DNA of 64,000 nt from a virus. Position numbers and translations under genes: made by a program. The notes beneath the pieces were generated by a model. That model saw only the letters and a list, made by a program, of their open reading frames with translations. It was not told the DNA's origin and did not search any database. Below are positions 1 through 64,000 of the stretch, piece after piece; the stretch's first letter is position 1, and each line of letters starts with the position of its first letter. The DNA lies in the IMG/VR virus record IMGVR_UViG_3300020186_000001, positions 44,330-108,329 of that record; one strand, written 5' to 3'.

Positions 1-753
1 TCAGATACGGTTCCAGAGAACGCTCGCATCACGATTCGCAATACGCTGAGCTATCTCTATAAAACATACTTTGTGAACTATCTTTCAAACAGTTCAGGTC
101 AAACTCAGTCGGTAGGCCAGACATTTGCTGCTGGGACAGAGCGTCTCGGTGTTTATAGAAACGGCATATACTTGATGAAGACTTTGAGTCTTGGATCTCC
201 TATTGACCGCTTTGTCGAGCAATCAAGTATCGCTGTAGAACTTGGTGTGACGGCTGATGCACTGACAGGTTTCGCGTTCGTCCATCAAGCCAAGGCTCCT
301 GTATTCAAGCAATCTCAAACAGGTGTGACTGGTGCTGTGTTGACGGTCCCATCTCACACGGTCACAAGCGACGCATTAAGAATCTATCGCAATGGTCTTA
401 TGATGAATAAGTCTGGATTTGGTGGCATTTCTGAGCAGTACGCAGACACATCTGCTACGTCAATTACTTTGGTTGATCCAGCAATAATCAGTGATTATTT
501 TATATTTGAATACATGGATGCTGCTCCAACTTGGAGACAAGATATCACCGGAGTTGTTGGTGTCACGGTGACATTTTCTTCCGTGTATGTTCTTGGGAAT
601 AAAAAGTTGCTAGTATGGAGGAACGGAATTCTCCTCTTCAACTCAGCAACTATTGGTTTGCCAGGCGACAGATACCAGGAAGCTACGACTTTGACGATAA
701 CGCTCGGAGTCGCTGCTGCCTCTGGGGATACATTCACAGCGATCTATCAATAG
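1..753 (+). CDS. Tail-fibre-like structural protein, 5' end missing
   Basis: The reading frame is open from the first base, so the true start lies outside the window; a GTG at 73 is internal. The visible part is built from about three degenerate repeats of roughly 70 residues, each with an RNG motif (YRNGIYL, YRNGLMM, WRNGILL) followed by a TITL or SITL strand. The 97-residue protein at 4400 carries a related YVNGVL module. Beta-rich repeats of this kind are typical of phage fibres. The next gene starts 12 bases downstream. A fibre role is inferred from repeats and neighbours; the exact position in the virion is unknown. Confidence 0.7.
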   Translation, partial: SDTVPENARITIRNTLSYLYKTYFVNYLSNSSGQTQSVGQTFAAGTERLGVYRNGIYLMKTLSLGSPIDRFVEQSSIAVELGVTADALTGFAFVHQAKAPVFKQSQTGVTGAVLTVPSHTVTSDALRIYRNGLMMNKSGFGGISEQYADTSATSITLVDPAIISDYFIFEYMDAAPTWRQDITGVVGVTVTFSSVYVLGNKKLLVWRNGILLFNSATIGLPGDRYQEATTLTITLGVAAASGDTFTAIYQ

Positions 754-764
754 GGAGTTTTGGG

Positions 765-1874
765 ATGCCAATTCAATCAAATCAAATTTCAGATAAACCG
801 ATTGTCCAAGGTGCGGTAGCTGTTGCACCAATTACTGGAGCTGGCAAAGGTGCCTTCTACCCAAAAGACATTGGTGCAGGCCAAATCGAAGGCTTCTGGG
901 TCGATGAAGCTGGGATTGAGACTCAAATCACCGAGAACGGCTCAGTCAAGGGTGCTGGAGGCGGAGGAGGCGGATCGGTTAGCGATATTGCTTTCCCTTC
1001 TGGCTGGGATGGAGATGCAACGGGTGCTCCTTCTCGCAACGCAGTCTTTGATAAGATTAGTGCGATGGATACAGCGATCTCTGGCAAACAAGCTACGCTA
1101 TCAATACCAACTCAAGCTGAGGCTGAGGCGGGTGTTGCGACCACTGCAAGAGCTTTCACGGCTCAAAGAGTCGCTCAGGCGATTGCTGCTCTTGCACCTG
1201 GTGGTGGTGGTGGATCAGTTAGTGATGTCCCTTTTGCTGGAAGCTGGGATAGCGTAACAACGATTCCTCCTTCTAAAAATGCTGTTTATGACAAAATCAC
1301 TGCGATGGACGTAGCGATCTCGTCCAACGCCTCGTCTCTCGCTGGGAAACAAGCCGCACTCTCCACTGTGGTGCAAGTCGAGGCTGAAGCCGGAGTCGCC
1401 ACTACTGATAGAATATGGACTGCTCTGAGAGTTAAGCAGGCTATCTTGGCTTTGTCTCCTGGAGGCGGATCAACAGTTGTCCTCCACAGGCGTGTAACTA
1501 CTACGAATGCTAACGATGTTCAGATTATTGCCTACGGTGCTTCTGCCGACATTGCGGCGATCACTGTCGTGAAGAGTTCAAATGGTGTCACACTGTCAAC
1601 CATCCCTGCGGGGGTCCGACTGATCAGTGTTCAATCTTTTTTTAGTGGTGCCGATGTTGGGGCAAACACAAGCGTTTCAATAAGTTATCCCGATCCAAAC
1701 GGAGCAACGACTTTGGCCGAGTCAATTTTGCCAACGATGACCCGATACACCACTGCGTTTAATCCATTTGGGACACAGGCTGGAACTATCGTGAATAACG
1801 CAGGGGTTATCACAGCGACACACTCAGGTGGGGTTGTAGCAAATAACTCTGCGGCATTGAAACTAGTATTCTAA
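765..1874 (+). CDS. Repeat-containing tail fibre/virion protein, 369 aa
   Basis: I chose the ATG at 765 because TAGGGAG lies 8 bases upstream; the frame stays open further upstream only in the overlap with the previous gene. Two tandem modules of about 90 residues follow poly-glycine linkers (GGGGGSVSD), each with a W-D segment, an NAVFDKI or NAVYDKI motif and an AEAGVATT segment. The NAVFD motif recurs in the fibre at 2977. The C-terminal 120 residues are a separate beta-rich domain. Modules separated by glycine linkers suggest a flexible rod with a terminal binding head. Confidence 0.7.
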   Translation: MPIQSNQISDKPIVQGAVAVAPITGAGKGAFYPKDIGAGQIEGFWVDEAGIETQITENGSVKGAGGGGGGSVSDIAFPSGWDGDATGAPSRNAVFDKISAMDTAISGKQATLSIPTQAEAEAGVATTARAFTAQRVAQAIAALAPGGGGGSVSDVPFAGSWDSVTTIPPSKNAVYDKITAMDVAISSNASSLAGKQAALSTVVQVEAEAGVATTDRIWTALRVKQAILALSPGGGSTVVLHRRVTTTNANDVQIIAYGASADIAAITVVKSSNGVTLSTIPAGVRLISVQSFFSGADVGANTSVSISYPDPNGATTLAESILPTMTRYTTAFNPFGTQAGTIVNNAGVITATHSGGVVANNSAALKLVF

Positions 1875-1884
1875 GGATGAACTA

Positions 1885-2733
1885 ATGGCGAATGCAATTT
1901 TTAATGCCAAAATAACTCTAACGAGTTCTTCAGCAACAGTGAATGCTGATGAGTTCAATATCGTCGGAGCTGTCGTTGACAACGAGGGACTCTACAGCGG
2001 CATTGATCCTGTAGTTGGAGACATTCTGATACTAGATACGGCAGGCACTGAGCCTGGGACTGTTTCAAAATACAAAATACTTTCTTTCACATCTCAAACA
2101 TTCGGTGCGATTTCTGCGAAGATTAAATACGATGATATTGGAACTGCCATTGATCCAACCGGAGCGGTCGGCATTGGTGGAATGATCTGTAGTGCATCTG
2201 CGAGTAGCAAGTTTCCTTGGCTTCCAGCGATTGACACACAGGGCTTATCAGTAAAGCTTTTCATATTCGCAAAAAACATCCTTGAAAGACAAAAGATTGA
2301 TGGGAATTTAAGCGGAGGCGGAGGTTCATCTAATCAGAAGATTATGATTGGTGGATCAGCCTTAGCTGCTGGAGTTCCGGTTTCAAAGAATCCAGCAACT
2401 GGCAAAGTCATTCTTGCCGACTCAGACGGAGTTGGCACTCAGCAATTTTACGGCGTCACTATGACAACTTGTGCTGGCGATGGAAGTCCTGTCACAGTCC
2501 AACTTCCTGGTGCAAATTTAGCTGGAGTATTGACTGGTCTAGGATTTGCGGTTGGTGATGAGATATTCATGGGAGAAACTGCTGGCTCGTATGTGAACGG
2601 AGCTGGCGTTGATGCTTTTGTCGGAGCAAACGATTCAATCTTTAAACTGGGGATAGCAGACTGTGCAGCGAGTGCTGCCAGTGCGACTGCTGTTGACTTA
2701 ATACTTCTTCCAGAAGTAGTAGCGAGACCATGA
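1885..2733 (+). CDS. Putative virion decoration or fibre-associated protein, 282 aa
   Basis: The N-terminal half is beta-rich. A glycine linker (SGGGGSS) near residue 145 leads into a C-terminal domain of about 130 residues (IMIGGSALAAGVPV, VGDEIFMGE) that resembles small phage decoration or DUF2190-like folds. The gene sits between two fibre genes and overlaps the next start by 4 bases. The assignment rests on the fold-like pattern and context only. Confidence 0.5.
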   Translation: MANAIFNAKITLTSSSATVNADEFNIVGAVVDNEGLYSGIDPVVGDILILDTAGTEPGTVSKYKILSFTSQTFGAISAKIKYDDIGTAIDPTGAVGIGGMICSASASSKFPWLPAIDTQGLSVKLFIFAKNILERQKIDGNLSGGGGSSNQKIMIGGSALAAGVPVSKNPATGKVILADSDGVGTQQFYGVTMTTCAGDGSPVTVQLPGANLAGVLTGLGFAVGDEIFMGETAGSYVNGAGVDAFVGANDSIFKLGIADCAASAASATAVDLILLPEVVARP

Positions 2734-2960
2734 TGGGCTTTCCAATGAACAACGTCCTAGAGATTCTAAGCCGAGATGAGGACAATATGACTGTCTTGGT
2801 TGAGAACATAAAAGACCCAGAAGTTGCGAGCAAGGTTGAAGCGTTAGTGAATTTGATTCAGGCAAAGCACGAAAGTTTTTCAAAAGAAGTTAGTTTGGCA
2901 GCCGATACGGCTGGTTCGAAAGTCACCGTGAAATCATTCATTGTGATGCAAACAACTTAG
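2730..2960 (+). CDS. Small hypothetical protein in fibre operon, 76 aa
   Basis: The start overlaps the preceding stop (ATGATGG), which suggests translational coupling. The mostly helical, charged protein (LVENIKDPEVASKVEALVNL) has no recognised domain. The position between fibre genes suggests a virion accessory protein or fibre-assembly chaperone; this is inference. Confidence 0.6.
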   Translation: MMGFPMNNVLEILSRDEDNMTVLVENIKDPEVASKVEALVNLIQAKHESFSKEVSLAADTAGSKVTVKSFIVMQTT

Positions 2961-2976
2961 CGAAAGGGAATTAGAC

Positions 2977-4335
2977 ATGGCGAATTTTGACTTATTAGTT
3001 ATTGGCACAGGCGGTAGAAACGAGCGTAAGCCGTCTTCTGCTCAAACAATTGACTTTACAGGGGTGCGAATTGGCGCATCCAATCTAACGATCACAGAAT
3101 CGTCTGGCAAGTTTGACATGGGCGGAATCATCGTTGGCAACATCGCCGACGGTGCGGCTGCTGGTCAAGCACTAAGCTTCAGTCAACGCGGAGCTAACAA
3201 CGGTGTCGCAAGTTTAGATGGTGGCGGTAAAGTTCCAGTATCTCAGCTTCCATCGGCAGTCATGACCTACGAAGGTGTGTGGAATGCTACCACCAACTCT
3301 CCATCTTTGGCTGACGGTGCTGGCGACGCTGGTATGGTCTACCGTGTCGGTACTGCTGGCTCGCAAAACCTTGGTTCTGGATCAATCTCTTTTGATGTTG
3401 GCGACTATGCAATTTATAACGGCACAGTTTGGGAAAAATCTGACACTACTGACGCAGTAGCTTCTGTAAACGGCCAAACAGGTGTCGTTGTTCTAAGCAC
3501 AACTAACATCGCTGAAGGCACAAACCTCTACTTCACAGACGCCAGAGCTAGAACCGCTGTCATCACTCAGGTGATCACCAACGGTGTTGCTGATAGATCT
3601 CCTTCTGAAGACGCAGTGTTTGACGCTCTTGCTCTTAAAGCGGCCAGCGTCCACACTCACGTTGCTGCCGATGTCACTGACTTCACCGCTGCTGCCAAGG
3701 CTGCTACTGTAGCTGACGCGATTGCTGATGGCGTTACCGATGTCGCTCCTTCTCAGAATGCAGTGTTTGATGCACTGGCACTTAAAGCCGCTTCGTCACA
3801 CACACACGTTGCTGCTGATGTTACTGACTTTACTGCCGCTGCTAGAGTGGCTGCTGTAGCTGATGCCATTGTTGATGGCGTTACCAACGTAGCCGCTTCC
3901 CAAAACGCAGTGTTTGATGCACTGGCTCTGAAGGCAGACGCTTCTAGCATCTCAGTTCCAACTCTTTCTAAGACCAATGACAACGGTGGCTCAATCACTG
4001 TTCGCCAAGCTGTCTACGTCAAAGCAAACGGCAATGTTGATCTAGCTCTTGCTGACGGATCTGTCGCACTAGAAGATTTTGCTATCGGTCTAGTGGCTGT
4101 CGCTTCGATTGCTACAACTGCTGCTGGCAACATCTTGTTTGCAAAAGGTGATCTAGTTAGCGGATTCTCTGGTTTGACTCCTGGTAGAAAGTATTATGTT
4201 TCCCGTACTTCTGGTGGAGCGATTGCTCTTTACTCTGCCATTTCTTGGGTTGCTGGCGACAAAGTGCAAATGGTTGGTCGCGCCTTAAGTGCGACCGTTC
4301 TTGAATTTGACCCATCTTTTGAATTCCAATACTAA
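2977..4335 (+). CDS. Tail fibre with tandem NAVFDALALKA repeats, 452 aa
   Basis: A GAAAGGG ribosome site precedes the ATG. Residues 200-330 contain three near-identical modules with an AVFDALALKA motif, two followed by a HTHVAADVTDF segment. The N-terminal part carries an NLYFTDARAR motif common in phage fibres. The C-terminal 130 residues form a non-repetitive domain. The repeat suggests a trimeric fibrous shaft. Its NAVFD core is shared with the 765 gene, pointing to duplication within this cluster. Confidence 0.75.
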   Translation: MANFDLLVIGTGGRNERKPSSAQTIDFTGVRIGASNLTITESSGKFDMGGIIVGNIADGAAAGQALSFSQRGANNGVASLDGGGKVPVSQLPSAVMTYEGVWNATTNSPSLADGAGDAGMVYRVGTAGSQNLGSGSISFDVGDYAIYNGTVWEKSDTTDAVASVNGQTGVVVLSTTNIAEGTNLYFTDARARTAVITQVITNGVADRSPSEDAVFDALALKAASVHTHVAADVTDFTAAAKAATVADAIADGVTDVAPSQNAVFDALALKAASSHTHVAADVTDFTAAARVAAVADAIVDGVTNVAASQNAVFDALALKADASSISVPTLSKTNDNGGSITVRQAVYVKANGNVDLALADGSVALEDFAIGLVAVASIATTAAGNILFAKGDLVSGFSGLTPGRKYYVSRTSGGAIALYSAISWVAGDKVQMVGRALSATVLEFDPSFEFQY

Positions 4336-4354
4336 GTTTGAAGCTTGATCCAAA

Positions 4355-4374
4355 GGGGAGGCATTACGCTCCCC
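4355..4374. other. GC-rich hairpin between fibre genes
   Basis: GGGGAG and CTCCCC flank an 8-base loop (GCATTACG) in the 64-base gap between the 2977 and 4400 genes. There is no T-tract, so it could be an RNA stability element or a weak attenuator rather than a terminator. Confidence 0.4.
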
Positions 4375-4399
4375 CTCCATTGAGTTAAAGGAAAAACCT

Positions 4400-4693
4400 G
4401 TGGCGTTACGATATTTACAAATTGAAGATACTACGGGGAGGGTGCAACGCGGCCCTGCAAGTGTCTCAGCCTCATGGACTGATGAGCAGTTCAGTGTTGG
4501 CGGTGGCGGTGTAGCCACAGTCTCCCTTGCTTCAACTATCACAGGCATCACCAAGATTGACGTGTATGTGAATGGAGTTTTGAGACGCGAGGGTGCCGGA
4601 AATACTTGGGTTAGAAATGTAACCCCTGCTAGAATTGATTTCGCTGAAACTATCCCACAAAACGCATGGATTCTTGTCAGAGTATGGAGTTAA
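4400..4693 (+). CDS. Small beta-rich fibre-associated protein, 97 aa
   Basis: It starts at GTG with AAAGGA seven bases upstream. The C-terminal half (KIDVYVNGVLRREG) repeats the R/V-NG module of the first gene in the window, so it looks like a single-module relative of that fibre. It is followed after 3 bases by the giant LamG fibre, suggesting co-assembly or a connector role. No enzymatic motif is visible. Confidence 0.6.
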   Translation: MALRYLQIEDTTGRVQRGPASVSASWTDEQFSVGGGGVATVSLASTITGITKIDVYVNGVLRREGAGNTWVRNVTPARIDFAETIPQNAWILVRVWS

Positions 4694-4696
4694 TAA

Positions 4697-7600
4697 ATGC
4701 CTATAGATAAACAGCAGTCTACTCAGATGGTGAACGAGGCACAATTGCCCGTTCTTCGCACAACCGCTCGCCAAGAGCTTGCGGCTATCTTCGGCCTTCT
4801 CAACAGCGAGCTACAGTCTCCTTTGAGGTTGTTCGCAAGTGATCCGTCGGACGCACTTCTCAACATTGCGTCTAACGCGGTGATTGGAGCCGACGGAGCT
4901 AGAAAGACGATCCTGAGTGCAGATGATGCGATAGGGCTGTTTGCAGCCACTACGATTAACTTGCAGACTGCTGCAATTGTCGGTGGGACTGTCCAAGTTC
5001 AAGGAGCGGCCTTCGCTCTACCAACGACAACGATAGGTCAATTTAGAAGATTGGCCTTGGTTTACTCAAACTCAACGAACATCGTAAACACGATCTTCTC
5101 TGCTGCGGCTGCATCAGTTGCGGCCTTAAGCGATCCAGTCAACCTGTTCACAGCACTTGACGGAACGCCTATCGGGTACATTGATCTCGAAGCTACTGCT
5201 GCGAACGCTTTTAAAACTGCTGGCTCTGCTACATCTGTTGTAGAGAACTCTGTTGGTGGCACAGCACGCATCGTGAAGCCTGCCGCATCGGGTTCTGGCT
5301 CTGGAGGAGGCGGAGGCACTGATCTCAAGCTACAAGCGATTGCAGCGAACGTGGGGACTCTGAAGAAGGGGTTTCTACGCTATGACTCGACTCTAATCGG
5401 CCTTGAGGCTGATATCTCATTTAACCTTAAAACTGCGGTTAGCAGTCTTGGGGTTGTTGCTCCATCAGCATCGACTTCTTATTACCTGTATCTTGACATG
5501 GGAGCGTTGCCAGTATCCTTGACGACTCACGCGAGTGTTGGTTTTCAATATTACGCAGTCTCTTCTGGAACGACTGGAATGCTTGTGGTCTTAACTGCCG
5601 ACGCTTCGACAGTAGACCTTAGTCGCTACATCCCAATCGCCCTTCTTAGAACAGATGGATCCAGTAACTACGCACTAAAGGCTGATGCAGCAAGAAAGAT
5701 TCACAGCGGCCCAAGCGTCAATGTCTCTCCATTAGTCTACGAGGACTCTGATCACTCTATCGGAACTGTTGGATCTGCTGGTCAACTCGCAACTTATGGT
5801 AGTCTGGCGACAACAGATTTCCCAAACACTACGACACTCCACGTTTATGGTGGGAATGAGGCTTCCGGCACATCTCTGAACGACTCTGCATCCTCCCCTA
5901 TAGCTCTGACTGGGACTGCAACTCCTCTCTTCAACAGAGTTGGGTTCTTTGGAAGAGAGACGATACCTTCTACTCTAAACGGATCATCTCAATTCTGGTC
6001 TTCTACAAACGCTGAGTTCTCTTATGCAACTGCCTCTGGAGCTACAAGCTTTGGGGGATGGTTCTACAAAGAGAATTGGGCTGATGCTACAGCTAGGACG
6101 CTGATGTCCATTGGAACTGCGGCTGCTACCTGTATCCGCTTAAGTCTTACTACTGGCAATACGGTACGAGTAGAGTCATTCGCTACTAGCATCACTCCTT
6201 CTGCTTCGACTTCGGGAATGGTTGGATGGAATCATATTTCAGTGACTCTCAGCACTACGACTGCAAGATTGTACATCAATGGACAGTTGATTGGTTCTGC
6301 TACGATCACAAGTGGGACAACTGGGAATGGACTATTCGTTGGAGCACTTAACGGTGCATCCGAGTTCTCCAATATCTCAATTCAAGATGTCTTCATTCAC
6401 AAGGGTACAGTCTTAACTGATAGCCAAGTGAACGTCATTGCCTCTAAGAGATACAAAGGCAAACAGATTGCAGGCGGTCACGTCTTAGCTACAGATAGCT
6501 TTCCTCTAAACTCTTTAGCGAGCAAAGTTTCATACTGGAACTTAGCTACTTTGAATGACTCATCTGGAAATGGCAAGACTCTTACCAACGTAGGCTCCAC
6601 GCCATTCACTGGACTAGACATCTTCGGAGTGTCGGGTGTCGCGACTCTTGACGGATCATCTCAAAGGTTTACTTCTGCCGACGCACTCTTTAACCCTGGC
6701 AATACTCCATTCTCATACGGAGGATGGTTTAGCACTGACAATTGGGCTAGAAGCATTCAGCAGCTCATGGGAAATAATGGAGCATCTCACACTTGGAGAA
6801 TTCACACTGACACGACTGGAATTGTATTCACTTGTGGGACAAGTGCTCCTACAGTGGTTCCCAGCATTACTCCACAAGCTGGATCTTGGAATCACTTAGC
6901 TTCGGTGTATGATGGCACTGGCGCATGGTATCTCTACGTGAACGGTGTTCAAGTTGGGACATCCTCTAACACCAACACTGCCGCTGCTGGAACCTTTACT
7001 CTTGGAGCCAACACTGCTGGTTCTCAGTCATTCTTTGGCAGAATGCAAGATGTCTTCTTTGCCAGCGTAGCTTTGTCTGGACTAGACATTCTAAAACTTG
7101 CATCAGCTCGCATTGATCTTCCTTCCAATGTTGCGGTCAGACTTCAAGATCAAGACTGGAACGGTAATTTCATCTCTGAAGACGGTCAAACTGTAAACGA
7201 GCTAAGCGATGCGTTCTTAGTTGATAAAGACAACACTAAGATTTGGGCGTACTTCGGTGGAGGCTCTGCATCGAGAGTTAACCTTAGACTCTATGATGGT
7301 GGCCTTGGTGCGACTACGGTTCCAGTTCGTAAGTTTGACCGAAGCTACACTGCGGCACTGCCTACAACCATTGCTCACGGACTTCCATCGCGTCCTACGA
7401 GCATCGAGATTCAGCACAATGAGAATGCTGACGGCAGGTATGTAAACTTAAATGCTGAGACATATCTGAAGTGTGATGACACGAACATCTACACGACAAC
7501 ATCTTCGCTCACGATTGATGCGACAAGAGATGTCAGAATCGTAGCCTCTATCGGTGTACCTGCGATCGGAGCGGGCGGCGGGGCAACGTCTACCGTGGCG

Positions 7601-8293
7601 GGTACAGTCACTAGTTTTTCTCCCATTGTTTTGTCTGCAGTGAATACGGTTTCAGCCGCTGGCTACACAATTTTAACTGCCGATGGATATCAAACGATTG
7701 CCGTTTCCCTGATGTCAGGGGCCGACCGGACGATCACACTTCCAGCGACGGCGAGCAACGTGGGCCGAAAAATCAGCGTCGTGAGAACTGCAACCGACGG
7801 AGAGGGTTCGTACAGAGTAATCATTAACGCCGCAGGCGCAGATGTCATTTACGGCGGACACTCCATCACAGCAACCACGTTAAACTTAGATCGAAGATTT
7901 CAATGTACAACGCTAGAGTGCCTTGCGTCAGGCATATGGTCACAAGTGGAAGCGACGGGCACAATCATCTTGGCAGCAAACTTAGATGGTAATTTTACAG
8001 CAGGAGCAATTTACGCCTATCGAATCGGGAACTCGATCACGATACAAATTTCAAGCCCCGCATGGACCGCTGGATCAACCTCGCGGTCGACCTCAGCAAT
8101 CGTTTTACCGGCAGGGTTTCGTCCAGGAGTCAGAACAGTTTTTGCCTGCGCAGCTAGAAACGGATCCCACGGGTATGATGTTACATTTGTCGCTGAGACG
8201 ACGGGGATTATCACAGTTCAGACAAGCGACGGCGCGGCGTCTAGTATGGACGATTACGCGGGCATATCCGGGAGTATTCTAATAAGGTTTTAA
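4697..8293 (+). CDS. Large LamG/concanavalin-like tail fibre or receptor-binding protein, 1198 aa
   Basis: The largest fibre gene. Two copies of a LamG/concanavalin-type jelly-roll module lie at about residues 385-600 and 610-810. Each has a LNGSSQ/LDGSSQ strand, an FGGWF or YGGWF strand, a GWNHISV or SWNHLAS strand, and a YINGQ or YVNGVQ turn. Such domains usually bind carbohydrate or protein receptors. The last 240 residues (from about 7560) form a different beta-rich head with noticeably higher GC and other codon habits than the LamG part. That suggests the receptor-binding tip was exchanged by recombination. It ends with ILIRF and is followed by two broken fibre ends. Confidence 0.75.
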   Translation: MPIDKQQSTQMVNEAQLPVLRTTARQELAAIFGLLNSELQSPLRLFASDPSDALLNIASNAVIGADGARKTILSADDAIGLFAATTINLQTAAIVGGTVQVQGAAFALPTTTIGQFRRLALVYSNSTNIVNTIFSAAAASVAALSDPVNLFTALDGTPIGYIDLEATAANAFKTAGSATSVVENSVGGTARIVKPAASGSGSGGGGGTDLKLQAIAANVGTLKKGFLRYDSTLIGLEADISFNLKTAVSSLGVVAPSASTSYYLYLDMGALPVSLTTHASVGFQYYAVSSGTTGMLVVLTADASTVDLSRYIPIALLRTDGSSNYALKADAARKIHSGPSVNVSPLVYEDSDHSIGTVGSAGQLATYGSLATTDFPNTTTLHVYGGNEASGTSLNDSASSPIALTGTATPLFNRVGFFGRETIPSTLNGSSQFWSSTNAEFSYATASGATSFGGWFYKENWADATARTLMSIGTAAATCIRLSLTTGNTVRVESFATSITPSASTSGMVGWNHISVTLSTTTARLYINGQLIGSATITSGTTGNGLFVGALNGASEFSNISIQDVFIHKGTVLTDSQVNVIASKRYKGKQIAGGHVLATDSFPLNSLASKVSYWNLATLNDSSGNGKTLTNVGSTPFTGLDIFGVSGVATLDGSSQRFTSADALFNPGNTPFSYGGWFSTDNWARSIQQLMGNNGASHTWRIHTDTTGIVFTCGTSAPTVVPSITPQAGSWNHLASVYDGTGAWYLYVNGVQVGTSSNTNTAAAGTFTLGANTAGSQSFFGRMQDVFFASVALSGLDILKLASARIDLPSNVAVRLQDQDWNGNFISEDGQTVNELSDAFLVDKDNTKIWAYFGGGSASRVNLRLYDGGLGATTVPVRKFDRSYTAALPTTIAHGLPSRPTSIEIQHNENADGRYVNLNAETYLKCDDTNIYTTTSSLTIDATRDVRIVASIGVPAIGAGGGATSTVAGTVTSFSPIVLSAVNTVSAAGYTILTADGYQTIAVSLMSGADRTITLPATASNVGRKISVVRTATDGEGSYRVIINAAGADVIYGGHSITATTLNLDRRFQCTTLECLASGIWSQVEATGTIILAANLDGNFTAGAIYAYRIGNSITIQISSPAWTAGSTSRSTSAIVLPAGFRPGVRTVFACAARNGSHGYDVTFVAETTGIITVQTSDGAASSMDDYAGISGSILIRF

Positions 8294-8424
8294 ATTTAGC
8301 GCGGGGTGTTGGTTCTATCGAGTCCCCAGGCACTTGGAATACAGTGCAGCTATTTGGCCACTCAAGCGGCAATACCCTGACGCCAACAGAGCGAACGCTA
8401 ATTATCAGGGATGTGCGAGAATGA
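8294..8424 (+). pseudogene. Orphan fibre C-terminal fragment without a start
   Basis: A frame ending in TGA at 8422-8424 encodes a fibre-tip-like sequence (GTWNTVQLFGHSSGNTLTP, then TLIIRDVRE). It has no start codon or ribosome site and begins in another frame than the preceding fibre stop. The best reading is the remnant of an earlier fibre end displaced by recombination; a -1 or +1 readthrough product of the upstream fibre is less likely. Confidence 0.45.
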
Positions 8425-8457
8425 ATTCAGAATACGTCTCCGAAGGAGGACCAATAA

Positions 8458-8541
8458 ATGAGTAATCACTGGGTAATAAATAGTTCAACAAAGGCAATGA
8501 TTGATCCAGACAACGTAACTTGGACGGAGGTGCCAGCATGA
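8458..8541 (+). CDS. 27-aa leader-like peptide
   Basis: A very strong GAAGGAGGA site lies 6 bases before the ATG. The peptide (MSNHWVINSSTK to WTEVPA) ends in an ATGA overlap with the next gene. It may be a short fibre remnant or a leader that couples translation of the downstream gene. No function is recognised. Confidence 0.45.
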   Translation: MSNHWVINSSTKAMIDPDNVTWTEVPA

Positions 8542-8990
8542 ATCCGATAGATACTAAACTAATAAGTCAGAGTACGGGTATAGTCAAAAGCATCGAATAC
8601 CTGCACAATTTTAACCAAACTGATGGGTCCAATACTACTGACTTTGATTATGGGCCCCAAGGTGCAAAATTTGGCACGATGACTGGCCAACAATTCAAGA
8701 GAATTTCTTGGAGGTTTCCACTTGGACCAGGCGATGTTTTAGAATTTGAACTTTCTGAGAACACCGGACAAAATTGGGCTAAAAATGCCGATTTTAGTAT
8801 GATATGTTCGTGGTCCCTACAAACAACAACTGTTTACGGCTATCAAGTAGCTAACTTTACAGCGACAACTGCTGATGTTTATTTTGGTTTGTATAGGAAC
8901 GTAGCCACCGGAGCCTATGGTGCAGCAGGATATGCGTGGACAGGGCTTAGCAGCCATCGCTGGAGAGTAAAGAAGACCGCTTATTATTGA
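8538..8990 (+). CDS. Hypothetical virion-associated protein, 150 aa
   Basis: The ATG at 8538 is preceded by GGAGG at 8526-8530 and overlaps the stop of the leader peptide. The protein is rich in aromatic residues, glycine and beta-prone segments (SWRFPLGPGDVLEFEL), typical of a fibre head or cap domain. It follows the large fibre and precedes a decayed fibre end, so a host-recognition accessory role is plausible but unproven. Confidence 0.55.
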   Translation: MNPIDTKLISQSTGIVKSIEYLHNFNQTDGSNTTDFDYGPQGAKFGTMTGQQFKRISWRFPLGPGDVLEFELSENTGQNWAKNADFSMICSWSLQTTTVYGYQVANFTATTADVYFGLYRNVATGAYGAAGYAWTGLSSHRWRVKKTAYY

Positions 8991-9038
8991 ATAGTGCCTC
9001 AATGTGACTTTTAGCAAATTATGATAAGGGGTATTAAA

Positions 9039-9274
9039 ATGAACTTAAAACGAAATTCACTAGGGATCTTTTTATCTCCACTGTTGCTTTTGCTGCGCCT
9101 GGGGATCGCTACATTGAGAACCAAACGAGCAACAAAGACATCATCTTTCAGGTCAACAAAGCTGGCGTGAAGACTGAAGTCATGAGAGCGAATGGCACTA
9201 CTGGAGCTGTCTCTTTAAAGGGTGTCGCAAATACAAATAACTACGCAAAATTCTACGCTGTACGAGTGAGATAA
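9039..9274 (+). pseudogene. Frameshifted fibre C-terminal domain
   Basis: An ATG with AAGGGG upstream opens a frame that soon departs from a clear fibre-tip sequence in the neighbouring frame (GDRYIENQTSNKDIIFQV, ending KFYAVRVR and TAA at 9272-9274). The two frames join at an AAAA run near 9048, so a one-base change or a -1 slip there would restore one protein. I read it as a decayed or phase-variable fibre end. Confidence 0.5.
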
Positions 9275-9276
9275 CC

Positions 9277-10254
9277 ATGAAAACCTTGTTTCTAGTTCTT
9301 TTGCCCTTAATCACTAGCTGCGGTTGGGGACCATTCAAGAGGAAGCATGAGCAAGCAGACTCCACAACTCAAGGTCTTGACTTACTCGCCTCCAAAAAGC
9401 GACTCTACTGTGAACTGTCCAAAGACGCTTATGATAAAAAAGGGTATGTCGTTGCAAAATGCGACGGCTTATTATTCACAAGCCTGCGGGGGATTGGCTG
9501 CCAAGATGCTGATGTCAGAGCTTTCGAAAGCACAGATAGACCAGGAAGATGGTACAGAAGTCCAACGCATGATTGTTTTATCCCTTCTCAGGTGAATGTG
9601 GACAATGGAGCAAACTCCACTATCTCAAAAGACATGATACTCGGTCTCATGAACAACCTCTGGTATACTAAGAATCTAGCTGCTGTTGATCGAACTATTG
9701 AGTACGGCAAATCTCATAGCTGGATTATGGGCGAAGCCAAGGATGAAGCAACTGTCGCAAGCAAATGTGCGTTGTCTCCTGGCCTTATTTCAAACCTCTA
9801 CGATATGCAGAGTAAACTGAATGGATCAGGACTTAATATTACTGCTCCAAGCTCAGAGGACGATGCTGTTGGAGTCAACACTGGATTCAGAGCACACTTG
9901 GATGTTCTACACGTCATTTTTTCCGGCTCTTTGTATGGTGCTATTAACGATATTCAAATCTCGACGTTGAAGAACCAGGCTAAAAGAATGCCTCGCAATG
10001 CTATGTATCAAGCTGCGAAATCAGCTTATGACGGTGGAGATCAGTCTGCGGCAGTGTCTCTTTTGATGGATGAGAAAAGATTTCCTGCGGATCGTCTCCC
10101 GACATCTGCTGAATTTTGTTCAGATTACTTGTGGACAGATGATGACACCCCTAAAGATTGGGAGCCATGTCCCGATGGTAAGACTATCTATGAAGGACTT
10201 GACTTCATCATAGCCGCTTCAATTGCGGATGGATCATTCTTTAAGAGGCCGTAA
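9277..10254 (+). CDS. Predicted phage lipoprotein, 325 aa
   Basis: The N-terminus is a lipoprotein signal: a short hydrophobic stretch and lipobox LITSC with the lipidated cysteine at residue 15. The mature part has about nine further cysteines and no recognised domain. It starts 2 bases after the broken fibre end and abuts the next small gene. Phage lipoproteins at the junction of fibre and lysis genes often act in superinfection exclusion (receptor blocking) or as outer-membrane lysis factors; here this is inference. Confidence 0.6.
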   Translation: MKTLFLVLLPLITSCGWGPFKRKHEQADSTTQGLDLLASKKRLYCELSKDAYDKKGYVVAKCDGLLFTSLRGIGCQDADVRAFESTDRPGRWYRSPTHDCFIPSQVNVDNGANSTISKDMILGLMNNLWYTKNLAAVDRTIEYGKSHSWIMGEAKDEATVASKCALSPGLISNLYDMQSKLNGSGLNITAPSSEDDAVGVNTGFRAHLDVLHVIFSGSLYGAINDIQISTLKNQAKRMPRNAMYQAAKSAYDGGDQSAAVSLLMDEKRFPADRLPTSAEFCSDYLWTDDDTPKDWEPCPDGKTIYEGLDFIIAASIADGSFFKRP

Positions 10255-10455
10255 ATGAAACTCATCATCGATAGAGAAAAAACTGTCGATGAAGCTGAGA
10301 AGCGGAAAGCTAAGAACGCAGATCTTATTGCAAGAATGAAGGCTGGCGAATCAACCTCTCTTTATAGCCCTCAAGCAACATGGTTTCCTCCTAGACCTAT
10401 AATCGAAAAAGACAAAGATATAGTTAAAAAGCTTTTTGAGGTTGAAGATGAGTAA
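10255..10455 (+). CDS. Small charged hypothetical protein, 66 aa
   Basis: It begins directly after the TAA of the lipoprotein gene and overlaps the next start by 8 bases, so it is part of the same operon. The sequence is lysine and glutamate rich, with a proline-containing tail (FPPRPIIEKDK). No domain is recognised. Confidence 0.6.
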   Translation: MKLIIDREKTVDEAEKRKAKNADLIARMKAGESTSLYSPQATWFPPRPIIEKDKDIVKKLFEVEDE

Positions 10456-10879
10456 CGAGATACTACTCACCATAGCTAAAGACTACGGCCCGATATTTCT
10501 GTCGGTAGTTGGGACCATCCTTCTCGCAGTGCTCAGTGGTATCGGCTGGATGGTTGGCTACATCTGGAAGAACGAAAAGAAAAATATCAAAACAATCGCA
10601 GATGGTTTCAAAAGCTTAGCCGAGTCTTTCACCGTTCTTGAAAAACAGAACATCTCAGAACATGGTAAACTATGGGATATCATACAACAGCAGAGAGCAG
10701 AGCTTGGCATCCATATCAGAAGTAATGATCATTTGAAATCAACGATCATGAACCTGGAGGGAATTGTTAAATCGCAGCAAGAGACCTTGTTTAAACACGT
10801 TGAGAAGATTACGAGAGTTGATTCTAAGCTTGAGGCGATATTCAGACACCTCGATGCACCAAAAAGAGCTACAGATTAA
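10448..10879 (+). CDS. Membrane-anchored coiled-coil protein of the lysis cassette, 143 aa
   Basis: ATG 10448 is preceded by GAGG. One transmembrane helix spans residues 13-35 (FLSVVGTILLAVLSGIGWMV), followed by a long charged helical region ending at the C-terminus. This topology matches phage haemolysin-XhlA-like or i-spanin-like proteins. With three further small membrane proteins downstream it suggests a holin/spanin role. Confidence 0.55.
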   Translation: MSNEILLTIAKDYGPIFLSVVGTILLAVLSGIGWMVGYIWKNEKKNIKTIADGFKSLAESFTVLEKQNISEHGKLWDIIQQQRAELGIHIRSNDHLKSTIMNLEGIVKSQQETLFKHVEKITRVDSKLEAIFRHLDAPKRATD

Positions 10880-10924
10880 TTCAAAATGACCGATGAACAA
10901 CTAACTTTAATTTGGAGGTTTTTT

Positions 10925-11317
10925 ATGAAAGCTGCATTTTTCGCATTGGTATTTCTAAGTCTAGCCGATATCGCACTGGCTGCTGATGTCATTGCAACCG
11001 TTGCACCAGTTGAGGCTGCTCCAAGTATGTTCGCTGGCATTCTTGCTATGATTATGAATCCAGCAATGATGGCAAAGATCGTTGCAATGATGGTTGGCCT
11101 TCAATTGATCCTTCGCGGTATGGCTGAAGGCTTAACCAAGATCTCGGTTTATACCGACAACAACTGGGATAACAAGATTTCTGGGATGCTTTCTGAAGCT
11201 GCATGGCTTCTTGGATCAATCCTTGGCAAGTTCGGATACAGCGAACCATCAGAAGTCTCCAAATACAAAGTAGAACTGGCACAAGAAAAATCAGTCGCAC
11301 AAGCTCCTCAGAAATGA
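10925..11317 (+). CDS. Small membrane protein with signal peptide, holin-like, 130 aa
   Basis: I chose ATG 10925 because GGAGG lies at 10914-10918; an earlier ATG at 10886 lacks a ribosome site. A Sec-type signal (residues 1-20, ending LADIALA) precedes a hydrophobic, methionine-rich stretch (MIMNPAMMAKIVAMMVGLQL). The stop overlaps the next start (ATGA). The size and hydrophobic pattern suggest a holin or pinholin, but the signal peptide is unusual for one. Confidence 0.5.
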   Translation: MKAAFFALVFLSLADIALAADVIATVAPVEAAPSMFAGILAMIMNPAMMAKIVAMMVGLQLILRGMAEGLTKISVYTDNNWDNKISGMLSEAAWLLGSILGKFGYSEPSEVSKYKVELAQEKSVAQAPQK

Positions 11318-11601
11318 GCGAACAACCGGTTCAAGAGGCTGTGAAAAAACCACTCTCAACTGCACAGTTGGGATTGAGTCTTCTTTCTTTCATGGAGAAG
11401 TTCGGTCTTGCAGTCCTAATTGGCTTGTTAGAGCTTGCGAGGATTAAGCAGAAAAAAGCTGAGAACTCGTATGCTCTTGAAAAAACAAAAGCCGAAGTGA
11501 GGGAGAAGCAAGATGCGGTTGATAAGAGAATGGCAGAGAAGAGTGATCGCGATGTTATTACTGATTTCCTACAGTCCGATGACAAAGGCTCAGGAAGCTA
11601 G
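11314..11601 (+). CDS. Rz-like inner-membrane spanin candidate, 95 aa
   Basis: ATGA overlap with the upstream gene fixes the start. A hydrophobic segment near residues 27-42 (FGLAVLIGLLEL) is followed by a long charged coiled-coil-like helix (KTKAEVREKQDAVDKR). The next gene starts inside this one in another frame, the nested arrangement typical of Rz/Rz1 spanin pairs. The hydrophobic segment is not at the extreme N-terminus, so the assignment is tentative. Confidence 0.45.
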   Translation: MSEQPVQEAVKKPLSTAQLGLSLLSFMEKFGLAVLIGLLELARIKQKKAENSYALEKTKAEVREKQDAVDKRMAEKSDRDVITDFLQSDDKGSGS

Positions 11602-11854
11602 CTCGGTATCGTTTGACAAGCCTCTTCTTTGTCTTGATTCAAGAGATCAAACAAAGATCTCAAAAGCAATTAAAGATCTTTTGAAATGTCAAATTGATCT
11701 TGATGCTAAAAATAAACTCATTGATGAAAGATTGATCACCTATCAAAACACGCCAACGACTACATGGTGGCAAGAGCCTTCTGTGATCGTTGGCGGAGTA
11801 ACTGTCTCATTTTGTTTGGGTGCGCTAGTTGCTTATTCGATGACTCGCAAGTAA
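11513..11854 (+). CDS. Secreted/membrane protein nested in the Rz-like gene, 113 aa
   Basis: The gene begins 89 bases inside the preceding gene with an AGGGAG site. A basic N-terminus and hydrophobic stretch (VIAMLLLISYSPMTKA) look like a Sec signal peptide without a lipobox cysteine. A second transmembrane helix ends the protein (GGVTVSFCLGALVAYSM). An N-terminal signal plus a C-terminal anchor resembles unimolecular spanins, while the nesting resembles Rz1. Confidence 0.5.
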   Translation: MRLIREWQRRVIAMLLLISYSPMTKAQEASSVSFDKPLLCLDSRDQTKISKAIKDLLKCQIDLDAKNKLIDERLITYQNTPTTTWWQEPSVIVGGVTVSFCLGALVAYSMTRK

Positions 11855-11883
11855 AATTGCTACATCATTCTTCTTTCAGATTG

Positions 11884-12162
11884 CTATCCTCCTTGGAGTG
11901 CTTCGATGCTATCGGAGCATTCTTTTTGAGACTCCTTTACAATCTCTGACATCTCTTTTAAAAACGACAAGTGAATACCAAGTGTGTCTACAACGTCTTT
12001 TACAGCTTTCGCAGTTAGTGGAGAGATAAGCAGATACTCGTCGATGACTTTGATAAGACTAGAATTCGCAGCTTCAATAAAAATGATCGCATCATTTAAA
12101 TGATCTTGATGCTCATCACCCTGCTCTTGCTTCTCAACCCAAATCTCTTTCATACGTCCCAT
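11884..12162 (-). CDS. Hypothetical helical protein, 92 aa
   Basis: I chose the ATG at 12162, which has GAGG five bases upstream. The protein is mostly helical (AIIFIEAANSSLIKVIDEY) and acidic, with no recognised domain. It is the last gene of the leftward arm and converges on the lysis cassette. Its final codons contain the rightward terminator. Confidence 0.6.
   Translation of the reverse strand: MGRMKEIWVEKQEQGDEHQDHLNDAIIFIEAANSSLIKVIDEYLLISPLTAKAVKDVVDTLGIHLSFLKEMSEIVKESQKECSDSIEALQGG
11897..11927 (+). terminator. Rho-independent terminator of the lysis cassette
   Basis: AGTGCTTCGAT pairs with ATCGGAGCATT (11 bp, with G-T wobbles) around a GCT loop, followed by CTTTTTG. It lies about 40 bases behind the last rightward lysis gene, inside the 3' coding end of the convergent leftward gene. 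Confidence 0.75.
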
Positions 12163-12185
12163 AAGCACCTCAGTTGTTGCGAAAT

Positions 12186-12305
12186 TTAACGCTCCATATC
12201 GCTATCTTGGGCATCCGACACCTTGCCGGAATACCAGTCTTCAAATCCTTCTTCGCAGTCGCCAGACTCAACCAACTCTTCCCATTCCAAATATAATTCG
12301 TCCAT
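12186..12305 (-). CDS. 39-aa acidic microprotein, family member A
   Basis: ATG 12305 has AAGGAG upstream. The sequence follows the pattern L-x2-W-x2-LV-x-SG-x-C-x3-FE-x-WY (SGDCEEGFEDWY). The 39-residue product at 19479-19598 has the same length and pattern, so the two are paralogues. Function is unknown. Conservation in two operons with good ribosome sites argues that both are real. Confidence 0.65.
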   Translation of the reverse strand: MDELYLEWEELVESGDCEEGFEDWYSGKVSDAQDSDMER

Positions 12306-12319
12306 TTTAGTCTCCTTGT

Positions 12320-12532
12320 TTAAGAGCCGACTTTGTCTTCAAGTTCAAGATTGCAAGCGAGCTGCGAGTCGAGAAATTTGAAATTTTGAAGATCAGCGTC
12401 TGCGCTTTCGCGATCCCGGTACAAGCCCAAAACTTCGAACTTGCCGTTTAGCTCACTCCATAACTCGTATCGCATCGACTTGTCTTCGCTTCCGACGGCG
12501 ATCATCAAGCTGTATGTCCTGTAGGTCTTCAT
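12320..12532 (-). CDS. Hypothetical small protein, 70 aa
   Basis: AAGGAG precedes the ATG. It is a beta/alpha protein (RYELWSELNGKFEVLGLY) without recognised domain. It is the first gene after the conserved promoter block at 12582-12625 and leads a three-gene leftward unit of microproteins. Confidence 0.65.
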   Translation of the reverse strand: MKTYRTYSLMIAVGSEDKSMRYELWSELNGKFEVLGLYRDRESADADLQNFKFLDSQLACNLELEDKVGS

Positions 12533-12581
12533 CGCGTTCTCCTTTGTGTGTGTTTGCTTGGTTGTTGTATCTTTTACATAC

Positions 12582-12625
12582 TAATACATCGTACTTTTTC
12601 GTATTAAACTTTAATAAATCTTGAT
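12582..12625 (-). promoter_or_regulatory. Conserved leftward promoter block, copy 1
   Basis: Read leftward, TAAAGTTT, then ATACGAAAAA, then GTACGATGTAT followed by an AT-rich -10-like TTAGTAT. The same block occurs at 16134, 17315, 18095, 20242 and 20806 (leftward) and 27753 (rightward), each 35-95 bases before a gene. It precedes the 12532-12162 microprotein unit. Confidence 0.7.
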
Positions 12626-12670
12626 ACATCAATCACATCATAAGGTTACGGTCTGTTGAAATCGTAAAAA

Positions 12671-12705
12671 GAAAAAACCCCGTAAGATGTTGATCCTACG
12701 AGGTT
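12671..12705 (-). terminator. Strong leftward rho-independent terminator
   Basis: Read leftward, a perfect 13-bp stem (with two G-T pairs) closes a CAAC loop and runs into TTTTTT. It ends the 13194-12749 unit and is followed immediately by promoter copy 1, a clean operon boundary. Confidence 0.85.
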
Positions 12706-12748
12706 CATTCCGGTGGTTCTTAGTGGCTAAACGGAGAGCACCGGAAAT

Positions 12749-13045
12749 CTATGATTTAGTTAGCTTTTTCTTGGCCAACCTGAATCTTGGGTTCTTAAGG
12801 CTTTCTAGCTTCTTGAAATAGGCATCCTTATTCACGCCCATCCCAGCCTTAAAGCATCGTCCTTCAAAATCACATGTTCCGCAAGTATTGTTCTCAAACT
12901 CCCAGAACCCGAAACACGATCCATCGACTGCCTTCAAATGTAGAGAGGACCGGACAATTGCAGCATTCAGGTATTCAACAGTGGCTTCTGGCAGAACTGG
13001 TATTCCACGAGCTTCACAATATTCAATCAGTTGTTTCTTGTTCAT
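12749..13045 (-). CDS. Small zinc-binding, SAP/HeH-like protein, 98 aa
   Basis: The ATG at 13045 overlaps the upstream stop (ATGA); a TTG at 13063 is an alternative. The N-terminal 35 residues (KKQLIEYCEARGIPVL) resemble a SAP/HeH helix-extended-loop-helix, often DNA or RNA binding. A central cysteine cluster (CFGFWEF, then CGTCDFEGRCF) suggests a metal site. A strong terminator follows. Confidence 0.55.
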   Translation of the reverse strand: MNKKQLIEYCEARGIPVLPEATVEYLNAAIVRSSLHLKAVDGSCFGFWEFENNTCGTCDFEGRCFKAGMGVNKDAYFKKLESLKNPRFRLAKKKLTKS

Positions 13046-13194
13046 GGCTTCGTTATTTTGCAACGCCTACAGTAATTAACTTTAACTACACTGCTATCGA
13101 CTCTCTTGAACTTGTGACCTAAGATCATGCAAAGGTACTCTGCCAACTCGTCGAACCAGTCTCTCCTTACTCGGCTTGATTTTAAAATACTCAT
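13042..13194 (-). CDS. DUF1660-like small phage protein, 50 aa
   Basis: ATG 13194 has AGGGGG upstream and abuts the CobT-like stop. The pattern LxCMILGHKFKR then NYCRRCK matches the compact C-x-L-x-GHK...YCxRC layout of DUF1660-type phage proteins. The stop overlaps the next start. The function of the family is unknown; four cysteine/histidine ligands suggest zinc. Confidence 0.6.
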   Translation of the reverse strand: MSILKSSRVRRDWFDELAEYLCMILGHKFKRVDSSVVKVNYCRRCKITKP

Positions 13195-15018
13195 TCATCC
13201 CCCTACAATTTTGGCCAGCTTTCGCATAGCATCTTTTGGCAAATCCTTTACGTTTTTAAGAACTATGTAATCAGAATAGAAGTGCTTAACTGAGTCAGTT
13301 TCGATACCTATTCCGATACATTCAATGCCTGACTTTTCAATAAGCTTAACCTTGTTCTTAAGATCGGAGCATAAGATGCCGCGATTGCCGTCACCTGTTG
13401 ACGGTTCACCGTCACTTAGGACTAGGAGTATTTTACGCTTCTCTTTGCGATTGCCAACCCGCTTCGCTGCCCAAGACACACACTCGCCATCAGGGTTCTG
13501 GACTCCAACGAAGAGGCTTTCAATGCCGCTTAAGGATTGAGTATCAAATGACTTGAAGACGTGAAGCTCAAGCCGCTCTCTGGTGCGGTTGAATCGACTT
13601 ATATCGGCCTTGCGAGCCATGTTTATAACATTGCGGTCATCTTCCGAGTAGAACCCTGTCACTTCAAAGGGTATCTGAAGGTCTTTCAAAGCCTCTGCCA
13701 TCGCGACGCAGGCCATCTTGGCAGTTCTCATTCTGCCAACCATTGAGCCAGACATATCGACTAGAATCTCAACTGCAACATTGTTGGTCTCAGTCTTAGT
13801 GAACGATTTAAAGACTCTTCTGTTGTTAGGATTGACAAGCATTTTGTTGAGACTACGTGCGTCAATCCTGCCTCGCTCTTTGTCCGAGGTCCACTTTGCA
13901 TCTTCTTTGACTTTTAGAACACGCTCAAGTTGGGACTTGATCGGTGCAACAAGTGAAGCGACATCCTGCTTTAATCTTGCGTAGGCTTTTGCATCACCCT
14001 TGCCGCTATGATCTGTAACCTTGTCAAATCTAGTAGTGAGAGGGATGGATCGTGAGCCTTCAAATATCGGACTCATCACACCGCGAGCAGTTTCTTTGAC
14101 TTCTTGCTTAATTGCATCTTTGATCTCTTTATTGATGAGACTGTGAATGTCATGGACGTGCTCATCAAACTTAGAATCTTTTGCATCAGGCTTCTCATCA
14201 AGCATCCTTCTTATTGCGGAAGGGCGACCACTACTGTCAGATAGCTTCTTCCCTTTCTTTGGACTACTTTCGCCTTCACTGGGAGTCTCACTTGAGCCTT
14301 CTCCTTCTCCTTCTCCTTCTCCTTCTCCTTCTGGACTTTCACTTTCAGGATCACCTCCGGTAGAGTCACCTTTTTCGCCTTTTCCTGAATCCTCTGGTTT
14401 CGACTCTCCATCTTTGGAGCTTTCACTACTTTTTTCTTCACGTTCTTTTTCCTCTTCTTTCCCAATCAATCGAACAATTTCTTCAGTAGCAACTCGAAGC
14501 TCAACAGTTGAATTGCAAGCTCCAAGGACGCTGGCCTTCTCACGCACAGCTTCTATATACCTTTTAGTATCCTTGTCAATACGAGGTTCTAAGCCTTCCA
14601 TCATATCTGAGACGGCAAGTATGATCCTCACCAGCGGAGCGATCTCACTCCACTCATCGCTAATTCTTTTGCGAAGCTTCACATTGAGAGGATTTATATT
14701 GAAGGCAGTGCCAGGAAACTCATTAATAATCGCCTTCTCAATACGATTGTCTTCAGCCGCATTCAGCATGATCTTATGAAAGTTTGAAATCACATATTTA
14801 ATTTCATCCATTTTAGTGAACTTGCAATGAGCGACCTCGTGATCAAGATAGCCGTTCAGGTCTGCCCTTAGTTCTGGAGTGATATTAGTGAAGCTTGGGA
14901 GCACAATCTTTTTGCCGTCAGTGTAAGCCCCACTGCCTTCAAAGATCACATCAATATGGTATTGGCGAGCAATGATACGAGCAATTTTCTCAAGAGAGGA
15001 TTCAAATAAGTGACTCAT
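13195..15018 (-). CDS. CobT-like VWA-domain protein with HExxH motif, 607 aa
   Basis: ATG 15018 has GGGAGG upstream; two earlier in-frame starts lack it. The N-terminal domain holds HEVAH at 60-64, a zincin-like motif. A highly acidic, serine/glutamate-rich linker follows, then a C-terminal von Willebrand A domain with MIDAS residues DMSGS at 421-425 and a late SDGEPSTGD. The layout matches CobT of cobaltochelatase and its phage relatives. The partner CobS-like ATPase is directly upstream and the two probably form a ring AAA-VWA machine. No CobN or other cobalamin gene is present, so a protein-remodelling, metal-insertion or proteolytic role is as likely as chelation. Confidence 0.8.
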   Translation of the reverse strand: MSHLFESSLEKIARIIARQYHIDVIFEGSGAYTDGKKIVLPSFTNITPELRADLNGYLDHEVAHCKFTKMDEIKYVISNFHKIMLNAAEDNRIEKAIINEFPGTAFNINPLNVKLRKRISDEWSEIAPLVRIILAVSDMMEGLEPRIDKDTKRYIEAVREKASVLGACNSTVELRVATEEIVRLIGKEEEKEREEKSSESSKDGESKPEDSGKGEKGDSTGGDPESESPEGEGEGEGEGEGSSETPSEGESSPKKGKKLSDSSGRPSAIRRMLDEKPDAKDSKFDEHVHDIHSLINKEIKDAIKQEVKETARGVMSPIFEGSRSIPLTTRFDKVTDHSGKGDAKAYARLKQDVASLVAPIKSQLERVLKVKEDAKWTSDKERGRIDARSLNKMLVNPNNRRVFKSFTKTETNNVAVEILVDMSGSMVGRMRTAKMACVAMAEALKDLQIPFEVTGFYSEDDRNVINMARKADISRFNRTRERLELHVFKSFDTQSLSGIESLFVGVQNPDGECVSWAAKRVGNRKEKRKILLVLSDGEPSTGDGNRGILCSDLKNKVKLIEKSGIECIGIGIETDSVKHFYSDYIVLKNVKDLPKDAMRKLAKIVGG

Positions 15019-15019
15019 G

Positions 15020-16090
15020 TTATTTGCCTCCCGCATTGCCAATCATGACACGTTGAATAATACCTTTGATCACTTCCGCATCCTCTGGACTAATCTTATT
15101 CAAAATTGAGGTTTGGGCTGCTTTCATAGGATCACGGTATCGCACCATGAGCTTTGCCCAATCAAGCATCCTGCGAAGTGAGAACGTGCATTGTATCTCT
15201 TCTTTGTTGAAAGACTCTCGAATCATGCCAGCGACTTTGACAATCACTGTTGCGATCTTGACAGTCAACTTTGGGACAGAAGCAACAAGGACTTTGGCCT
15301 CTTCATCGGCTGGCAGATAATTGACGTGATAGACGCTCCAACGATCAAGGAAAGCTTCATTCATTAGATTAGTGCCTTGATACAAAGACCTGAATTGAGA
15401 CATACACCCAACCGTATTGGCTGTTGCAAAAACTCTAAACTCAGGATGAGCGTGAACAACTTCGTGATCTCTTTCTTTTAACATCAAGGCACCGCTTGGC
15501 TCTAAGACGCTATTAAGAACTGAGAGGATCTCTTGCCCTGCAAAGTCAATCTCATCGAGAATCATCCAATAACCCTCACGCATGGCTTTCGGCAGCACCC
15601 CGTCAACCCATACCATCTCGCCACCACGAACGCTCCACATGCCTACGAAATCAGAGATTGTCATTTGACCGTTTAAATTGACTCGAATAAGATTGTTCTT
15701 AGTGCGAGCTGCGATCTGCTGAATGATGGAAGTTTTGCCACAGCCAGTGTGACCTGTTAGCATGATTCTTCTGTTCTCCAAGATGTCAGTGCAAATATCA
15801 CTGGCAAAATCAGAGAAGAAGAAAGCCTCATTTATGGCTGGGACAAAAACGCTGCCATTCGCAAGCGGCATCTCAACATCACCAATCTTAATTGAGTCTT
15901 CTGACACGGCATCACTCCCACTCCAAACAACCTGGGTTTCATCGACATCGAACTTAAGCATATACCATGCAAGGATTCCATCTGCGAACTTGGAACCCTC
16001 TGGATGGCCAGCGTGCTTCTTCTCGATGTGATCAACTAGATCATCCGATTTGAAATCACAAATTTTACAACTCAAATGCTTCTTACTCAT
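15020..16090 (-). CDS. MoxR/CobS-like AAA+ ATPase with N-terminal zinc finger, 356 aa
   Basis: ATG 16090 has GGGGAG upstream. Residues 8-26 form a C2H2-like finger (C8, C11, H21, H26). The AAA+ module has Walker A GHTGCGKT at 113-120, Walker B MILDEID at 176-182 and a FATANT sensor-1 segment. The C-terminal lid is about 100 residues long. This is the MoxR/CobS branch, which works with VWA proteins; the adjacent CobT-like gene is the expected partner. The zinc finger is an addition compared with bare chelatase subunits. Promoter copy 2 lies 44 bases upstream. Confidence 0.85.
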   Translation of the reverse strand: MSKKHLSCKICDFKSDDLVDHIEKKHAGHPEGSKFADGILAWYMLKFDVDETQVVWSGSDAVSEDSIKIGDVEMPLANGSVFVPAINEAFFFSDFASDICTDILENRRIMLTGHTGCGKTSIIQQIAARTKNNLIRVNLNGQMTISDFVGMWSVRGGEMVWVDGVLPKAMREGYWMILDEIDFAGQEILSVLNSVLEPSGALMLKERDHEVVHAHPEFRVFATANTVGCMSQFRSLYQGTNLMNEAFLDRWSVYHVNYLPADEEAKVLVASVPKLTVKIATVIVKVAGMIRESFNKEEIQCTFSLRRMLDWAKLMVRYRDPMKAAQTSILNKISPEDAEVIKGIIQRVMIGNAGGK

Positions 16091-16133
16091 ACAATGTTCT
16101 CCCCGTTTAGCCTTGGTTTTAGAACTTACATTG

Positions 16134-16173
16134 TAATACATCGTCATATTTTGTATGAAACTTTAGGGAATCT
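16134..16173 (-). promoter_or_regulatory. Conserved leftward promoter block, copy 2
   Basis: Read leftward it gives TAAAGTTTCATACAAAA, then TGACGATGTATTAC and a -10-like ACAATG. It sits between the 16175 stop and the AAA ATPase start, so the AAA/VWA pair has its own promoter. Confidence 0.7.
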
Positions 16174-16174
16174 G

Positions 16175-16429
16175 TCAACTAGCTTTACTGACTAGCTTAT
16201 TTTGCTTAACAAATTCATCCATTCCGAACGCTAGTAGGATTAGGACTGCCTCGGTTTTACTGACTTTCCGCGATCCTGGACCTCTTTGAGCCTCCAAGAC
16301 CTTGATCGCTTGATCAATAAAGTGCTCTTGCTTCTCATTCAAACGAATGGTCAGCATTCTGATTTTCAATTCATCGTGCTCAATCACATTCTTGGCTTTC
16401 ATACTCTTGCTCCTCTTTACATATTTCAT
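16175..16429 (-). CDS. Ribbon-helix-helix-like small protein, 84 aa
   Basis: AGGGAG precedes the ATG. A basic N-terminus is followed by MLTIRLNEKQEHFIDQAIKV and a second helical stretch starting RKVSKTEAVL, the strand-helix-helix pattern of ribbon-helix-helix DNA-binding proteins. It lies just behind the HDAC-like gene in the same unit. An autoregulator of the leftward operons is a reasonable guess. Confidence 0.5.
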   Translation of the reverse strand: MKYVKRSKSMKAKNVIEHDELKIRMLTIRLNEKQEHFIDQAIKVLEAQRGPGSRKVSKTEAVLILLAFGMDEFVKQNKLVSKAS

Positions 16430-16443
16430 GAAACACTCCCTGT

Positions 16444-17289
16444 TTATATCAACCCTGATACGCTACACGCTTGCTGCATGGTGATATCGTGAAGATCCAA
16501 TATCTTCCTAATGTCTTCTTGATAACCACCTGCCAGTGCAAACGCACAACCCTTTTTATGTTTTTTGCAATACTCAAAAACAATGCGATCTCTTCTGCGA
16601 ATTTGGTCAACCGTGAAAACACCTCCTAATGGATCATTGATAAAACTATCCATACCTGCGTTGTATATGATGAGACTGCAACCCTTAAATTGCCTCTTAA
16701 GGAACTTCGGTAGTGCTTTAAGCCAAGCCTCAGCGTCATCTGAGCGAACATCTGAATAGCCAAGGCTCCAATGAGAGATATTCAAATCAAGTTTTTCTAT
16801 GATGTCTTTTGTCCCATTCCCTGCGTGAGCATCAACATCAAAAATGCCAACCTTGCGAGCTAACCCTTTTTCTAGGACTTCAACTGCTCCAAGGACCAGG
16901 CTTCCGAAAGTGCAAAAGCCTCCGCCATGGCTATATGTGGCGTGATGGCTGCCACTGGTAGGAGACGCACAGATTTCCTTAGTTTCAGCGGCATGAACGG
17001 CTGCTGCCACCATGGAGCCACAAACCCAAGGGAGAGCGTCAGCGACACTCTTGAGCCTATTGTGGAACCCATTATCTTGAGTACAGCTTAAAACGCCTTT
17101 AACGTAGCTGGGATCGTGTATCTTGCTTATCTGCTTGATAGAGGATGGTCTGAATGACCTGACCGCTACGGGCAGTCCTAGTGCCTTCCAGGACGCGACA
17201 ACCTTTGCAGGCTTACCTGCCGATGGGCTAAAGCTATCGTTGTCTAAAACTGTTTGTTTTTCGTTGTAAAACACCATAACCCTACTCAT
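16444..17289 (-). CDS. Histone deacetylase/acetylpolyamine amidohydrolase-fold enzyme, 281 aa
   Basis: All catalytic elements of the zinc-dependent deacetylase superfamily are visible: tandem histidines (H115-H116 in GSHHATYSHGGGFC), zinc ligands D153 and H155 in FDVDAHAGNGT, D214 in NAGMDS with DPLGG following, and catalytic Y256 in LAGGY. The usual second histidine of DVHHG is alanine here. At 281 residues it is shorter than AcuC-type enzymes (about 375). Substrates could be acetyl-lysine on host proteins, acetylated polyamines, or another N-acyl group; the sequence does not decide. It follows promoter copy 3 and precedes a small RHH-like gene. Confidence 0.85.
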   Translation of the reverse strand: MSRVMVFYNEKQTVLDNDSFSPSAGKPAKVVASWKALGLPVAVRSFRPSSIKQISKIHDPSYVKGVLSCTQDNGFHNRLKSVADALPWVCGSMVAAAVHAAETKEICASPTSGSHHATYSHGGGFCTFGSLVLGAVEVLEKGLARKVGIFDVDAHAGNGTKDIIEKLDLNISHWSLGYSDVRSDDAEAWLKALPKFLKRQFKGCSLIIYNAGMDSFINDPLGGVFTVDQIRRRDRIVFEYCKKHKKGCAFALAGGYQEDIRKILDLHDITMQQACSVSGLI

Positions 17290-17314
17290 ACATCGCCTCC
17301 TTGTTGCTTACAAT

Positions 17315-17357
17315 ATCATACATCGTCATTTTCCGTCTTAAACTTGAGTAAAACTCA
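17315..17357 (-). promoter_or_regulatory. Conserved leftward promoter block, copy 3
   Basis: Read leftward it contains CAAGTTTAAGACGGAAAA, TGACGATGTATGAT and a -10-like GATATT, 26 bases before the HDAC-like gene. A perfect TTGAGT-TTT-ACTCAA hairpin lies at its upstream edge. Confidence 0.65.
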
Positions 17358-17379
17358 ATACACTAGTAATATCATCGCT

Positions 17380-18051
17380 TTAGTGAGTCTTCGTTGTTTT
17401 TGATTTAGAAGCTTCGGCTTTTGGGATACTCAAGCCTTCATCACTAATCTGCGAACACTCGTATTTAGTCAAAGAAGACTCAAAGGTTGAAAGGATGACT
17501 GGCTCAGACTTGCGGTCAACAATCTCAACTTCAGCACTGGCAGCAAAGTTGAAGCAGAACCTTTTGACTTCAGAATCTTTAGTCAATTTAATCGAGATAC
17601 GCTTCACGGCTTTCAATCGGTATTGGCCGTCAGAGGTGTCTGAGGGCAGGCGAAAGAAGAAGGTGTCATCTGAGCCTAGATAAGCCCTGCCAGCGGCACC
17701 ATGGCCGTCTGAGGCAGCAAGGAACACCGTCATGCCTTGAGTGAGGTCTTTGAACCCAAGCTTAGCGTCAAACTCTGCGTCATAGCCCTTGTACCCTGCG
17801 TCAGCGATCCTCTTAGCTAGACGGTCAACCTCGGCTGTGTAGTAGGCTTCAATGTCTCTGTAGTGCTCACCGTCAACACTCACATCAAAGGCACCTGAGA
17901 CGGAGCCTGTGACTGATATCAGGCCAAGCTTTTCTTTAGGGCATTCTGCCTTGGATGAGTCTTTGGCACAGTCAATTTGGCTTTTGTCGTTAGTCATCTG
18001 ACCGCAGGCTGTGTTTAAAATCACTGTTAGAATCGCTAGTTGTGTCTTCAT
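17380..18051 (-). CDS. Predicted lipoprotein, 223 aa
   Basis: AAGGAG precedes the ATG. The signal ends in lipobox LNTAC, giving lipidated Cys16. The mature protein starts with a cysteine-containing spacer and then a beta-rich domain (LISVTGSVSGAFDVSV) without recognised family. It is the only gene directly behind promoter copy 4, so it is expressed with the accessory arm, earlier than typical lysis lipoproteins. An envelope role such as superinfection exclusion fits, but is inference. Confidence 0.6.
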   Translation of the reverse strand: MKTQLAILTVILNTACGQMTNDKSQIDCAKDSSKAECPKEKLGLISVTGSVSGAFDVSVDGEHYRDIEAYYTAEVDRLAKRIADAGYKGYDAEFDAKLGFKDLTQGMTVFLAASDGHGAAGRAYLGSDDTFFFRLPSDTSDGQYRLKAVKRISIKLTKDSEVKRFCFNFAASAEVEIVDRKSEPVILSTFESSLTKYECSQISDEGLSIPKAEASKSKTTKTH

Positions 18052-18094
18052 TTGATACTCCTTTTTAAAGTTACATTAGAATCATCACGCTTAT

Positions 18095-18140
18095 ATTATA
18101 ATACATCGTCATACAGCGTAAAAACTTTAATGTTTCTTAG
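18095..18140 (-). promoter_or_regulatory. Conserved leftward promoter block, copy 4
   Basis: Read leftward it gives TTAAAGTTTTTACGCTG, TATGACGATGTAT and a textbook TATAAT. The TATAAT lies 16 bases after TTTACG, so the block reads as a sigma70-type promoter with a conserved ACGATGTAT element in the spacer. Confidence 0.75.
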
Positions 18141-18176
18141 AATATCAATGAAATCATCAACTTGTAATCAGACCTT

Positions 18177-19163
18177 TCATTCATCACCTCTTTTAAAACG
18201 TGAGCTTTTAGTTTTAGCGGCTTTTAAATCCTCTTGAAGTTTGAGCGAGGTACAATCCTTGGCGTTCAAGTCATCACGAAGCCTATGGAATGTCGGGTGT
18301 CTCAGCCTTCCAACAGGATTGTCCTTAGAGCGTTTTGAGGCTTGTATCTCTTGAGTGAAGACATCGACGACCTTGCCCTTATAGGCATCGAAGTTTCGTC
18401 CCATATCAATTCGCAAGGTGTCGTCAAACCCAGATGCAAACCCAATCTCAATCAACTCTCCATTGTGATGCACTGAGAGAGCGAGCGATCCAATGCTATC
18501 TGCGTACTTGCCGTTGCCAGCTTTCCAACCTGAAATAATACAACTCACATCGTAGGACTTTTTCATTTTGCACCAGCCCATCCCGTAGCCTTGACGCAGG
18601 TCTTTCACGATAACGCCCTCGCCACCAGCGTTAACGATGCTTTGAAAATACTTGTGTATGTCGCCTGTGAATTGTTCGATTGGTTTTATATATTTGTTAT
18701 TCATTCTCTCAACAACAGCGACTAGGATTTTTCTACGCTTCTCAAGTGGAAGTCCTCGAAGATCCTTCCCGCGAAAGCGAACGATGTCGAAGACGTGATA
18801 GTTTAAAAATCCAAGCTCCTTTTGCTTTTGAACTGCAAGCATTGGCGAAGAATTCATGATTGAGTTTGTAGCGAGAAAATTCTCAGCCATGATCTCTCCG
18901 TCCAGTACCGTCCCTTGGAGATCTGCATACATCAGAGCGGTGATGTGAGGAACATTCGCAGTCCTATCAACGTGCTTAGTGTCAACAACTGAGACTCTTC
19001 TTGAGAGAAGAGCATTGTTCGCTTGCCTCTCATACGGATCACAGCCGATATAAAGAACGTAGCGAGAACCATCCATCTTAGGCTCTGCAACCAAATGAGG
19101 TTTTTCAAGGTCATTGGGCAAGATGCTAGTGCATCGTGATGGAATGATGAGTTCTACTTTCAT
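18177..19163 (-). CDS. ATP-dependent DNA ligase, 328 aa
   Basis: Motif I EPKMDGSR places the adenylated lysine at residue 29. LDGEIM (motif III), GGEGVIVKD (motif IV) and WCKMKK (motif V) follow in order, and a C-terminal OB-type domain completes a minimal ligase. It seals nicks during replication and repair. The start overlaps the stop of the WGR-domain gene, so the two are translationally coupled. The C-terminal 40 residues are lysine-rich and may bind DNA. Confidence 0.9.
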   Translation of the reverse strand: MKVELIIPSRCTSILPNDLEKPHLVAEPKMDGSRYVLYIGCDPYERQANNALLSRRVSVVDTKHVDRTANVPHITALMYADLQGTVLDGEIMAENFLATNSIMNSSPMLAVQKQKELGFLNYHVFDIVRFRGKDLRGLPLEKRRKILVAVVERMNNKYIKPIEQFTGDIHKYFQSIVNAGGEGVIVKDLRQGYGMGWCKMKKSYDVSCIISGWKAGNGKYADSIGSLALSVHHNGELIEIGFASGFDDTLRIDMGRNFDAYKGKVVDVFTQEIQASKRSKDNPVGRLRHPTFHRLRDDLNAKDCTSLKLQEDLKAAKTKSSRFKRGDE

Positions 19164-19486
19164 ATCTGCCTCAACTGTTGCATGAAGTTTAAAACTGGTT
19201 CGTCCTTCTTAATAGGGTCTTTCATAGGATCTTTCGGCCTCTGATACGGATGCTCTGAAGCAGAGCCTACCTTCACATAGCCTTTTGCAATCTTCTCGCG
19301 AATCTTTTTGTATACTGTGTCAGTACCCAAATACTCGGTCTCCTGCGGAGCAGCACCGATCCTTCCCCAAGAGGCGACATAGAGCGGCTGAGAGTGATCA
19401 ACCGCTCTTATCTCCCAATATTTATTAGAACGCTCATCGGTATATTCATACCTGCCCAGAAAATCTAATATCTCCCACTCATTCAT
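19160..19486 (-). CDS. Stand-alone WGR-domain protein, 108 aa
   Basis: Residues 15-75 carry a WGR domain: SNKYWEI, then VASWGRIG and KKIREKIAKGY. WGR domains in PARPs contact DNA at nicks and ends. Here it is a separate protein with a 30-residue basic, proline-rich tail, coupled to the DNA ligase (4-base overlap) and overlapped by the microprotein upstream. A ligase-recruiting or nick-sensing accessory is the natural inference. AAAGGGG precedes the ATG. Confidence 0.8.
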   Translation of the reverse strand: MNEWEILDFLGRYEYTDERSNKYWEIRAVDHSQPLYVASWGRIGAAPQETEYLGTDTVYKKIREKIAKGYVKVGSASEHPYQRPKDPMKDPIKKDEPVLNFMQQLRQI

Positions 19487-19598
19487 CGCAATCCCCTTTG
19501 TAAAGTGATTGAGTCAAATCTGCATACCAGTGCTCGAAGGTGAGATTGCACTCACCTGAAGCGACAAGATCAATCCACAAATCGTGAATGGTTCCCAT
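19479..19598 (-). CDS. 39-aa microprotein, family member B
   Basis: ATG 19598 directly follows the upstream stop and has GGGGG five bases before it. The sequence LWIDLVASGECNLTFEHWY matches member A (12186-12305) at the W, LV, SG, C, FE and WY positions. It overlaps the WGR start by 8 bases. The link to the WGR-ligase pair hints at a role in DNA metabolism, but member A sits in a different unit. Confidence 0.65.
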   Translation of the reverse strand: MGTIHDLWIDLVASGECNLTFEHWYADLTQSLYKGDCDE

Positions 19599-20216
19599 TT
19601 AGTCCCCCAGGATATCTGCCAGATCGTCATCGGCTGACTTGGACTTAGATTTTGCCTTCTCAACTGCAAGTTTTGCGGCTGCAAGTTTTGACTTAGAATC
19701 AGTCTTCGGTTCGGCTTTTGGTTTAGGAGCAACCTTTGGAGCGGCAGGAGCGGAAGCCTCAGATGGATTGAATTGCTCTTCGACTTTAGTTTTAAATTCA
19801 GAACTTGCTCTCAATGTCAAATACTCAGTTGAAGTCTGGGATGCTAGACCTGAGAACTTTGATTCGCCGATGGCAGTCTTCAGCTTTTCAGCACTGAAGT
19901 TGCAAGCGTTAAGAATTGTTGCAAGAGTGACGTGGCCTGATTCTACTAACTCAAGAATTTTGTCGGTATCAAACTTCCAGTTCGCCCTCGAAGTATAGAT
20001 CACCGATCCTTGATCACACTTGAATCCTTTTCCCATGTCGATCTCAAAGCCATCATCGTTTTTTTCAAGGTAGGCAATGATCTCGCCCTTGTCAGCCTTG
20101 AAGAGGTCTTCATACTTTGAAGACAAGGCTTGATCGGTAAACGCTCGAATTAGAATCTCATCGAGTTTTTGAGGAACACTGTTTGAATCTTTTTTTCCGC
20201 CGCGATTGATAGTCAT
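19599..20216 (-). CDS. Hypothetical protein with Ala/Lys/Pro-rich tail, 205 aa
   Basis: It is the first gene behind promoter copy 5. The N-terminal 130 residues form a mixed alpha/beta domain (IYTSRANWKFDTDKILELV). The remainder is a low-complexity tail rich in AAP/KPK repeats, ending in an acidic DDDLADILGD. An acidic C-terminal tip after a flexible linker resembles the tails of single-strand-binding proteins. It heads the microprotein-WGR-ligase unit. No family recognised. Confidence 0.6.
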   Translation of the reverse strand: MTINRGGKKDSNSVPQKLDEILIRAFTDQALSSKYEDLFKADKGEIIAYLEKNDDGFEIDMGKGFKCDQGSVIYTSRANWKFDTDKILELVESGHVTLATILNACNFSAEKLKTAIGESKFSGLASQTSTEYLTLRASSEFKTKVEEQFNPSEASAPAAPKVAPKPKAEPKTDSKSKLAAAKLAVEKAKSKSKSADDDLADILGD

Positions 20217-20241
20217 GATGATGAATCTCCTTGTTTGTTAT

Positions 20242-20286
20242 TTAATACATCGTACTTTTTCGTATGAAACTTTAATAAATCTTAAT
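20242..20286 (-). promoter_or_regulatory. Conserved leftward promoter block, copy 5
   Basis: Read leftward: GGGTATTAAGATTTATTAAAG, TTTCATACGAAAAA and GTACGATGTATTAAAT, 26 bases before the 20216 gene. It shares a longer upstream arm (TTGGGGTATTAAGATT) with copy 6. Confidence 0.75.
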
Positions 20287-20298
20287 ACCCCAATCAAA

Positions 20299-20556
20299 TC
20301 AGGTCACTTTGTTGTTCTTAATAATTTCAGTGAGGCGGTGTATCTCGATCTTAATAGCCGAGAAATATTCGTTTCTTGCTTCTTTGAGTGATCTGAAGCC
20401 GTAAAAGTCGAAATTGTCCTTGCGAACTCGATACAGGGTTTGACAGTCGCGTTCTAGCTTGGTGAAGGTGTCGCCAGTTTGAACCTTGTATTTTTCGATT
20501 TCACCGTCAGTTAGGCGATTTAGGTTATAACGATAAAGTGTTGTTGGGGATTTCAT
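20299..20556 (-). CDS. Hypothetical small protein, 85 aa
   Basis: AAGGAGG precedes the ATG. A beta-rich N-terminus (KYKVQTGDTFTKLERD) and a helical C-terminus (RNEYFSAIKIEIHRLTEII) are visible, with no recognised family. It forms a two-gene unit with the 59-residue gene upstream under promoter copy 6. Confidence 0.6.
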   Translation of the reverse strand: MKSPTTLYRYNLNRLTDGEIEKYKVQTGDTFTKLERDCQTLYRVRKDNFDFYGFRSLKEARNEYFSAIKIEIHRLTEIIKNNKVT

Positions 20557-20591
20557 GAGAACCTCCTTAGTTGTGTTGATAACCCCTATAT

Positions 20592-20771
20592 TCAGACCTT
20601 TTTAATTTCGGTAAGAAGGTGAAACAGCTTATTTTCTGCCTCCCTTAGCCTTATAGAGAATGTTCTAGCTCCCTTGCCGTTTTTAGCATTCTTGCAAAGG
20701 TCTATAGCACGCAGCAGTGCTTGAATCTGACCTTCAGTTAGGATGCTCGTTTTGACTTTTTCGTAACCCAT
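20592..20771 (-). CDS. Small helical protein, 59 aa
   Basis: ATG 20771 has TGAGGT upstream. The protein (ILTEGQIQALLRAIDLCKNA, later RLREAENKLFHLLTEI) is helical and basic with no recognised domain. It is the first gene behind promoter copy 6. Confidence 0.6.
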   Translation of the reverse strand: MGYEKVKTSILTEGQIQALLRAIDLCKNAKNGKGARTFSIRLREAENKLFHLLTEIKKV

Positions 20772-20805
20772 TGTTTACCTCACTTTGTTGGTTTAACCCC
20801 ACCTT

Positions 20806-20854
20806 ATAATGCATACATCGTACTTTTGTGTATGAAACTTTAGAGAATCTTAAT
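20806..20854 (-). promoter_or_regulatory. Conserved leftward promoter block, copy 6
   Basis: Read leftward: CTAAAGTTTCATACACAAAA, GTACGATGTATGC and ATTATAAGG as -10. It is the divergent partner of the rightward tRNA promoter about 70 bases away. Confidence 0.75.
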
Positions 20855-20877
20855 ACCCCAATAACACCAGGGCTTTA

Positions 20878-20899
20878 AAAGTTTCTACGTAGAAACTTT
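20878..20899. repeat. 22-bp perfect palindrome, copy 1 of 4
   Basis: The core GTTTCTACGTAGAAAC extends to a 22-bp perfect palindrome. Its right end overlaps the -35 region of the tRNA promoter, the position of a repressor operator. The TTTCTACGTAGAAA core recurs at 29821, 49198 and 55039. Confidence 0.8.
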
Positions 20900-20925
20900 G
20901 CCGTAGATGCCGATGCCCTTATAAT
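20898..20925 (+). promoter_or_regulatory. Promoter of the tRNA gene
   Basis: TTGCCG (20898-20903) is separated by 16 bases from TATAAT (20920-20925). The tRNA begins 5 bases later, so transcription would start at or just before its first base. The palindrome overlaps the -35 element. Confidence 0.65.
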
Positions 20926-20930
20926 GGAAA

Positions 20931-21001
20931 GGCAGGGTGGAGAAGTGGTATCTTGCTAGGCTCATAATCTAGAGACGAGGGTTCAATTCCCTCCTCTGCA
21001 A
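20931..21001 (+). tRNA. Initiator-type tRNA-Met (anticodon CAU), CCA not encoded
   Basis: A complete cloverleaf can be folded: a 7-nt acceptor arm, D arm GAGA/UCUU, anticodon arm CUAGG-CUCAUAA-UCUAG with CAU at 20963-20965, a 4-nt variable loop and T arm GAGGG-UUCAAUU-CCCUC. Position 1 (G) cannot pair with A72, and pair 11-24 is A-U; both are hallmarks of bacterial initiator tRNAs. The three anticodon-stem pairs that are normally all GC (29-41, 30-40, 31-39) read A-U, G-C and G-U. The discriminator is A73 and CT follows instead of CCA, so the end must be added by CCA transferase. A tRNA-Ile2 reading is less likely because of the 1-72 mismatch. Confidence 0.85.
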
Positions 21002-21058
21002 CTGATCAGGCACAGACTTTGCAAGCAGACATTTCATAATCTTAAGAGGGAAAATGAA

Positions 21059-21316
21059 ATGCAACTGTCAAACGGCAAAGAAAAACGTGGATACGCCATT
21101 GTGCGGGACTTAGACGAATTAAGGCGTGAGGTAGAAGACGCACGCAGAGCCATCAGAAGCTCTCGCGAATTTGTACTAAAACCGTATCTAAATGACTCCA
21201 CTGGTCAAATAGACTTGACCAGGCGTGTCGCAGCAATCAAAGCAATTAGTCATTATGATAGGTTGATGCGGTCATATGAGTCTGATTGGGATGAAAAGCC
21301 TGCATACCTGGAATAG
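21059..21316 (+). CDS. Hypothetical small protein behind the tRNA, 85 aa
   Basis: AGAGGG precedes the ATG. The protein is helical and arginine/glutamate-rich (LDELRREVEDARRAIRSSRE), with no recognised domain. It is the only rightward gene between two leftward blocks and is probably co-transcribed with the tRNA from the palindrome-controlled promoter. It abuts the primase stop. Confidence 0.6.
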   Translation: MQLSNGKEKRGYAIVRDLDELRREVEDARRAIRSSREFVLKPYLNDSTGQIDLTRRVAAIKAISHYDRLMRSYESDWDEKPAYLE

Positions 21317-22345
21317 CTAGAACACCGGATCTTTGGCTCGTGCAATAATTTCAGACAACTCTTCAGACTTGTAGGCGAAGCTTCCTGGATCTCTTTTTTC
21401 GGGGAGCTTCGCACATCTCACCTTAAAGCCGTAGCCTCTTAAAAGATCAACCGCATTCTGCATAGAGCAAGGTTTGATCAAATGCCCATCTTTGCGTCTC
21501 CTGGAATCAATCCATGCGTCTGAGTCCCAGGCCAAAATGATCTCTTTGATCTTGGCCTCTTTCAGAAATTCGCACTGCTCTGGATGAAGCTTTTTGCCAT
21601 TAGTCGCCATCGCGTGTGGGCCTATTTTAGTGGCATCAATAAAGCCTTCCGCAAGCACCACGGTCTCATAGTTCTTAGCGACATCGTAGTTGTAGAGGAC
21701 GCTTCTAGCTGAGACTCCCTTGGGGTTTAAGACCTTTTTGAAGTCCTTATTACCTGGATCCTCCCACGTAGCACGAGCTTGCCAGAACACAAGTCGGTTG
21801 TTCATGAAGTACGGAATTATGATGCGATCCTTGCAGAACCCAGCATCACAGGTTCCCCAATCACTTCTCGCTGCATACTTCCATGGGATTAGACGCTTCT
21901 CAAGGTAACTGTTCGGACCTTCAATCGGCATGTATCCATATGGTAACTCTACGTCTCTTAACGGATCTTCTTCGGATTCATCTGGCTTATATCTAGGCCA
22001 AGATATCGTGAGACTCATCATATCCATGGGATCGTTTAGCTTTCCCTTGAGAAATCGGATTGCTTGCTCAAGTGTCGTCTTGCAGATAGTTTGAACAAGC
22101 TTAAGAAGACTTCCACTCCACTTGCACCTGTAACAATGAAACGCAGCAGACTCGGCATTGATCCAAAGTTTCTTGTTTGTGTCGAGTGTCGGCTCACCGC
22201 GTTCATGGCACTTCGGACAGTTGATCTGGTATTCCTTGTGATCTCCAGAATCAGAAACACGCCATTCAAGCTCGCGTTCAACCAAAAACTCTTCAAGGTT
22301 GAAGTTGGGATAGAGTGTAAAAAATGAAAGAGACGCTTCCATCAT
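21317..22345 (-). CDS. DnaG-type DNA primase, 342 aa
   Basis: The N-terminal zinc site is C43-x2-C46 with H70/C71-x2-C74 (CPKCHE, then FHCYRCKWSG). The TOPRIM core has VVLAEGFIDA with E234 and a DSD triad near 275-277. At 342 residues it is a compact primase without the C-terminal helicase-binding domain of bacterial DnaG. The start overlaps the stop of the DnaB-like helicase (ATGA), so the two replisome partners are coupled. Confidence 0.9.
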   Translation of the reverse strand: MMEASLSFFTLYPNFNLEEFLVERELEWRVSDSGDHKEYQINCPKCHERGEPTLDTNKKLWINAESAAFHCYRCKWSGSLLKLVQTICKTTLEQAIRFLKGKLNDPMDMMSLTISWPRYKPDESEEDPLRDVELPYGYMPIEGPNSYLEKRLIPWKYAARSDWGTCDAGFCKDRIIIPYFMNNRLVFWQARATWEDPGNKDFKKVLNPKGVSARSVLYNYDVAKNYETVVLAEGFIDATKIGPHAMATNGKKLHPEQCEFLKEAKIKEIILAWDSDAWIDSRRRKDGHLIKPCSMQNAVDLLRGYGFKVRCAKLPEKRDPGSFAYKSEELSEIIARAKDPVF

Positions 22346-23727
22346 GTCATTTTCTTCTTTCCTCTTCGGCCTTCTTTCATCCAGTCAAACTTAGTGTCAA
22401 TCGTTGGATCTGCGTGACCGTAAACCTTGGAGTAAAATATCATCTTTTCAAAGTTGGTTAGCAGATGGATTGTTTTCTCAGTGTCATTGCTTCGGTAAAT
22501 ATCAACATGAAGCCTAAGCACTCCGTCTTTTTTCTCTTCTAGCGTTTGATTCAAAGTCATCACAAGATCTGCGATCCGCACCTTCTCATAACTTTCAGCA
22601 ATATCTTTGGACCTGAGAACTTCGCCCTTCTCCTTGGTGTCCTTTGGCCTAGTAGCCTGAGAGGCGGTCCAAATTGCAAACTTCTGCATAACCGCAAGCC
22701 TTTTAAGGTCTCGGTAAACTTCAGCTTGATCGTGTCGCAGCTCTTTTAACTTTTGACCTGATTTTAAAAGATCTGCATAGTCAATGACAACGAGATCCGG
22801 CTTCCTGCCAGCGTTTATAAGCTCTTTAAGCTTCGCTTCGATATCAAGAACTGTGTAATTCCAATGTTGATTGAACGGAATAAGATCCAGCTTTCTCATG
22901 TATTTCTTTGAAACAGCGTCAAGAAGCTTGCTTTCCTCTAGCGTGATCTCATCTTTCTCAAGCCTGTGATATTCAATTCCAGAGATGCGAGAAAGATAAC
23001 GCAAAATCGCTTGCTCCTTGGTCCCTTCAAGAACAAAGTGAGCGACCCTCCCCATCCTCATCATCACGGCTGTAGCACCCATGTGCGTGAGGCAAATTGA
23101 TTTACCTCGCTTTGGCTCTGCTAAGACAATACCAAGCTCTCCCTTCTCTAGGCCACCGCGTAGGATGTCATCCAGCGGCCCAATGTTGGTCGGCACTCTC
23201 CTAGTGCCTTTCGACATTTCGTTAATCATGAACTGACGTTCTTCTTCAAACTTCTCAATTGGAATAATTGCGTCATCTGTGTAGTTGATCGAATAAAGAT
23301 CGTTAATGCCAAGCATCGTGTAAGTGTAGGCATCGTCATATTGCAAAGAATTCCAAAGAGTCTGAGAAGTCTGAAACACATCAATGAAAGCATTCTTCTT
23401 TGAATACTCGGTCAACTTCTCTTTGATGAACTTCTCGTTATCTGGCTTCGATCCGCAAATACGCCGACAGAAGTGTTTGAGCATCTTTCTTTTGCGAGGC
23501 TCAATGGTCTTCAAGTGATCTTCAATCTCAATATAAGAAGTCAGCTCAGCCTTGGCCTCAAGCTTCTCTTTGATCCGGTTGAAAAGATATTTATGAGGCT
23601 CTGCGTAAAGCCTCTCTTCTGGAATGTATTTACAAACCTTTGCAGCAAACGAAGCGTCTCTCAACATCAAAGAAAGCATTTGACATTGAAACTCTTCACC
23701 AAAATGAAACTCCATCGCAGCTTTCAT
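22342..23727 (-). CDS. DnaB-type replicative helicase, 461 aa
   Basis: An N-terminal helical domain (residues 1-150) precedes a RecA-like SF4 core. Walker A is AEPKRGKS at 203-210, a shortened variant in which KR replaces the usual central glycines. Walker B is VVIDYAD at 313-319, followed by an ASQATRP segment. It unwinds DNA at the fork and works with the coupled primase. The overlap with the 173-residue gene upstream suggests that protein may be a loader. Confidence 0.88.
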   Translation of the reverse strand: MKAAMEFHFGEEFQCQMLSLMLRDASFAAKVCKYIPEERLYAEPHKYLFNRIKEKLEAKAELTSYIEIEDHLKTIEPRKRKMLKHFCRRICGSKPDNEKFIKEKLTEYSKKNAFIDVFQTSQTLWNSLQYDDAYTYTMLGINDLYSINYTDDAIIPIEKFEEERQFMINEMSKGTRRVPTNIGPLDDILRGGLEKGELGIVLAEPKRGKSICLTHMGATAVMMRMGRVAHFVLEGTKEQAILRYLSRISGIEYHRLEKDEITLEESKLLDAVSKKYMRKLDLIPFNQHWNYTVLDIEAKLKELINAGRKPDLVVIDYADLLKSGQKLKELRHDQAEVYRDLKRLAVMQKFAIWTASQATRPKDTKEKGEVLRSKDIAESYEKVRIADLVMTLNQTLEEKKDGVLRLHVDIYRSNDTEKTIHLLTNFEKMIFYSKVYGHADPTIDTKFDWMKEGRRGKKKMT

Positions 23728-24245
23728 AATTCAGCCTGTCTTGCGTGCTCTCTTCTCTCAACATCAGAATGAACCTGAGATATAAACTGATCGTAAAGCT
23801 CTTCACCGTAAAGCGTGATCGTATTAAAGCTAGGTCTAAAGCTTCTTCTTTGAAAACCTTTGTGGATGCAAGCTATCATCATGTGCATATTATATTCGTT
23901 TTCTTCCATGTATTGAATTGCCCCCTCAATGACAGTGAGTTGACCTTTGGTTTTTACTTTGATTGGAGATAGGTCAAAATAGAACTCACGCCATTTATTC
24001 CAGCACTCAAGAAAGCCTCTAACAGAACGAAGCCTCTCATCGTGTTCGATAAGACTTTCGACTTTTGTTTCTACCTTTTTGTTTTTCTTAGCTACCGGCT
24101 TAATTAGTATGTTCTGAACAACAATCTTTTTTGCTAAGCATGAAAATCTGCTAGCCAGTTCTCTTGCAGCTTTTTCTGCGTCAAATGAATTTCCAGGCTC
24201 TCTCCGAGTGATTTCGATTTGCATAAGATGGATTGGTGTAGACAA
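23724..24245 (-). CDS. Hypothetical protein between sigma-like and helicase genes, 173 aa
   Basis: The likely start is TTG 24245, with GAGGG eight bases upstream; ATG 24224 has no ribosome site. The protein is alpha-helical with a conserved-looking GFLECWNKWREF segment and no recognised domain. It overlaps the helicase start by 4 bases and the sigma-like gene by about 110 bases. Its position suggests a helicase loader or replication accessory. Confidence 0.55.
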   Translation of the reverse strand: MSTPIHLMQIEITRREPGNSFDAEKAARELASRFSCLAKKIVVQNILIKPVAKKNKKVETKVESLIEHDERLRSVRGFLECWNKWREFYFDLSPIKVKTKGQLTVIEGAIQYMEENEYNMHMMIACIHKGFQRRSFRPSFNTITLYGEELYDQFISQVHSDVERREHARQAEL

Positions 24246-24673
24246 TTTGCTTCCCTCTCTCTAAACATTTTCAATCTAATAATTTCACGAATGGAATAGC
24301 CCTCAACGTAAATATGCTGGTAAAGCCGATACTCTTTCTCGTTCAACAAAGTCTTCATGGTGAGATCAAAATCAACTCCCTCTTGATATGTGCCTGCCAG
24401 TTCTGGGAGTTCGCTCACATAATCAAGAGACGGCTTTGAACGCTCGTAATCGCCGATATCCATGAGATGATTGTTGACACAGGCGTATACCCAAGTTTTT
24501 ATCTTCGTGTTCTTTTTTGCGTCATACTTCCTAACAGCAATCTCTGCCGCGAGCCTCGCCTCTTGCAACAGATCATCGAATGTATTGTTTACTTGTGACG
24601 AAAAGTTCGTTTGCTTTCGCCGAAACTTATGCACCAGATAACAAAGAAGTTCATTCAGCTCGGTTGCTTCCAT
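24134..24673 (-). CDS. Sigma70-family-like transcription factor, 179 aa
   Basis: ATG 24673 has AGGGA upstream. Region 2 is recognisable (NTFDDLLQEARLAAEIAV, then KIKTWVYACVNNHLMD). Region 4 resembles a helix-turn-helix (EKEYRLYQHIYVEGYSIREI). The size fits small extracytoplasmic-type or phage late sigma factors. It could read phage-specific promoters such as the two CAGCACTTT/TTATAAC sites at 33137 and 38303. The 3' end overlaps the next gene by about 110 bases, which is long. Confidence 0.7.
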   Translation of the reverse strand: MEATELNELLCYLVHKFRRKQTNFSSQVNNTFDDLLQEARLAAEIAVRKYDAKKNTKIKTWVYACVNNHLMDIGDYERSKPSLDYVSELPELAGTYQEGVDFDLTMKTLLNEKEYRLYQHIYVEGYSIREIIRLKMFREREANCLHQSILCKSKSLGESLEIHLTQKKLQENWLADFHA

Positions 24674-24740
24674 CACGTCCCTAACAAGTCTTGGTGAATT
24701 TGGACTTCCAGCTTGCCTTAAATTTTTAAGTCAAAGCAAG

Positions 24741-24810
24741 TGATATTTGATCCACAGATTGATCCACAGGAGCAGCAACACCACATGTGGTGTGTGTTGT
24801 GGACAACCCT
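24741..24810. other. Candidate replication-origin or initiator-binding cluster
   Basis: Two direct repeats TTGATCCACAG (24747-24757, 24759-24769) and an inverted TGTGGACAA (24798-24806) resemble DnaA boxes (TTATNCACA type). A 16-bp perfect palindrome ACACCACATGTGGTGT lies between them at 24778-24793. The cluster sits in a 195-base gap upstream of the sigma-like and replication genes. Confidence 0.45.
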
Positions 24811-24838
24811 TGTCTTTTAATATGGTGAAAAACCTGAG

Positions 24839-24854
24839 ACGCTATTAGTAGCGT
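24839..24854 (-). terminator. Possible terminator of the SF2 helicase gene
   Basis: ACGCTA-CTAA-TAGCGT (read leftward) forms a 6-bp stem 15 bases behind the helicase stop. The T-run starts only six bases after the stem, so efficiency is uncertain. Confidence 0.35.
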
Positions 24855-24868
24855 TGTGAATTGTTTTT

Positions 24869-25732
24869 CTACTCTAGGATGGTAATTCTGAACGCAGATT
24901 CTTTGCGGTATGATTTAAGTCTTTCCAAGCTATGATCACGAAGATGTCTTTGCCCTTCGATCATAAAATCATAAACTTCGGCTTTATCTTTGCCTTCATG
25001 TTTACGTAGTGTCCTACCGATGCCCTGCGATGTTTGAATCTCAGTCTTTTGACAACGGGCATTAATAAGAACATCAATTGTTGGAATATCTATACCTTCG
25101 CCAAAGATGTTAGTAGCGACAAGACATTTAAACCTTTTTTTAATAAACTCTGATTTAACACGCTCTCTATGATCGGTCGGATCGTCACCGCTTAAATATT
25201 CAGCATCATTACCAATCAGTCGCACAATGGCTCTACCATGCTCTTTGCGTCGAACTAGAATGAGTGTTTGCTTGCCCTCGGTGTATGCCTTGCTAATCGC
25301 GAGTCTGGCGATCTTAAGATTAAAACTTTCATCCTTGGTGATATACTCGTAAGCTCTCGCATAGCTACACTTCAAATTCGGCACAGTGTGTTTGATCATG
25401 GTTATATACGGCCTAACTAAATACCCCTCTTCAATCAGCTCACTTGTGGATTTCTTGAAGATTACCTGTGAAAGAACACCGTACATCTCCATATCAGATC
25501 CATCGGATCTCATGAAAGTCCCAGTGAACCCGTAGCGGTAGTAGGCACTGCGGCAATATGCGTTCACAGTTTTGTAGGTTTTCGCTGCGGAATTTGACAC
25601 TAATATGCCATTAGCAACAAAGTTGTGATTGCCTTCAACCTCTAGGTCGTAGACGTCAAAATCTCCACAAACTTCTTCAATCGAGACAATCCGTCCTTTG
25701 AGCAATTTTCCGGTATCCTGACAATTTTCCAT
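24869..25732 (-). CDS. C-terminal half of SF2 helicase preceded by an intein C-fragment, 287 aa
   Basis: ATG 25732 has a strong GGAGG five bases upstream, inside the preceding gene. Residues 1-47 are an intein C-fragment: block F (YDLEVEGNHNFVANGI) and a block G end LVSN, with the extein restarting at Ser48. The usual penultimate histidine is serine. The extein part carries the second RecA-like domain of a SF2 helicase: TLILVRRKEHG, LVATNIFGEGIDIP (motif V) and QGIGRTLRK (motif VI). It overlaps the upstream gene by 91 bases in another frame, so trans-splicing with that product would be needed to form a full helicase of about 444 residues. Confidence 0.85.
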   Translation of the reverse strand: MENCQDTGKLLKGRIVSIEEVCGDFDVYDLEVEGNHNFVANGILVSNSAAKTYKTVNAYCRSAYYRYGFTGTFMRSDGSDMEMYGVLSQVIFKKSTSELIEEGYLVRPYITMIKHTVPNLKCSYARAYEYITKDESFNLKIARLAISKAYTEGKQTLILVRRKEHGRAIVRLIGNDAEYLSGDDPTDHRERVKSEFIKKRFKCLVATNIFGEGIDIPTIDVLINARCQKTEIQTSQGIGRTLRKHEGKDKAEVYDFMIEGQRHLRDHSLERLKSYRKESAFRITILE

Positions 25733-26442
25733 CCCAGCCTCCTTAGCCTTTCGCTCTTTCTTCGATCTGATTCTTCGCGACCTTTATGAGAGCTTCCATC
25801 AACTTCGATGGCGATCATGTGGCGTGGGATGGCCACATCGATCTTGTAATGATGTGGCCTCTCCTTGTCTCTCAGGGCCACTGAAAGCTCTGAGATGCTT
25901 TCTGGCAGCATCTTGGAGATACGATCCTGCGTCGGCGTGGTCCTGCCTCCGTTACCGTATTTGCCGCGACCGTAAGGGTTGTAGCTGCCATCGTCAATCA
26001 GCTTTTTAATCTTTTTGGATTGTCGTTTTCGAACTTCTAAAGAGCGATTTCTGTTTTGATCTCCAGCACGTCTGGAGAGATACTCTCTGTACTCCGTATT
26101 CAAACTTCTCTTCCGCATAGCCGCAGCATGAGTGCTGTATCCAAGAACCACCTCATCACCAACCTTCATCGAACCTATTTCAACTTTGCCATGCTCGGTG
26201 AGCATCTTATGCTTGCGAGTAATAAGAAGTTCTTTAATCTTCCCATCTTCATCTTGAATTTTAACCTTTAAAAGATCAGAAGATTTGTATTTGAAAGCGT
26301 TAGTAACAAGCCTGTTCTCCCATTCAGTCCCATTCCAAGATTTGACTTTTGTTTGAAATCCAGACACAACCCTATTGTAAATCCACTCAATTGACCTGTA
26401 TGCGCCATATCCTGCTGAAATCATTGTGTTTTTGGCGAGGCA
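25592..26442 (-). mobile_element. Split intein with Vsr-like homing endonuclease
   Basis: The intein runs from Cys205 of the N-half gene to Asn47 of the C-half gene. The nuclease is fused to the N-fragment, and the two halves overlap by 91 bases in different frames. The insertion point is directly after the DEAH-like box of the helicase. The C-fragment has its own GGAGG and ATG, so the break looks functional rather than a simple indel. Confidence 0.8.
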
Positions 26443-27054
26443 GTGATGAAATTCGTCAATTACAAGCATATTGAAGCGGTGAAACATCGAAGGAGGCTTG
26501 TTTGCAAGAGATTGAATATTGGCGATCACAATAGAGGCGTCAGAGTCAACGCTGGTTGAGAGATGTTTCTCTTCGAACCACTCAGCATACGAGTCATACA
26601 TCTGCTGCCTGAGATTAGTGTCAGGCGTTACAACAAGGGTTTGAACGCCATGTTTGGCCACCATCATAGCACTGGTTAAAGTTTTACCACCACCTGTGCC
26701 AATAACGAGCACACCCCTTGAACGTCCCGTCTCAACTGCGGCCACTTGATAATCTCTCGGTGAGAAGGGCAGATTCAGCTTATAAGCGATTTTGTTCTTT
26801 GGGATAGACCTGACATCCACAAACCGATAAGCGAGGCTCTGTTGCTTTAAAAACTTCACCAGGATGGCAAGGAGTCCGGTCGGAAAGATCCCCTTCTTGT
26901 CCATGAGGTAAATGCGACCATCGCAATAGGGGTTTGCCTGTCTTGCGAAGAAGGCACCTGCCATCTCGTAGGAAAGAACCCTTGAAAGTTTGTTGATTAC
27001 TTTTTCATCAGCCACTACTTGAGAGTGAGCATTGTCAATCTTGATGTCAATCAC
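25642..27054 (-). CDS. N-terminal half of SF2 helicase fused to intein N-fragment and Vsr-like endonuclease, 470 aa
   Basis: Residues 1-204 are the first helicase domain with Q-motif-like SPRDYQ, Walker A GTGGGKT at 119-125 and DEAH-box variant DEFHH at 200-204. Cys205 opens an intein: CLAKNTMI (block A), a TRKH block B and a VGDEVV segment. Residues about 310-470 form a Vsr/DUF559-like EDxHD nuclease: HYKIDVAIPRHMIAIEVDG, then RRLGWKIVRIP. The frame ends there without an intein C-terminus; that lies in the overlapping next gene. The UvsW/RadD-type helicase would remodel forks and recombination intermediates. Confidence 0.85.
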   Translation of the reverse strand: MIDIKIDNAHSQVVADEKVINKLSRVLSYEMAGAFFARQANPYCDGRIYLMDKKGIFPTGLLAILVKFLKQQSLAYRFVDVRSIPKNKIAYKLNLPFSPRDYQVAAVETGRSRGVLVIGTGGGKTLTSAMMVAKHGVQTLVVTPDTNLRQQMYDSYAEWFEEKHLSTSVDSDASIVIANIQSLANKPPSMFHRFNMLVIDEFHHCLAKNTMISAGYGAYRSIEWIYNRVVSGFQTKVKSWNGTEWENRLVTNAFKYKSSDLLKVKIQDEDGKIKELLITRKHKMLTEHGKVEIGSMKVGDEVVLGYSTHAAAMRKRSLNTEYREYLSRRAGDQNRNRSLEVRKRQSKKIKKLIDDGSYNPYGRGKYGNGGRTTPTQDRISKMLPESISELSVALRDKERPHHYKIDVAIPRHMIAIEVDGSSHKGREESDRRKSERLRRLGWKIVRIPENCSKDGLSRLKKFVEILTSTT

Positions 27055-27404
27055 GTTCCCAGCCTGGTTTAGAGGTTCATATCAGACCATACCAGGTGAG
27101 TACCAAAGAGATCCAGAAGTTTATAGCTTTTAAGTCCTCAGTGAATCATTTAATTTCCATCAATGATGTAAATTTAAGCATTTTTTCTTTGTACTATTTT
27201 GTAATATCTTGTATGAAGTTCATTATTTAGGCAGTAAAAAAGAGGTCTTTTCTTTAACGATAATCTGGCTTTATACGATTTGTGTAAAATAGTGCTTGAC
27301 ACATTTTTCGTTATCCCCCCTTAATAATCCCCTAACCTTCTAACGCTTCGATTAACCATAGATAGCTTAAACGAACCAAAACACTTCCTGCTTCACTTGA
27401 AAAC

Positions 27405-27512
27405 CAATCAAACTCTCTGCCTTAAAAAACTGTTTCATTCTCTTCTCTTTTAGTTTTGTTTGTCTGCTTCAAAGACAATCAAACTCTCTACCTTAAAAAA
27501 CTGTTTCATTCT
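27405..27512. repeat. Two direct repeats of 37 bases
   Basis: Copies at 27405-27441 and 27476-27512 share CAATCAAACTCTCT, then one variable base, then CCTTAAAAAACTGTTTCAT and TCT, with a single mismatch. A shorter CTGCTTCA precedes each. Period 71 bases. Direct repeats in an AT-rich divergent region fit iterons or tandem regulatory sites. Confidence 0.75.
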
Positions 27513-27752
27513 TGTTTCTTTTTATTCTTAAAGTTATCACCTTTTTTTTTACTCTTTTTTGTTTTTTTAAAAAACAGGTATATACCCTTCTCCAAAGCAT
27601 CCAATTCCTTTTTACCGTTTTAAGAAAAGAAGAATTCCCTTTCCTCTTAAAGATATTTCTTATTAATCTTATAATATCTTATCAAGCTTAAAGTATCATA
27701 ACAGTTATACAGTATTCTAAGAGAATAAAGATTGAATATTAGAATTGATTTC

Positions 27753-27800
27753 TAAAGATGTATGATCTTGTTGTACGATGTAAGAAAATGTAATAAATAA
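27753..27800 (+). promoter_or_regulatory. Conserved promoter block, copy 7, rightward
   Basis: TAAAG, 15 bases, then GTACGATGTAAG and an AT-rich GTAATAAATAAG match the leftward blocks (TAAAG, 14 bases, GTACGATGTAT) in the opposite orientation. It would drive the operon beginning at 27875. Confidence 0.6.
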
Positions 27801-27874
27801 GATCTTAGGAATAGCTCATGATTTGATTTAGTTTAACTGTGAATGTAATTCAACCTTGGTTGTGGAAGAGAAGA

Positions 27875-28147
27875 GTGAATAAGTTTGATTTTAATGAATT
27901 AGAACGTCTAATGAAGCTTGCGACATATCACAATCTTTGTAATCCAGTAACAGATTGTGATTTGAATTTAATAGAGCACTTAAGAAAATCTCTTCCTGAG
28001 CTTGTTTCAGAGATTAAAGCTTCAAGAGATCTTGTTGAGAGGGTTCGCATGGTTGATCTTGACACATGGGAGCTTGTACACGCTCTGATGGAATACGATC
28101 TTGCGGTTGTGAAGCTAGTTCCATTGAAAGGGGAGTTATGGGGATGA
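27875..28147 (+). CDS. Small hypothetical protein, 90 aa
   Basis: The GTG at 27875 has GGAAGAGAAG upstream; another GTG at 27839 would add 12 residues but lacks a ribosome site. The region LPELVSEIKASRDLVERV resembles the LIAEIRASR segment of the 31604 protein, so these are distant relatives. No function recognised. First gene of the rightward operon. Confidence 0.55.
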   Translation: MNKFDFNELERLMKLATYHNLCNPVTDCDLNLIEHLRKSLPELVSEIKASRDLVERVRMVDLDTWELVHALMEYDLAVVKLVPLKGELWG

Positions 28148-28341
28148 ACTGGGAACATTTGGATGCAGCTCCAATTGAAGTATTTCATGGTGAGGCAATG
28201 GAGCAATTTCATAAGCTGGCAAAAGAAAAAGGCATCACTGGTTCTACACCGGTTCTTGACGGCATTGATGTGAATAATATCCTTGCAAACTTTAAAGTAA
28301 AAATCATGAAGGCTTATGGGATAAGCAGTGATCCGGTATGA
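28144..28341 (+). CDS. Small hypothetical protein, 65 aa
   Basis: ATG 28144 overlaps the upstream stop (ATGA), with GGGGAG nine bases before. The protein is mixed alpha/beta (DAAPIEVFHGEAMEQFHKLA) with no recognised domain. Part of an ATGA-linked chain of small genes. Confidence 0.55.
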   Translation: MNWEHLDAAPIEVFHGEAMEQFHKLAKEKGITGSTPVLDGIDVNNILANFKVKIMKAYGISSDPV

Positions 28342-28532
28342 TTTTTGTTTTTGTTTACTTCGCATTGGGCCTATTGGGCGTGTTCCTAGTTTTTAGTAGA
28401 AAAGACTTAGATAGCGTTCTCGAAATCCGCCCAAAGTTGCGCTGCTACGCGATTGTTGCGATTGTTGTTTTGTTAAGTCCTTTGTTTTTAGTCTATGCAG
28501 TGTTGAATGTTTTAGACGATAAATACCTATGA
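28338..28532 (+). CDS. Small two-helix membrane protein, 64 aa
   Basis: The start overlaps the upstream stop. Two transmembrane helices (FVFVYFALGLLGVFLVF and AIVAIVVLLSPLFLVYAVL) are separated by a short charged loop. It could be an inner-membrane modulator of host functions; there is no family match I can name. Confidence 0.55.
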   Translation: MIFVFVYFALGLLGVFLVFSRKDLDSVLEIRPKLRCYAIVAIVVLLSPLFLVYAVLNVLDDKYL

Positions 28533-28563
28533 CAGTGATCCGGTCAAACACGGGGGTTGAACA

Positions 28564-28800
28564 ATGAGAGAGCTGGCGGCGATACATATTTTGTCTAGTC
28601 TCATCAGGACGGATATTGACAGGGCAGTCATGGTTGATGTTGCGGTAGCTGTTACCGACGAATTACTCGCACGTCTGGCGGAAACTACGCCAGTTTCTTC
28701 GTGTATGCATAAGTATAAGACCCACCGATATTTAGCCAAACCTCCAAGCGGCTATGAAACTTCTGTTAGCGTATGCACTCTGTGCGGGGTTGAACTATGA
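28564..28800 (+). CDS. Small protein with cysteine pair, 78 aa
   Basis: GGGG lies upstream of the ATG. A helical N-terminus is followed by a CMHKYK and a CTLCGVEL motif, a plausible small zinc site. The stop overlaps the next start. Function unknown. Confidence 0.55.
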   Translation: MRELAAIHILSSLIRTDIDRAVMVDVAVAVTDELLARLAETTPVSSCMHKYKTHRYLAKPPSGYETSVSVCTLCGVEL

Positions 28801-28880
28801 TCAGGCTACGTTGTGAGTCTTATCCAGATCCGCAGCAATATATCACTGCAAAAACAAATAGATACTGGATATACCTATAA
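28797..28880 (+). CDS. 27-aa microprotein
   Basis: The start overlaps the upstream stop (ATGA) and the frame runs to TAA at 28880 (MIRLRCESYPDPQQY to YWIYL). Coupling is the only support; it may be a non-functional tail frame. Confidence 0.35.
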   Translation: MIRLRCESYPDPQQYITAKTNRYWIYL

Positions 28881-28949
28881 AAAGTCTTGTGAGATCTGAA
28901 GATAACAGTTATACGCTCTCGTTCAATAACCCTTTTGAAAGGAACATAA

Positions 28950-29270
28950 ATGATTAACAGCGTATTAGTGCCTCCAACCACAATCAGAGAACTCACCTTG
29001 GCGTATTTGACGTACATGCTTCGCAGGTATAGACAAAGGCATCCAGGAAAAATCTCAGTAATCTTAAGCGATGTCGCAGGCAGTAGCTGGGATGCACCAC
29101 TAATGCCCTTCTACAACCTCTACGGTGGACGCGGCAGAGTCGCAGGAGCAGAGATGGGCAAACTGTTCTCCAAGGCAGCCAAAGAGCTTGGAATGGATTC
29201 TCGCAAGGAAGACCGCTTTGGAAAGAAGGACGCAATCACCCGCTACTTCTTCGTTCCAGTGCAAGTATGA
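28950..29270 (+). CDS. Hypothetical basic protein, 106 aa
   Basis: AAAGGA precedes the ATG. The protein is basic with a helical N-terminal half (LAYLTYMLRRYRQRHPG) and a glycine/arginine segment (YGGRGRVAGAEMGK). It ends in a VPVQV strand. No domain is recognised; the charge would suit nucleic-acid binding. Confidence 0.55.
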   Translation: MINSVLVPPTTIRELTLAYLTYMLRRYRQRHPGKISVILSDVAGSSWDAPLMPFYNLYGGRGRVAGAEMGKLFSKAAKELGMDSRKEDRFGKKDAITRYFFVPVQV

Positions 29271-29470
29271 AAATAACAATTGAATTTGATGAAAAGTATG
29301 ATGCACTTCAAGCCTTACACGCACACGATATGCACTATGCAATGAGCGAAGCTCTGGGATTCATTCGCTCTAAAACTAAGTATGAAACTCCATCTGAAGA
29401 AACAATGGAGTGTCTGGATCGTATTAGAACTCTTTTGTTATCAGGGTTGGAGTGGGATGATAATCGTTGA
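29267..29470 (+). CDS. Small hypothetical protein, 67 aa
   Basis: Coupled by ATGA to the upstream gene. A strand-helix pattern (KITIEFDEKYDALQALHAHD) is followed by an acidic helical C-terminus. A similar layout occurs in phage proteins of unknown function. Confidence 0.55.
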   Translation: MKITIEFDEKYDALQALHAHDMHYAMSEALGFIRSKTKYETPSEETMECLDRIRTLLLSGLEWDDNR

Positions 29471-29723
29471 AGGAGGACAAAGCAGGGACCGCTTCAGATA
29501 CGCCATTTACCGAGTCATACTCGCTCAGGCAGCACACTGGATTCAAGAGCCAGATTATTCAACGGCTCAAACCTATGAAAAAGAGTTGCTTGGATATCTG
29601 GATCAGCAAGAGATGGAGCGTTTCGGATCCGGTCAATTGGATGAAGACGCAGTTGTCTGCCACTTCAAATTCAAGAGGTCTGGAAAATCCTCAGAGTTTA
29701 TGTTTGATTTAAGCGAGATTTGA
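29457..29723 (+). CDS. Hypothetical protein ending in FMFDLSEI, 88 aa
   Basis: ATG 29457 has GGAGTGGG upstream and overlaps the preceding gene by 14 bases. The protein is helical, then beta (AVVCHFKFKRSG). Its C-terminal FMFDLSEI resembles the ends of five other small proteins in this window (FMEDLKKI type). Function unknown. Confidence 0.5.
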   Translation: MIIVEGGQSRDRFRYAIYRVILAQAAHWIQEPDYSTAQTYEKELLGYLDQQEMERFGSGQLDEDAVVCHFKFKRSGKSSEFMFDLSEI

Positions 29724-29820
29724 TGGGATCAGGTGGACCTACTGTCATGATCTCGGCCCACCCTAGCTGATCAGCACTAATCTGATCGGCCAAACAGCCA
29801 AAAGCTTTAGTGCGTAGAAG

Positions 29821-29834
29821 TTTCTACGTAGAAA
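29821..29834. repeat. Palindrome TTTCTACGTAGAAA, copy 2 of 4
   Basis: A 14-bp perfect core lies in the 159-base gap upstream of the 29883 gene, with a TTTAAA 18 bases downstream as a possible -10. Same core as at 20881. Confidence 0.75.
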
Positions 29835-29882
29835 TTCTGTCTTGATATGCCTTTTAAAACAGTGCTTTGCGAAGGAGGATGA

Positions 29883-29987
29883 ATGAAAGTTGCCTGGAAA
29901 GAAGTTTTTAAAACTAAAGAGATGGGGAGGTTTTTGCTACTCCTGCTGGCGATTCTCTTTGTGAGATTGATGGTTGGTGGTAAGTGA
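29883..29987 (+). CDS. 34-aa single-helix membrane peptide
   Basis: GAAGGAGG precedes the ATG. A basic N-terminus leads into one transmembrane helix (FLLLLLAILFVRLMV). It is the first gene after palindrome copy 2, and its stop overlaps the next GTG start. Confidence 0.6.
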   Translation: MKVAWKEVFKTKEMGRFLLLLLAILFVRLMVGGK

Positions 29988-30394
29988 TACACTTCTCCCA
30001 TGACGCTATGACTGCGGTGATTGCAGGGAATATTCCTGAAAAGTTTGGTAGACCAGAACCTGGCACACCTCTTTGGTCGGTAATTGAATGTATCTCAAAA
30101 GAGGTGGTCAATATGCTTAACCAAGTTCAAACGAAACATGAACAAACTCTGCTGACAAAACATCCAGGTCTTATACCTGCACATCCCATATCAGTGGCGT
30201 GTCCCGATAGCCTTCAAGTCGCACTTTATATCGGAAGAGACAAGAATCTGTGGATGAAAGATGATCTAGGAAATCATAATCTGTTATCACACCGAAGCAC
30301 ACCTGGCGAAGTGGCAGATGAGCTTTTTAAAAAGATAGAGGCAAAGAGTTTCGTCGAACAGAGTTTATTTGTAGAGGAGCTTAGAAGGCTATGA
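29984..30394 (+). CDS. Hypothetical protein, 136 aa
   Basis: GTG start in a GTGA overlap with the upstream stop. The sequence shows a GTPLWSVIECIS helix and an SVACPDSLQVALYIGR strand region, with no family recognised. It is coupled at its 3' end to the 30391 gene. Confidence 0.5.
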   Translation: MIHFSHDAMTAVIAGNIPEKFGRPEPGTPLWSVIECISKEVVNMLNQVQTKHEQTLLTKHPGLIPAHPISVACPDSLQVALYIGRDKNLWMKDDLGNHNLLSHRSTPGEVADELFKKIEAKSFVEQSLFVEELRRL

Positions 30395-30888
30395 AAAAAG
30401 CACTTTTGTTGATCCAAGATCATGAGTCAATGATTAATTGTTTGTTCAGAATTGATCGTCTTAAAAAGAGAACTGATGAGCAGCTCAAGTTTGTAGAGCG
30501 TAGAGCCAAGGGCATTATGATGGATGCTGAAAAGGAGCATTCTGATATCTGGAAAGATATTGAATTTTATCTAAAAACTAAAAACCTTTTGCCAAAGGGC
30601 TATGATCAAAACAAGTGGGTTCTTTCACACGGCTCTGGTGCAATGTATGCCAGTTTAAAAACTAAGTGTAGAACCTGCGGAGAGTTGCATCCAGAAGAAG
30701 AGCATGTGGATGAAGATAAATACACTCCAGAAGCTGCGAGTACAGAGGAAATCGAGATGGTTAAGCGTATCATCCTCGAAGGTCGGGTTCCAGAACTCCA
30801 AGGTGTCTCACAAGTCGAAGCCATTGAAGTCAAGGGAGAAGTTCTCAAATTGCTCAAGAGTCTCTTTGAAAAAGAGCTACTGAAATGA
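30391..30888 (+). CDS. Hypothetical protein with possible zinc site, 165 aa
   Basis: Translationally coupled on both sides (ATGA). The N-terminal third is helical (DRLKKRTDEQLKFVERR). A CRTCGELHPEEEH segment in the middle could bind zinc. The acidic C-terminus is helical. Function unknown. Confidence 0.55.
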   Translation: MKKALLLIQDHESMINCLFRIDRLKKRTDEQLKFVERRAKGIMMDAEKEHSDIWKDIEFYLKTKNLLPKGYDQNKWVLSHGSGAMYASLKTKCRTCGELHPEEEHVDEDKYTPEAASTEEIEMVKRIILEGRVPELQGVSQVEAIEVKGEVLKLLKSLFEKELLK

Positions 30889-31127
30889 AGAGCTTCATAG
30901 AATCTCTGGATCTCGATAGTTTACCCGTTTTTAGACATGGCTATGAGTGGAGGTGCGAAGTGGAAGTGGAAGATGAAATTTCTAGGGAGGACAAGCTTGT
31001 AAACGCAATGCGAGAGATTGTTTCCAAATGTCAAGATGCGGCTGGAAAAAAGGATTTTGTTTTCTCGAAAGAACTTATGGAAATTTGCAGGACGGCTCAG
31101 GATGTAATTGATGTGGTGTTGAAATGA
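30885..31127 (+). CDS. Small acidic hypothetical protein, 80 aa
   Basis: ATGA coupling on both sides. An acidic central helix (DEISREDKLVNAMREIVSKC) is visible; no domain recognised. Confidence 0.5.
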   Translation: MKSFIESLDLDSLPVFRHGYEWRCEVEVEDEISREDKLVNAMREIVSKCQDAAGKKDFVFSKELMEICRTAQDVIDVVLK

Positions 31128-31399
31128 AAGTTGATTTGGACGACCTAGAAAAAGCAGAAGCGAGGCAAAAGTCGGAGGACAATCCTTATCTTCCGCCAGA
31201 ATATTTTGAGCAACTAAAAAGAGAACTGGCAGGCTGGAAAGAGTACGTCGAGCCTAAAAAGAAAATAGAAATGTGGAAGTGGGCGCACAAGGAGCATCAT
31301 GGTTTGTGGGGCGAAACAACTGTTCACCGCGCGACACCCCCATCAGGGGGGGATGATTTAGTTAGAATCGAAGGAAGCAGAATCGAGGTTGAAGAATGA
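31124..31399 (+). CDS. Hypothetical protein, 91 aa
   Basis: ATGA-coupled. Charged and tryptophan-containing (EMWKWAHKEHHGLWGE), ending in an acidic strand (RIEGSRIEVEE). Function unknown. Confidence 0.5.
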   Translation: MKVDLDDLEKAEARQKSEDNPYLPPEYFEQLKRELAGWKEYVEPKKKIEMWKWAHKEHHGLWGETTVHRATPPSGGDDLVRIEGSRIEVEE

Positions 31400-31452
31400 C
31401 TTTAAAAGACCGCAAAGACACATCTAACGGTAGGTGGGAGACGGTGAAATGA
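31396..31452 (+). CDS. 18-aa microprotein or decayed gene end
   Basis: An ATGA overlap opens a short frame (MTLKDRKDTSNGRWETVK). It ends in the same GGTGAAATGA junction that closes the next three genes, so it may be the remnant of a duplicated member of that series. Confidence 0.3.
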   Translation: MTLKDRKDTSNGRWETVK

Positions 31453-31607
31453 AAGATGGTAATAGCATTGTTTTTTACCTCGTGCGCAATCATTGGGGCT
31501 TGCTTTTACAAGTTGCGGACAAAGCAAAAATTGCGCTCGCCGTTTCGTCTACCTCAAATATGCTGGCAATTAAAGAAGCACTAGAGGAATTGGAGGCGGT
31601 GAAATGA
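31449..31607 (+). CDS. Small hypothetical protein, 52 aa
   Basis: The ATG overlaps the upstream stop, and GGGAGACGG lies before it. The protein (SIVFYLVRNHWGLLLQVADK, ending EELEAVK) has no recognised domain. It ends in the recurring EAVK/GGTGAAATGA junction. Confidence 0.5.
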   Translation: MKDGNSIVFYLVRNHWGLLLQVADKAKIALAVSSTSNMLAIKEALEELEAVK

Positions 31608-31864
31608 ATCGAGTGAGTGAAGAGCAATTAAACGAGTGGGAAAGAATGGCGGTGGATACGAGTCGTCCGATTCCAAAAATACTTGGGTCTCACTTGATAC
31701 CTGTTGAGCGTGGAGTTATCCCTGCACTCATAGCCGAGATTCGTGCTTCACGGAAAATAATAACACTCGTAGTTGACGTGGTTAGAGAAGCATACGAGCG
31801 TCATCCGAATGAAAAAAACCCGCTCGGTAACGCACTCAAGGACCTGTCCGAGGCGGTGAAATGA
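31604..31864 (+). CDS. Hypothetical phage protein, 86 aa
   Basis: ATGA-coupled. The segment VIPALIAEIRASRKIITLVV matches a common layout of small phage proteins and resembles the 27875 product. It ends in EAVK. Function unknown. Confidence 0.55.
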   Translation: MNRVSEEQLNEWERMAVDTSRPIPKILGSHLIPVERGVIPALIAEIRASRKIITLVVDVVREAYERHPNEKNPLGNALKDLSEAVK

Positions 31865-32067
31865 CTACAATACAATTTGTTGACAAGGACTGTATTCTAC
31901 TGGGCGAAGTGCAATCATCGCCTCAAACAAATAAGGCGCTTATGGGAATCTTGGCGCACATGGTGCGAAATCTCGACGCGGCCACCGCGCTGGCGTATGC
32001 GCTTCGGTCTTGTGAGGGAATAGAAATTAGAACGGCACTAGATAAATACAATGAGGCAGTGAAATGA
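31861..32067 (+). CDS. Tandem paralogue 1, 68 aa
   Basis: Its sequence aligns with the next gene throughout: IQFVDKD/IRFINNN, LGEVQSS/LGEIHAS, HMVRNLDA/HMVRKLDA, RSCEGIE/RSCEDIE and ALDKYNEA. The pair arose by tandem duplication. Fold and function are unknown; the pattern is beta then two helices. Confidence 0.65.
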   Translation: MTTIQFVDKDCILLGEVQSSPQTNKALMGILAHMVRNLDAATALAYALRSCEGIEIRTALDKYNEAVK

Positions 32068-32285
32068 CTAAAATAAGATTTATTAACAATAATCAGGCCC
32101 CACTTGGTGAAATACATGCCTCACAAAAAACCCATAAAGACCTTGTAGAAATATTGCAACACATGGTGCGAAAGCTGGACGCGTCCAAGGAGCTGGCACA
32201 CGCGGCTCGGTCGTGTGAAGATATAGAAGTTAAGGTTGCACTAGATAAATACAATGAGGCGGAATGTTATCTGACCGTGAAATGA
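32064..32285 (+). CDS. Tandem paralogue 2, 73 aa
   Basis: Diverged copy of the 31861 gene with an extended C-terminus (EAECYLTVK). The ATGA overlap and SD-containing 3' end of the upstream copy were duplicated with it. Last gene of this small-gene chain. Confidence 0.65.
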   Translation: MTKIRFINNNQAPLGEIHASQKTHKDLVEILQHMVRKLDASKELAHAARSCEDIEVKVALDKYNEAECYLTVK

Positions 32286-32291
32286 AAGAGA

Positions 32292-32315
32292 GGAGCCACT
32301 ATTACTAGTGACTCC
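32292..32315 (+). other. RNA hairpin in the leader of the peptidase gene
   Basis: GGAG-C-CACTA pairs with TAGTG-A-CTCC around a TTAC loop (nine pairs and one mismatch). No T-run follows. It may be a weak terminator or a stability/processing hairpin ahead of the 32379 gene. Confidence 0.4.
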
Positions 32316-32378
32316 CTAGAAGGGCTTGCAAGATCTATTCGGCCAGAATCTCAAAAACATAAGAAGGGAGTCTTTGAT

Positions 32379-32897
32379 ATGAGCTTAAAGGAAGAGCTTT
32401 TGTGTTTTGAAGCAAAGCGTTGGCAGGGCTTTACTGAAACTGGCGGAGACAACAGGGGACAGGTTGTCGAGATGTTCCAGAAGGCTGTTGGATCGGCTTC
32501 TGGCGAGTCATGGTGTGTCTCATTCATTCAATACTGCGTCAAGATGGTCGATGCACTGGCAGCACAGTGCCGGTTGACCTCGCCGGTAATTAAAAACTCG
32601 TTGGTATCGACTGAATCGGTTCTTGCACTATGGAGCGGCTCACCTCACGCTGGGGTGGCTCCAGCTCCAGGCACGATAGTTCTATGGGAGCACTACAAAG
32701 ATGGCAAGAGAACGGGATTAGGGCACGCTGGCATTGTCTTATCGTTGGCTGGTGGTCGTATGACTACAATTGAGGGAAATACATCACCATCGAATGCTGT
32801 AGTTGAAAGAAACGGTGATGGAGTTTATGTTAAGGATCGTCCAATTGGGGATGTTGGGAATATGAAACTTTTAGGGTTTATAAAAGCTTGGAGCTAA
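32379..32897 (+). CDS. CHAP/NlpC-P60-like cysteine peptidase (endolysin candidate), 172 aa
   Basis: AAGGGAG precedes the ATG. The catalytic set of CHAP/NlpC-P60 peptidases is visible: Cys46 in SGESWCVSFIQ, His116 in LGHAGIVLS and a third polar residue in IEGNTS (E132/N134). These enzymes cut peptide bonds in peptidoglycan. There is no signal peptide, so export would need a holin. The downstream lipoprotein gene resembles an outer-membrane spanin. The distance from the 10-12 kb lysis cassette suggests that lysis genes are split over two loci. Confidence 0.75.
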   Translation: MSLKEELLCFEAKRWQGFTETGGDNRGQVVEMFQKAVGSASGESWCVSFIQYCVKMVDALAAQCRLTSPVIKNSLVSTESVLALWSGSPHAGVAPAPGTIVLWEHYKDGKRTGLGHAGIVLSLAGGRMTTIEGNTSPSNAVVERNGDGVYVKDRPIGDVGNMKLLGFIKAWS

Positions 32898-32898
32898 A

Positions 32899-33135
32899 AT
32901 GGTCCGTATAATTGTAATAATCGCGTTGTTTTCATCGTGTGCTCATAAGAAAGAAGTATGCGAACCGTGTCCGGTTTGTATTGAGACTACAACATTAGAT
33001 CAAGATCCAAATCCCACCTACATTGTCACAGTTGACAAGGATGAAGCCTGCAAAGAGTCTGTTTCTTATCAGGCCAAATCCACAGAGCTTGGCGAGTGTC
33101 AAGCGAAGCTTCATAAGAAACGCAAGAAGAAATAA
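32899..33135 (+). CDS. Small lipoprotein, o-spanin-like, 78 aa
   Basis: Lipobox LFSSC gives lipidated Cys14. The short mature part is cysteine-rich (CEPCPVC) and ends in a lysine cluster (KKRKKK). It directly follows the peptidase gene. The layout fits an outer-membrane spanin or lysis lipoprotein, but no matching inner-membrane partner lies next to it. Confidence 0.6.
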   Translation: MVRIIVIIALFSSCAHKKEVCEPCPVCIETTTLDQDPNPTYIVTVDKDEACKESVSYQAKSTELGECQAKLHKKRKKK

Positions 33136-33136
33136 T

Positions 33137-33171
33137 TTGTCAGCACTTTCCGTTCCCGTCCTTATAACAAG
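33137..33171 (+). promoter_or_regulatory. CAGCACTTT/TTATAAC promoter, copy 1
   Basis: TTGTCAGCACTTT, a variable block with TTCC and TCC, then TTATAACAAG. The same arrangement recurs at 38303. The predicted transcription start falls on or just before the ATG at 33175, so the kinase mRNA would be leaderless. Confidence 0.6.
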
Positions 33172-33174
33172 AAT

Positions 33175-33771
33175 ATGTGGATACAAATAATCGGCCCGGC
33201 TGGTTCGGGCAAAGGCATGATAACGGATATTCTCAAGGGCGAGGGCTATGAAGACCTGACGACTCCTCTTGTGGATAATAGCGACATATTCATACAGGAG
33301 TTGACGATCTCACAGGATCGTTTAAAATCGCAGCTTCTTGCGGCTGAGGTTATGAGCAGGAAAGATGTCTTCACTGTCAGATCTTTCTGGGACTCCCACG
33401 AGGTGATGATACCTGTTGCGAGATCCTTCGAGCAGATTAACGATTTTGAGATGGAGGTCTTCTCTAGGATCTATAGGACTTTTAAAGGGACAAGGTTTTT
33501 AATACCACCAAATGCTGTGATTTATATGAAGATGCCACTGATGTCTGCATACAACAGGATGCTTCTTCGCAATGTGGATATAAACCAGGATCAATACAAT
33601 GCTCAGGTTGCTGCTTATGATGAGTATGCAAAGAGGATTTGCATTCCAGTTTTAGAGATTGATGGATCGGCAGTGCCAGAGAAGATCAAGCGTGAGCTTG
33701 ATTTTAATATCGCGTCGGTTAAGTCTACACACTCTTCAGGGAACATCTGGCAAAAGGAGTATATGAGATGA
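33175..33771 (+). CDS. Deoxynucleoside kinase-like protein, 198 aa
   Basis: The P-loop GPAGSGKG lies at residues 7-14. An RSFWDSHE segment (ERS-like) and DRLKSQ follow. The C-terminal VIYMKMPLMSAYNRMLLRN and DQYNAQVAAYDEY match the lid and final helices of the dCK/dGK family. It would phosphorylate deoxynucleosides to feed the phage polymerase. No ribosome site is visible, in line with a leaderless transcript from the adjoining promoter. Confidence 0.75.
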   Translation: MWIQIIGPAGSGKGMITDILKGEGYEDLTTPLVDNSDIFIQELTISQDRLKSQLLAAEVMSRKDVFTVRSFWDSHEVMIPVARSFEQINDFEMEVFSRIYRTFKGTRFLIPPNAVIYMKMPLMSAYNRMLLRNVDINQDQYNAQVAAYDEYAKRICIPVLEIDGSAVPEKIKRELDFNIASVKSTHSSGNIWQKEYMR

Positions 33772-34022
33772 GCGAACTCGGATTTGATTGGAATACGAAA
33801 AAGATTAAGAGTGTAAAGCTTGTAAACGGTCAGCAGACTGTTGTTGAACTTAGTCCAAAAGAGATCATAAATGATCCAAATCGGCATCGCGTAGAGTCCA
33901 TTATTCACGCTCTTTGTATTTCCATAAATCAGTTGATCGAGGCTCAAGAACTTCAAGCTGCAAGAATCCAGTCAATGCTATCTCAAAGAGAGTCTCCAAA
34001 AGAGAGCCAAGTTGAGCAATGA
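33768..34022 (+). CDS. Small hypothetical protein upstream of DnaE, 84 aa
   Basis: Coupled by ATGA to both the kinase and the polymerase. The N-terminal third is beta-rich (KIKSVKLVNGQQTVVEL); the remainder is helical with glutamine-rich ends. Its constant linkage to the polymerase gene suggests a replication accessory, but no domain is recognised. Confidence 0.55.
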   Translation: MSELGFDWNTKKIKSVKLVNGQQTVVELSPKEIINDPNRHRVESIIHALCISINQLIEAQELQAARIQSMLSQRESPKESQVEQ

Positions 34023-37000
34023 GTTTCGTAAATCTCCATGCACACTCCGAGGCTTCAATAGCTGATGGTTTATTCCATCCAAAGAAGTGGGTTGAGGCTT
34101 TAAAGCAACGTGGCTTTGTAGGTCATGCGATGACGGATCACGGGAGCATGGCATCTCTTCTTGCGTTTTACAAACTCATGAAGGCTGAGAAGATGATTCC
34201 GATCCTTGGGGTTGAGTTTTATTTTGTCCCAGATCCTTCAGAGAGAACTGCGGATAACCGCAAAAACTCTCACTTAATACTTCTTGCCAAGGACTACGAG
34301 GGATTCCGCAATCTTTGTCGGCTATCAAAGCTTAGTTACACTGAGGGCTACTACTACAAGCCAAGGATTGGCTACGAGTGGCTGGCCAAGTATAGCGAAG
34401 GGCTAATCTGTCTAACAGCGTGTCAGGGCGGGGTTCTCTCCAACGAGGTATGGTCTGAGCTAAAGGGCAGGAAGCACGATCTTGTCGGCACCTTCCATAA
34501 GCTCAAAGCAATCTTCAACGATGATCTCTACGTTGAATTCCAGGGACACAACACGATCTCCAAGAACGATGATGGGGAGCTTTTCAATTCGCAGGCACTT
34601 ATCAATCTTTCCTTTTACGAGACGCTTAGAAATGAGATTGGGTTTAAGCAGATTGTGACCAACGATTGTCACTACATTCTTCCAGAACACGCTCAGATCC
34701 AGCAGACTCTTAAGAACATTTCTTGGGGCAGTGCGGCTGGCGGAGCGAGTGATAGTGCGACTGTGACAAAAGATCACTTCACCGATTCGCTGTGGCTGAA
34801 GAGTGCGGTGCAGGTTTACTCTTCTTTTAGAGAGCATCATGAGTATCTTCCAAAACAGTTCGTGGCTGATGGAATGAGAAGAACGACTGAGGTTTTAGAG
34901 AAGTGTAAAGACTTTGAAATGCCAAAAGACAAGAGGTATCTTCCACAGTTTCGTTCTGTTGGTGGAGCTACTTCGAGCGAGTTGTTTAAGAGGATTTGTT
35001 TCAAAAAGCTTGATGATTTTCTTAAATCAGATCTTATGAGAACCGACAAAGAAACATACATTCAGCGATTCAAAAAAGAATACAAAGTAATCACCAAATA
35101 CCATCTTGAGGACTACTTTTTAATCGTTTGGGATGTCGTCAGGTTCGCCAAGAGAAGCGGCATCGTCACAGGGCTAGGTAGGGGGTGCCTTCATCCTGAC
35201 GTGAACGTCTTAACAGCCGATGGATTTAAGGCGATTTCGAAGATTGAAACCGATGATTTGGTTGTGAACAGAGGCGGTGAGTTTAAAAGAGTAGAGGCTG
35301 TTCACAAGTACAAACATAAGGGGAGGATGATACGCGTCAAAAGCAGATTCGGTCTTACATCCGGCAACGCTTTCACGCCTGATCATAAAATTCTGGCAAT
35401 TGAGACAAAAAAGAATAGCAACGACACTTATATAGATATTTCAGAACCAAAATGGATCAGGGCTGATGAGGTTAGGCGAGGGCATCGCGTCTTCACGCCA
35501 AACCTTGAGAGTCGAATGGACAACAAAGAGTTGTCAGACGACATTTTGTGGCTCCTTGGATATTGGGCGGGGGACGGCTGGCTTTGCGAGCATAAGAGAG
35601 TGGTACGCAGTAATGGATGGAGAAGTTCTACCGGATTCCGTCTTGGCTTTGCTTTTAATAATACTTCTAAGAAAGACTTCCTTGATAAGGCACGCGGCAT
35701 CCTTGAGTCTCTTGGTTTGAATCCGAGAGTTTGCAGATCGAAGAAGAAGAATTTGGTTCAAGTGAACGTGAATGACAAGACGTTTTACAATAGGATTTCT
35801 AGTTACTTTCCAGATTACGAGATTTCTAGTCAGACGAAAACTTTGCCGATATTTTTTAGAGAATTGAGCGAGAGACAGGCGAAAATACTTCTTTCCGGTT
35901 TAATAGATTCTGACGGGAGTGTTAGGGGTAAAACGACCATCTGCACAACCTCTCCTCGACTTGCTTATGAGACTAAAGAGCTATGTTTGATGTCTGGGAT
36001 TCTTTCTTCAATCCGCCATGAGAGCAAGAGAATTGATAAAAGGGGTTACAATCCGAGTGCCGCATATTATTTGATACTTGACAAGGCAGAGTCATCAACA
36101 GTCAAAAAAGACAAAAATGGTTCATGGTCTTTGGTCATTGACACAGAGACGGAAGACTATGAGGGGGATGTCTACGATCTATCCGTTTCTGGCAAAGAGC
36201 ATAATTTTTTAACTGACAGCTTCCTTGTTCACAATTCAGCAGCAGGGTGCTTCATAAGTTATTTGTTGGATATCGTAAAAATTGATCCACTTGAGCACAA
36301 GCTTATCTTTGAGCGGTTTCTCAATGAGAATCGCTGTGAGACTGGCGAGCTTCCTGATATCGATCTCGATTTCGAGTCAGATCGAAGAAGAGAGATCAAA
36401 GACTACATTTATAAAACGTATGGCCATGACCGTGTGTGCGAGATTGGAACGTATGGGCGAATGAAGCTCAAGACGGCTCTCATAGACTTTGCAAAGAGCA
36501 TGGGTGTTGCGACACAGCGAGAGATTCACGCTATCACAACCAATCTTGATCTTGACAAGGAGGACGTGGACGATCTCGTTGCGGCGTCTGAATCCGATCC
36601 GAGGCTCAAGATGCTTCTTGCTAATGAGAAGTTTGGGTTTGCGGTCAGTGAGATCATAGGCCAAGTCAAAAGCCAGGGAGTGCATCCGGCTGGTGTGATC
36701 ATATGTTCCGAACCAATCGCAGAGATTACTCCAATCAAGACTCAGAAGAAGAACTTTAAGCCAGGGGAAATACCAGAAGGTGTTAAGAAGAAGGATGCGG
36801 AGCAGCGTGTCATAACGACTCAATCAGAGGATAAATACATCATCGCCCAGGGCATGATGAAAGCTGACATTCTAGGGGTCAAAGAATACGATGTGATTCG
36901 ATATGTGATTGAGAACATTGATAGCGATCTCACCATTGATAATTACGTTCATGTGATTATGCAAAAAGAACGCGATAAGCCAAACAAGGTTGTTTGGAAG

Positions 37001-38296
37001 ATGTTTCAGGAGGGCAGGACGGAGGGTGTGTTTCAGTTTTCAAGTGACGGCATGAGGGCACTTCTAGTGATGATGCGTCCAACTCACATCGGAGATTTGA
37101 CGGCTGCGAATGCTCTTTACCGTCCAGGTTGTCTTGAAAACGGCTGGCACATTCAATACTGCAAAAGGAAACACGGAGAAGAGGAAGTCCTGTTTGTGCA
37201 TCCGAGTGTTGAAGAAGCATTGGGCGATACATTTGGCGTGATTGTTTTCCAGGAGCAGTTCATGGAGGTGATCCACAAGTTGGGAGATGTCTCTCTTGTG
37301 GATGCAGATACAATTCGTTCTGCTTTGGGAAAGAAAGACAAAGACAAGCTCAACAAGTTTAAAGAAGAGTTCGTGGTTGGTGCTTCAAAACGTATAGGGA
37401 AACTTGATGCGATAATGCTTTGGGATCAGATTGAGAAGGCTTCAGGCTATTCGTTTAATAGATCTCACAGTGCGGCATATGCTGTGCTCGCATATATCTC
37501 TCAGTATCTGAAAACCTATTATCCGGCTCATTTCTGGGCGGCAAGGCTGGACTGGGATGTAAGGAAGAACGATCTCGATGAGATGTTGGTTAATCGACGT
37601 GCGGCATCTGACATGGGCATTGAGTTCATTTTACCTCATGTGAATCGCTCCAGGGAGCGTTTCTATGTGGATGGATCAGAGGTTGTGTGGTCTTTCCTTA
37701 GCGTCAAGGGTGTTGGACCAAAGGCGGCTAAAGCCATTGTTGAGAGCCAACCGTATGCGAATTTCGATGACTTCTATGCGAGAGTAAATAAGAAGGCTGT
37801 TAAGAAGAACAATATTGAATTTCTCATATTTGGAGGAGCCTTTGATGAGTTTGGAGATAGAAGAGATCTCCTCCGGTGCCTTGAATCTAAGAAGAAAAGT
37901 AAGAAGGGATATGTTTCAAAGCCAGAAAAAGAATTGATGAGAGCCTTCTATGACTCCATGGGATTCTTTGAGCTTAAGATTAAAAAGGTAATGCCAGTTT
38001 TCTCTAAGTATTGCATCACGGAGAAAGAACTCCATGAATACACTGGCGGTGAATACGTTGTTGTAGGTGGAATGATCACAGCGGTCAGATCCATCAAGAC
38101 AAAGCGTGATGAGCATATGGGCTTTGTAACACTGATGGACTTGGATGAAATAATTGAAGTGACGATATTTCCGAAAGTGTGGGCAAAAGAACGAGAGATC
38201 CTTCGGATTGACAATATCGTTCAGATTTCTGGCAACAAGTCTACATACAATAATAAGAACAATCATATCGAAGCTCATAAAATAGAGTTGATGTAA
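34019..38296 (+). CDS. dnaE: C-family DNA polymerase III alpha subunit (DnaE) with in-frame intein, 1425 aa precursor
   Basis: The N-terminal PHP domain has HAHS (7-10) and TDHGS (39-43). The catalytic palm has PDIDLDF at 779-785 (Asp 780, 782 and 784), and SFNRSHSAAYAVLAY marks the fingers region. A C-terminal OB domain (YVVVGGMITAVRS) ends the protein. An intein (residues 390-739) interrupts the palm at GRG-Ser740; removed, it leaves about 1075 residues, close to bacterial DnaE. It is the phage replicase. No clamp-binding peptide or clamp gene is obvious, so it may use the host clamp. A separate DEDDy exonuclease at 46172 could proofread. Confidence 0.92.
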   Translation: MSFVNLHAHSEASIADGLFHPKKWVEALKQRGFVGHAMTDHGSMASLLAFYKLMKAEKMIPILGVEFYFVPDPSERTADNRKNSHLILLAKDYEGFRNLCRLSKLSYTEGYYYKPRIGYEWLAKYSEGLICLTACQGGVLSNEVWSELKGRKHDLVGTFHKLKAIFNDDLYVEFQGHNTISKNDDGELFNSQALINLSFYETLRNEIGFKQIVTNDCHYILPEHAQIQQTLKNISWGSAAGGASDSATVTKDHFTDSLWLKSAVQVYSSFREHHEYLPKQFVADGMRRTTEVLEKCKDFEMPKDKRYLPQFRSVGGATSSELFKRICFKKLDDFLKSDLMRTDKETYIQRFKKEYKVITKYHLEDYFLIVWDVVRFAKRSGIVTGLGRGCLHPDVNVLTADGFKAISKIETDDLVVNRGGEFKRVEAVHKYKHKGRMIRVKSRFGLTSGNAFTPDHKILAIETKKNSNDTYIDISEPKWIRADEVRRGHRVFTPNLESRMDNKELSDDILWLLGYWAGDGWLCEHKRVVRSNGWRSSTGFRLGFAFNNTSKKDFLDKARGILESLGLNPRVCRSKKKNLVQVNVNDKTFYNRISSYFPDYEISSQTKTLPIFFRELSERQAKILLSGLIDSDGSVRGKTTICTTSPRLAYETKELCLMSGILSSIRHESKRIDKRGYNPSAAYYLILDKAESSTVKKDKNGSWSLVIDTETEDYEGDVYDLSVSGKEHNFLTDSFLVHNSAAGCFISYLLDIVKIDPLEHKLIFERFLNENRCETGELPDIDLDFESDRRREIKDYIYKTYGHDRVCEIGTYGRMKLKTALIDFAKSMGVATQREIHAITTNLDLDKEDVDDLVAASESDPRLKMLLANEKFGFAVSEIIGQVKSQGVHPAGVIICSEPIAEITPIKTQKKNFKPGEIPEGVKKKDAEQRVITTQSEDKYIIAQGMMKADILGVKEYDVIRYVIENIDSDLTIDNYVHVIMQKERDKPNKVVWKMFQEGRTEGVFQFSSDGMRALLVMMRPTHIGDLTAANALYRPGCLENGWHIQYCKRKHGEEEVLFVHPSVEEALGDTFGVIVFQEQFMEVIHKLGDVSLVDADTIRSALGKKDKDKLNKFKEEFVVGASKRIGKLDAIMLWDQIEKASGYSFNRSHSAAYAVLAYISQYLKTYYPAHFWAARLDWDVRKNDLDEMLVNRRAASDMGIEFILPHVNRSRERFYVDGSEVVWSFLSVKGVGPKAAKAIVESQPYANFDDFYARVNKKAVKKNNIEFLIFGGAFDEFGDRRDLLRCLESKKKSKKGYVSKPEKELMRAFYDSMGFFELKIKKVMPVFSKYCITEKELHEYTGGEYVVVGGMITAVRSIKTKRDEHMGFVTLMDLDEIIEVTIFPKVWAKEREILRIDNIVQISGNKSTYNNKNNHIEAHKIELM
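35186..36235 (+). mobile_element. DnaE intein with LAGLIDADG endonuclease, 350 aa
   Basis: It begins at Cys390 (CLHPDVNVLTADGF) and ends with VYDLSVSGKEHNFLTDSFLV and the HN terminal pair before Ser740. Two dodecapeptide motifs, LLGYWAGDGW (512-521) and LLSGLIDSDG (624-633), mark a LAGLIDADG homing endonuclease. Both catalytic aspartates are present, so it may be active. The host site is the conserved GRGSAAG of DnaE. Confidence 0.9.
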
Positions 38297-38302
38297 AAAA
38301 TC

Positions 38303-38336
38303 TGTCAGCACTTTTGAATTCCATCCTTATAACAAG
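38303..38336 (+). promoter_or_regulatory. CAGCACTTT/TTATAAC promoter, copy 2
   Basis: CTGTCAGCACTTT, a TTCC and TCC block, then TTATAACAAG match copy 1 with the same spacing. The transcript would start a few bases before GAGG and the ATG at 38352, driving the recombination operon. Confidence 0.6.
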
Positions 38337-38351
38337 GCATGAGGATTCAAA

Positions 38352-38792
38352 ATGCGTGATCTTGTTTACGAAATAGCTGGACTGCTGCCTAAAACAGTAA
38401 CTTTTGTCATAAGCAAAGCACTTAAGATCTCAGAGGACATGGACACAGAGGTCGATGAGGCCGCGTATTTGTTTGGCTTCTATGCTGTATTGGCTGAGAA
38501 GGCTGAGACTAAGCATCAAAAGTTGAAGTTTAATTTTGAGTCATGGCGAGCGAGGGCTGAGTCAAATGAGAATATTACTCGTTCGACTGAGGGTAAAAAA
38601 TCGCACACTGAGGCTCAAATGAAAGCTGTCATAATGTCTCAACCAAAGTTCCGTTTATACCAGAAAAAGTTAATTGAGGTGGATGAGCAGAGGCGTATTT
38701 TAAAAGTGATTTCCAAGGCTCTTGAGATGAAAAAGGATCTAGTTCAAACCAAGTCTTCAAACAGAAGAAACGAATTAAAGGGAGGGCGGTAA
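38352..38792 (+). CDS. UvsY-like recombination mediator candidate, 146 aa
   Basis: GAGG precedes the ATG. The protein has the size and helical layout of phage UvsY-like mediators: an FNFESWRARAE helix, a TEAQMKAVIMSQPKF middle, then a YQKKLIEVDEQRRILKVI helix and a basic end. It opens an operon with SSB and RecA/UvsX, the usual partners. Sequence similarity is weak, so the call leans on context. Confidence 0.55.
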   Translation: MRDLVYEIAGLLPKTVTFVISKALKISEDMDTEVDEAAYLFGFYAVLAEKAETKHQKLKFNFESWRARAESNENITRSTEGKKSHTEAQMKAVIMSQPKFRLYQKKLIEVDEQRRILKVISKALEMKKDLVQTKSSNRRNELKGGR

Positions 38793-39646
38793 TGGCTAAG
38801 AAGTCTGGTGCGGCAATGGCTATTGTTGGCGGGGAGAAGGGTGTAACTGATGTTTTAAAAGAGGCACAAATCAACTTTGCATATATGCAGAGAAGTTGGT
38901 TTCTATTTGCAAAGTCCATTCATACGATCCATATGAGTAAGATCTATGAGAAGGCTGGTTTCACTTCTTTTAAAGAATATGTTGAAACGGATTTTCCAAC
39001 ACTGAGTTACTCGGTGATTGATAAGTTTGTTCATATTATAGAGAGCTGGGGTGAGGCTCTTGAGATGCGGATTAATCGTGATGAGGAGTACAAGATTCCG
39101 GCGTATGAGGCTTGTTATAGTTTAATTGCGGCGGAGAAGAAGGCTGAGATTCCAAAAGAAGAGCTTTCGCGTATCAAGAAGGCAGTTTTGGATAATACGA
39201 TTTCATATCATCGTCTCAGGGACTCTTTGCGTGAGCATATCGATTCAAAGAGGGCTTTAAGAAGCGATGCAAGCATTGATGTTGATGCGGTGGAAGAGGT
39301 TGAGAATCAATTGGCAGAAGAGCTTCGCAGCAGTGGCGAGCTTGATAGTTTTACCGATGGTTCTGAAGAGTTTGACTTGGACGATCCAGAGTCTCCTGAT
39401 GAGGATGAGGACTTCGACTTTGATGAGGCTGAGGAAGAGGTTGAAGTTGAGAAGGCGAACATGAAGAGCGATGTCAAGACTCTCGCGATGCACGTTGATT
39501 TTCTATTAGACAATTTGCCGTCTTATTGTGAGGCGGTAGGTGTGATTGATGAAGGGACAGTGGAATTGGCAGAGAAGTTGGAGAAGTTGATTGGTATTTT
39601 GGACAATTTTTTAGATCATCTTGATGAGATCGGGAAGGAAGACTAA
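38792..39646 (+). CDS. Hypothetical replication-associated protein with acidic linker, 284 aa
   Basis: It overlaps the upstream stop by one base. The N-terminal 120 residues are helical (SWFLFAKSIHTIHMSKIY, then GFTSFKEYVETDFP) and resemble DNA-binding phage regulators. Residues 190-225 are almost entirely Asp/Glu. A C-terminal helical domain follows. Its position between the UvsY-like and SSB genes suggests a role at the fork; no family is recognised. Confidence 0.55.
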   Translation: MAKKSGAAMAIVGGEKGVTDVLKEAQINFAYMQRSWFLFAKSIHTIHMSKIYEKAGFTSFKEYVETDFPTLSYSVIDKFVHIIESWGEALEMRINRDEEYKIPAYEACYSLIAAEKKAEIPKEELSRIKKAVLDNTISYHRLRDSLREHIDSKRALRSDASIDVDAVEEVENQLAEELRSSGELDSFTDGSEEFDLDDPESPDEDEDFDFDEAEEEVEVEKANMKSDVKTLAMHVDFLLDNLPSYCEAVGVIDEGTVELAEKLEKLIGILDNFLDHLDEIGKED

Positions 39647-40680
39647 TGAGCAGTGCATTAATGAAGAAGTTGAAGGAGACGGCGAAGAAGGTCAAAGAAA
39701 AGGCTGAGAATCGTGAGTCCGATTTTGAAAAGATTGATTGGTTTAAGCCAGAGCTTGGAGAGAACTCGATTCGCTTCCTTCCTCATTGGAAGAAGCCGGA
39801 TGACAGTCTGCCATGGGTTGAGTTGAGAATTCACTTTATTCCCAAGGTGTCAAATTCAGGAAAGCAGTTTGTGATTCCAGCACGATGTCTTTCTGATTTC
39901 GAAGAGGATTGTCCACTATGTGTGGCCTACGAGAAGCTGATGAATAGCGGTGACAAGGAGGGTGCAAAGCGTCTAAGGCCACAGACTAGATTTATTTACA
40001 ATCTGTTGAACTATAAGGATCGAAAGGTTCAGCCATACATGTGCGGTCAACAGATTCATGTGCTTCTAGCCAGTTGGATCGGTGATGTTGATGGGAACCT
40101 TTTCGATATTGACAGCGGTTACGATTTCAAACTTGTCAAAAGTCAGAAGGCAGGGGTTCCGAAGATGGTCGGGACATCGTATGGGCTTAGACCATTGTTG
40201 AAGCCTTCTTCTATTCCAGAAAAGCTGAGAGTTCTTCTTGAGTCCATGCCAGATCTTAGCAAGATGTATGACACCAAGGAGATTAAGGTGATGAATGAGT
40301 TCTTAGGAACAAAATCATCTGAAGATGAGGAGGAAGAGGAGGATGAACGACCTAGCCGGTCCTCGGTTGAGAGGGCCAAACTGGCATCTTCGAAGGCTCG
40401 TGCAAGAATGCCTGATGAAGATGATGAAGAGGAACAGGAAGCTCCAAGAAAGAAGGTAGCTAAAAAAGCTCCAGTTGAAGAGGATGAAGACGAACAGGAA
40501 GCTCCAAGAAAGAAGGTAGCTAAAAAAGCTCCAGTTGAAGAGGATGAAGACGAACAAGAGAATATGTTCAAGCCAAAGAAAAAGCCGTTTGCTGCAAAGA
40601 GTAAACCCGTTGAAGACGATGAAGATGAAGAAGTGGATGATGATGATCTTGAACAAGAGTTGAGAAAACTTGGGGTGTGA
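39646..40680 (+). CDS. gp32-like single-stranded DNA-binding protein, 344 aa
   Basis: A basic N-terminus precedes an OB-type core containing the FLPHW strand and a cysteine cluster C81, C89, C92 (CLSDFEEDCPLC) as in zinc-containing phage SSBs. The C-terminal 110 residues form a long acidic tail. It includes two identical 20-residue repeats with a KKVAKKAP core and ends in DDDDLEQELRKLGV. Acidic tails of SSBs recruit partner proteins; this one is unusually long. It lies directly before RecA. Confidence 0.8.
   Translation: MSSALMKKLKETAKKVKEKAENRESDFEKIDWFKPELGENSIRFLPHWKKPDDSLPWVELRIHFIPKVSNSGKQFVIPARCLSDFEEDCPLCVAYEKLMNSGDKEGAKRLRPQTRFIYNLLNYKDRKVQPYMCGQQIHVLLASWIGDVDGNLFDIDSGYDFKLVKSQKAGVPKMVGTSYGLRPLLKPSSIPEKLRVLLESMPDLSKMYDTKEIKVMNEFLGTKSSEDEEEEEDERPSRSSVERAKLASSKARARMPDEDDEEEQEAPRKKVAKKAPVEEDEDEQEAPRKKVAKKAPVEEDEDEQENMFKPKKKPFAAKSKPVEDDEDEEVDDDDLEQELRKLGV
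40441..40560 (+). repeat. Tandem 60-bp repeat inside the SSB gene
   Basis: Two copies (40441-40500, 40501-40560) are identical apart from the last few bases and keep the reading frame, duplicating a 20-residue lysine/acidic block of the tail. Near-identity indicates a recent duplication. Confidence 0.9.
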
Positions 40681-40681
40681 G

Positions 40682-40903
40682 ATGGCAGAAGCGGATCGCG
40701 TCTCATACACGTTTGGTATGAAGTTGAATATGGGGAACTTTCAGTCTGTTGATTATCACATTTCTCATTCTAGTGATGTGATGGCTAATGAGACTCCTGC
40801 AAAAGCTCTAAAAAGGGTGGTGAAATTTGTTGAAGGCGAAAGTGAAAGAAAGCTCGCTGAGCTTGAAGAGAGTCTCGGAGTCAAGGTCAACCAGGAAAGC
40901 TAA
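40682..40903 (+). CDS. Small conserved-looking phage protein before RecA, 73 aa
   Basis: ATG 40682 directly follows the SSB stop. The pattern SYTFGMKLNMGNFQSVDYHI then ETPAKALKRVVKFVE is reminiscent of small phage proteins seen near recombination genes. Its 3' end overlaps the RecA start by 77 bases. Function unknown. Confidence 0.6.
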   Translation: MAEADRVSYTFGMKLNMGNFQSVDYHISHSSDVMANETPAKALKRVVKFVEGESERKLAELEESLGVKVNQES

Positions 40904-41867
40904 AGTTTTGGTTCCAGATGTGATTGATGCTTCGGTTGACATACCTGAAGACATTTTTGATGAGTTCGTAGCGTTTTCAAGGAGCCAGGGTGACAAGGAT
41001 TTCATAATTCCTCGTGGTGTTGATGAGCCGCTTCTCCAAGTCAACACTTGGATCAGGTTGCCAAAGCCTTTCCAGGATTTGATTGGTGCTCCAGGCATCC
41101 CGTGTGGGCTTATTACGGAGGTTTACGGACCACCTGATAGTGGCAAGACAACTTTCTGTTTAGAGGCTTTAAAGAGGACGCAGGAGGCCGGTGGTATCGC
41201 GATGCTGGTGCTTACAGAGAGGAAGTTTGACTTGGCTCGTGCGGCGGCAGTTGGTGTGGATGTGAAGAAGCTTTACATCAAGAGGCCAAAAACAATTGAA
41301 GACGTGCGTGAGTATATCCATGAGTTGGCGACTACGGTTGCCAAGTTCAAGAAGATCAACAAGCGACCAGTTACAATCGTTTGGGACTCTGTGGCAGCTA
41401 CTCCGTGTGCCAAGGAGCTTGATGAGAAGCGTGGGGATTTCGCAGCGGATCAAGCAGCGGCGATTACGGTTCTTCTAAGGAAAACCCAGGCCATGATTTG
41501 TGATCATAGCATTGCCTTTTTGATGATTAATCAGATCTCTACAAAGATGGGTGTGACGTTCGGCAAGAAGACTCAATCTAAGGGTGGATTTGCTCCCAAG
41601 TTTTATAGTGCATTGCGTATTGAGTTTTCAAAGGCAGGGCGTTTGAGGGCGAAGACGGATAGCAAGGACTCTGATTTTTGTGCGATTAAGTCTGTAATAG
41701 AGGTTGAGAAGAATCACCTTGGGACACCGTTTGGAACAATGACTGTTTCTATAGATTACAAAGGATTTGTATTCGATAGAGAGGTGGAAAGGAAGCCGGA
41801 TGAATCAAGTGGAGAACTATCTGTTAAAAAGAAAAGCGGAGCTTCAGAAGGCGACTCAGAAGAATAG
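40827..41867 (+). CDS. RecA/UvsX-family recombinase, 346 aa
   Basis: The best start is TTG 40827, with AGGGTGG seven bases upstream. Walker A is GPPDSGKTT at 101-109, followed by LVLTERKFD (catalytic Glu region), Walker B TIVWDSVAA and the MINQIS segment of L2-type recombinases. It forms filaments on ssDNA and drives strand exchange with the UvsY-like, SSB and SbcCD genes around it. It has an N-terminal extension of about 80 residues and a charged C-terminal tail overlapping the next gene. Confidence 0.88.
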   Translation: MLKAKVKESSLSLKRVSESRSTRKAKVLVPDVIDASVDIPEDIFDEFVAFSRSQGDKDFIIPRGVDEPLLQVNTWIRLPKPFQDLIGAPGIPCGLITEVYGPPDSGKTTFCLEALKRTQEAGGIAMLVLTERKFDLARAAAVGVDVKKLYIKRPKTIEDVREYIHELATTVAKFKKINKRPVTIVWDSVAATPCAKELDEKRGDFAADQAAAITVLLRKTQAMICDHSIAFLMINQISTKMGVTFGKKTQSKGGFAPKFYSALRIEFSKAGRLRAKTDSKDSDFCAIKSVIEVEKNHLGTPFGTMTVSIDYKGFVFDREVERKPDESSGELSVKKKSGASEGDSEE

Positions 41868-42072
41868 TGTCTTTGCCCATGGTTATGATTATATCAGCGA
41901 GAACATCACTAAAAAGTACGCAGAAGTGGTCCCAGAGATGGTTCGCAGGGTTGAGATACTAGAGGTTCTTTTGTTTTCATTTATAGAGCACGCAGCGAAT
42001 TTGGATTCACTAGATAAGATCGAGCAGCAGCTTGATGATCATCCAGACAAGGTTAGAAAGTATTTTCAATGA
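41800..42072 (+). CDS. Small helical protein between RecA and SbcD, 90 aa
   Basis: ATG 41800 has GGAAGG upstream and overlaps RecA by 68 bases. It is helical and charged (LLKRKAELQKATQKN, later VRRVEILEVLLFSFIEHA). ATGA coupling to SbcD suggests a recombination accessory; no domain is recognised. Confidence 0.55.
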   Translation: MNQVENYLLKRKAELQKATQKNSVFAHGYDYISENITKKYAEVVPEMVRRVEILEVLLFSFIEHAANLDSLDKIEQQLDDHPDKVRKYFQ

Positions 42073-43103
42073 ATAGGTATTATCTTTTTTATTCTGATTT
42101 GCACTTAAGGCCGGAACGCCTCGCAGATGGCGAGAAGGTTCTAAAGATGGTTGGTCTGATTGCTTTGAAGTTGAGAGATAAGATCAAGCATGATGTCGTG
42201 ATTGTTAATGGCGGGGATACCTTCAACACTCGCGGTCTGATTAGAACAAACTGTTTTGATGTGCTTTGTTCTCACTATCAGCAGTGGGCAAGTAAGGGCT
42301 TGAGACAGATCATTATTGTCGGCAATCATGATCAAGAGGACAAGGTTGGAGAGATACATCCAATGAAGGCGTTTGGATCATTTGGCAAGGATTGGGTTGT
42401 TGTTGATGAGCCTAAGATCGTGGATAGATTTGTATGCTTTCCATATATGAATATAGAGGTGGCTCGCAAATTCATTTCGGCCAATATGCCAAAGCTGAAA
42501 GGTCACGATGCAATCGTTCATTGGGGAATTTGTGGTGCTAATCGTAACGACAGGTCTGTGGACACTGATGGTGTGCCTGTTGGAGTCTTGAAAGATTTTC
42601 GAACAGTGGTTTCAGGTCACTACCACTACAGGCATAAGTTTGAGAATGTTCAATACATCGGATCTCCAATGCAGCAGTCGCTGGCGGAGAAGGATCAGTT
42701 GAAGGGCGTGATTCTCTTTGATGCGGTAAAGAATACGTTCCAGTTTTTTGAGATCAAGGGGACTTCTAAATATCAGGACATCGAGGTGACGTGGGATGAG
42801 GGTGGTGAAATTGTTTTACCAAATGTTGAGGCGAGTGAGGGTGACTTTTGTCGTGTGAAAGTCATTGGTGATTCCGATCTTTGTTCGAGCGTAACGAGGG
42901 AGTTCCTAAGAAGTAAATATCCTGGTTTGACATTGAATATTGAGCGTGATGTTAAGGATCGTCATTTCAGTCGGCTAAAGATAGAAGCAAGTGATGTGTC
43001 TGATGTTCAGTCGATAATCAACAGGTATGTGGATTTCGTTGATACTGAATTGGATCGCAAGAGGTTGCTTGATTTCGGGAAGGAGTTGATCGGTGTCGTA
43101 TAA
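42069..43103 (+). CDS. SbcD/gp47-like nuclease subunit, 344 aa
   Basis: The calcineurin-type phosphoesterase motifs are complete: SDLHL (D10, H12), NGGDTF (D50), GNHD (86-88), an HWG segment near 151 and GHYHY (183-187). It forms the Mn-dependent nuclease of an SbcCD/Mre11-Rad50 complex with the SbcC-like gene two positions downstream, resecting ends for RecA loading. Confidence 0.9.
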   Translation: MNRYYLFYSDLHLRPERLADGEKVLKMVGLIALKLRDKIKHDVVIVNGGDTFNTRGLIRTNCFDVLCSHYQQWASKGLRQIIIVGNHDQEDKVGEIHPMKAFGSFGKDWVVVDEPKIVDRFVCFPYMNIEVARKFISANMPKLKGHDAIVHWGICGANRNDRSVDTDGVPVGVLKDFRTVVSGHYHYRHKFENVQYIGSPMQQSLAEKDQLKGVILFDAVKNTFQFFEIKGTSKYQDIEVTWDEGGEIVLPNVEASEGDFCRVKVIGDSDLCSSVTREFLRSKYPGLTLNIERDVKDRHFSRLKIEASDVSDVQSIINRYVDFVDTELDRKRLLDFGKELIGVV

Positions 43104-43452
43104 AGTTACAACAACGGGCAAGGCATCTCATAGGGCGGTCGATCTTGAATGTCCGAAGTGTCAGTATCCAGAGGAGCGTGTCCTTGATTGTCGCGAATTC
43201 GATTCTGTCGAGGATGCGTGGCTGGCTTCAGACGTTCTTTGTCCGAACTGCGAAGAGGCGGATCTTGAGAAGGTTTGGCGTAACGCTCCACTTGGCAAGG
43301 TTCACGATGAGGCTGGCGAGGTTTCAAGGATGAAGCAATCATTTAAAGAGCGTTTCATCAAGAAGGATGTGGACGATGTACGTCACAAACACGGCAAGCT
43401 CTACGATGACAGTATAAGGTCGGCAGCAGCACAGCGGATAAAGCCGGTATGA
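43093..43452 (+). CDS. FmdB-like zinc-ribbon protein, 119 aa
   Basis: GTG 43093 has AGGAG eight bases upstream. Two CxxC pairs (LECPKCQYPE and VLCPNCEEA) form a zinc ribbon as in FmdB-type regulators, followed by KVWRNAPLGKVH. Small zinc-ribbon proteins between gp47 and gp46 genes occur in other phages; the role is unknown. Confidence 0.65.
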   Translation: MSYKVTTTGKASHRAVDLECPKCQYPEERVLDCREFDSVEDAWLASDVLCPNCEEADLEKVWRNAPLGKVHDEAGEVSRMKQSFKERFIKKDVDDVRHKHGKLYDDSIRSAAAQRIKPV

Positions 43453-43781
43453 GTTGGCTAGAGCAGTGGATCAAAGAGCAGGTCGTTGACAACAGTGGCG
43501 TTATCCCAGAGTCCAGGTGGAACCAAAGAGAGGGTGCGTTTTATCTAAACTCTCCGGCAGGTCTCATTAGATTTAAACCGAAGACCGACAGAGATTTATC
43601 CAAGTTTCGAGACAGGTATATAAATCGCTTTGAGGTGCTTAAGGGTCTCGAAGGTAGCAAGATGATCGAGGGCTACTTTCTTCTTTATGATGAGATAAGA
43701 GCGTGTGAGCGTGTCAAGTACAGGGCGAATGTTCGTACAAGATTGAAGGCTAGAGTATGCAATTTAAATCCATTCATTTAA
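43449..43781 (+). CDS. Hypothetical protein between SbcD and SbcC, 110 aa
   Basis: ATGA-coupled to the zinc-ribbon gene and overlapping SbcC by 25 bases. It has a WLEQWIKEQ helix, a FYLNSPAGLIRFKPK strand region and a basic end. No family recognised; co-translation with SbcCD suggests a linked role. Confidence 0.55.
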   Translation: MSWLEQWIKEQVVDNSGVIPESRWNQREGAFYLNSPAGLIRFKPKTDRDLSKFRDRYINRFEVLKGLEGSKMIEGYFLLYDEIRACERVKYRANVRTRLKARVCNLNPFI

Positions 43782-45523
43782 AAAACTTTCTGAGCTATCA
43801 GGATCAGATCTTTGAAAATATTGGCGATAAGGGCTTGGTTCTTATTGAGGGGAGGAATTTGGATGAGGGTGATTCAAACGGTTCTGGCAAAAGTTCAATC
43901 TGGGACGGCATCTCTTGGTGCTTGTTTGGGCAAACGGTTCGAGGTCTTAAGAATGACGAGGTTATCAACCGCAAATTCGGATCGAATTGTCACGTTAAGA
44001 TTGAGGTTGGTACAGGCGAGCGAACTATTATTAGCCGTTTTCGCTCTCATGATTCTTTTGGTAATCGTCTCATTGTCGAGACTGGTGGGAAAACCGTTGA
44101 ACTTGGAACCATAGCACAGACTCAAGATTGGCTTTTAAAGTTTCTTGGTATTGATTTTGAGCTGTTTAGATGCACTGTTTTGTTTGCACAGGGCGAGACA
44201 TTCAATTTCGTCAATGCTGGCAACAAGCAGCAAAAAGACATTCTCTCAAAAGTCATGAGGGTCAATTTCGATGATTATCTTCTCAAGGTTAAAGCCAAGT
44301 CTAAGGTCTTAGAGTCGGAATCATCGGATATCGAGCGGAAGATAGACGTTCTCAAGTCTCACGTTGTGGACAATCCGGCTTCTCTTTTTAAAGAAGAGTT
44401 CGAGGAGTGGGAGGCGAATCGTCGCACTAAGTTTGAAAGAATGAAGGCTGAATCGTTGGAGTTGGCTCTGCAAAGAGGGGACGCGAAGCCTTTAGACAAA
44501 TACACTTTAATGCAGGCCAAATTAAAGGCAAAAAAGATAGAGGTTCGTAAAAAGCTAGAAGACTCTGAAGATAGTAAAATAGCCTCAGAGCTATTGTTTT
44601 GGCGGCGTGATTTAAATTCAGCACAATCTCTGGATAGTGTTTGCACCACATGCAATCAGCCAGTCGATAAGGCTGGTCTTGTTGACCGTATAAGAAAGTC
44701 CAAGGCAAGTGTGGTTTCTTTTGAGAAGAAGTTAGAAGAGGCCAAGGATAAGAAGATCGCGATTAATGATGAGATTGCCGAGATTGAATTGAATCAATCA
44801 AAGTTGGAACGATTCATTGGGGAGCAGCATCGGATCAGTGATCGCAATCAGCAGATAGATGACCGGATCGAGAGACTTCAAAGAGAGATGACTGAATTAG
44901 AGACTCAAAGGAATCCCTTTGAACAGAAGCGTATCGAGGCTTTGTTGAGGCAGAAAGACATTAAAGCCAAGCTTAAGCTTATGGGCGAGCGGTTCGGTGT
45001 AATTAAAGAGCAGTGGCCGTATGTTTCATTTTGGGAGCAGGCGTTTGGTGATTCTGGAATTAAGTCATTCGTGTTTGATCTCATTTGTTCAACGCTAACC
45101 AACAAGGCTAATCACTATTTAAACATTCTAACCTCTGGCAGTGTAACAATTTCATTTGATACGCAGAAGAAGCTGAAGACTGGCGAACTGAGGGAGAAGT
45201 TTGATTGTGAGATAATCTCAGAGGGCAAGCGTGTTGACTATGCGAGCTACTCTGGCGGTGAGAAGCGTAGGATATCTCTGGCGGTAGACTTGTCTCTCAG
45301 TGATTTGATGGCTGATTACTACACAGAGAAATTCAATATCATTGTTTTTGATGAGCAGGATTTTTATATGGACGATTCAGGAAGGCTTGCGTTCTTAAAG
45401 CTTCTCAAAGAGATTGCAAAGACTAAGCGTGTGTTCGTGGTCGCTCACGATGCGGCTTTTAAATCAATGTTTGATGAGACAATCATGATCGTAAAGGACG
45501 GAGGTATTTCGAGAGTCTCTTGA
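43757..45523 (+). CDS. SbcC/gp46-like ATPase subunit, 588 aa
   Basis: Walker A NGSGKSS lies at 41-47 after the typical FLSYQD start. Two coiled-coil arms flank a zinc hook (CTTCNQPV). The C-terminal lobe has signature YSGGEKRRISLAV and Walker B IIVFDEQDF. It pairs with the gp47-like nuclease in end resection. At 588 residues it is close to T4 gp46 and much shorter than bacterial SbcC. Confidence 0.9.
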   Translation: MQFKSIHLKNFLSYQDQIFENIGDKGLVLIEGRNLDEGDSNGSGKSSIWDGISWCLFGQTVRGLKNDEVINRKFGSNCHVKIEVGTGERTIISRFRSHDSFGNRLIVETGGKTVELGTIAQTQDWLLKFLGIDFELFRCTVLFAQGETFNFVNAGNKQQKDILSKVMRVNFDDYLLKVKAKSKVLESESSDIERKIDVLKSHVVDNPASLFKEEFEEWEANRRTKFERMKAESLELALQRGDAKPLDKYTLMQAKLKAKKIEVRKKLEDSEDSKIASELLFWRRDLNSAQSLDSVCTTCNQPVDKAGLVDRIRKSKASVVSFEKKLEEAKDKKIAINDEIAEIELNQSKLERFIGEQHRISDRNQQIDDRIERLQREMTELETQRNPFEQKRIEALLRQKDIKAKLKLMGERFGVIKEQWPYVSFWEQAFGDSGIKSFVFDLICSTLTNKANHYLNILTSGSVTISFDTQKKLKTGELREKFDCEIISEGKRVDYASYSGGEKRRISLAVDLSLSDLMADYYTEKFNIIVFDEQDFYMDDSGRLAFLKLLKEIAKTKRVFVVAHDAAFKSMFDETIMIVKDGGISRVS

Positions 45524-45558
45524 ATTGGAATATATAAATTTTGATGGAGGAAAGTATC

Positions 45559-46188
45559 ATGAAGAAGGATTTAGCGATAATTGATTGGAAGAAGCGGATG
45601 ATATCTGACAGTGGCACTGATTGGCGTCTTATTAGAGACTTAGGAGAAGGTGTCGAGTTCAGATATGTCATTGAGAGTAGCACTAAGAAGCCACAGAATC
45701 GAACAGTTGATTTGTGTGGTCGTGATCCGACTGGGAAGAGGTTCGTAAAAAACATCATAGAGGCTCCGGCTGTCGAGACTCCGACGGACGGCAATCTGCG
45801 ACTTAGGCTTTTTTCGATGATAGAGGAGCAAGGAGGTCTGGTTAAACATATTGACAAGGTTGTTTCGCGTCAAGGCAGGACGAGGCGGGACAATCACGCT
45901 CAGGTGTTGTCGATGGTTGTTGAACTTCGTGAATACGTTGAGAATCGTTTCATAGATGTGGCTAAAACTCAGGAGAAGATTACTCAGACGTTGATTGAGG
46001 CTCTTGAAAGGCTTCAGCAATACGAGAATGAAGAGTTTGATTTAATTGATGTGGGAGGAGGGGGGATTACATACACCCGTCGCCCCGTACATACAGTTAC
46101 AGCAGACTATATGCGGCAGGCGGTGGAGCACCGCAATAAGTCTGTCAATGAGATTGGGAGGGAGGTTTCTGATGAGAGGCTTATCTGA
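45559..46188 (+). CDS. Hypothetical helical protein, 209 aa
   Basis: ATG 45559 has GGAGG upstream; an AT-rich TATATA 25 bases earlier could be a promoter. Residues 75-150 form long helices (LRLRLFSMIEEQGG, then QVLSMVVELREYVENRF), possibly a coiled coil. The C-terminus overlaps the exonuclease gene. No domain is recognised. Confidence 0.55.
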   Translation: MKKDLAIIDWKKRMISDSGTDWRLIRDLGEGVEFRYVIESSTKKPQNRTVDLCGRDPTGKRFVKNIIEAPAVETPTDGNLRLRLFSMIEEQGGLVKHIDKVVSRQGRTRRDNHAQVLSMVVELREYVENRFIDVAKTQEKITQTLIEALERLQQYENEEFDLIDVGGGGITYTRRPVHTVTADYMRQAVEHRNKSVNEIGREVSDERLI

Positions 46189-46759
46189 CTTAGTTGGCAA
46201 GAATATTGTTGTTTACGATCTTGAGATCAAGGTGCCTATTGAGCAGTGTAAAAAGGGCTGGGCAGGATACGATGAGATGGGTATCAGTGTTGGATGTGCA
46301 TATGACTATCTTGAGGGAAGATACCGTGTGTTTCTTGATGACAATATGCAAGAGCTTGTGGATCGTCTGAATGAGCCTGAAACTCTAGTCGTTGCCTTCA
46401 ATCATATCGGCTTTGACAATAAGCTTTTACGTGGTGCGGGTTTCAATCTCAAGGTTGATGAGGAGCTTAGGAACTACGACATGATGGCGATCAGCAAGGC
46501 TGGTGCAGGATCAAAGGACAAGTTTCACAAGGGGTTTCGTCTTGATGATCATCTCGAATCATGCGAGCTTCCAAGGAAAACTGCGAACGGTGTGATGGCT
46601 CCAATTTGGTGGCAAGAGAAGAAGATAGGGACTGTTATAGATTATTGTATGAACGACGTTACACAAGAGCGTGGTCTATTTGAGTATATGTATGTGAATG
46701 GAAGAGCGGCGTGTGCGTGGCGTAAAGACTTTTACGAGATAGAGTTGCCAAGGCTATGA
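46172..46759 (+). CDS. DEDDy-family 3'-5' exonuclease, 195 aa
   Basis: ATG 46172 has GGGAGG upstream. Exo I is VVYDLEIK (D16, E18), Exo II is FNHIGFDNKLL (D82) and Exo III is DYCMNDV (Y158, D162), the YxxxD signature of the DEDDy branch. With a DnaE polymerase that has no exonuclease domain of its own, it is the natural proofreading candidate. It is coupled to the resolvase-like gene. Confidence 0.75.
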   Translation: MRGLSDLVGKNIVVYDLEIKVPIEQCKKGWAGYDEMGISVGCAYDYLEGRYRVFLDDNMQELVDRLNEPETLVVAFNHIGFDNKLLRGAGFNLKVDEELRNYDMMAISKAGAGSKDKFHKGFRLDDHLESCELPRKTANGVMAPIWWQEKKIGTVIDYCMNDVTQERGLFEYMYVNGRAACAWRKDFYEIELPRL

Positions 46760-47220
46760 GAGAGTCCGTTTTTAACACAGAAATAGTGAATTCCCTGCGA
46801 GCCTGCGGTGCGTGGGCTTACAAGATATCAGACTCTCCGGCATCGTGGACAATGAAGCAGACGCGGTTTACTCCAGATAAGCCTTGCGACATTATCGGTT
46901 GCTATAACGGGAAGTTCTTTGCAATTGAGGGCAAGCAGATAAAGAAGGTGAAAGCATTCGGTCAAAGCACAATGAGGCTTTCACAGATTGAGAGTCTCAC
47001 AGAGATTTTAGATAAGGGTGGCAGGTCGTTTGTGTTCTTGAATGTGCGGATCAAGGGCGTCAAGGGTGAGGTCAAACAAGAGAATCGCTTGATTATATTT
47101 GATTGGAGTGTCCTTGGTGCGGCTGAGGGTTCAATCAAGAAGAAAGACATTGATGCGTTGCCATTTATTATTGGCAAAAGCAAACTGTTTGATTTGAGGG
47201 AGTTCTTGGATGAGCTTTGA
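46756..47220 (+). CDS. RecU/VRR-like PD-(D/E)xK nuclease, Holliday-junction resolvase candidate, 154 aa
   Basis: The nuclease core PDKPCDIIGCYNGKFFAIEG then KQIKK matches the D-(x)n-E-x-K pattern of RecU-type and VRR nucleases. The size (154 residues) fits phage resolvases. It lies after the exonuclease with a 4-base overlap, within the recombination block, so junction or nick processing is likely. Confidence 0.7.
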   Translation: MRESVFNTEIVNSLRACGAWAYKISDSPASWTMKQTRFTPDKPCDIIGCYNGKFFAIEGKQIKKVKAFGQSTMRLSQIESLTEILDKGGRSFVFLNVRIKGVKGEVKQENRLIIFDWSVLGAAEGSIKKKDIDALPFIIGKSKLFDLREFLDEL

Positions 47221-47521
47221 TCCAAATTTGCAAGATCAAATGAACAATATGGCTAACACTCTTTCTTCTTCAATGGATATGACAGAGATGGTTAGTTACA
47301 ACATATTTGGAGCGGCAATTACGACTACTAGGGCGTTTCAGAGTGTGGCTCTCAAGGTTGACTCCAATGCGAGTCGGGTATATGTCACATTGCGGCTGAG
47401 GTGGTGGGCAAGGTATAAACGGTTTGAGGCATTGCAAACAGCGTGGTTGATGCGAGCAGAGAAGAGGTGTGCGGAGCATGTTCCTCCTGGATGGTCGATG
47501 TTGGTTTACTATGACAGGTGA
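47210..47521 (+). CDS. Hypothetical protein, 103 aa
   Basis: It overlaps the resolvase-like gene by 11 bases. Methionine-rich N-terminus (DQMNNMANTLSSSMDM), then a beta region with RVYVTLRLRWWARYKR. Function unknown. Confidence 0.5.
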   Translation: MSFDPNLQDQMNNMANTLSSSMDMTEMVSYNIFGAAITTTRAFQSVALKVDSNASRVYVTLRLRWWARYKRFEALQTAWLMRAEKRCAEHVPPGWSMLVYYDR

Positions 47522-47529
47522 TTGTGACT

Positions 47530-47661
47530 GTGTTTGAGATTCAAGAAAAGATTGCTGAGCTTAAGCAGACGAAGGCTAGTATGGGGTGTCAATCGGCTAT
47601 TGAGTCGATTGAGTATATTATAAAAGGCTACGAAAAACTTTTAGAGGGAGAAAACTCATAG
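47530..47661 (+). CDS. Small helical protein, 43 aa
   Basis: GTG 47530 has AGGTGA upstream (GTG 47524 is an alternative). The product (VFEIQEKIAELKQTKASMG to LLEGENS) is a short helix pair. The coding length and the following GAAGGAG site support it, but weakly. Confidence 0.4.
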   Translation: MFEIQEKIAELKQTKASMGCQSAIESIEYIIKGYEKLLEGENS

Positions 47662-47674
47662 AAGGAGTGAAAAA

Positions 47675-47890
47675 ATGAATGAATTGATTGAGATGATTAC
47701 CTCGGTAAAGGACGGTACAACAAAGCTCACGCTTTCGATGATGCTTGACGTTGTTGTTGGGCTACAGGCAAGAGTGGGTGAGTTAGAGCGAGATCGCAGT
47801 AGGATTCAGGAAACTTTAAATGTCCTCGCAAGAGGGGGGAAGGCAGTCGATGGAAGCGGAAGGTCTGACAGCGGATTCTCAATCGGCTAA
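47675..47890 (+). CDS. Small coiled-coil-like protein, 71 aa
   Basis: GAAGGAG precedes the ATG. Helical with VVVGLQARVGELERDRSRIQ as a short coiled coil and a glycine/serine-rich tail. Overlaps the next gene by 41 bases. Function unknown. Confidence 0.55.
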   Translation: MNELIEMITSVKDGTTKLTLSMMLDVVVGLQARVGELERDRSRIQETLNVLARGGKAVDGSGRSDSGFSIG

Positions 47891-48245
47891 GAATCTCATT
47901 CTTGGATGGATCAGAATGGTCAAGATGTTTGATACTAGTCTTCGGTACTACTTCCCGAAAGCAATAGACATCTTTCTCAAGCTTTCAATTCAGCACCAGT
48001 ATGGGCTTTTAAAGTTCTTTACTGAAGAGATCAAGAGTTCCAAGCTCACTAATAAAATACAAGATAATACGCAGTATGTGGATGTAATGCGTTCTATTTT
48101 ATTTTACTATACAGGTTCAAAGGATTTCGGTCAGCCTAACAGGGAGGAGTTTTGTTCTCTGCTTGGAAGGTATTGTCGATCTTCGATATTTAAGCAAATC
48201 AATGCGTGTGCAGAAGATTTTAAAAGTGAATTGGAGGCAATATGA
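47850..48245 (+). CDS. Hypothetical helical protein, 131 aa
   Basis: ATG 47850 follows a purine-rich AGGGGGGAAGG; ATG 47820 lacks such a site. The protein is helical (LRYYFPKAIDIFLKLSIQHQ) and ends in FKSELEAI, with the stop overlapping the next start in ATATGA. No domain recognised. Confidence 0.5.
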   Translation: MEAEGLTADSQSAKNLILGWIRMVKMFDTSLRYYFPKAIDIFLKLSIQHQYGLLKFFTEEIKSSKLTNKIQDNTQYVDVMRSILFYYTGSKDFGQPNREEFCSLLGRYCRSSIFKQINACAEDFKSELEAI

Positions 48246-48874
48246 ATGACAATGTGACACAGATAGACAAGAAGAAAACTAATTCAAAATGGGATGCGAT
48301 CTCTGATTATGTCACGGCTCTCTCTAAGAAGGTCGGAACACAGCAGCAGCTCTCAAAATCTGTTTTGATGATGCTTAAAACTATGGATTCAAAGATGGAT
48401 GCTTTGAGGGACGTTATGGTTGCAAAAGCCGTTGCAACAGATCAAGAGATTGACGCGGCTATTGATGCAAACATTGGACTAAGATTGAGAGAAGACAATG
48501 AGGATATTTGTTTGGGCGATGTGGTGTGGGTTAATTATTCGGGAACAATCGATGGCGGCAAAGAGTTCAAGCAAGAGAATTTTCCGATCCGCGTTGGCTC
48601 AAACACTGTTATTTTCGAACAAGCATTGGTTGGGCGTAGACCCAACACGATGGGAGTGACTCATGATGCTACGTTCAAGGGTGGCGAGTATGCGGGTAAA
48701 ACAATCAAGTTCAATATAGACATTTACAAAGTCAAAACGCAGGTAGTGGGAGCAAACGATGACGCAGGATACACAGATATTGGAGCATCTCAAGGGGAAC
48801 CTCAACCTAACGCTGAAGCTGATGGATCAGGACACGATGCAGGAGGTGGTGGTGAGTCTCAATCTATTCAGTAG
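48242..48874 (+). CDS. FKBP/trigger-factor-type PPIase-domain protein, 210 aa
   Basis: Residues about 88-170 read like the peptidyl-prolyl isomerase domain of trigger factor: GDVVWVNYSGTIDGGKEF, then RVGSNTVIFEQALVG and GGEYAGKTIKFNIDIYKVK. The N-terminal 85 residues are helical and the C-terminal 40 residues are glycine/acid-rich and disordered. It could be a phage folding factor or an FKBP-like binding module. The last 116 bases also encode the start of the next gene. Confidence 0.65.
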   Translation: MNDNVTQIDKKKTNSKWDAISDYVTALSKKVGTQQQLSKSVLMMLKTMDSKMDALRDVMVAKAVATDQEIDAAIDANIGLRLREDNEDICLGDVVWVNYSGTIDGGKEFKQENFPIRVGSNTVIFEQALVGRRPNTMGVTHDATFKGGEYAGKTIKFNIDIYKVKTQVVGANDDAGYTDIGASQGEPQPNAEADGSGHDAGGGGESQSIQ

Positions 48875-49004
48875 GGACGATAGCGTCGGTACGGCTCGCT
48901 CGGTCACAGAGGCAGCGTTGAGTGCTTTAATAGGGCTAAGGTATTTAAACGCAGAAGATGTTAGTCTTGATGTGAGAGTTCACACTTCACTTCAAAGGAG
49001 ATAG
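48759..49004 (+). CDS. Small hypothetical protein, 81 aa
   Basis: ATG 48759 has GGGAG seven bases upstream, inside the FKBP-domain gene. An internal GTG near 48850 after GGAGG is a second possible start, beyond the overlap. The C-terminal VGTARSVTEAALSALIGLRY is helical. Function unknown. Confidence 0.45.
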   Translation: MTQDTQILEHLKGNLNLTLKLMDQDTMQEVVVSLNLFSRDDSVGTARSVTEAALSALIGLRYLNAEDVSLDVRVHTSLQRR

Positions 49005-49006
49005 TC

Positions 49007-49177
49007 ATGACCGAAGAGAAAAAGCCAGACTTGGGCTGGCAGAAGCAAGATGAGACTGACAATTTGCAGAAATCAGTGAATCCAGACGGTGAGTATATGC
49101 GTGATCATCACCTTTGTACGAAGTGTCATGGAGCTAAAAAGAAGTGCGATATAGAGGGCTGTCCTCAGAATTACTAG
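49007..49177 (+). CDS. Small zinc-finger-like protein, 56 aa
   Basis: AAGGAG precedes the ATG. A polar N-terminus is followed by LCTKCHGAKKKCDIEGC, a four-cysteine cluster suited to zinc. Function unknown. Confidence 0.6.
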   Translation: MTEEKKPDLGWQKQDETDNLQKSVNPDGEYMRDHHLCTKCHGAKKKCDIEGCPQNY

Positions 49178-49194
49178 TTATAACAGCAATTTAC

Positions 49195-49214
49195 AAGTTT
49201 CTACGTAGAAACTT
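49195..49214. repeat. 20-bp perfect palindrome, copy 3 of 4
   Basis: AAGTTTCTACGTAGAAACTT is a perfect palindrome sharing its full core with copy 1. It lies 50 bases before the 49265 gene, in the 87-base gap between two genes. Confidence 0.8.
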
Positions 49215-49264
49215 TGGGAGTTCCAGTGTGGGATGCAAACGGCTCTCCGGTAGAAGAGGTGGTA

Positions 49265-49510
49265 ATGAAAAAGAAGATGCTGGTTGGTGCTTTGAACGAC
49301 TTTGAAAAGATGGGCACAAACACTTCGCAGATCATTGCGTCTCGCACTGGCAAGAAAGTTTGGATCGCAAACATTGAGTTTTCACCTGGAATTGACGTTT
49401 CACAATCAGAATCAGGTGAAGATATTTTAATTCGCGTGCGGTTGAAGGATGGGGAGTATTTAGTTATCCAGGATGAGCCTGGGCTTTCAGAGAAGAGGAT
49501 GTTGGCGTGA
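49265..49510 (+). CDS. Small protein upstream of ParB-like gene, 81 aa
   Basis: ATG 49265 follows AGAGGTGG; a TTG at 49214 would start inside the palindrome. The protein is alpha/beta (MLVGALNDFEKM, then KKVWIANIEFSPGIDV). GTGA coupling to the ParB-like gene suggests a joint role with the ParB-Dam pair. Confidence 0.55.
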   Translation: MKKKMLVGALNDFEKMGTNTSQIIASRTGKKVWIANIEFSPGIDVSQSESGEDILIRVRLKDGEYLVIQDEPGLSEKRMLA

Positions 49511-50172
49511 GCAATCAAATTGAAGTGTGCAAATCAGCGTCTTATGTGCCGGTCGGAAAGCTTAAGTTCCATCCAAATAACCCGCGAACAATCAGACCTG
49601 AGCGTTTAGAGCAGTTGAAGCGTTCTATCACGGACAAGGGGTTCTATCAGCCTATCCTCGTGTGGAAGAAGGGCGGTATTGTTCTCGCAGGCAATCATAG
49701 GCTTCTAGCGGCTCAAGAGCTAATCAGCGAAGGTTGGAGCTTCATGGCTCCTAACGGTGCCACAGACTCGCTCCCAGTTGTCATAGAGGACGTTTCAGAA
49801 GAGGTCGCACAGGCGATTCTATTTGAGACCAACAATACTTATGCAGAGTGGGTTGACGAGAGACTGAGGGTGGCCATTGAAGAGGCCGAAGAGCTGGGCA
49901 GGGACGTTAAGTCATTTGGTTTCACGCAAGACGAAATTGATGTTCTCCTAAAGGATGCTCTCAAGGACGCAGAAGACATCTTGGGTAATAAAGACGATCC
50001 AGAAGAGTTGGAAGACGATCTTTTAGATCCCGTGTTTGAACCGAACATAAAAGACGGCGACAAAGAAGATTCAGAACTCAAGTACAATCTCACTGTCGTT
50101 TTTGAGGACGGAGAAGCTCTAGAAGAATTGTTTATAGAACTTCGGGACCGTGGTTTTAAGGTAAAGATATGA
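49507..50172 (+). CDS. ParB/Srx-domain protein, 221 aa
   Basis: The N-terminal ParB-type fold is clear: VGKLKFHPNNPR, then ERLEQLKRSITDKGFYQPIL and GIVLAGNHRLLAA, the last matching the GxHR nucleotide-binding motif. No helix-turn-helix domain typical of segregation ParB is visible; the C-terminal half is acidic. Such proteins in phages often pair with DNA methyltransferases, as here (overlap with the Dam-like gene). Confidence 0.75.
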   Translation: MSNQIEVCKSASYVPVGKLKFHPNNPRTIRPERLEQLKRSITDKGFYQPILVWKKGGIVLAGNHRLLAAQELISEGWSFMAPNGATDSLPVVIEDVSEEVAQAILFETNNTYAEWVDERLRVAIEEAEELGRDVKSFGFTQDEIDVLLKDALKDAEDILGNKDDPEELEDDLLDPVFEPNIKDGDKEDSELKYNLTVVFEDGEALEELFIELRDRGFKVKI

Positions 50173-51131
50173 GCCAATACGGCATTCCTTACATGGGATC
50201 AAAGTCTAAGATTGCAGCGTCAATTGCGATGAATTTTCCGGTAGCAGATAATTTCTACGATCTATTTGGTGGCGGGTTTTCTATCTCGCATTACATGCTT
50301 GAGAATAAGGCGCACAAATATAAAAGCTTTCATTATAACGAAATCAAATCAGACATAGTGGATCTCGTTAAAAGAGCTATCAACGGCGAGTTTAACTATG
50401 ACCGCTATAAGCCTGAGTGGATAAGCAAAGAAAAGTTTTTTGAAGTTAAAGACACTGATGCAAAGGTTAGATGCTTGTGGAGTTTCGGGAATAATCAAAG
50501 GGGATATCTTTTCGGAGAAGATATTGAGCCATATAAGAAGTCAATGCATATGGCGGTAGTGTTCGACGAGTTTGACAGCTTAGCCGAAGAGGTGTTTGGG
50601 TTTACAAAGTGGCCAGCTATTGCGAACACTATTACCAAAAGAAGATCTTATTTAGGACAGAAAATAGAGTTTTTTAGCAAGACTAAAATACCTATCGTTC
50701 TGCATAAATTTATAAAAGAATTGAGAGTTAACAGCTCGCACAAATCGTTGGAGCAGTTGAAGCAGTTGCAGCAGTTGCAGCAGTTGGAGGCGTTGGAGCG
50801 GTTGCAACAGTTGGAGCGGGTGGAGGGACTTCATTTCTATTCAGACGATTACAGAAATATAATCATCAAGCCTAATTCTGTTGTTTATTGCGACATTCCC
50901 TACGAGGGGACAGGTGACAAAGGAGAGGGAGGTTACCTTTTAAAATTCAATCATAAAGAATTTTTCGACTGGGCGGCTTCGAGAGACTTCCCGGTATTTA
51001 TTTCTGAATACAGCGTGGAAGATTCCAGGTTTAAATTAGTCTATTCTGTAGATAAGCGGTCTCTTTTGTCTGGAAAAAAAGCAAACGATATTAAATCTGA
51101 AAACCTTTATTGGAACGGGGCGAGCATTTGA
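50169..51131 (+). CDS. Dam-type DNA adenine methyltransferase-like protein, 320 aa
   Basis: The N-terminal SAM-binding motifs PYMGSKSKI and DLFGGGFS (33-37 FGGGF) match the Dam family. The catalytic tetrad DPPY is altered to DIPY at 242-245. Residues 194-220 are a leucine/glutamine repeat (LKQLQQLQQLEALERLQQL) in the target-recognition region. It probably methylates adenine for anti-restriction, but the DIPY change could alter activity or specificity. It is coupled to the ParB-like gene. Confidence 0.75.
   Translation: MSQYGIPYMGSKSKIAASIAMNFPVADNFYDLFGGGFSISHYMLENKAHKYKSFHYNEIKSDIVDLVKRAINGEFNYDRYKPEWISKEKFFEVKDTDAKVRCLWSFGNNQRGYLFGEDIEPYKKSMHMAVVFDEFDSLAEEVFGFTKWPAIANTITKRRSYLGQKIEFFSKTKIPIVLHKFIKELRVNSSHKSLEQLKQLQQLQQLEALERLQQLERVEGLHFYSDDYRNIIIKPNSVVYCDIPYEGTGDKGEGGYLLKFNHKEFFDWAASRDFPVFISEYSVEDSRFKLVYSVDKRSLLSGKKANDIKSENLYWNGASI
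50748..50831 (+). repeat. 9-bp tandem repeat tract in the Dam-like gene
   Basis: Degenerate units around GCAGTTGCA/GGAGCGGTT encode repeating Leu-Gln-Gln or Leu-Glu-x triplets. The period of nine keeps the frame, so copy-number change would lengthen or shorten the helix without a frameshift. Confidence 0.75.
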
Positions 51132-51184
51132 TCGGCTCAACCCCTACACTTGCCGAGTTTGTACCGTTGCCGATAAAGGTCTGA

Positions 51185-51454
51185 ATGTCCAAGCTCAAAA
51201 AAAGATTAGACATAGAGATCAGCCGTCTTAAAAATAATCCTGAATCTCAATTCACGAGATCTAGGATGTTAGACGATATGGCTTTCAAGGTGTGTACGAT
51301 GTCTCGTGCGTATGGTGAGACTGACGAAGAGCTATTCGCTAGGTTGGCGGCACATCCTGATTTTGATAGATTTAAAGATGAGATATCGGCTGGGGTTCCA
51401 TTTCTAATAAACAAGCCTGAATCCTCGTTTATGGAGGATTTAAAAAAGATATGA
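51185..51454 (+). CDS. Hypothetical protein ending in FMEDLKKI, 89 aa
   Basis: No strong ribosome site is visible (AAAGGTCTG precedes the ATG). The protein is helical and charged. Its C-terminal SFMEDLKKI belongs to a tail motif found on several small proteins here; the DNA under it contains GGAGG followed by ATATGA. Confidence 0.55.
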   Translation: MSKLKKRLDIEISRLKNNPESQFTRSRMLDDMAFKVCTMSRAYGETDEELFARLAAHPDFDRFKDEISAGVPFLINKPESSFMEDLKKI

Positions 51455-51466
51455 GAGCTGATGATT

Positions 51467-51757
51467 ATGGCAAAGAAGCTAACCACTGTGAGGATGGGCA
51501 AAGAGGAAACTGGCTTTACTACAACAATGAGTCCAGATCGTCTCGGTGATCAGCTAATGAAAGCAATCACTAAGATTTTGGGTGAGGAATACACAAAGCA
51601 CACTATAACAATGAGCTTTGAGGGCAAGAGGGACGGCGGCGAGGGTTGTATCAGGAATTTGGTGTTGAATATTGTTGACACGAAGAAGATTAACAAGATC
51701 ATAACTCAGGTTAAAGTCGATCCAGAGGCGTTCATGAGTGAGTTGAAAAAGATATGA
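51467..51757 (+). CDS. Hypothetical protein ending in FMSELKKI, 96 aa
   Basis: The start may be ATG 51467 or 51461. A beta-rich middle (HTITMSFEGKRDGGEG, then LVLNIVDTKKIN) precedes AFMSELKKI, the recurring tail. The stop overlaps the next start (ATATGA). Confidence 0.5.
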   Translation: MAKKLTTVRMGKEETGFTTTMSPDRLGDQLMKAITKILGEEYTKHTITMSFEGKRDGGEGCIRNLVLNIVDTKKINKIITQVKVDPEAFMSELKKI

Positions 51758-52038
51758 GGTATGATCGTGGCGTTGCAGACGCAACTGGAATCAGGCCGAT
51801 CATATTGGAGTTTGCAAAGCAGATGGAGGCCAAGCTTGCAAAGAACGATCACAAGGATCATTGGCGTGAAGCTGGCTTACAGTCCATCTTCGCTCATTTT
51901 AGGGCTGAGGTGGATGAGTTGAAGGAGGCTTTAATGGAAGGTCATTCGACTGAAGAGGTGGTTTCAGAAGCGTGTGATGTGGCGTTAATGGCGATGATGT
52001 GTGCTGACATAATCAAATCAATGGGAGAAGAGACGTGA
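51754..52038 (+). CDS. MazG-like nucleotide pyrophosphohydrolase-type protein, 94 aa
   Basis: The segment FAKQMEAKLAKNDHKDHW, followed by EVDELKEAL and EACDVALMAMMCADI, matches small phage MazG-like proteins with ExxE and ExxD metal-binding helices. These hydrolyse nucleoside triphosphates (house-cleaning or ppGpp modulation). ATGA-coupled on both sides. Confidence 0.7.
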   Translation: MRYDRGVADATGIRPIILEFAKQMEAKLAKNDHKDHWREAGLQSIFAHFRAEVDELKEALMEGHSTEEVVSEACDVALMAMMCADIIKSMGEET

Positions 52039-52331
52039 AGCTGTTTGTAGGAAATCTGAATTGGGATACAACTGAGGAGATGCTGAAATCACACTTTGAG
52101 ACGGCTGGCGATGTGAGCAGCGTCAAGATCATATTGGATCGCGAGACCAATAGGCCGAGAGGTTTCGGCTTTGTGGCGTTCAGCGATCAAAGTGATGCTC
52201 ACAATGCTGTTCAGTTATTGAACAACACACAATTAGATGGTAGAACGATTTTTGTTTCTGAGGCCAAGGAGCAGCAGCCGAGATCGGTCAAAGTTGAGAA
52301 AACGTATCGTAACCCAGATTCGAGGTATTAG
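52035..52331 (+). CDS. RRM-domain RNA-binding protein, 98 aa
   Basis: A single RNA-recognition motif fills residues 2-80: RNP2 LFVGNL (3-8), a VSSVKIILDRETNRPRGF stretch and RNP1 RGFGFVAF (42-49). It ends with a short basic tail. It resembles the single-RRM Rbp proteins of bacteria and would bind single-stranded RNA. Phage copies are uncommon. The neighbouring structured intergenic RNA could be a target. Confidence 0.85.
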   Translation: MKLFVGNLNWDTTEEMLKSHFETAGDVSSVKIILDRETNRPRGFGFVAFSDQSDAHNAVQLLNNTQLDGRTIFVSEAKEQQPRSVKVEKTYRNPDSRY

Positions 52332-52436
52332 ATGAATTACGGTGTAACAGTGGTGAATGGTTTTTGTTTTGGATCAGGCATGATCGTTGCGGCATTCTTG
52401 TTCAAAGCGTTGCTGCATATTGGTTTTTGCGGTTGA
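52332..52436 (+). CDS. 34-aa hydrophobic peptide
   Basis: It starts directly after the RRM stop (TAGATG) with GAGG upstream. One transmembrane helix (GSGMIVAAFLFKALLHIGF). Possibly a small membrane effector; function unknown. Confidence 0.5.
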   Translation: MNYGVTVVNGFCFGSGMIVAAFLFKALLHIGFCG

Positions 52437-52680
52437 GGTGCTGCGGAGGTGTGGAAGCTGGGACTTGCTGAGCGTACTAGTCGTGCAATGTTCCTTGAGA
52501 CACACTGAGACAGGTTTACTGCTTTCCAAGCCTAAAAAGCGGGTGCTTTTAAGATTTAGAGCCTGAGGGGCTTAGCGGCTGACTCACAGATCAAAATCAG
52601 TCACTTCGCGAGTGACCCGCAGCCTTTTAAGAGCGACTACATAGCGATGTAACACAATTAATAACCAGAGGTTTGATGAC
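52437..52680 (+). ncRNA. Structured intergenic region, candidate non-coding RNA
   Basis: This 244-base gap has higher GC than its surroundings and several hairpins: AGCC-TGAG-GGGCT, GTCACT-TCGCG-AGTGAC flanked by GCGG/CCGC, and TACAT-AGCG-ATGTA just before the antirepressor. A 42-codon frame exists from 52438 but looks non-protein-like. It may be a phage sRNA or a long regulatory leader. Confidence 0.4.
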
Positions 52681-53325
52681 ATGGAATTAATTAAGATTGG
52701 CGATGACAGGACGGTATGTGCAAAAGAGCTTCACAGGTTTTTACGTGTGAGTACGCGTTGGGACATATGGGTTCAAAGAAGAATCAAAGAATACGAATTC
52801 TCTCAAGGTACTGATTTCATTGAGATCAAAAATGATCACAATGAATACGGAGAGTTAAGATTAAGTCTTGATACTGCAAAAGAGCTTTGCATGGTTGAAC
52901 GAAACGACCAGGGCAGACAGGCCCGTAAGTATTTCATTGAGATTGAGAAGAGGTGGCAAGCACAAAGAGATGCAATGACACCGGCTGAGAGACTTTTAGA
53001 GCAAGCGAAATGGGCGGTAGAGCAGGAGAGAAAGCTTGCGGCATTAGATCAAAGACAAGACAAGATGGAATCAAAACAAGACAAGACGGAAGCAAAGCTG
53101 ATGCTACTCGGATCAGATTCAAACTACCGAACGGTCAGAGGCATGTGCAAAGAACTCGGACAAAGCATTCCAAGGGACATCGCAAATAGTATCGGACGCA
53201 AAGCAGCAGGCATTTGCAGACAGAACGGTCTTACAATCGGCAAAGTCCCAGATGAGAGGGATGGAGAAGTAAACTCATATCCTATTCATATCCTAAAGCC
53301 GGTGATAGAGGGCTGGCAGGCGTGA
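52681..53325 (+). CDS. AntA-type antirepressor, 214 aa
   Basis: The N-terminal AntA/AntB domain is recognised by CAKELHRFLRVSTRWDIWV, then FSQGTDFIEI and LDTAKELCMVERND. The C-terminal half is helical with a KQDKTEAKL coiled segment and a DNA-binding-like end. Antirepressors counteract phage repressors. No repressor or integrase is seen in the window, so the lysis-lysogeny context is unclear. The structured 244-base leader lies just upstream. Confidence 0.75.
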   Translation: MELIKIGDDRTVCAKELHRFLRVSTRWDIWVQRRIKEYEFSQGTDFIEIKNDHNEYGELRLSLDTAKELCMVERNDQGRQARKYFIEIEKRWQAQRDAMTPAERLLEQAKWAVEQERKLAALDQRQDKMESKQDKTEAKLMLLGSDSNYRTVRGMCKELGQSIPRDIANSIGRKAAGICRQNGLTIGKVPDERDGEVNSYPIHILKPVIEGWQA

Positions 53326-53552
53326 AGGATTATTATGATTATGATTGGCTTTCAGGTGTTCACGTTGAGGTGGAAAAATCAGGCGTTGCTATTGAGGTGG
53401 AGCGTCAAAAGGCATTGGAAGACGCAGAGCGAATGAAGATATTGAGCGGGTTCGAAGATGAGATTGATGACACAGATCGAATGAAATATAAAATGTCACT
53501 TGATGACTTATCAGATCCTCCGACATTCATGGAAGAACTGCAAAACATATGA
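53322..53552 (+). CDS. Acidic small protein ending in FMEELQNI, 76 aa
   Basis: GTG start in a GTGA overlap with the antirepressor. Strongly acidic (GFEDEIDDTDRM) and ending in TFMEELQNI, a variant of the recurring tail. An ATATGA junction opens only a 10-codon frame downstream, so the partner gene may be lost. Confidence 0.5.
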   Translation: MKDYYDYDWLSGVHVEVEKSGVAIEVERQKALEDAERMKILSGFEDEIDDTDRMKYKMSLDDLSDPPTFMEELQNI

Positions 53553-53611
53553 ATCCAATATTGAATTTAGCAGACAAGTGACTCGGCTCGAATCAGAACC
53601 GATCCAAACTT

Positions 53612-53640
53612 TTAATGTCAAGACATAATCATGCTATGAT
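53612..53640 (+). promoter_or_regulatory. Possible promoter before the 53677 gene
   Basis: TATGAT at 53635-53640 is a fair -10. Upstream lies TGTCAAGACA, a small inverted repeat near the -35 position. It would start a transcript about 30 bases before the 53677 gene. Confidence 0.3.
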
Positions 53641-53676
53641 GAGATCACAACCCATAACACACGGGGAGGTGTCTCT

Positions 53677-53847
53677 ATGTTCACAATCGAAATTGAAGTC
53701 GAACCAAAAAACGATGAAGGTTTTATTAAAGCAACAGTTAGGGAATCAAATCACCAAGAGTTGATAGGCTACAGCAGCTTTGCAAAATCAGAGAAGAAAG
53801 CGGTTGCATTCTTATTGGATCAGATTGCACAATACCTTAAGAAATAA
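53677..53847 (+). CDS. Small hypothetical protein, 56 aa
   Basis: GGGGAGG precedes the ATG. Beta strands (MFTIEIEVEPKND and FIKATVRES) then one helix (KKAVAFLLDQIAQYLKK), like small phage DUF proteins that end in an amphipathic helix. Function unknown. Confidence 0.6.
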   Translation: MFTIEIEVEPKNDEGFIKATVRESNHQELIGYSSFAKSEKKAVAFLLDQIAQYLKK

Positions 53848-53890
53848 GGTTAAATTTCTATTAGAATACGTCAAAGTACTAGGTAATACA

Positions 53891-54847
53891 ATGTCCAAAA
53901 CTCCAGTTTTCAAGAGAAAAGCCCTTTCAAAACGGGGGGTTAAGCGTATAGACAGAGCGGCACTGCTCAGCCCACCTGATAATATTGATATGTCAATGTT
54001 CGTAAAGAAAGAGACATTAGATCCTCCAGAAGCCATACCGCTCAAGGAATTGCACAAGACCATTGATGTATTGCCTCCTGAGTCACCGCTCAAGACTATT
54101 GATATCGGCGATATGTTTGATCCGTATACTGCCAAGAAGATTTCAGAGGTTGGTGCTCGTGGAATGTACGAGGCCGATGTGGACTTGCTCAAGATTGAGT
54201 GGGTTATTAAATATCCTACATTGAAGGTCAAAGATTGGTTGCTGCACAAGAAAGGGTACAGCTACACGCAGGCTGCGAAACTATACGAGATTGGCGGCAA
54301 AGAGGACGGTTGGAACGAGGCCAAGAATCATGTTCTTGACAAGATGACCAGTAGCATTGTGAAGCGTCACATTGATCAGATGGCAGATGTTCAAGAGCAG
54401 CATATCAAGGCATCCAAGATTGGGCTGGCAAAAGCGGTTGAGATGCTCTCCAAGCTCTCCATTGAGCCTGTGAAGGGCAAAGACGGCAAGTTGCTTAAGG
54501 ACGCAACAGGGAAGCCTGTATGGCGAGGGTTCAGGTCTATTGATTTATTAAACTGTTTGGGTGCGGTTGAGAAGGCACAGCAGATATACCGAAGGGCGAT
54601 GGGATTACCGAATGAGGAGGCGGGGCTTGCACAGATACTTGACAAGGTGAATGTTCACTTCAATCAGGTTAATATTCAGAACAACGAGGTTGCGGCTCCG
54701 GTGGTTGATCCAGTCAAAGACAAGATGCGTAAAATAGCTGAAGAGTTGACTCATGATCAGATTCTTGAGTTTGTGGAATTCAGAAGAGAGCAGAGGGCGA
54801 TATTAAAGCTTCAGGCGGCAGAGGAGGCATCACATGGGGCCGGATAA
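53891..54847 (+). CDS. Terminase small-subunit candidate, 318 aa
   Basis: ATG 53891 has AGG upstream; an earlier start would overlap the 53677 gene. The central region (WVIKYPTLKVKDWLLH, then GYSYTQAAKLYEIGG) reads as a helix-turn-helix. Long helices follow (VKRHIDQMADVQEQHIKASK), a layout seen in phage small terminases, and the C-terminus is helical and charged. The large terminase starts 7.8 kb downstream, which is distant, so the call remains tentative. Confidence 0.45.
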   Translation: MSKTPVFKRKALSKRGVKRIDRAALLSPPDNIDMSMFVKKETLDPPEAIPLKELHKTIDVLPPESPLKTIDIGDMFDPYTAKKISEVGARGMYEADVDLLKIEWVIKYPTLKVKDWLLHKKGYSYTQAAKLYEIGGKEDGWNEAKNHVLDKMTSSIVKRHIDQMADVQEQHIKASKIGLAKAVEMLSKLSIEPVKGKDGKLLKDATGKPVWRGFRSIDLLNCLGAVEKAQQIYRRAMGLPNEEAGLAQILDKVNVHFNQVNIQNNEVAAPVVDPVKDKMRKIAEELTHDQILEFVEFRREQRAILKLQAAEEASHGAG

Positions 54848-55031
54848 AGAGTTGCAGACGATCTTCTCGGTCAAGATCAGTCGATCACAATCCAAGATGT
54901 ATCGAGACATCCTTCACTTGAGTTACATCTTGGGTGCGATGGTTTTATTCTTTGGAGGCGTGATTTTGATTCAATATTTGACTTGCAAGAGTGGGTTGAC
55001 TTTCATGGAGTGCATGGCGTATCGAGGTTGA
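54834..55031 (+). CDS. Small membrane protein, 65 aa
   Basis: GGAGG lies before the ATG, inside the preceding gene. One transmembrane helix (LSYILGAMVLFFGGVILI) precedes a cysteine-containing end (CKSGLTFMECMAYRG). Function unknown. Confidence 0.55.
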   Translation: MGPDKELQTIFSVKISRSQSKMYRDILHLSYILGAMVLFFGGVILIQYLTCKSGLTFMECMAYRG

Positions 55032-55038
55032 AACAGAG

Positions 55039-55052
55039 TTTCTACGTAGAAA
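55039..55052. repeat. Palindrome TTTCTACGTAGAAA, copy 4 of 4
   Basis: The 14-bp core lies in the 65-base gap before the 55097 gene. A TAAAAT at 55072-55077 could be the matching -10, placing the palindrome at the -35, as in copy 1. Confidence 0.75.
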
Positions 55053-55096
55053 TTATGAGCGAATACGAGAGTAAAATTGAATAGTTAGGAGTGTGT

Positions 55097-55264
55097 ATGA
55101 AAAAGCTTAAGGCATATCGGGCCGACGATTGGTTCTTAGATTGTCCAGAATGCGGCGAAATCATCACACTCGGATCGAGAGAAGAGGCAGAGGAGGCGGC
55201 TGCAAGTCCGAGTGAGTGCGAGTGCGGCCATATATATAACTTTGAATTAGATGAGGCAGGCTGA
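55097..55264 (+). CDS. Small zinc-ribbon protein, 55 aa
   Basis: TTAGGAG precedes the ATG. CPECGE and CECGH form a zinc-ribbon pair separated by an acidic helix (REEAEEAAASPSE). First gene behind palindrome copy 4. Function unknown. Confidence 0.6.
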   Translation: MKKLKAYRADDWFLDCPECGEIITLGSREEAEEAAASPSECECGHIYNFELDEAG

Positions 55265-55265
55265 G

Positions 55266-55469
55266 ATGAATCCACAGGTTGAACGAGTGAACAAGATAAA
55301 GGCGAGATTAGGATCAGTATCACAGGTCGTCAAAGAAAGGCTCCCAGGCAGCGTGAGAGAGCTTCTAAACGATGTGCGGTATCTGATTGATGAGTACGAG
55401 GGCGTCATGGATGCTCTCGAAGAGGAGCGTGCTCAGGCAGCAATACAAAGAACATTTCAAAATCAATAG
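55266..55469 (+). CDS. Small coiled-coil protein, 67 aa
   Basis: ATG 55266 follows the previous stop by one base, with GAGG upstream. Helical throughout (VVKERLPGSVRELLNDVRYL), ending in an EEERAQAAIQ segment. Function unknown. Confidence 0.55.
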   Translation: MNPQVERVNKIKARLGSVSQVVKERLPGSVRELLNDVRYLIDEYEGVMDALEEERAQAAIQRTFQNQ

Positions 55470-55477
55470 GGGAAGCA

Positions 55478-55711
55478 ATGAGTAGATTTAATTATGTGGA
55501 GTTTGATGAGTATGCACAGGCTGAACAAAATTCAGCTAAAAAGATCGCTTTAAACTTAGAATTTCTAATCGAGTCATTGGGCAAGGGCAGATCGCAGCAT
55601 CTCGCGTTGACTAATCTCGAAGAGTGCTACATGTGGATCGGTAAAGCGATCAGAGATAAGCAGATCGAGCGGAACTCCATAGGCGACGAACTCGAAAGGG
55701 CTAATCCATGA
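55478..55711 (+). CDS. Small helical protein, 77 aa
   Basis: GGGGAAG precedes the ATG. The pattern KKIALNLEFLIESLGKGRSQ followed by ALTNLEECYMWIGKAIRDKQ resembles small phage helical-bundle proteins (Acb2-like layout), but length and similarity are too weak for a family call. ATGA-coupled to the next gene. Confidence 0.55.
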   Translation: MSRFNYVEFDEYAQAEQNSAKKIALNLEFLIESLGKGRSQHLALTNLEECYMWIGKAIRDKQIERNSIGDELERANP

Positions 55712-56010
55712 AGCCATTCCAGTATCGCAGTTCCACTATTCTCACGGTGGAGCAGAAGAAAGAAAAGAAAGCTAAGAAGCTAATGACTAGGGCGAAGGTG
55801 ATTGACATTCAAGCATTCGCAGAACGTCAGCGTATCGAGAAGAGAGAAGAGTCACGCAAGCTGAGAGCAACAGGGCGTCAACAGCGAGTGGTAGAGGTAA
55901 AGCTACTAATAGCCGACAAGAAGGCCAAAGAAGAAGCAGAAGAGCGTGCTTTTGAGCATGAGACCGAACTGATGGCTGTGAGGGCATCGGCTGGTGAAAG
56001 TCTCAGGTAA
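55708..56010 (+). CDS. Highly charged basic protein, 100 aa
   Basis: Lysine/arginine/glutamate-rich over its whole length (EQKKEKKAKKLMTRAKV, then EKREESRKLRATGRQQR), likely a single long helix. Nucleic-acid binding or a scaffold-like role is possible. Function unknown. Confidence 0.5.
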   Translation: MKPFQYRSSTILTVEQKKEKKAKKLMTRAKVIDIQAFAERQRIEKREESRKLRATGRQQRVVEVKLLIADKKAKEEAEERAFEHETELMAVRASAGESLR

Positions 56011-56034
56011 ACACCATTCACAAAAAGAGGTCAT

Positions 56035-56271
56035 ATGAAGATTGTAGTTCTCATGGGTGTGTTGTTAGCGGCTCCGGCTTTTGCTGGTGTGGAATGTGTA
56101 AATAATAAGCAATCACGATTAGTCGAGATACAAGATGTTGATGCAGGTTGTGTGGTGAAGGCTAATTCCAAAATCATATACAAGGCCAAGAGGGACAAAG
56201 ACTATTGCAAGAAGAAGGCAGCTATTCACACGGACAAGCTAATCAAGCTTGGTTGGAAGTGCGTGGGATAA
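56035..56271 (+). CDS. Secreted cysteine-containing small protein, 78 aa
   Basis: A clean Sec signal peptide (VVLMGVLLAAPAFA, cleavage before Gly18) precedes a 60-residue mature domain with four cysteines, probably disulphide-bonded in the periplasm. AAAGAGGTC precedes the ATG. Such phage proteins can inhibit host lysozyme, block superinfecting DNA or modify the envelope; none is shown. Confidence 0.6.
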   Translation: MKIVVLMGVLLAAPAFAGVECVNNKQSRLVEIQDVDAGCVVKANSKIIYKAKRDKDYCKKKAAIHTDKLIKLGWKCVG

Positions 56272-56486
56272 TGCTAAGCGATGATCGGCTAATGGGTATT
56301 GCCAAGAAGTTTAATGTCAACGCGGATCAGCCTCGCAAGGCGATTGTAAAAGAGATTTTAAGAATGATTGATATGCTTGAAGTGCCTGGCAAATCATTGA
56401 ACGGCATGGGTGTGATGCTCAAGATGATGCTTGAATCTGAGCCTGAATTGAAATCAGATTTTATGCGAGAGTTGGGGGAAATATGA
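56271..56486 (+). CDS. Small protein ending in FMRELGEI, 71 aa
   Basis: The start overlaps the upstream stop in TAATG. Helical with a methionine-rich middle (NGMGVMLKMMLESEPEL) and the recurring tail DFMRELGEI. The ATATGA at its end starts the next gene. Confidence 0.55.
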   Translation: MLSDDRLMGIAKKFNVNADQPRKAIVKEILRMIDMLEVPGKSLNGMGVMLKMMLESEPELKSDFMRELGEI

Positions 56487-56983
56487 GTTTAGCGTTTGTG
56501 TTCATTCTGAAGTTCACTTCGTATGTGATCAAATTCCCAGGCTTCCTATCACTTGGGTTTTTACATGTGCGGTTGGCAGTAGAGCATAAAAAGAATCTAA
56601 GCGTACTAGAGGCCAATGAAGCGAGAATGCTTCAACGTAAGCCTCAATACAGACTTGATGCGACAAAACGCAAGTCACTATCTCCAAGCAATCAGGAGAC
56701 AATCCCCAATGGCTGGGACGTGGTATCTGTTCCGCAGAAAGATCCAACTAAGCGAAGAATGTCTGAATATGTATTGACCCCACCGATTGAATCAACCTTC
56801 GTGCATGATTTCTTTGGATCGCAGTTGATCATTGGTGATATGGTAGTGTGCAGAAGTCTACAAAAGACAAAACACAGACTTGAGATATCAGGCGATAGAC
56901 TCACGGTTGACAATATACCTCAGACGGTGAATCAGGGAGAACTTGAGAAAATCAAGCAGATCATTCGTGAGAGCAGGAAGTAA
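56483..56983 (+). CDS. Membrane-anchored hypothetical protein, 166 aa
   Basis: A hydrophobic N-terminus (LAFVFILKFTSYVIKFPGFL) may anchor the protein. The rest is soluble alpha/beta with a VHDFFGSQLIIGDMVVC segment. Last gene before the second fibre cluster. Function unknown. Confidence 0.5.
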   Translation: MSLAFVFILKFTSYVIKFPGFLSLGFLHVRLAVEHKKNLSVLEANEARMLQRKPQYRLDATKRKSLSPSNQETIPNGWDVVSVPQKDPTKRRMSEYVLTPPIESTFVHDFFGSQLIIGDMVVCRSLQKTKHRLEISGDRLTVDNIPQTVNQGELEKIKQIIRESRK

Positions 56984-56992
56984 GGATGCTAG

Positions 56993-57523
56993 ATGTCGAT
57001 CCCTCTCCAAGAACTATATGAGGAATTCAATAGGCGTGGCCATGATCCTCACGAATATAACAGATTGCTCAGCTCGGTCTTAGCTGAATTATACGGAATG
57101 CAGCAATCACAGGCAATTGTTTGGGACAGTGGTGTTCCGTACATTTACGATCCTTTACGTAATAAAAAGCTTTCTTTAACACGCACGATCATATCGAGTG
57201 CGTTGTATGGCGGCTCAATTTCTGACTCATATCTCCGATTAGACGGAGTTGCTACTATGGCAGAGCAGGGTTTTTTGTTGCCTAGAAAGGCGACGATCAC
57301 AGGGTTGTGGGCAAAGTCTCGCATTGGAGCTGGTTGGTATATCGAAGTTCGCAAGAACGGAGTGCCTATCACAGTTTCGAGTGTGCAGATTATTGCCGGT
57401 TCAGGATTAGACGGTACTATTGATATTGATTTGAATCAGGGCGATTGGGTTCAATTGTTCGCACAGGGAAGTGCGATAAAGCATCCAATAGCGGCATGTG
57501 AGTTAGCTTGGCGGTTAGATTAA
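56993..57523 (+). CDS. Fibre/tip protein with jelly-roll-like C-domain, 176 aa
   Basis: The C-terminal 85 residues (ATITGLWAKSRIGAGWYI, then VRKNGVPI and DLNQGDWVQLF) align with the C-terminal domain of the next gene (VRKNGSAT, DFNAGDDIEVY), so the two share a head module. The N-terminal 75 residues are helical and probably attach to the virion. It opens the second fibre cluster. Confidence 0.65.
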   Translation: MSIPLQELYEEFNRRGHDPHEYNRLLSSVLAELYGMQQSQAIVWDSGVPYIYDPLRNKKLSLTRTIISSALYGGSISDSYLRLDGVATMAEQGFLLPRKATITGLWAKSRIGAGWYIEVRKNGVPITVSSVQIIAGSGLDGTIDIDLNQGDWVQLFAQGSAIKHPIAACELAWRLD

Positions 57524-57545
57524 AACACTTCCAAAGGAGATCTAA

Positions 57546-59036
57546 ATGAGCTTTTTAAAAGTCACGTCAACAACAGCGGTTGCTATTCCAGATTTGGGCT
57601 ACACAGTCCCAGCTAGTTCTACAGTTGTTCTTTCAGGTCAGTTTTCAATTGATGATTTATATCTCTCAGCGGATCTTGAGGCGGCTATCATCGCAGCAGC
57701 TCTCGCGGTTGAGATTGATTACGGCACAGGCTACACGGCGGTTCTGGCGGCAGATTACACCAATCGTGATGCACTAGCGGCGTTCATGAACGTGTATGAG
57801 ATCACTAATCAGAACAACAACGAAGATCTAGTCGATGGTTCAGAGGTTAACGCTTCCGGTCCTTCCGCAGCTCCTCTCCACATTCACGATGCTAGATATT
57901 TCAGAGAGAACGAGTTGACACCGGTCACAGGCGCAGGGCTTATCGGTGCAGACGACGCGGTGTGGGATCCAACTATGACCTTCACTACAGTGCAGGGGTT
58001 CATTGATGGGCTTTACACCTATTTGAGCGGCTTTGATTTGGACAATGTTTATGACAATGACGCTGATGGCGTCATGAATATTGATGGATCGTTTCCTCTT
58101 GATCTTCGTTCTGATGGAACAAACGATGTGGTCTTTGCTTCACGCAAGATCGGTGCTGATTATCAGAGGGCTGGACAGTTAGATGTATCAGCAGATCAGG
58201 TTATTCTCGGTGCTTTGGCAGCGGGTGCATTGGCACAGATTGATATAAGAGTTGTGAGCAATATGATCGTTGATGGGAACTTAACCATCACTGGTGCGCT
58301 CACAGACACCACAGTTGACACACTAAACGTCACCAATGCGAATATCCGTTTAAGAGATGGTGCGACAGGCATCGCAGCGACTGACGCTTATGTTGAAGTT
58401 GAACGTGGAACGAGCGGTGCAGACTCACAGCTTCTATGGAATGAGGTATCAGGTCGTTGGCAGGCTGGTATCGTTGGAGCGATTCACACGCTTGCATGGA
58501 TTGATTACAGTGAGGTGATCACAGGTATTTGGGAGATGCAAGGCGGTGCAGCTACCGATCCAAGCATGTATCTTACTAACAAGGCATCGGCACCATCTAC
58601 GAATCTCGGTGCAGCAGGACAGATCGCACTAGCGTCTATCACCAATATCCCTGCTTATTATGATCAGACTAGGACAAAGTGGCTTTCGATGTATCGCGAG
58701 TATATGACGTTTTCAGGTCGTGATAATTCCAATAACGCTAACGAGTATTTGCGTGCTGGCGAGTTCACTTCTAACCAAGGTGGTCCAAGACTTCTTAGGA
58801 ACATGGTGCTTATTGGCATTTCAGGTCAAACCAATGGTGCAGAGACGTGGACGGTTCGGGTTCGCAAGAATGGATCGGCAACGAACCTTGCATCGTTGGC
58901 TATCACAGCAGCGGCGGGTGCTCAGCAGATCAATACCAGTGTTGATTTTAACGCAGGCGACGATATTGAAGTATACTGTGATGGATCGAGTGTTAATCGT
59001 CCGACAGTGCGGTTGGAGTGGGCAGCAAGGTTTTAA
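57546..59036 (+). CDS. Tail fibre, 496 aa
   Basis: AAGGAG precedes the ATG. Its N-terminus (TTAVAIPDLGYTVPASSTVV) is shared with the 59050 product (STTGVDVSIPELGIVIL), a common attachment module. The middle carries fibre-like beta repeats (DGSFPLDLRSDGTNDVVFA, LTITGALTDTTVDTLNV). The C-terminal jelly-roll is shared with the 56993 product. Confidence 0.7.
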   Translation: MSFLKVTSTTAVAIPDLGYTVPASSTVVLSGQFSIDDLYLSADLEAAIIAAALAVEIDYGTGYTAVLAADYTNRDALAAFMNVYEITNQNNNEDLVDGSEVNASGPSAAPLHIHDARYFRENELTPVTGAGLIGADDAVWDPTMTFTTVQGFIDGLYTYLSGFDLDNVYDNDADGVMNIDGSFPLDLRSDGTNDVVFASRKIGADYQRAGQLDVSADQVILGALAAGALAQIDIRVVSNMIVDGNLTITGALTDTTVDTLNVTNANIRLRDGATGIAATDAYVEVERGTSGADSQLLWNEVSGRWQAGIVGAIHTLAWIDYSEVITGIWEMQGGAATDPSMYLTNKASAPSTNLGAAGQIALASITNIPAYYDQTRTKWLSMYREYMTFSGRDNSNNANEYLRAGEFTSNQGGPRLLRNMVLIGISGQTNGAETWTVRVRKNGSATNLASLAITAAAGAQQINTSVDFNAGDDIEVYCDGSSVNRPTVRLEWAARF

Positions 59037-59049
59037 TTAGGGGTGCGGT

Positions 59050-59583
59050 ATGGGTTTATTTGTTTCAACTACAGGCGTGGATGTTTCTATTCCTGAGTTG
59101 GGAATAGTCATCCTAGATCCGACGGTTGATTTTGATTTGCCAGCTCAGTTCAGTGCAGAGGAGATTCAACACGCTAAGACTTTGACGGATAGAATTCTCG
59201 ATGGGACGTTAGTGTGGCGGAAGGTCGCAGCGGGTGCGGTTCAGACTCCTTCTAATTATGATCCAGAATACTATGAGATTAGCGAAGAGAATACAGGCAC
59301 AGGCAAGTATGAAGATCGTTCTCCGGTGTTTGGAGATCTTTTAAAGGACAAGAGTGGCAGGGTTTTACCAGCAAGCTTTGCTGGCAATCCTAAGAAGGCA
59401 GCAGTGGTGTTTGCATCGGCTTTCCCAGACAATAATTATGCTGTTAACATAACAGGGTTGGATGGGAGAGTTTGGTTGCCAGAAGCAGTTTTGTTGGGTG
59501 GATTTGTGATTAATTCGCAAGCCAACCTTGCACCGATTCAGATTGTGTATTGGACGGCTATTTATCAAGGCGAATCTAATTAA
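59050..59583 (+). CDS. Short tail fibre or tip protein, 177 aa
   Basis: The N-terminal attachment module resembles the 57546 fibre. The C-terminal 75 residues (FAGNPKKAAVVFASAFPD, then TGLDGR and GGFVINSQAN) align with the end of the 59599 protein (FAGSPKKATVTFGTAMPS, GGDGR, AGFVINANAN). It therefore combines one neighbour's base with another neighbour's head. Confidence 0.7.
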   Translation: MGLFVSTTGVDVSIPELGIVILDPTVDFDLPAQFSAEEIQHAKTLTDRILDGTLVWRKVAAGAVQTPSNYDPEYYEISEENTGTGKYEDRSPVFGDLLKDKSGRVLPASFAGNPKKAAVVFASAFPDNNYAVNITGLDGRVWLPEAVLLGGFVINSQANLAPIQIVYWTAIYQGESN

Positions 59584-59598
59584 CCAAGGAGAGAGACG

Positions 59599-60588
59599 AT
59601 GCCATTAATAATTGATCAACTAGTATCAGAAGGCTTGGTAGACCATAAATCCCTGCGAACGCAGGTCGCAGCTACGGTTGCGAGTGCATCAACACTTTCT
59701 CTTGTTGTTGGATCAGAGATGATTCAGGTCATCACGGGATCGGTAGCTGGTCAAATTGTAAAGCTACCTGATGCAACTACCTTGACAGTTGGATATCGCT
59801 ACGAGGTGTGGAACGCTACTTCAGTCAACGTCACGGTGAATGACAATGCTAGTGCGTTGTTGGTTCTTTTGGCTCCTAATGAGCGTGTTATTTTTATTCT
59901 GCAAACTGCTACTCCGGCAGCGGGTGTGTGGTTGTGGTCCATTCTCACAAAAACCTCAGCAGCGGAACAATTCTTAGTTACGTATCCAGGCACAGGGCTA
60001 TCTGTAAACTACACTGGTGGTACTGCGAGGTTTAACGGCGTCAGTACAGCGGTGGCGGCAGGCTCAATCACATTGGGTGCGAGCATCACTGGGGGTTGGG
60101 TTTTTATTACAACGGGTGGTGCGGTTTCCTCTGGAACGACGCTTCCTGATGGAGCGACTCCTTTAGCACAGTTCACAACGAGCGGCAGTGCGGTCACATC
60201 TCTCACGGATCAAAGAGAGACGATTGATGCGAACACTGTGTGGGGTGTGGTCGGTGATATCGTTTCTAATATTTATAACAGGGCGGCAGCAGCGGGGACT
60301 CTTGAGAAGTACGCTAGAGCGGATCACGCCCACTTAAATAACTCTTTGCTTAATCGTGCGGGAGTAGTCACAGCGGGTACGTTTGCGGGTAGTCCTAAGA
60401 AGGCTACTGTGACATTTGGAACTGCAATGCCTTCTGCTACCTATTCAATCAGCCTTAGCGGTGGCGACGGTAGAACATTTACTTATGAGACGAGGACTAC
60501 GGCTGGATTCGTTATTAATGCAAATGCAAACCAAGCATTAACAGCAGACGTGAGCTGGGAAGCAACAATTACAGGTGAAGCGACTTAA
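59599..60588 (+). CDS. Tail fibre/receptor-binding protein A, 329 aa
   Basis: GGAGAG precedes the ATG. The N-terminal 115 residues (LPDATTLTVGYRYEVWN, later VWLWSI) are paralogous to the 60588 product. The C-terminal head is the FAGSPKKA module shared with the 59050 protein. The middle has beta-rich, threonine-rich sequence. A receptor-binding role is inferred. Confidence 0.7.
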   Translation: MPLIIDQLVSEGLVDHKSLRTQVAATVASASTLSLVVGSEMIQVITGSVAGQIVKLPDATTLTVGYRYEVWNATSVNVTVNDNASALLVLLAPNERVIFILQTATPAAGVWLWSILTKTSAAEQFLVTYPGTGLSVNYTGGTARFNGVSTAVAAGSITLGASITGGWVFITTGGAVSSGTTLPDGATPLAQFTTSGSAVTSLTDQRETIDANTVWGVVGDIVSNIYNRAAAAGTLEKYARADHAHLNNSLLNRAGVVTAGTFAGSPKKATVTFGTAMPSATYSISLSGGDGRTFTYETRTTAGFVINANANQALTADVSWEATITGEAT

Positions 60589-61322
60589 TGCCTCAGATCA
60601 TTGACGCAGTTACAGTTGAGGGGTTACTGACGCATACATCTAAGGTGTGTGTTCCAGCTACTCAAGCAACAGCGGCTAGTACGCTGTCTCTCACTGTTGC
60701 GTCCAACATGTCTCAGTATTTCACTGGAACTACGGCTGGTCAGATCGTTCGGCTACCAAATGCTACGACACTTGCAATCGGTCAGCGGTATGAGATTTAC
60801 AATCAGTCTACTCAGAGTATCGATATTCAAGATGGAGCCTCTGGTGCTTTGCTAACTCTGCCCAATACGACAATCACTTACTTGACGCTTCAGCTTAATG
60901 GGAATTCAGCAGGATCATGGATTTTCTGGTCTATCTCAGCATCTGTGGTGGCTGGTGGTGTGACAAACTTTAATCTCACCTCGTCTACTGCGTTCACTAC
61001 TTCGTCTCAGACCGATGTTGTTATCACTGGTTTTACTGTTACCCCTTCCGCTGGCACGTATGGAATTTGGTACAACGCTTCGGTGTACTATACAACGACA
61101 CCAAAAGCTCATTATTGGAGCATATATAAAGCGGGTGTGGGGGTAGCAGATTCAGCAAGGCAACAGGATACGGCTCACTCAAATCAAACGATGGTTGATA
61201 GCACTATGTCTATCGTTCAAGTCAATGGTTCTCAGGCCATTGACGTAAGGGTTCGCTGTGCTAACACGGGAGCTTTAACCGTCAATGATCGGTCGTTACT
61301 TCTAAGCAGATTGGGGTCATAA
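60588..61322 (+). CDS. Tail fibre/receptor-binding protein B, 244 aa
   Basis: It starts on the last base of the preceding stop. The N-terminal half is a paralogue of the 59599 product (LPNATTLAIGQRYEIYN, later SWIFWSI). The C-terminal 120 residues are a different head, reminiscent of C1q/TNF-like jelly rolls (TPSAGTYGIWYNASVYY). Duplicated base with swapped head. Confidence 0.7.
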   Translation: MPQIIDAVTVEGLLTHTSKVCVPATQATAASTLSLTVASNMSQYFTGTTAGQIVRLPNATTLAIGQRYEIYNQSTQSIDIQDGASGALLTLPNTTITYLTLQLNGNSAGSWIFWSISASVVAGGVTNFNLTSSTAFTTSSQTDVVITGFTVTPSAGTYGIWYNASVYYTTTPKAHYWSIYKAGVGVADSARQQDTAHSNQTMVDSTMSIVQVNGSQAIDVRVRCANTGALTVNDRSLLLSRLGS

Positions 61323-61323
61323 G

Positions 61324-62022
61324 ATGGCTGATTATGTTTACACAAAAACACCTGTCGCAGTTGATAGACTAGCAAACGAGATAGCGATATCAGCTATCGT
61401 TACTGCACTTAATAACTGCTCGACGCTTGGAGCACAGCTCACAGTCGTCATGAGAGATACACTTAGTGCAGGCGACGAAACCATCTTGAATGAGATTGTG
61501 TCAGCACACACTGGTGTACCATTAACCATTGTTCAACCAACGCAGCCAGTATCAGTAACTTCTCAACCAGATCCAGTGCCATTCGCTCAGCCTACTTATA
61601 GAACTAAACGAGACACCTCTGGCGGCATTACAACGGTTGCAAAGAACACCACTGGGTATACTGAATTTCAGCTTGGTGCGGAGCGTTACGTTTCGGGAGG
61701 AGACGTAATAATTGAGAATGCTGAGTTCGGTGATTACTTAATTGCGAAAGTAACGGACGTGGCAGAAATTATTCCGGCACCGTATCGTGCGGCGTTGTGT
61801 GAGGCGTGGCCTATTGTTGCAACATACATCGTCAAAGCGTATGTGCCAGTTAGGACTCCAGGGTCGATCCAGGCTGGGAGCATAACGACATACTCGATAG
61901 ACACTTATCCTCTCAACGCAAAGATCACGGCTGGGCTTTTCTTAGAGGTCGAATATCATGCGGTTGACGTTGGGCTGAGTAGGCGGTTTGTAGTGAATTA
62001 TAATTTAACTAGAAAGCTGTAA
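61324..62022 (+). CDS. Virion structural protein, 232 aa
   Basis: It starts 2 bases after the previous gene. The N-terminal 65 residues are helical (VDRLANEIAISAIVTALNN), followed by a beta-rich remainder with proline-rich linker (QPTQPVSVTSQPDPVPF). No domain is recognised. Its position between fibres and the peptidase suggests a baseplate, collar or connector component. Confidence 0.5.
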   Translation: MADYVYTKTPVAVDRLANEIAISAIVTALNNCSTLGAQLTVVMRDTLSAGDETILNEIVSAHTGVPLTIVQPTQPVSVTSQPDPVPFAQPTYRTKRDTSGGITTVAKNTTGYTEFQLGAERYVSGGDVIIENAEFGDYLIAKVTDVAEIIPAPYRAALCEAWPIVATYIVKAYVPVRTPGSIQAGSITTYSIDTYPLNAKITAGLFLEVEYHAVDVGLSRRFVVNYNLTRKL

Positions 62023-62024
62023 AC

Positions 62025-62594
62025 ATGACGATTAGGAGCACCATACTTGATGCGGTCGTCCCAATAACAAAATGGATCGGTAGAACACACGTCCCGTATT
62101 CAGTCAAAAAGATGAGGGCAAAGGATTACCGTGAGATTGTAGAGGTGGCATCTCCAGGCATGATCTTGCTTTCAAAGATTGATGGGCAGATGACTAATCT
62201 GTTTATTCCAGGGGAATACAAGCATGGTGCGGTTTACCGCGATGAGTTCACGGTTGTTGAGGCTATTAGCAAGGGCGTTGTGCAGACGGACATTATTGAT
62301 TTCCTTTTAACCAAGGACAAGGTTTGCCTTCTTGAGCCGATGTTTGCAGACAGAGATCAGATGGAGCAGGTGGCAGATTGGTGTGATTTGCAGTTGGGAT
62401 TTCCATACGATTATAAGTTTGGTGGCGACGTGAAAGCTTTCTACTGTTTTGAATTGGCGTATGCGGCTTACAAAGAAATATGTCCAGGCTCACCTTGGGA
62501 GCTACGCAATACACTTGGCGAGCCAACGGTCACAGGCGATGATTACCTAAACGCTTCGAGCAAGTGGCGTATCGTTGGACAGTGGCCTAAGTAA
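62025..62594 (+). CDS. YiiX-like permuted NlpC/P60 (C92-type) cysteine peptidase, 189 aa
   Basis: The permuted order of catalytic residues is visible: His67 in GEYKHGAVY first, then Cys141 in FYCFELAYAAY, with a GMILLSKIDG strand before and LGFPYDYKFGG between. These match YiiX/C92-type enzymes, which act on lipid-linked or peptide substrates. Next to structural genes it could be a virion-associated peptidoglycan or envelope enzyme. Confidence 0.65.
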   Translation: MTIRSTILDAVVPITKWIGRTHVPYSVKKMRAKDYREIVEVASPGMILLSKIDGQMTNLFIPGEYKHGAVYRDEFTVVEAISKGVVQTDIIDFLLTKDKVCLLEPMFADRDQMEQVADWCDLQLGFPYDYKFGGDVKAFYCFELAYAAYKEICPGSPWELRNTLGEPTVTGDDYLNASSKWRIVGQWPK

Positions 62595-62626
62595 AATAAA
62601 AGTGGATCTCAATCAGAACTTCGGTT

Positions 62627-62666
62627 AAGCTATTCAAAATACACATACATGTCATTTCAATAGCTT
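62627..62666. other. Inverted repeat upstream of the terminase
   Basis: AAGCTATT (62627-62634) and AATAGCTT (62659-62666) are perfect complements separated by 24 bases. The 91-base gap has no gene. Proximity to the terminase start makes it a candidate packaging or regulatory site. Confidence 0.35.
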
Positions 62667-62685
62667 GACGGATTAGATTGACCCG

Positions 62686-64000
62686 ATGACTCCTGACACT
62701 TCCAGAACGCCTACGGATATGGGTTATGTCCTTGACGAAGAGATACTTCTTCGCAGGGATTTGTCCTATTTCGCAGAAGTAATCCTAGATATGGAGATCA
62801 GTGATCACCATAAATCGTGGGCATCGCTAGTCTCCAGGCACAAAAAGCTTGCGATTGAGGCTCCGAGGGATCACGGCAAGTCTTTCATGTTCTCGTTTGC
62901 TTATGCGATATGGCGAGCTTATTTCAATTGGATTCCGCCATCACTGATGACTGGGTTTAAATCCATTCCGCGTATCTCTGTTGGTTATATCTTTTCGAAT
63001 ACTCAAGATCAGGCGATCAAGCTTTTAAGCATGGTAAAGCATGAGATCGAGAGCAACGAGAGATTGAGGCATCTTTACCCTAGCGACAAGGATGTCTGGT
63101 CTAAGACAGAGATCAAGCTATCAAACAACGCGGCTATCAGAGCACGCGGGTGGGGACAATCAGTTAGGGGTGCTCACCCCGTTTGGATCGTTTGTGATGA
63201 CGTTTTAAACGATGAGACGATCTATTCAGAATTAACTAGATCAAAGCAGATTGATTACTTCTTCAGTGCGGTGACACCGATGCTTGTCCCTGGTGGCCAG
63301 CTTGTAGTTGTCGGGACGCCTTTTCATCAAGAAGATCTGTATCAAAAGCTTTCTGAGAATACGACGTACCACTTCAGTCGCTCACCTGCAATCAATGAGA
63401 ACGGTGCGGCCTTATGGCCTACGCGGTACAGCAAAGAGATGTTGATGAGTCGCAAGAGCGAAGTTGGATCAACCCGCTTTGCAAGGGAATACTTATGCCT
63501 TCCAATTTCTGATGATTCTTCTTTATTCCCTGAACGCATTCTCACGCAATGCTTTGACCATGAATTTCAAATGCCGAATATTCTCACAAGTCAGGATCGT
63601 AGGGATCTCCGAGTATTCACGGGTGTGGATTTGGCTATGTCCTCCACAGTGGGAGCTGACTACACAGTTATTACAACTCTTGGTGTAGACAAGTTCCAGA
63701 ATCGTTGGATTCTCGATATCAGAAGAAAGCGTGGTCTTTCTCTCATGGAGCAGCTTAGAGAGATTGAAGACGTGAACAAGAACTATAGACCTCTCAAGGT
63801 TTTGATCGAGGATAATTCGTTTCAAAGGATCTTCAGAGATGAGCTTATTCGCAACACGGATATTCCAGTGCAGGGGTTTACTACAACCGCACACAACAAG
63901 AATGCTTTGGATCGGGGTGTTCCTTCGCTTCAGATTCTATTCGAGAACAGGAAGTTTGTTATTGGCAGGAAAACTGAGGCTGATCGCTTAATCACAGATA
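62686..64000 (+). CDS. Terminase large subunit, 3' end beyond the window
   Basis: From ATG 62686, 438 codons are visible. The ATPase domain has Walker A APRDHGKS (59-66), Walker B WIVCDDV (167-173) and coupling motif VVVGTPFH (207-214). The nuclease domain begins with GVDLAMS (313-319), the first catalytic Asp of the RNase H-like fold. It cuts and pumps DNA into capsids. The remaining nuclease motifs lie beyond the edge. No strong ribosome site is visible. Confidence 0.92.
   Translation, partial: MTPDTSRTPTDMGYVLDEEILLRRDLSYFAEVILDMEISDHHKSWASLVSRHKKLAIEAPRDHGKSFMFSFAYAIWRAYFNWIPPSLMTGFKSIPRISVGYIFSNTQDQAIKLLSMVKHEIESNERLRHLYPSDKDVWSKTEIKLSNNAAIRARGWGQSVRGAHPVWIVCDDVLNDETIYSELTRSKQIDYFFSAVTPMLVPGGQLVVVGTPFHQEDLYQKLSENTTYHFSRSPAINENGAALWPTRYSKEMLMSRKSEVGSTRFAREYLCLPISDDSSLFPERILTQCFDHEFQMPNILTSQDRRDLRVFTGVDLAMSSTVGADYTVITTLGVDKFQNRWILDIRRKRGLSLMEQLREIEDVNKNYRPLKVLIEDNSFQRIFRDELIRNTDIPVQGFTTTAHNKNALDRGVPSLQILFENRKFVIGRKTEADRLITD

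Follow-up and report, generated by a model that had tools for sequence, protein, structure and literature searches.

The window analysed here is a stretch of 64,000 bases, corresponding to bases 44330-108329 of a linear viral contig of 108,329 bases. ARAGORN called a tRNA-Met(cat) gene at 20931-21001 on the plus strand, and the same segment gave the sole Rfam match in the window (RF00005, 55.5 bits, E 3e-9) and is the only tRNA gene of the entire contig. It lies in a gap between minus-strand genes, and the next gene on the plus strand is an ORF of 85 aa. The features of the locus, in window coordinates, are as follows.

20811..20869, minus strand: copy of a 59-nt repeat family, upstream of minus-strand genes (five copies, 63-92% identical to the one taken as reference)
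20878..20899, no strand: 22-bp perfect palindrome AAAGTTTCTACGTAGAAACTTT, sharing two bases with the -35; further copies of its core occur in the contig
20898..20925, plus strand: sigma-70-like promoter TTGCCG-16-TATAAT with 10 of 12 consensus matches, the -10 ending 5 nt before nucleotide 1 of the tRNA
20931..21001, plus strand: initiator-type tRNA(CAU), nucleotides 1-73, without encoded CCA (ARAGORN, Rfam RF00005 and class covariance models)
20956..20972, plus strand: anticodon arm CTAGG-CTCATAA-TCTAG, read from the sequence, with 29-41 A-U, 30-40 G-C and 31-39 G-U replacing three G-C pairs
21059..21316, plus strand: 85-aa ORF directly 3' of the tRNA, with a GAGG Shine-Dalgarno-like site

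Read from the sequence, the tRNA is laid out as GGCAGGG TG GAGA AGTGGTA TCTT G CTAGG CTCATAA TCTAG AGAC GAGGG TTCAATT CCCTC CTCTGCA A, and the bases 3' of nucleotide 73 are CTG, CCA not being encoded. Its minimum free energy was unremarkable (z = -0.5), which is usual for tRNAs; the case for a tRNA gene is made by covariance and by the class scores.

To assign the class, 116 distinct CAU tRNAs from bacterial genomes were sorted into initiators, elongator Met and Ile2, and 16 sequences of each were used to build three class covariance models. The first-pass annotation had proposed an initiator and had named a covariance model scoring higher for Ile2 or elongator Met as the finding that would speak against it; when the models were run, the window tRNA scored 67.2 bits as an initiator, 42.6 as elongator Met and 39.9 as Ile2, the initiator being ahead by about 25 bits. 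A TFAM-like position profile agreed (46.1, 22.8 and -10.0, respectively), also with positions 1, 72, 11 and 24 masked (45.2, 30.4 and -0.3). In a leave-one-out control, this profile placed 59/59 initiators and 16/16 Met tRNAs correctly and misplaced 2/41 Ile2 tRNAs as Met, the Met and Ile2 labels having been assigned from the sequence of the acceptor and from resemblance to well-known genes. Position 11-24 split the 116 bacterial CAU tRNAs cleanly, with A-U confined to initiators, a group that was itself defined by A11-U24.

The individual features, as that annotation had described them, could be read in the sequence: a non-pairing G1xA72, a purine 11-pyrimidine 24 pair in the form of A11-U24, and the CAU anticodon. 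G2-C71, C3-G70, A73 and the CTCATAA anticodon loop are also present, so that the gene carries all the formylation determinants listed for initiators, namely the 1x72 mismatch, G2-C71, C3-G70 and A11-U24 (PMC7949028). The base at position 1 is atypical, since the sampled bacterial initiators start with C1 or U1, rarely A1, and in none of them with G1. The three consecutive G-C pairs at 29-41, 30-40 and 31-39 are absent; this is compatible with membership, because many of the initiators sampled from Pseudomonadota, Patescibacteria and mycoplasmas lack them too.

That an elongator Met or Ile2 tRNA had been mistaken for an initiator is extremely improbable. The acceptor GGCAGGG resembles that of some elongator Met tRNAs, and taken by itself the acceptor arm leans to Met in the position profile (13.0 vs 4.8 for the initiator), but the D arm alone is decisive the other way (initiator 13.9 vs -17.5 and -11.9). 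Apart from that acceptor arm, none of the elongator features (C11-G24 D arm, paired 1-72, top Met score) was found in the window tRNA, and neither was any Ile2 feature (C11-G24 or U11-A24, paired 1-72, top Ile2 score). The profile margin was below that of every bacterial initiator sampled, which, together with the Met-like acceptor arm, shows that the gene has diverged; its D arm is still unambiguous. Judged by its sequence, the gene at 20931-21001 (+) is a real tRNA gene of the initiator type.

The cloverleaf was compared pair by pair with six reference initiators, five bacterial and one from a huge phage. Pairing was found at 20 of the 21 helical positions, 1x72 being the sole exception. Depending on the reference, 3-7 changes were compensated on both sides (4-7 against the bacterial references), the few one-sided changes each left a standard pair, and no pair was broken. 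With the same number of changes placed randomly, the probability that so many pairs survive is at most 2e-4. Compensated changes and intact pairs together show that the cloverleaf has been under selection. The same phage was seen only as two near-identical contigs (99.8%).

Three G-C pairs in the anticodon stem are described as nearly universal among initiator tRNAs. The first-pass annotation had noted their replacement by A-U, G-C and G-U, which the sequence confirmed, and had described the combination for some mycoplasma initiators. The latter holds, but is too narrow: a search of 84,980 species of bacteria and archaea found the exact pattern (initiator D arm plus A-U/G-C/G-U stem) at 24 loci, a lower bound. 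Of these loci, 14 are in the mycoplasma group, but the stem is not confined there, as the others belong to Rickettsiales (5), WWE3 (2), one Bacillota MAG (2) and Halanaerobium (1), and further cases occur in phages. In bacteria, this stem is rare. It was also noticed that Halanaerobium polyolivorans (G001; L327 and L328) has two initiator genes in one genome, one with an A-U/G-C/G-C and one with an A-U/G-C/G-U stem.

Among viruses, the generic initiator pattern was matched in at least 120 viral stretches of IMG/VR, and the A-U/G-C/G-U stem in two other groups of phage contigs (L003/L007/L008 and L005/L006) as well as in the public 735-kb huge phage LR756501. Among the matches listed, 83 distinct well-formed phage initiators, unselected for stem, were tallied; all three G-C pairs were kept in 25 of these (~30%), and the middle pair 30-40 was G-C in 81. 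In the bacterial samples, the three pairs were kept in 19/19 Bacillota, in 20/28 of the Pseudomonadota pooled with some hand-picked members of both phyla (the Rickettsiales anchor genome accounts for one of the eight that lack them), and in 6/16 Patescibacteria; Bacillota and Pseudomonadota samples together gave 39/47. The contrast between phages and bacteria is a lead only, because the phage hosts are mostly not identified, the bacterial samples are small, and some of the viral-contig initiator genes may be host flank, 17/85 being no more than 200 bases away from an end of the available sequence. A further CAU tRNA-like sequence with the A-U/G-C/G-U stem, unannotated and missed by ARAGORN, was seen in Rhodococcus phage NiceHouse (L384, MT521992.1, ~91379-91436).

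One reason for such a stem could be evasion of defence, the altered pairs resisting VapC-type host nucleases and the phage initiator replacing a cut host initiator. In tRNAfMet, VapC toxins cleave at the junction of the anticodon stem with the loop (PMC8522696), and the window tRNA has U in place of C at position 39 and an A-U pair at 29-41. It has been proposed that phage tRNAs altered in the anticodon loop escape anticodon nucleases (PMC10264068), and the tallies above, within the matches listed, have stems varying more in phages than in Bacillota and Pseudomonadota. However, the CTCATAA loop of the window tRNA is canonical, without a change at the cut site, and only stem pairs differ; a published analysis found that, as a rule, phages do not carry a tRNA-fMet gene where this tRNA is a VapC target (PMC10264068); and the same stems are found in bacterial chromosomes. 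On balance, we regard this explanation as unlikely.

Alternatively, the host initiator may already have the A-U/G-C/G-U stem, with the phage copy just matching it and the stem having no phage-specific function. Bacteria with such a stem exist, as listed above, and their initiators in mycoplasmas, Rickettsiales and WWE3 are identical to the window tRNA at pairs 29-41, 30-40 and 31-39; those of WWE3 also share its short 7-nt D-loop and 4-nt variable loop. Yet these initiators are cellular, begin with C1 or U1 and encode CCA, and no sampled bacterial initiator was more than 80% identical to the window gene, the closest ones coming from different phyla. Furthermore, 7-nt D-loops occur elsewhere too, and the 62 ORFs sampled from the phage use the standard code with TGA as stop for 25 of them, so that a code-4 mollicute host is unlikely. 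A Patescibacteria host, prompted by the short loops of WWE3, was unsupported, as the pattern occurred in only 17/116 genomes and the stem of the window tRNA in one. A match to the host initiator is a possibility of some weight, if still an improbable one; it concerns only the reason for the unusual stem and is compatible with a role of the tRNA as a supplementary initiator.

Genes of a tailed phage are present on the contig, including those for a DnaE/PolC-type polymerase, a DnaB-like helicase, primase, ligase, a portal with an intein, a minor tail protein and a sigma-like protein. The portal protein (L253:5896-8994) is split by an intein that carries a LAGLIDADG domain. On the minus strand of the window, a phage protein with a histone-deacetylase-family domain (16444-17289; Pfam PF00850, E 6e-27) and a CobT-like VWA protein adjoining a CbbQ/CobS-like AAA ATPase (13195-16147), a pair of the MoxR/VWA type, were also identified. 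Searches for relatives gave the following: 1) no relative was found at the DNA level in the phage collection, and no match in the plasmid search, 2) the neighbouring primase and the 85-aa ORF had relatives in IMG/VR only on the near-identical contig L004, 3) the DNA polymerase matched 1,359 distant phage records with many hosts and was uninformative about the host, and 4) no match was found for a 575-aa protein of the contig that lacks annotation. Phages with known hosts that carry genes related to the tRNA gene are Caulobacter phages CcrColossus and CcrSC and Pseudomonas phage D3.

The claim that the gene has its own promoter, with a palindromic site on the -35, was borne out as far as such sites can be recognized: TTGCCG-16-TATAAT is present, and the 22-bp palindrome shares two bases with the -35. 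Chance alone often yields consensus matches (mean 1.6 per 800 bp of shuffled sequence), so that the promoter-like site is notable for its position, not for its score. With the -10 ending 5 nt from G1, transcription would be expected to start at G1 or no more than one or two bases from it, and the position of the site thus suggests a start at or beside nucleotide 1 of the tRNA. Of the 145 distinct phage initiators whose upstream sequence was long enough, six had a promoter-like site 4-6 nt upstream (shuffles: mean 0.9, maximum 4), and a second cluster lay at ~13 nt; the enrichment at 4-6 nt is suggestive only, as this distance was picked with the window already in view. CCA is encoded in about 75% of bacterial initiator genes, and encoding it has been proposed to offset inefficient processing of initiator precursors (PMC5143459). 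For a gene without encoded CCA, a start at nucleotide 1 would be advantageous.

The palindrome core GTTTCTACGTAGAAA occurs six times in the contig, with none expected from window shuffles, each time in an intergenic gap and frequently directly 3' of a stop codon. The sites are:

window 20878-20899 (at the tRNA)
window 29817-29838
window 49194-49215
window 55035-55056
L253, ~9236
L254, ~8903

Only the copy at the tRNA has a TATAAT neighbour. The palindrome is probably an operator or regulator site of the phage, or else an RNA hairpin, and it would put the tRNA in a phage-wide regulatory set. The 59-nt repeat shares AAAGTTT with the palindrome, and its copies are located upstream of minus-strand genes:

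window 12582-12640
window 16134-16192
window 17316-17374
window 20243-20301
window 20811-20869

These repeats are likely to be a family of phage early promoters, the copy at 20811-20869 probably acting as a divergent early promoter that points away from the tRNA. Downstream, no terminator-like site was found between the tRNA and the 85-aa ORF, which had no family match and is likely to be co-transcribed with the tRNA.

A non-translational reading is conceivable: the tRNA could be a decoy, with nucleases, MTF or IF2 as its targets, or the gene could be a remnant left when the phage integrated into a host tRNA gene. The tRNA gene stands alone, and no other translation gene was found among ~70 proteins checked. 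Against this speak the complete charging and formylation determinants, the compensated stems, the promoter-like site of the gene itself, its location away from the contig ends, and the lack of CCA and of host flank. We consider this reading very unlikely.

Initiator-type CAU tRNAs were also found in Caulobacter phages CcrSC and CcrColossus, Pseudomonas phage D3, the crAss-like phages cr60_1 and Bohxovirus, huge phages LR756501 and LR756511, and IMG/VR contigs. The D3 gene (L378, AF165214.2, 53398-53473) has the loop CCCATAA, in which the normally invariant U33 is changed to C. Like the window tRNA, the initiators of other phages are frequently without the three G-C pairs; these phages are unrelated to it, and many have large tRNA sets, whereas the initiator is the only tRNA of the window contig, as it was in 8/32 phage records checked. 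Phage initiators are already on record, the CcrSC gene being annotated as tRNA-fMet and formylmethionine tRNA genes having been published for wastewater huge phage 1-SewaA, where they belong to a set of 47 tRNAs, unlike the lone window tRNA (PMC10747093); they are abundant in IMG/VR. Uncommon in the window gene are the stem and the first base, and the promoter position is suggestive. Compared with bacterial initiator tRNAfMet, the window tRNA shares the class scores, A11-U24, the 1x72 mismatch, G2-C71, C3-G70, A73 and the CTCATAA loop, but it has A-U/G-C/G-U in place of the three G-C pairs, G1 in place of C1 or U1, no CCA and a 4-nt variable loop.

Established at the level of sequence are the class of the tRNA, an intact cloverleaf with compensated changes, the formylation determinants, A73 and a CAU anticodon of the kind read by MetRS. 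We think it probable that a tailed phage here carries a true initiator tRNA gene, and that the product of this gene serves as a supplementary initiator during infection. The phage would transcribe the tRNA from the promoter of the gene itself; as the transcript would probably begin at or beside G1, little or no RNase P trimming would be needed. Host enzymes would trim the 3' end, add CCA, charge the tRNA with Met and formylate it, and the product would enter the 30S P site, sustaining initiation when host initiator tRNA is scarce or under cleavage. Loss of the G-C pairs at 29-41 and 31-39 would be tolerated, the middle G30-C40 being retained as in most sampled phage initiators. In E. coli, the three G-C pairs are needed for the transit from the 30S to the 70S initiation complex (PMC7949028), so that the activity of the window tRNA would depend on the host. 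An earlier suggestion that such a tRNA biases initiation towards GTG/TTG or leaderless phage starts found no support, as the CTCATAA loop is the usual one, ATG opens 45/62 sampled ORFs, and a Shine-Dalgarno-like site lies near a possible start in 33/62.

A broader proposal is that phage initiators form a distinct set in which the three G-C pairs are relaxed to an essential G30-C40, and that some, including the window tRNA, are transcribed from nucleotide 1 without RNase P, giving early in infection an unprocessed or 5'-triphosphate initiator that is spared by initiator-cutting host nucleases; we judge this quite unlikely as a whole. Those of the consulted phage tRNA papers that mention initiators do so only in passing. 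Phages hold many natural initiators that break the rule of three G-C pairs in varied ways, and the window gene is a clear single-tRNA case. They would provide a ready set for testing which stem pairs the ribosome needs, and are also suited to asking whether phages supply initiators in order to outlast initiator-cutting defences.
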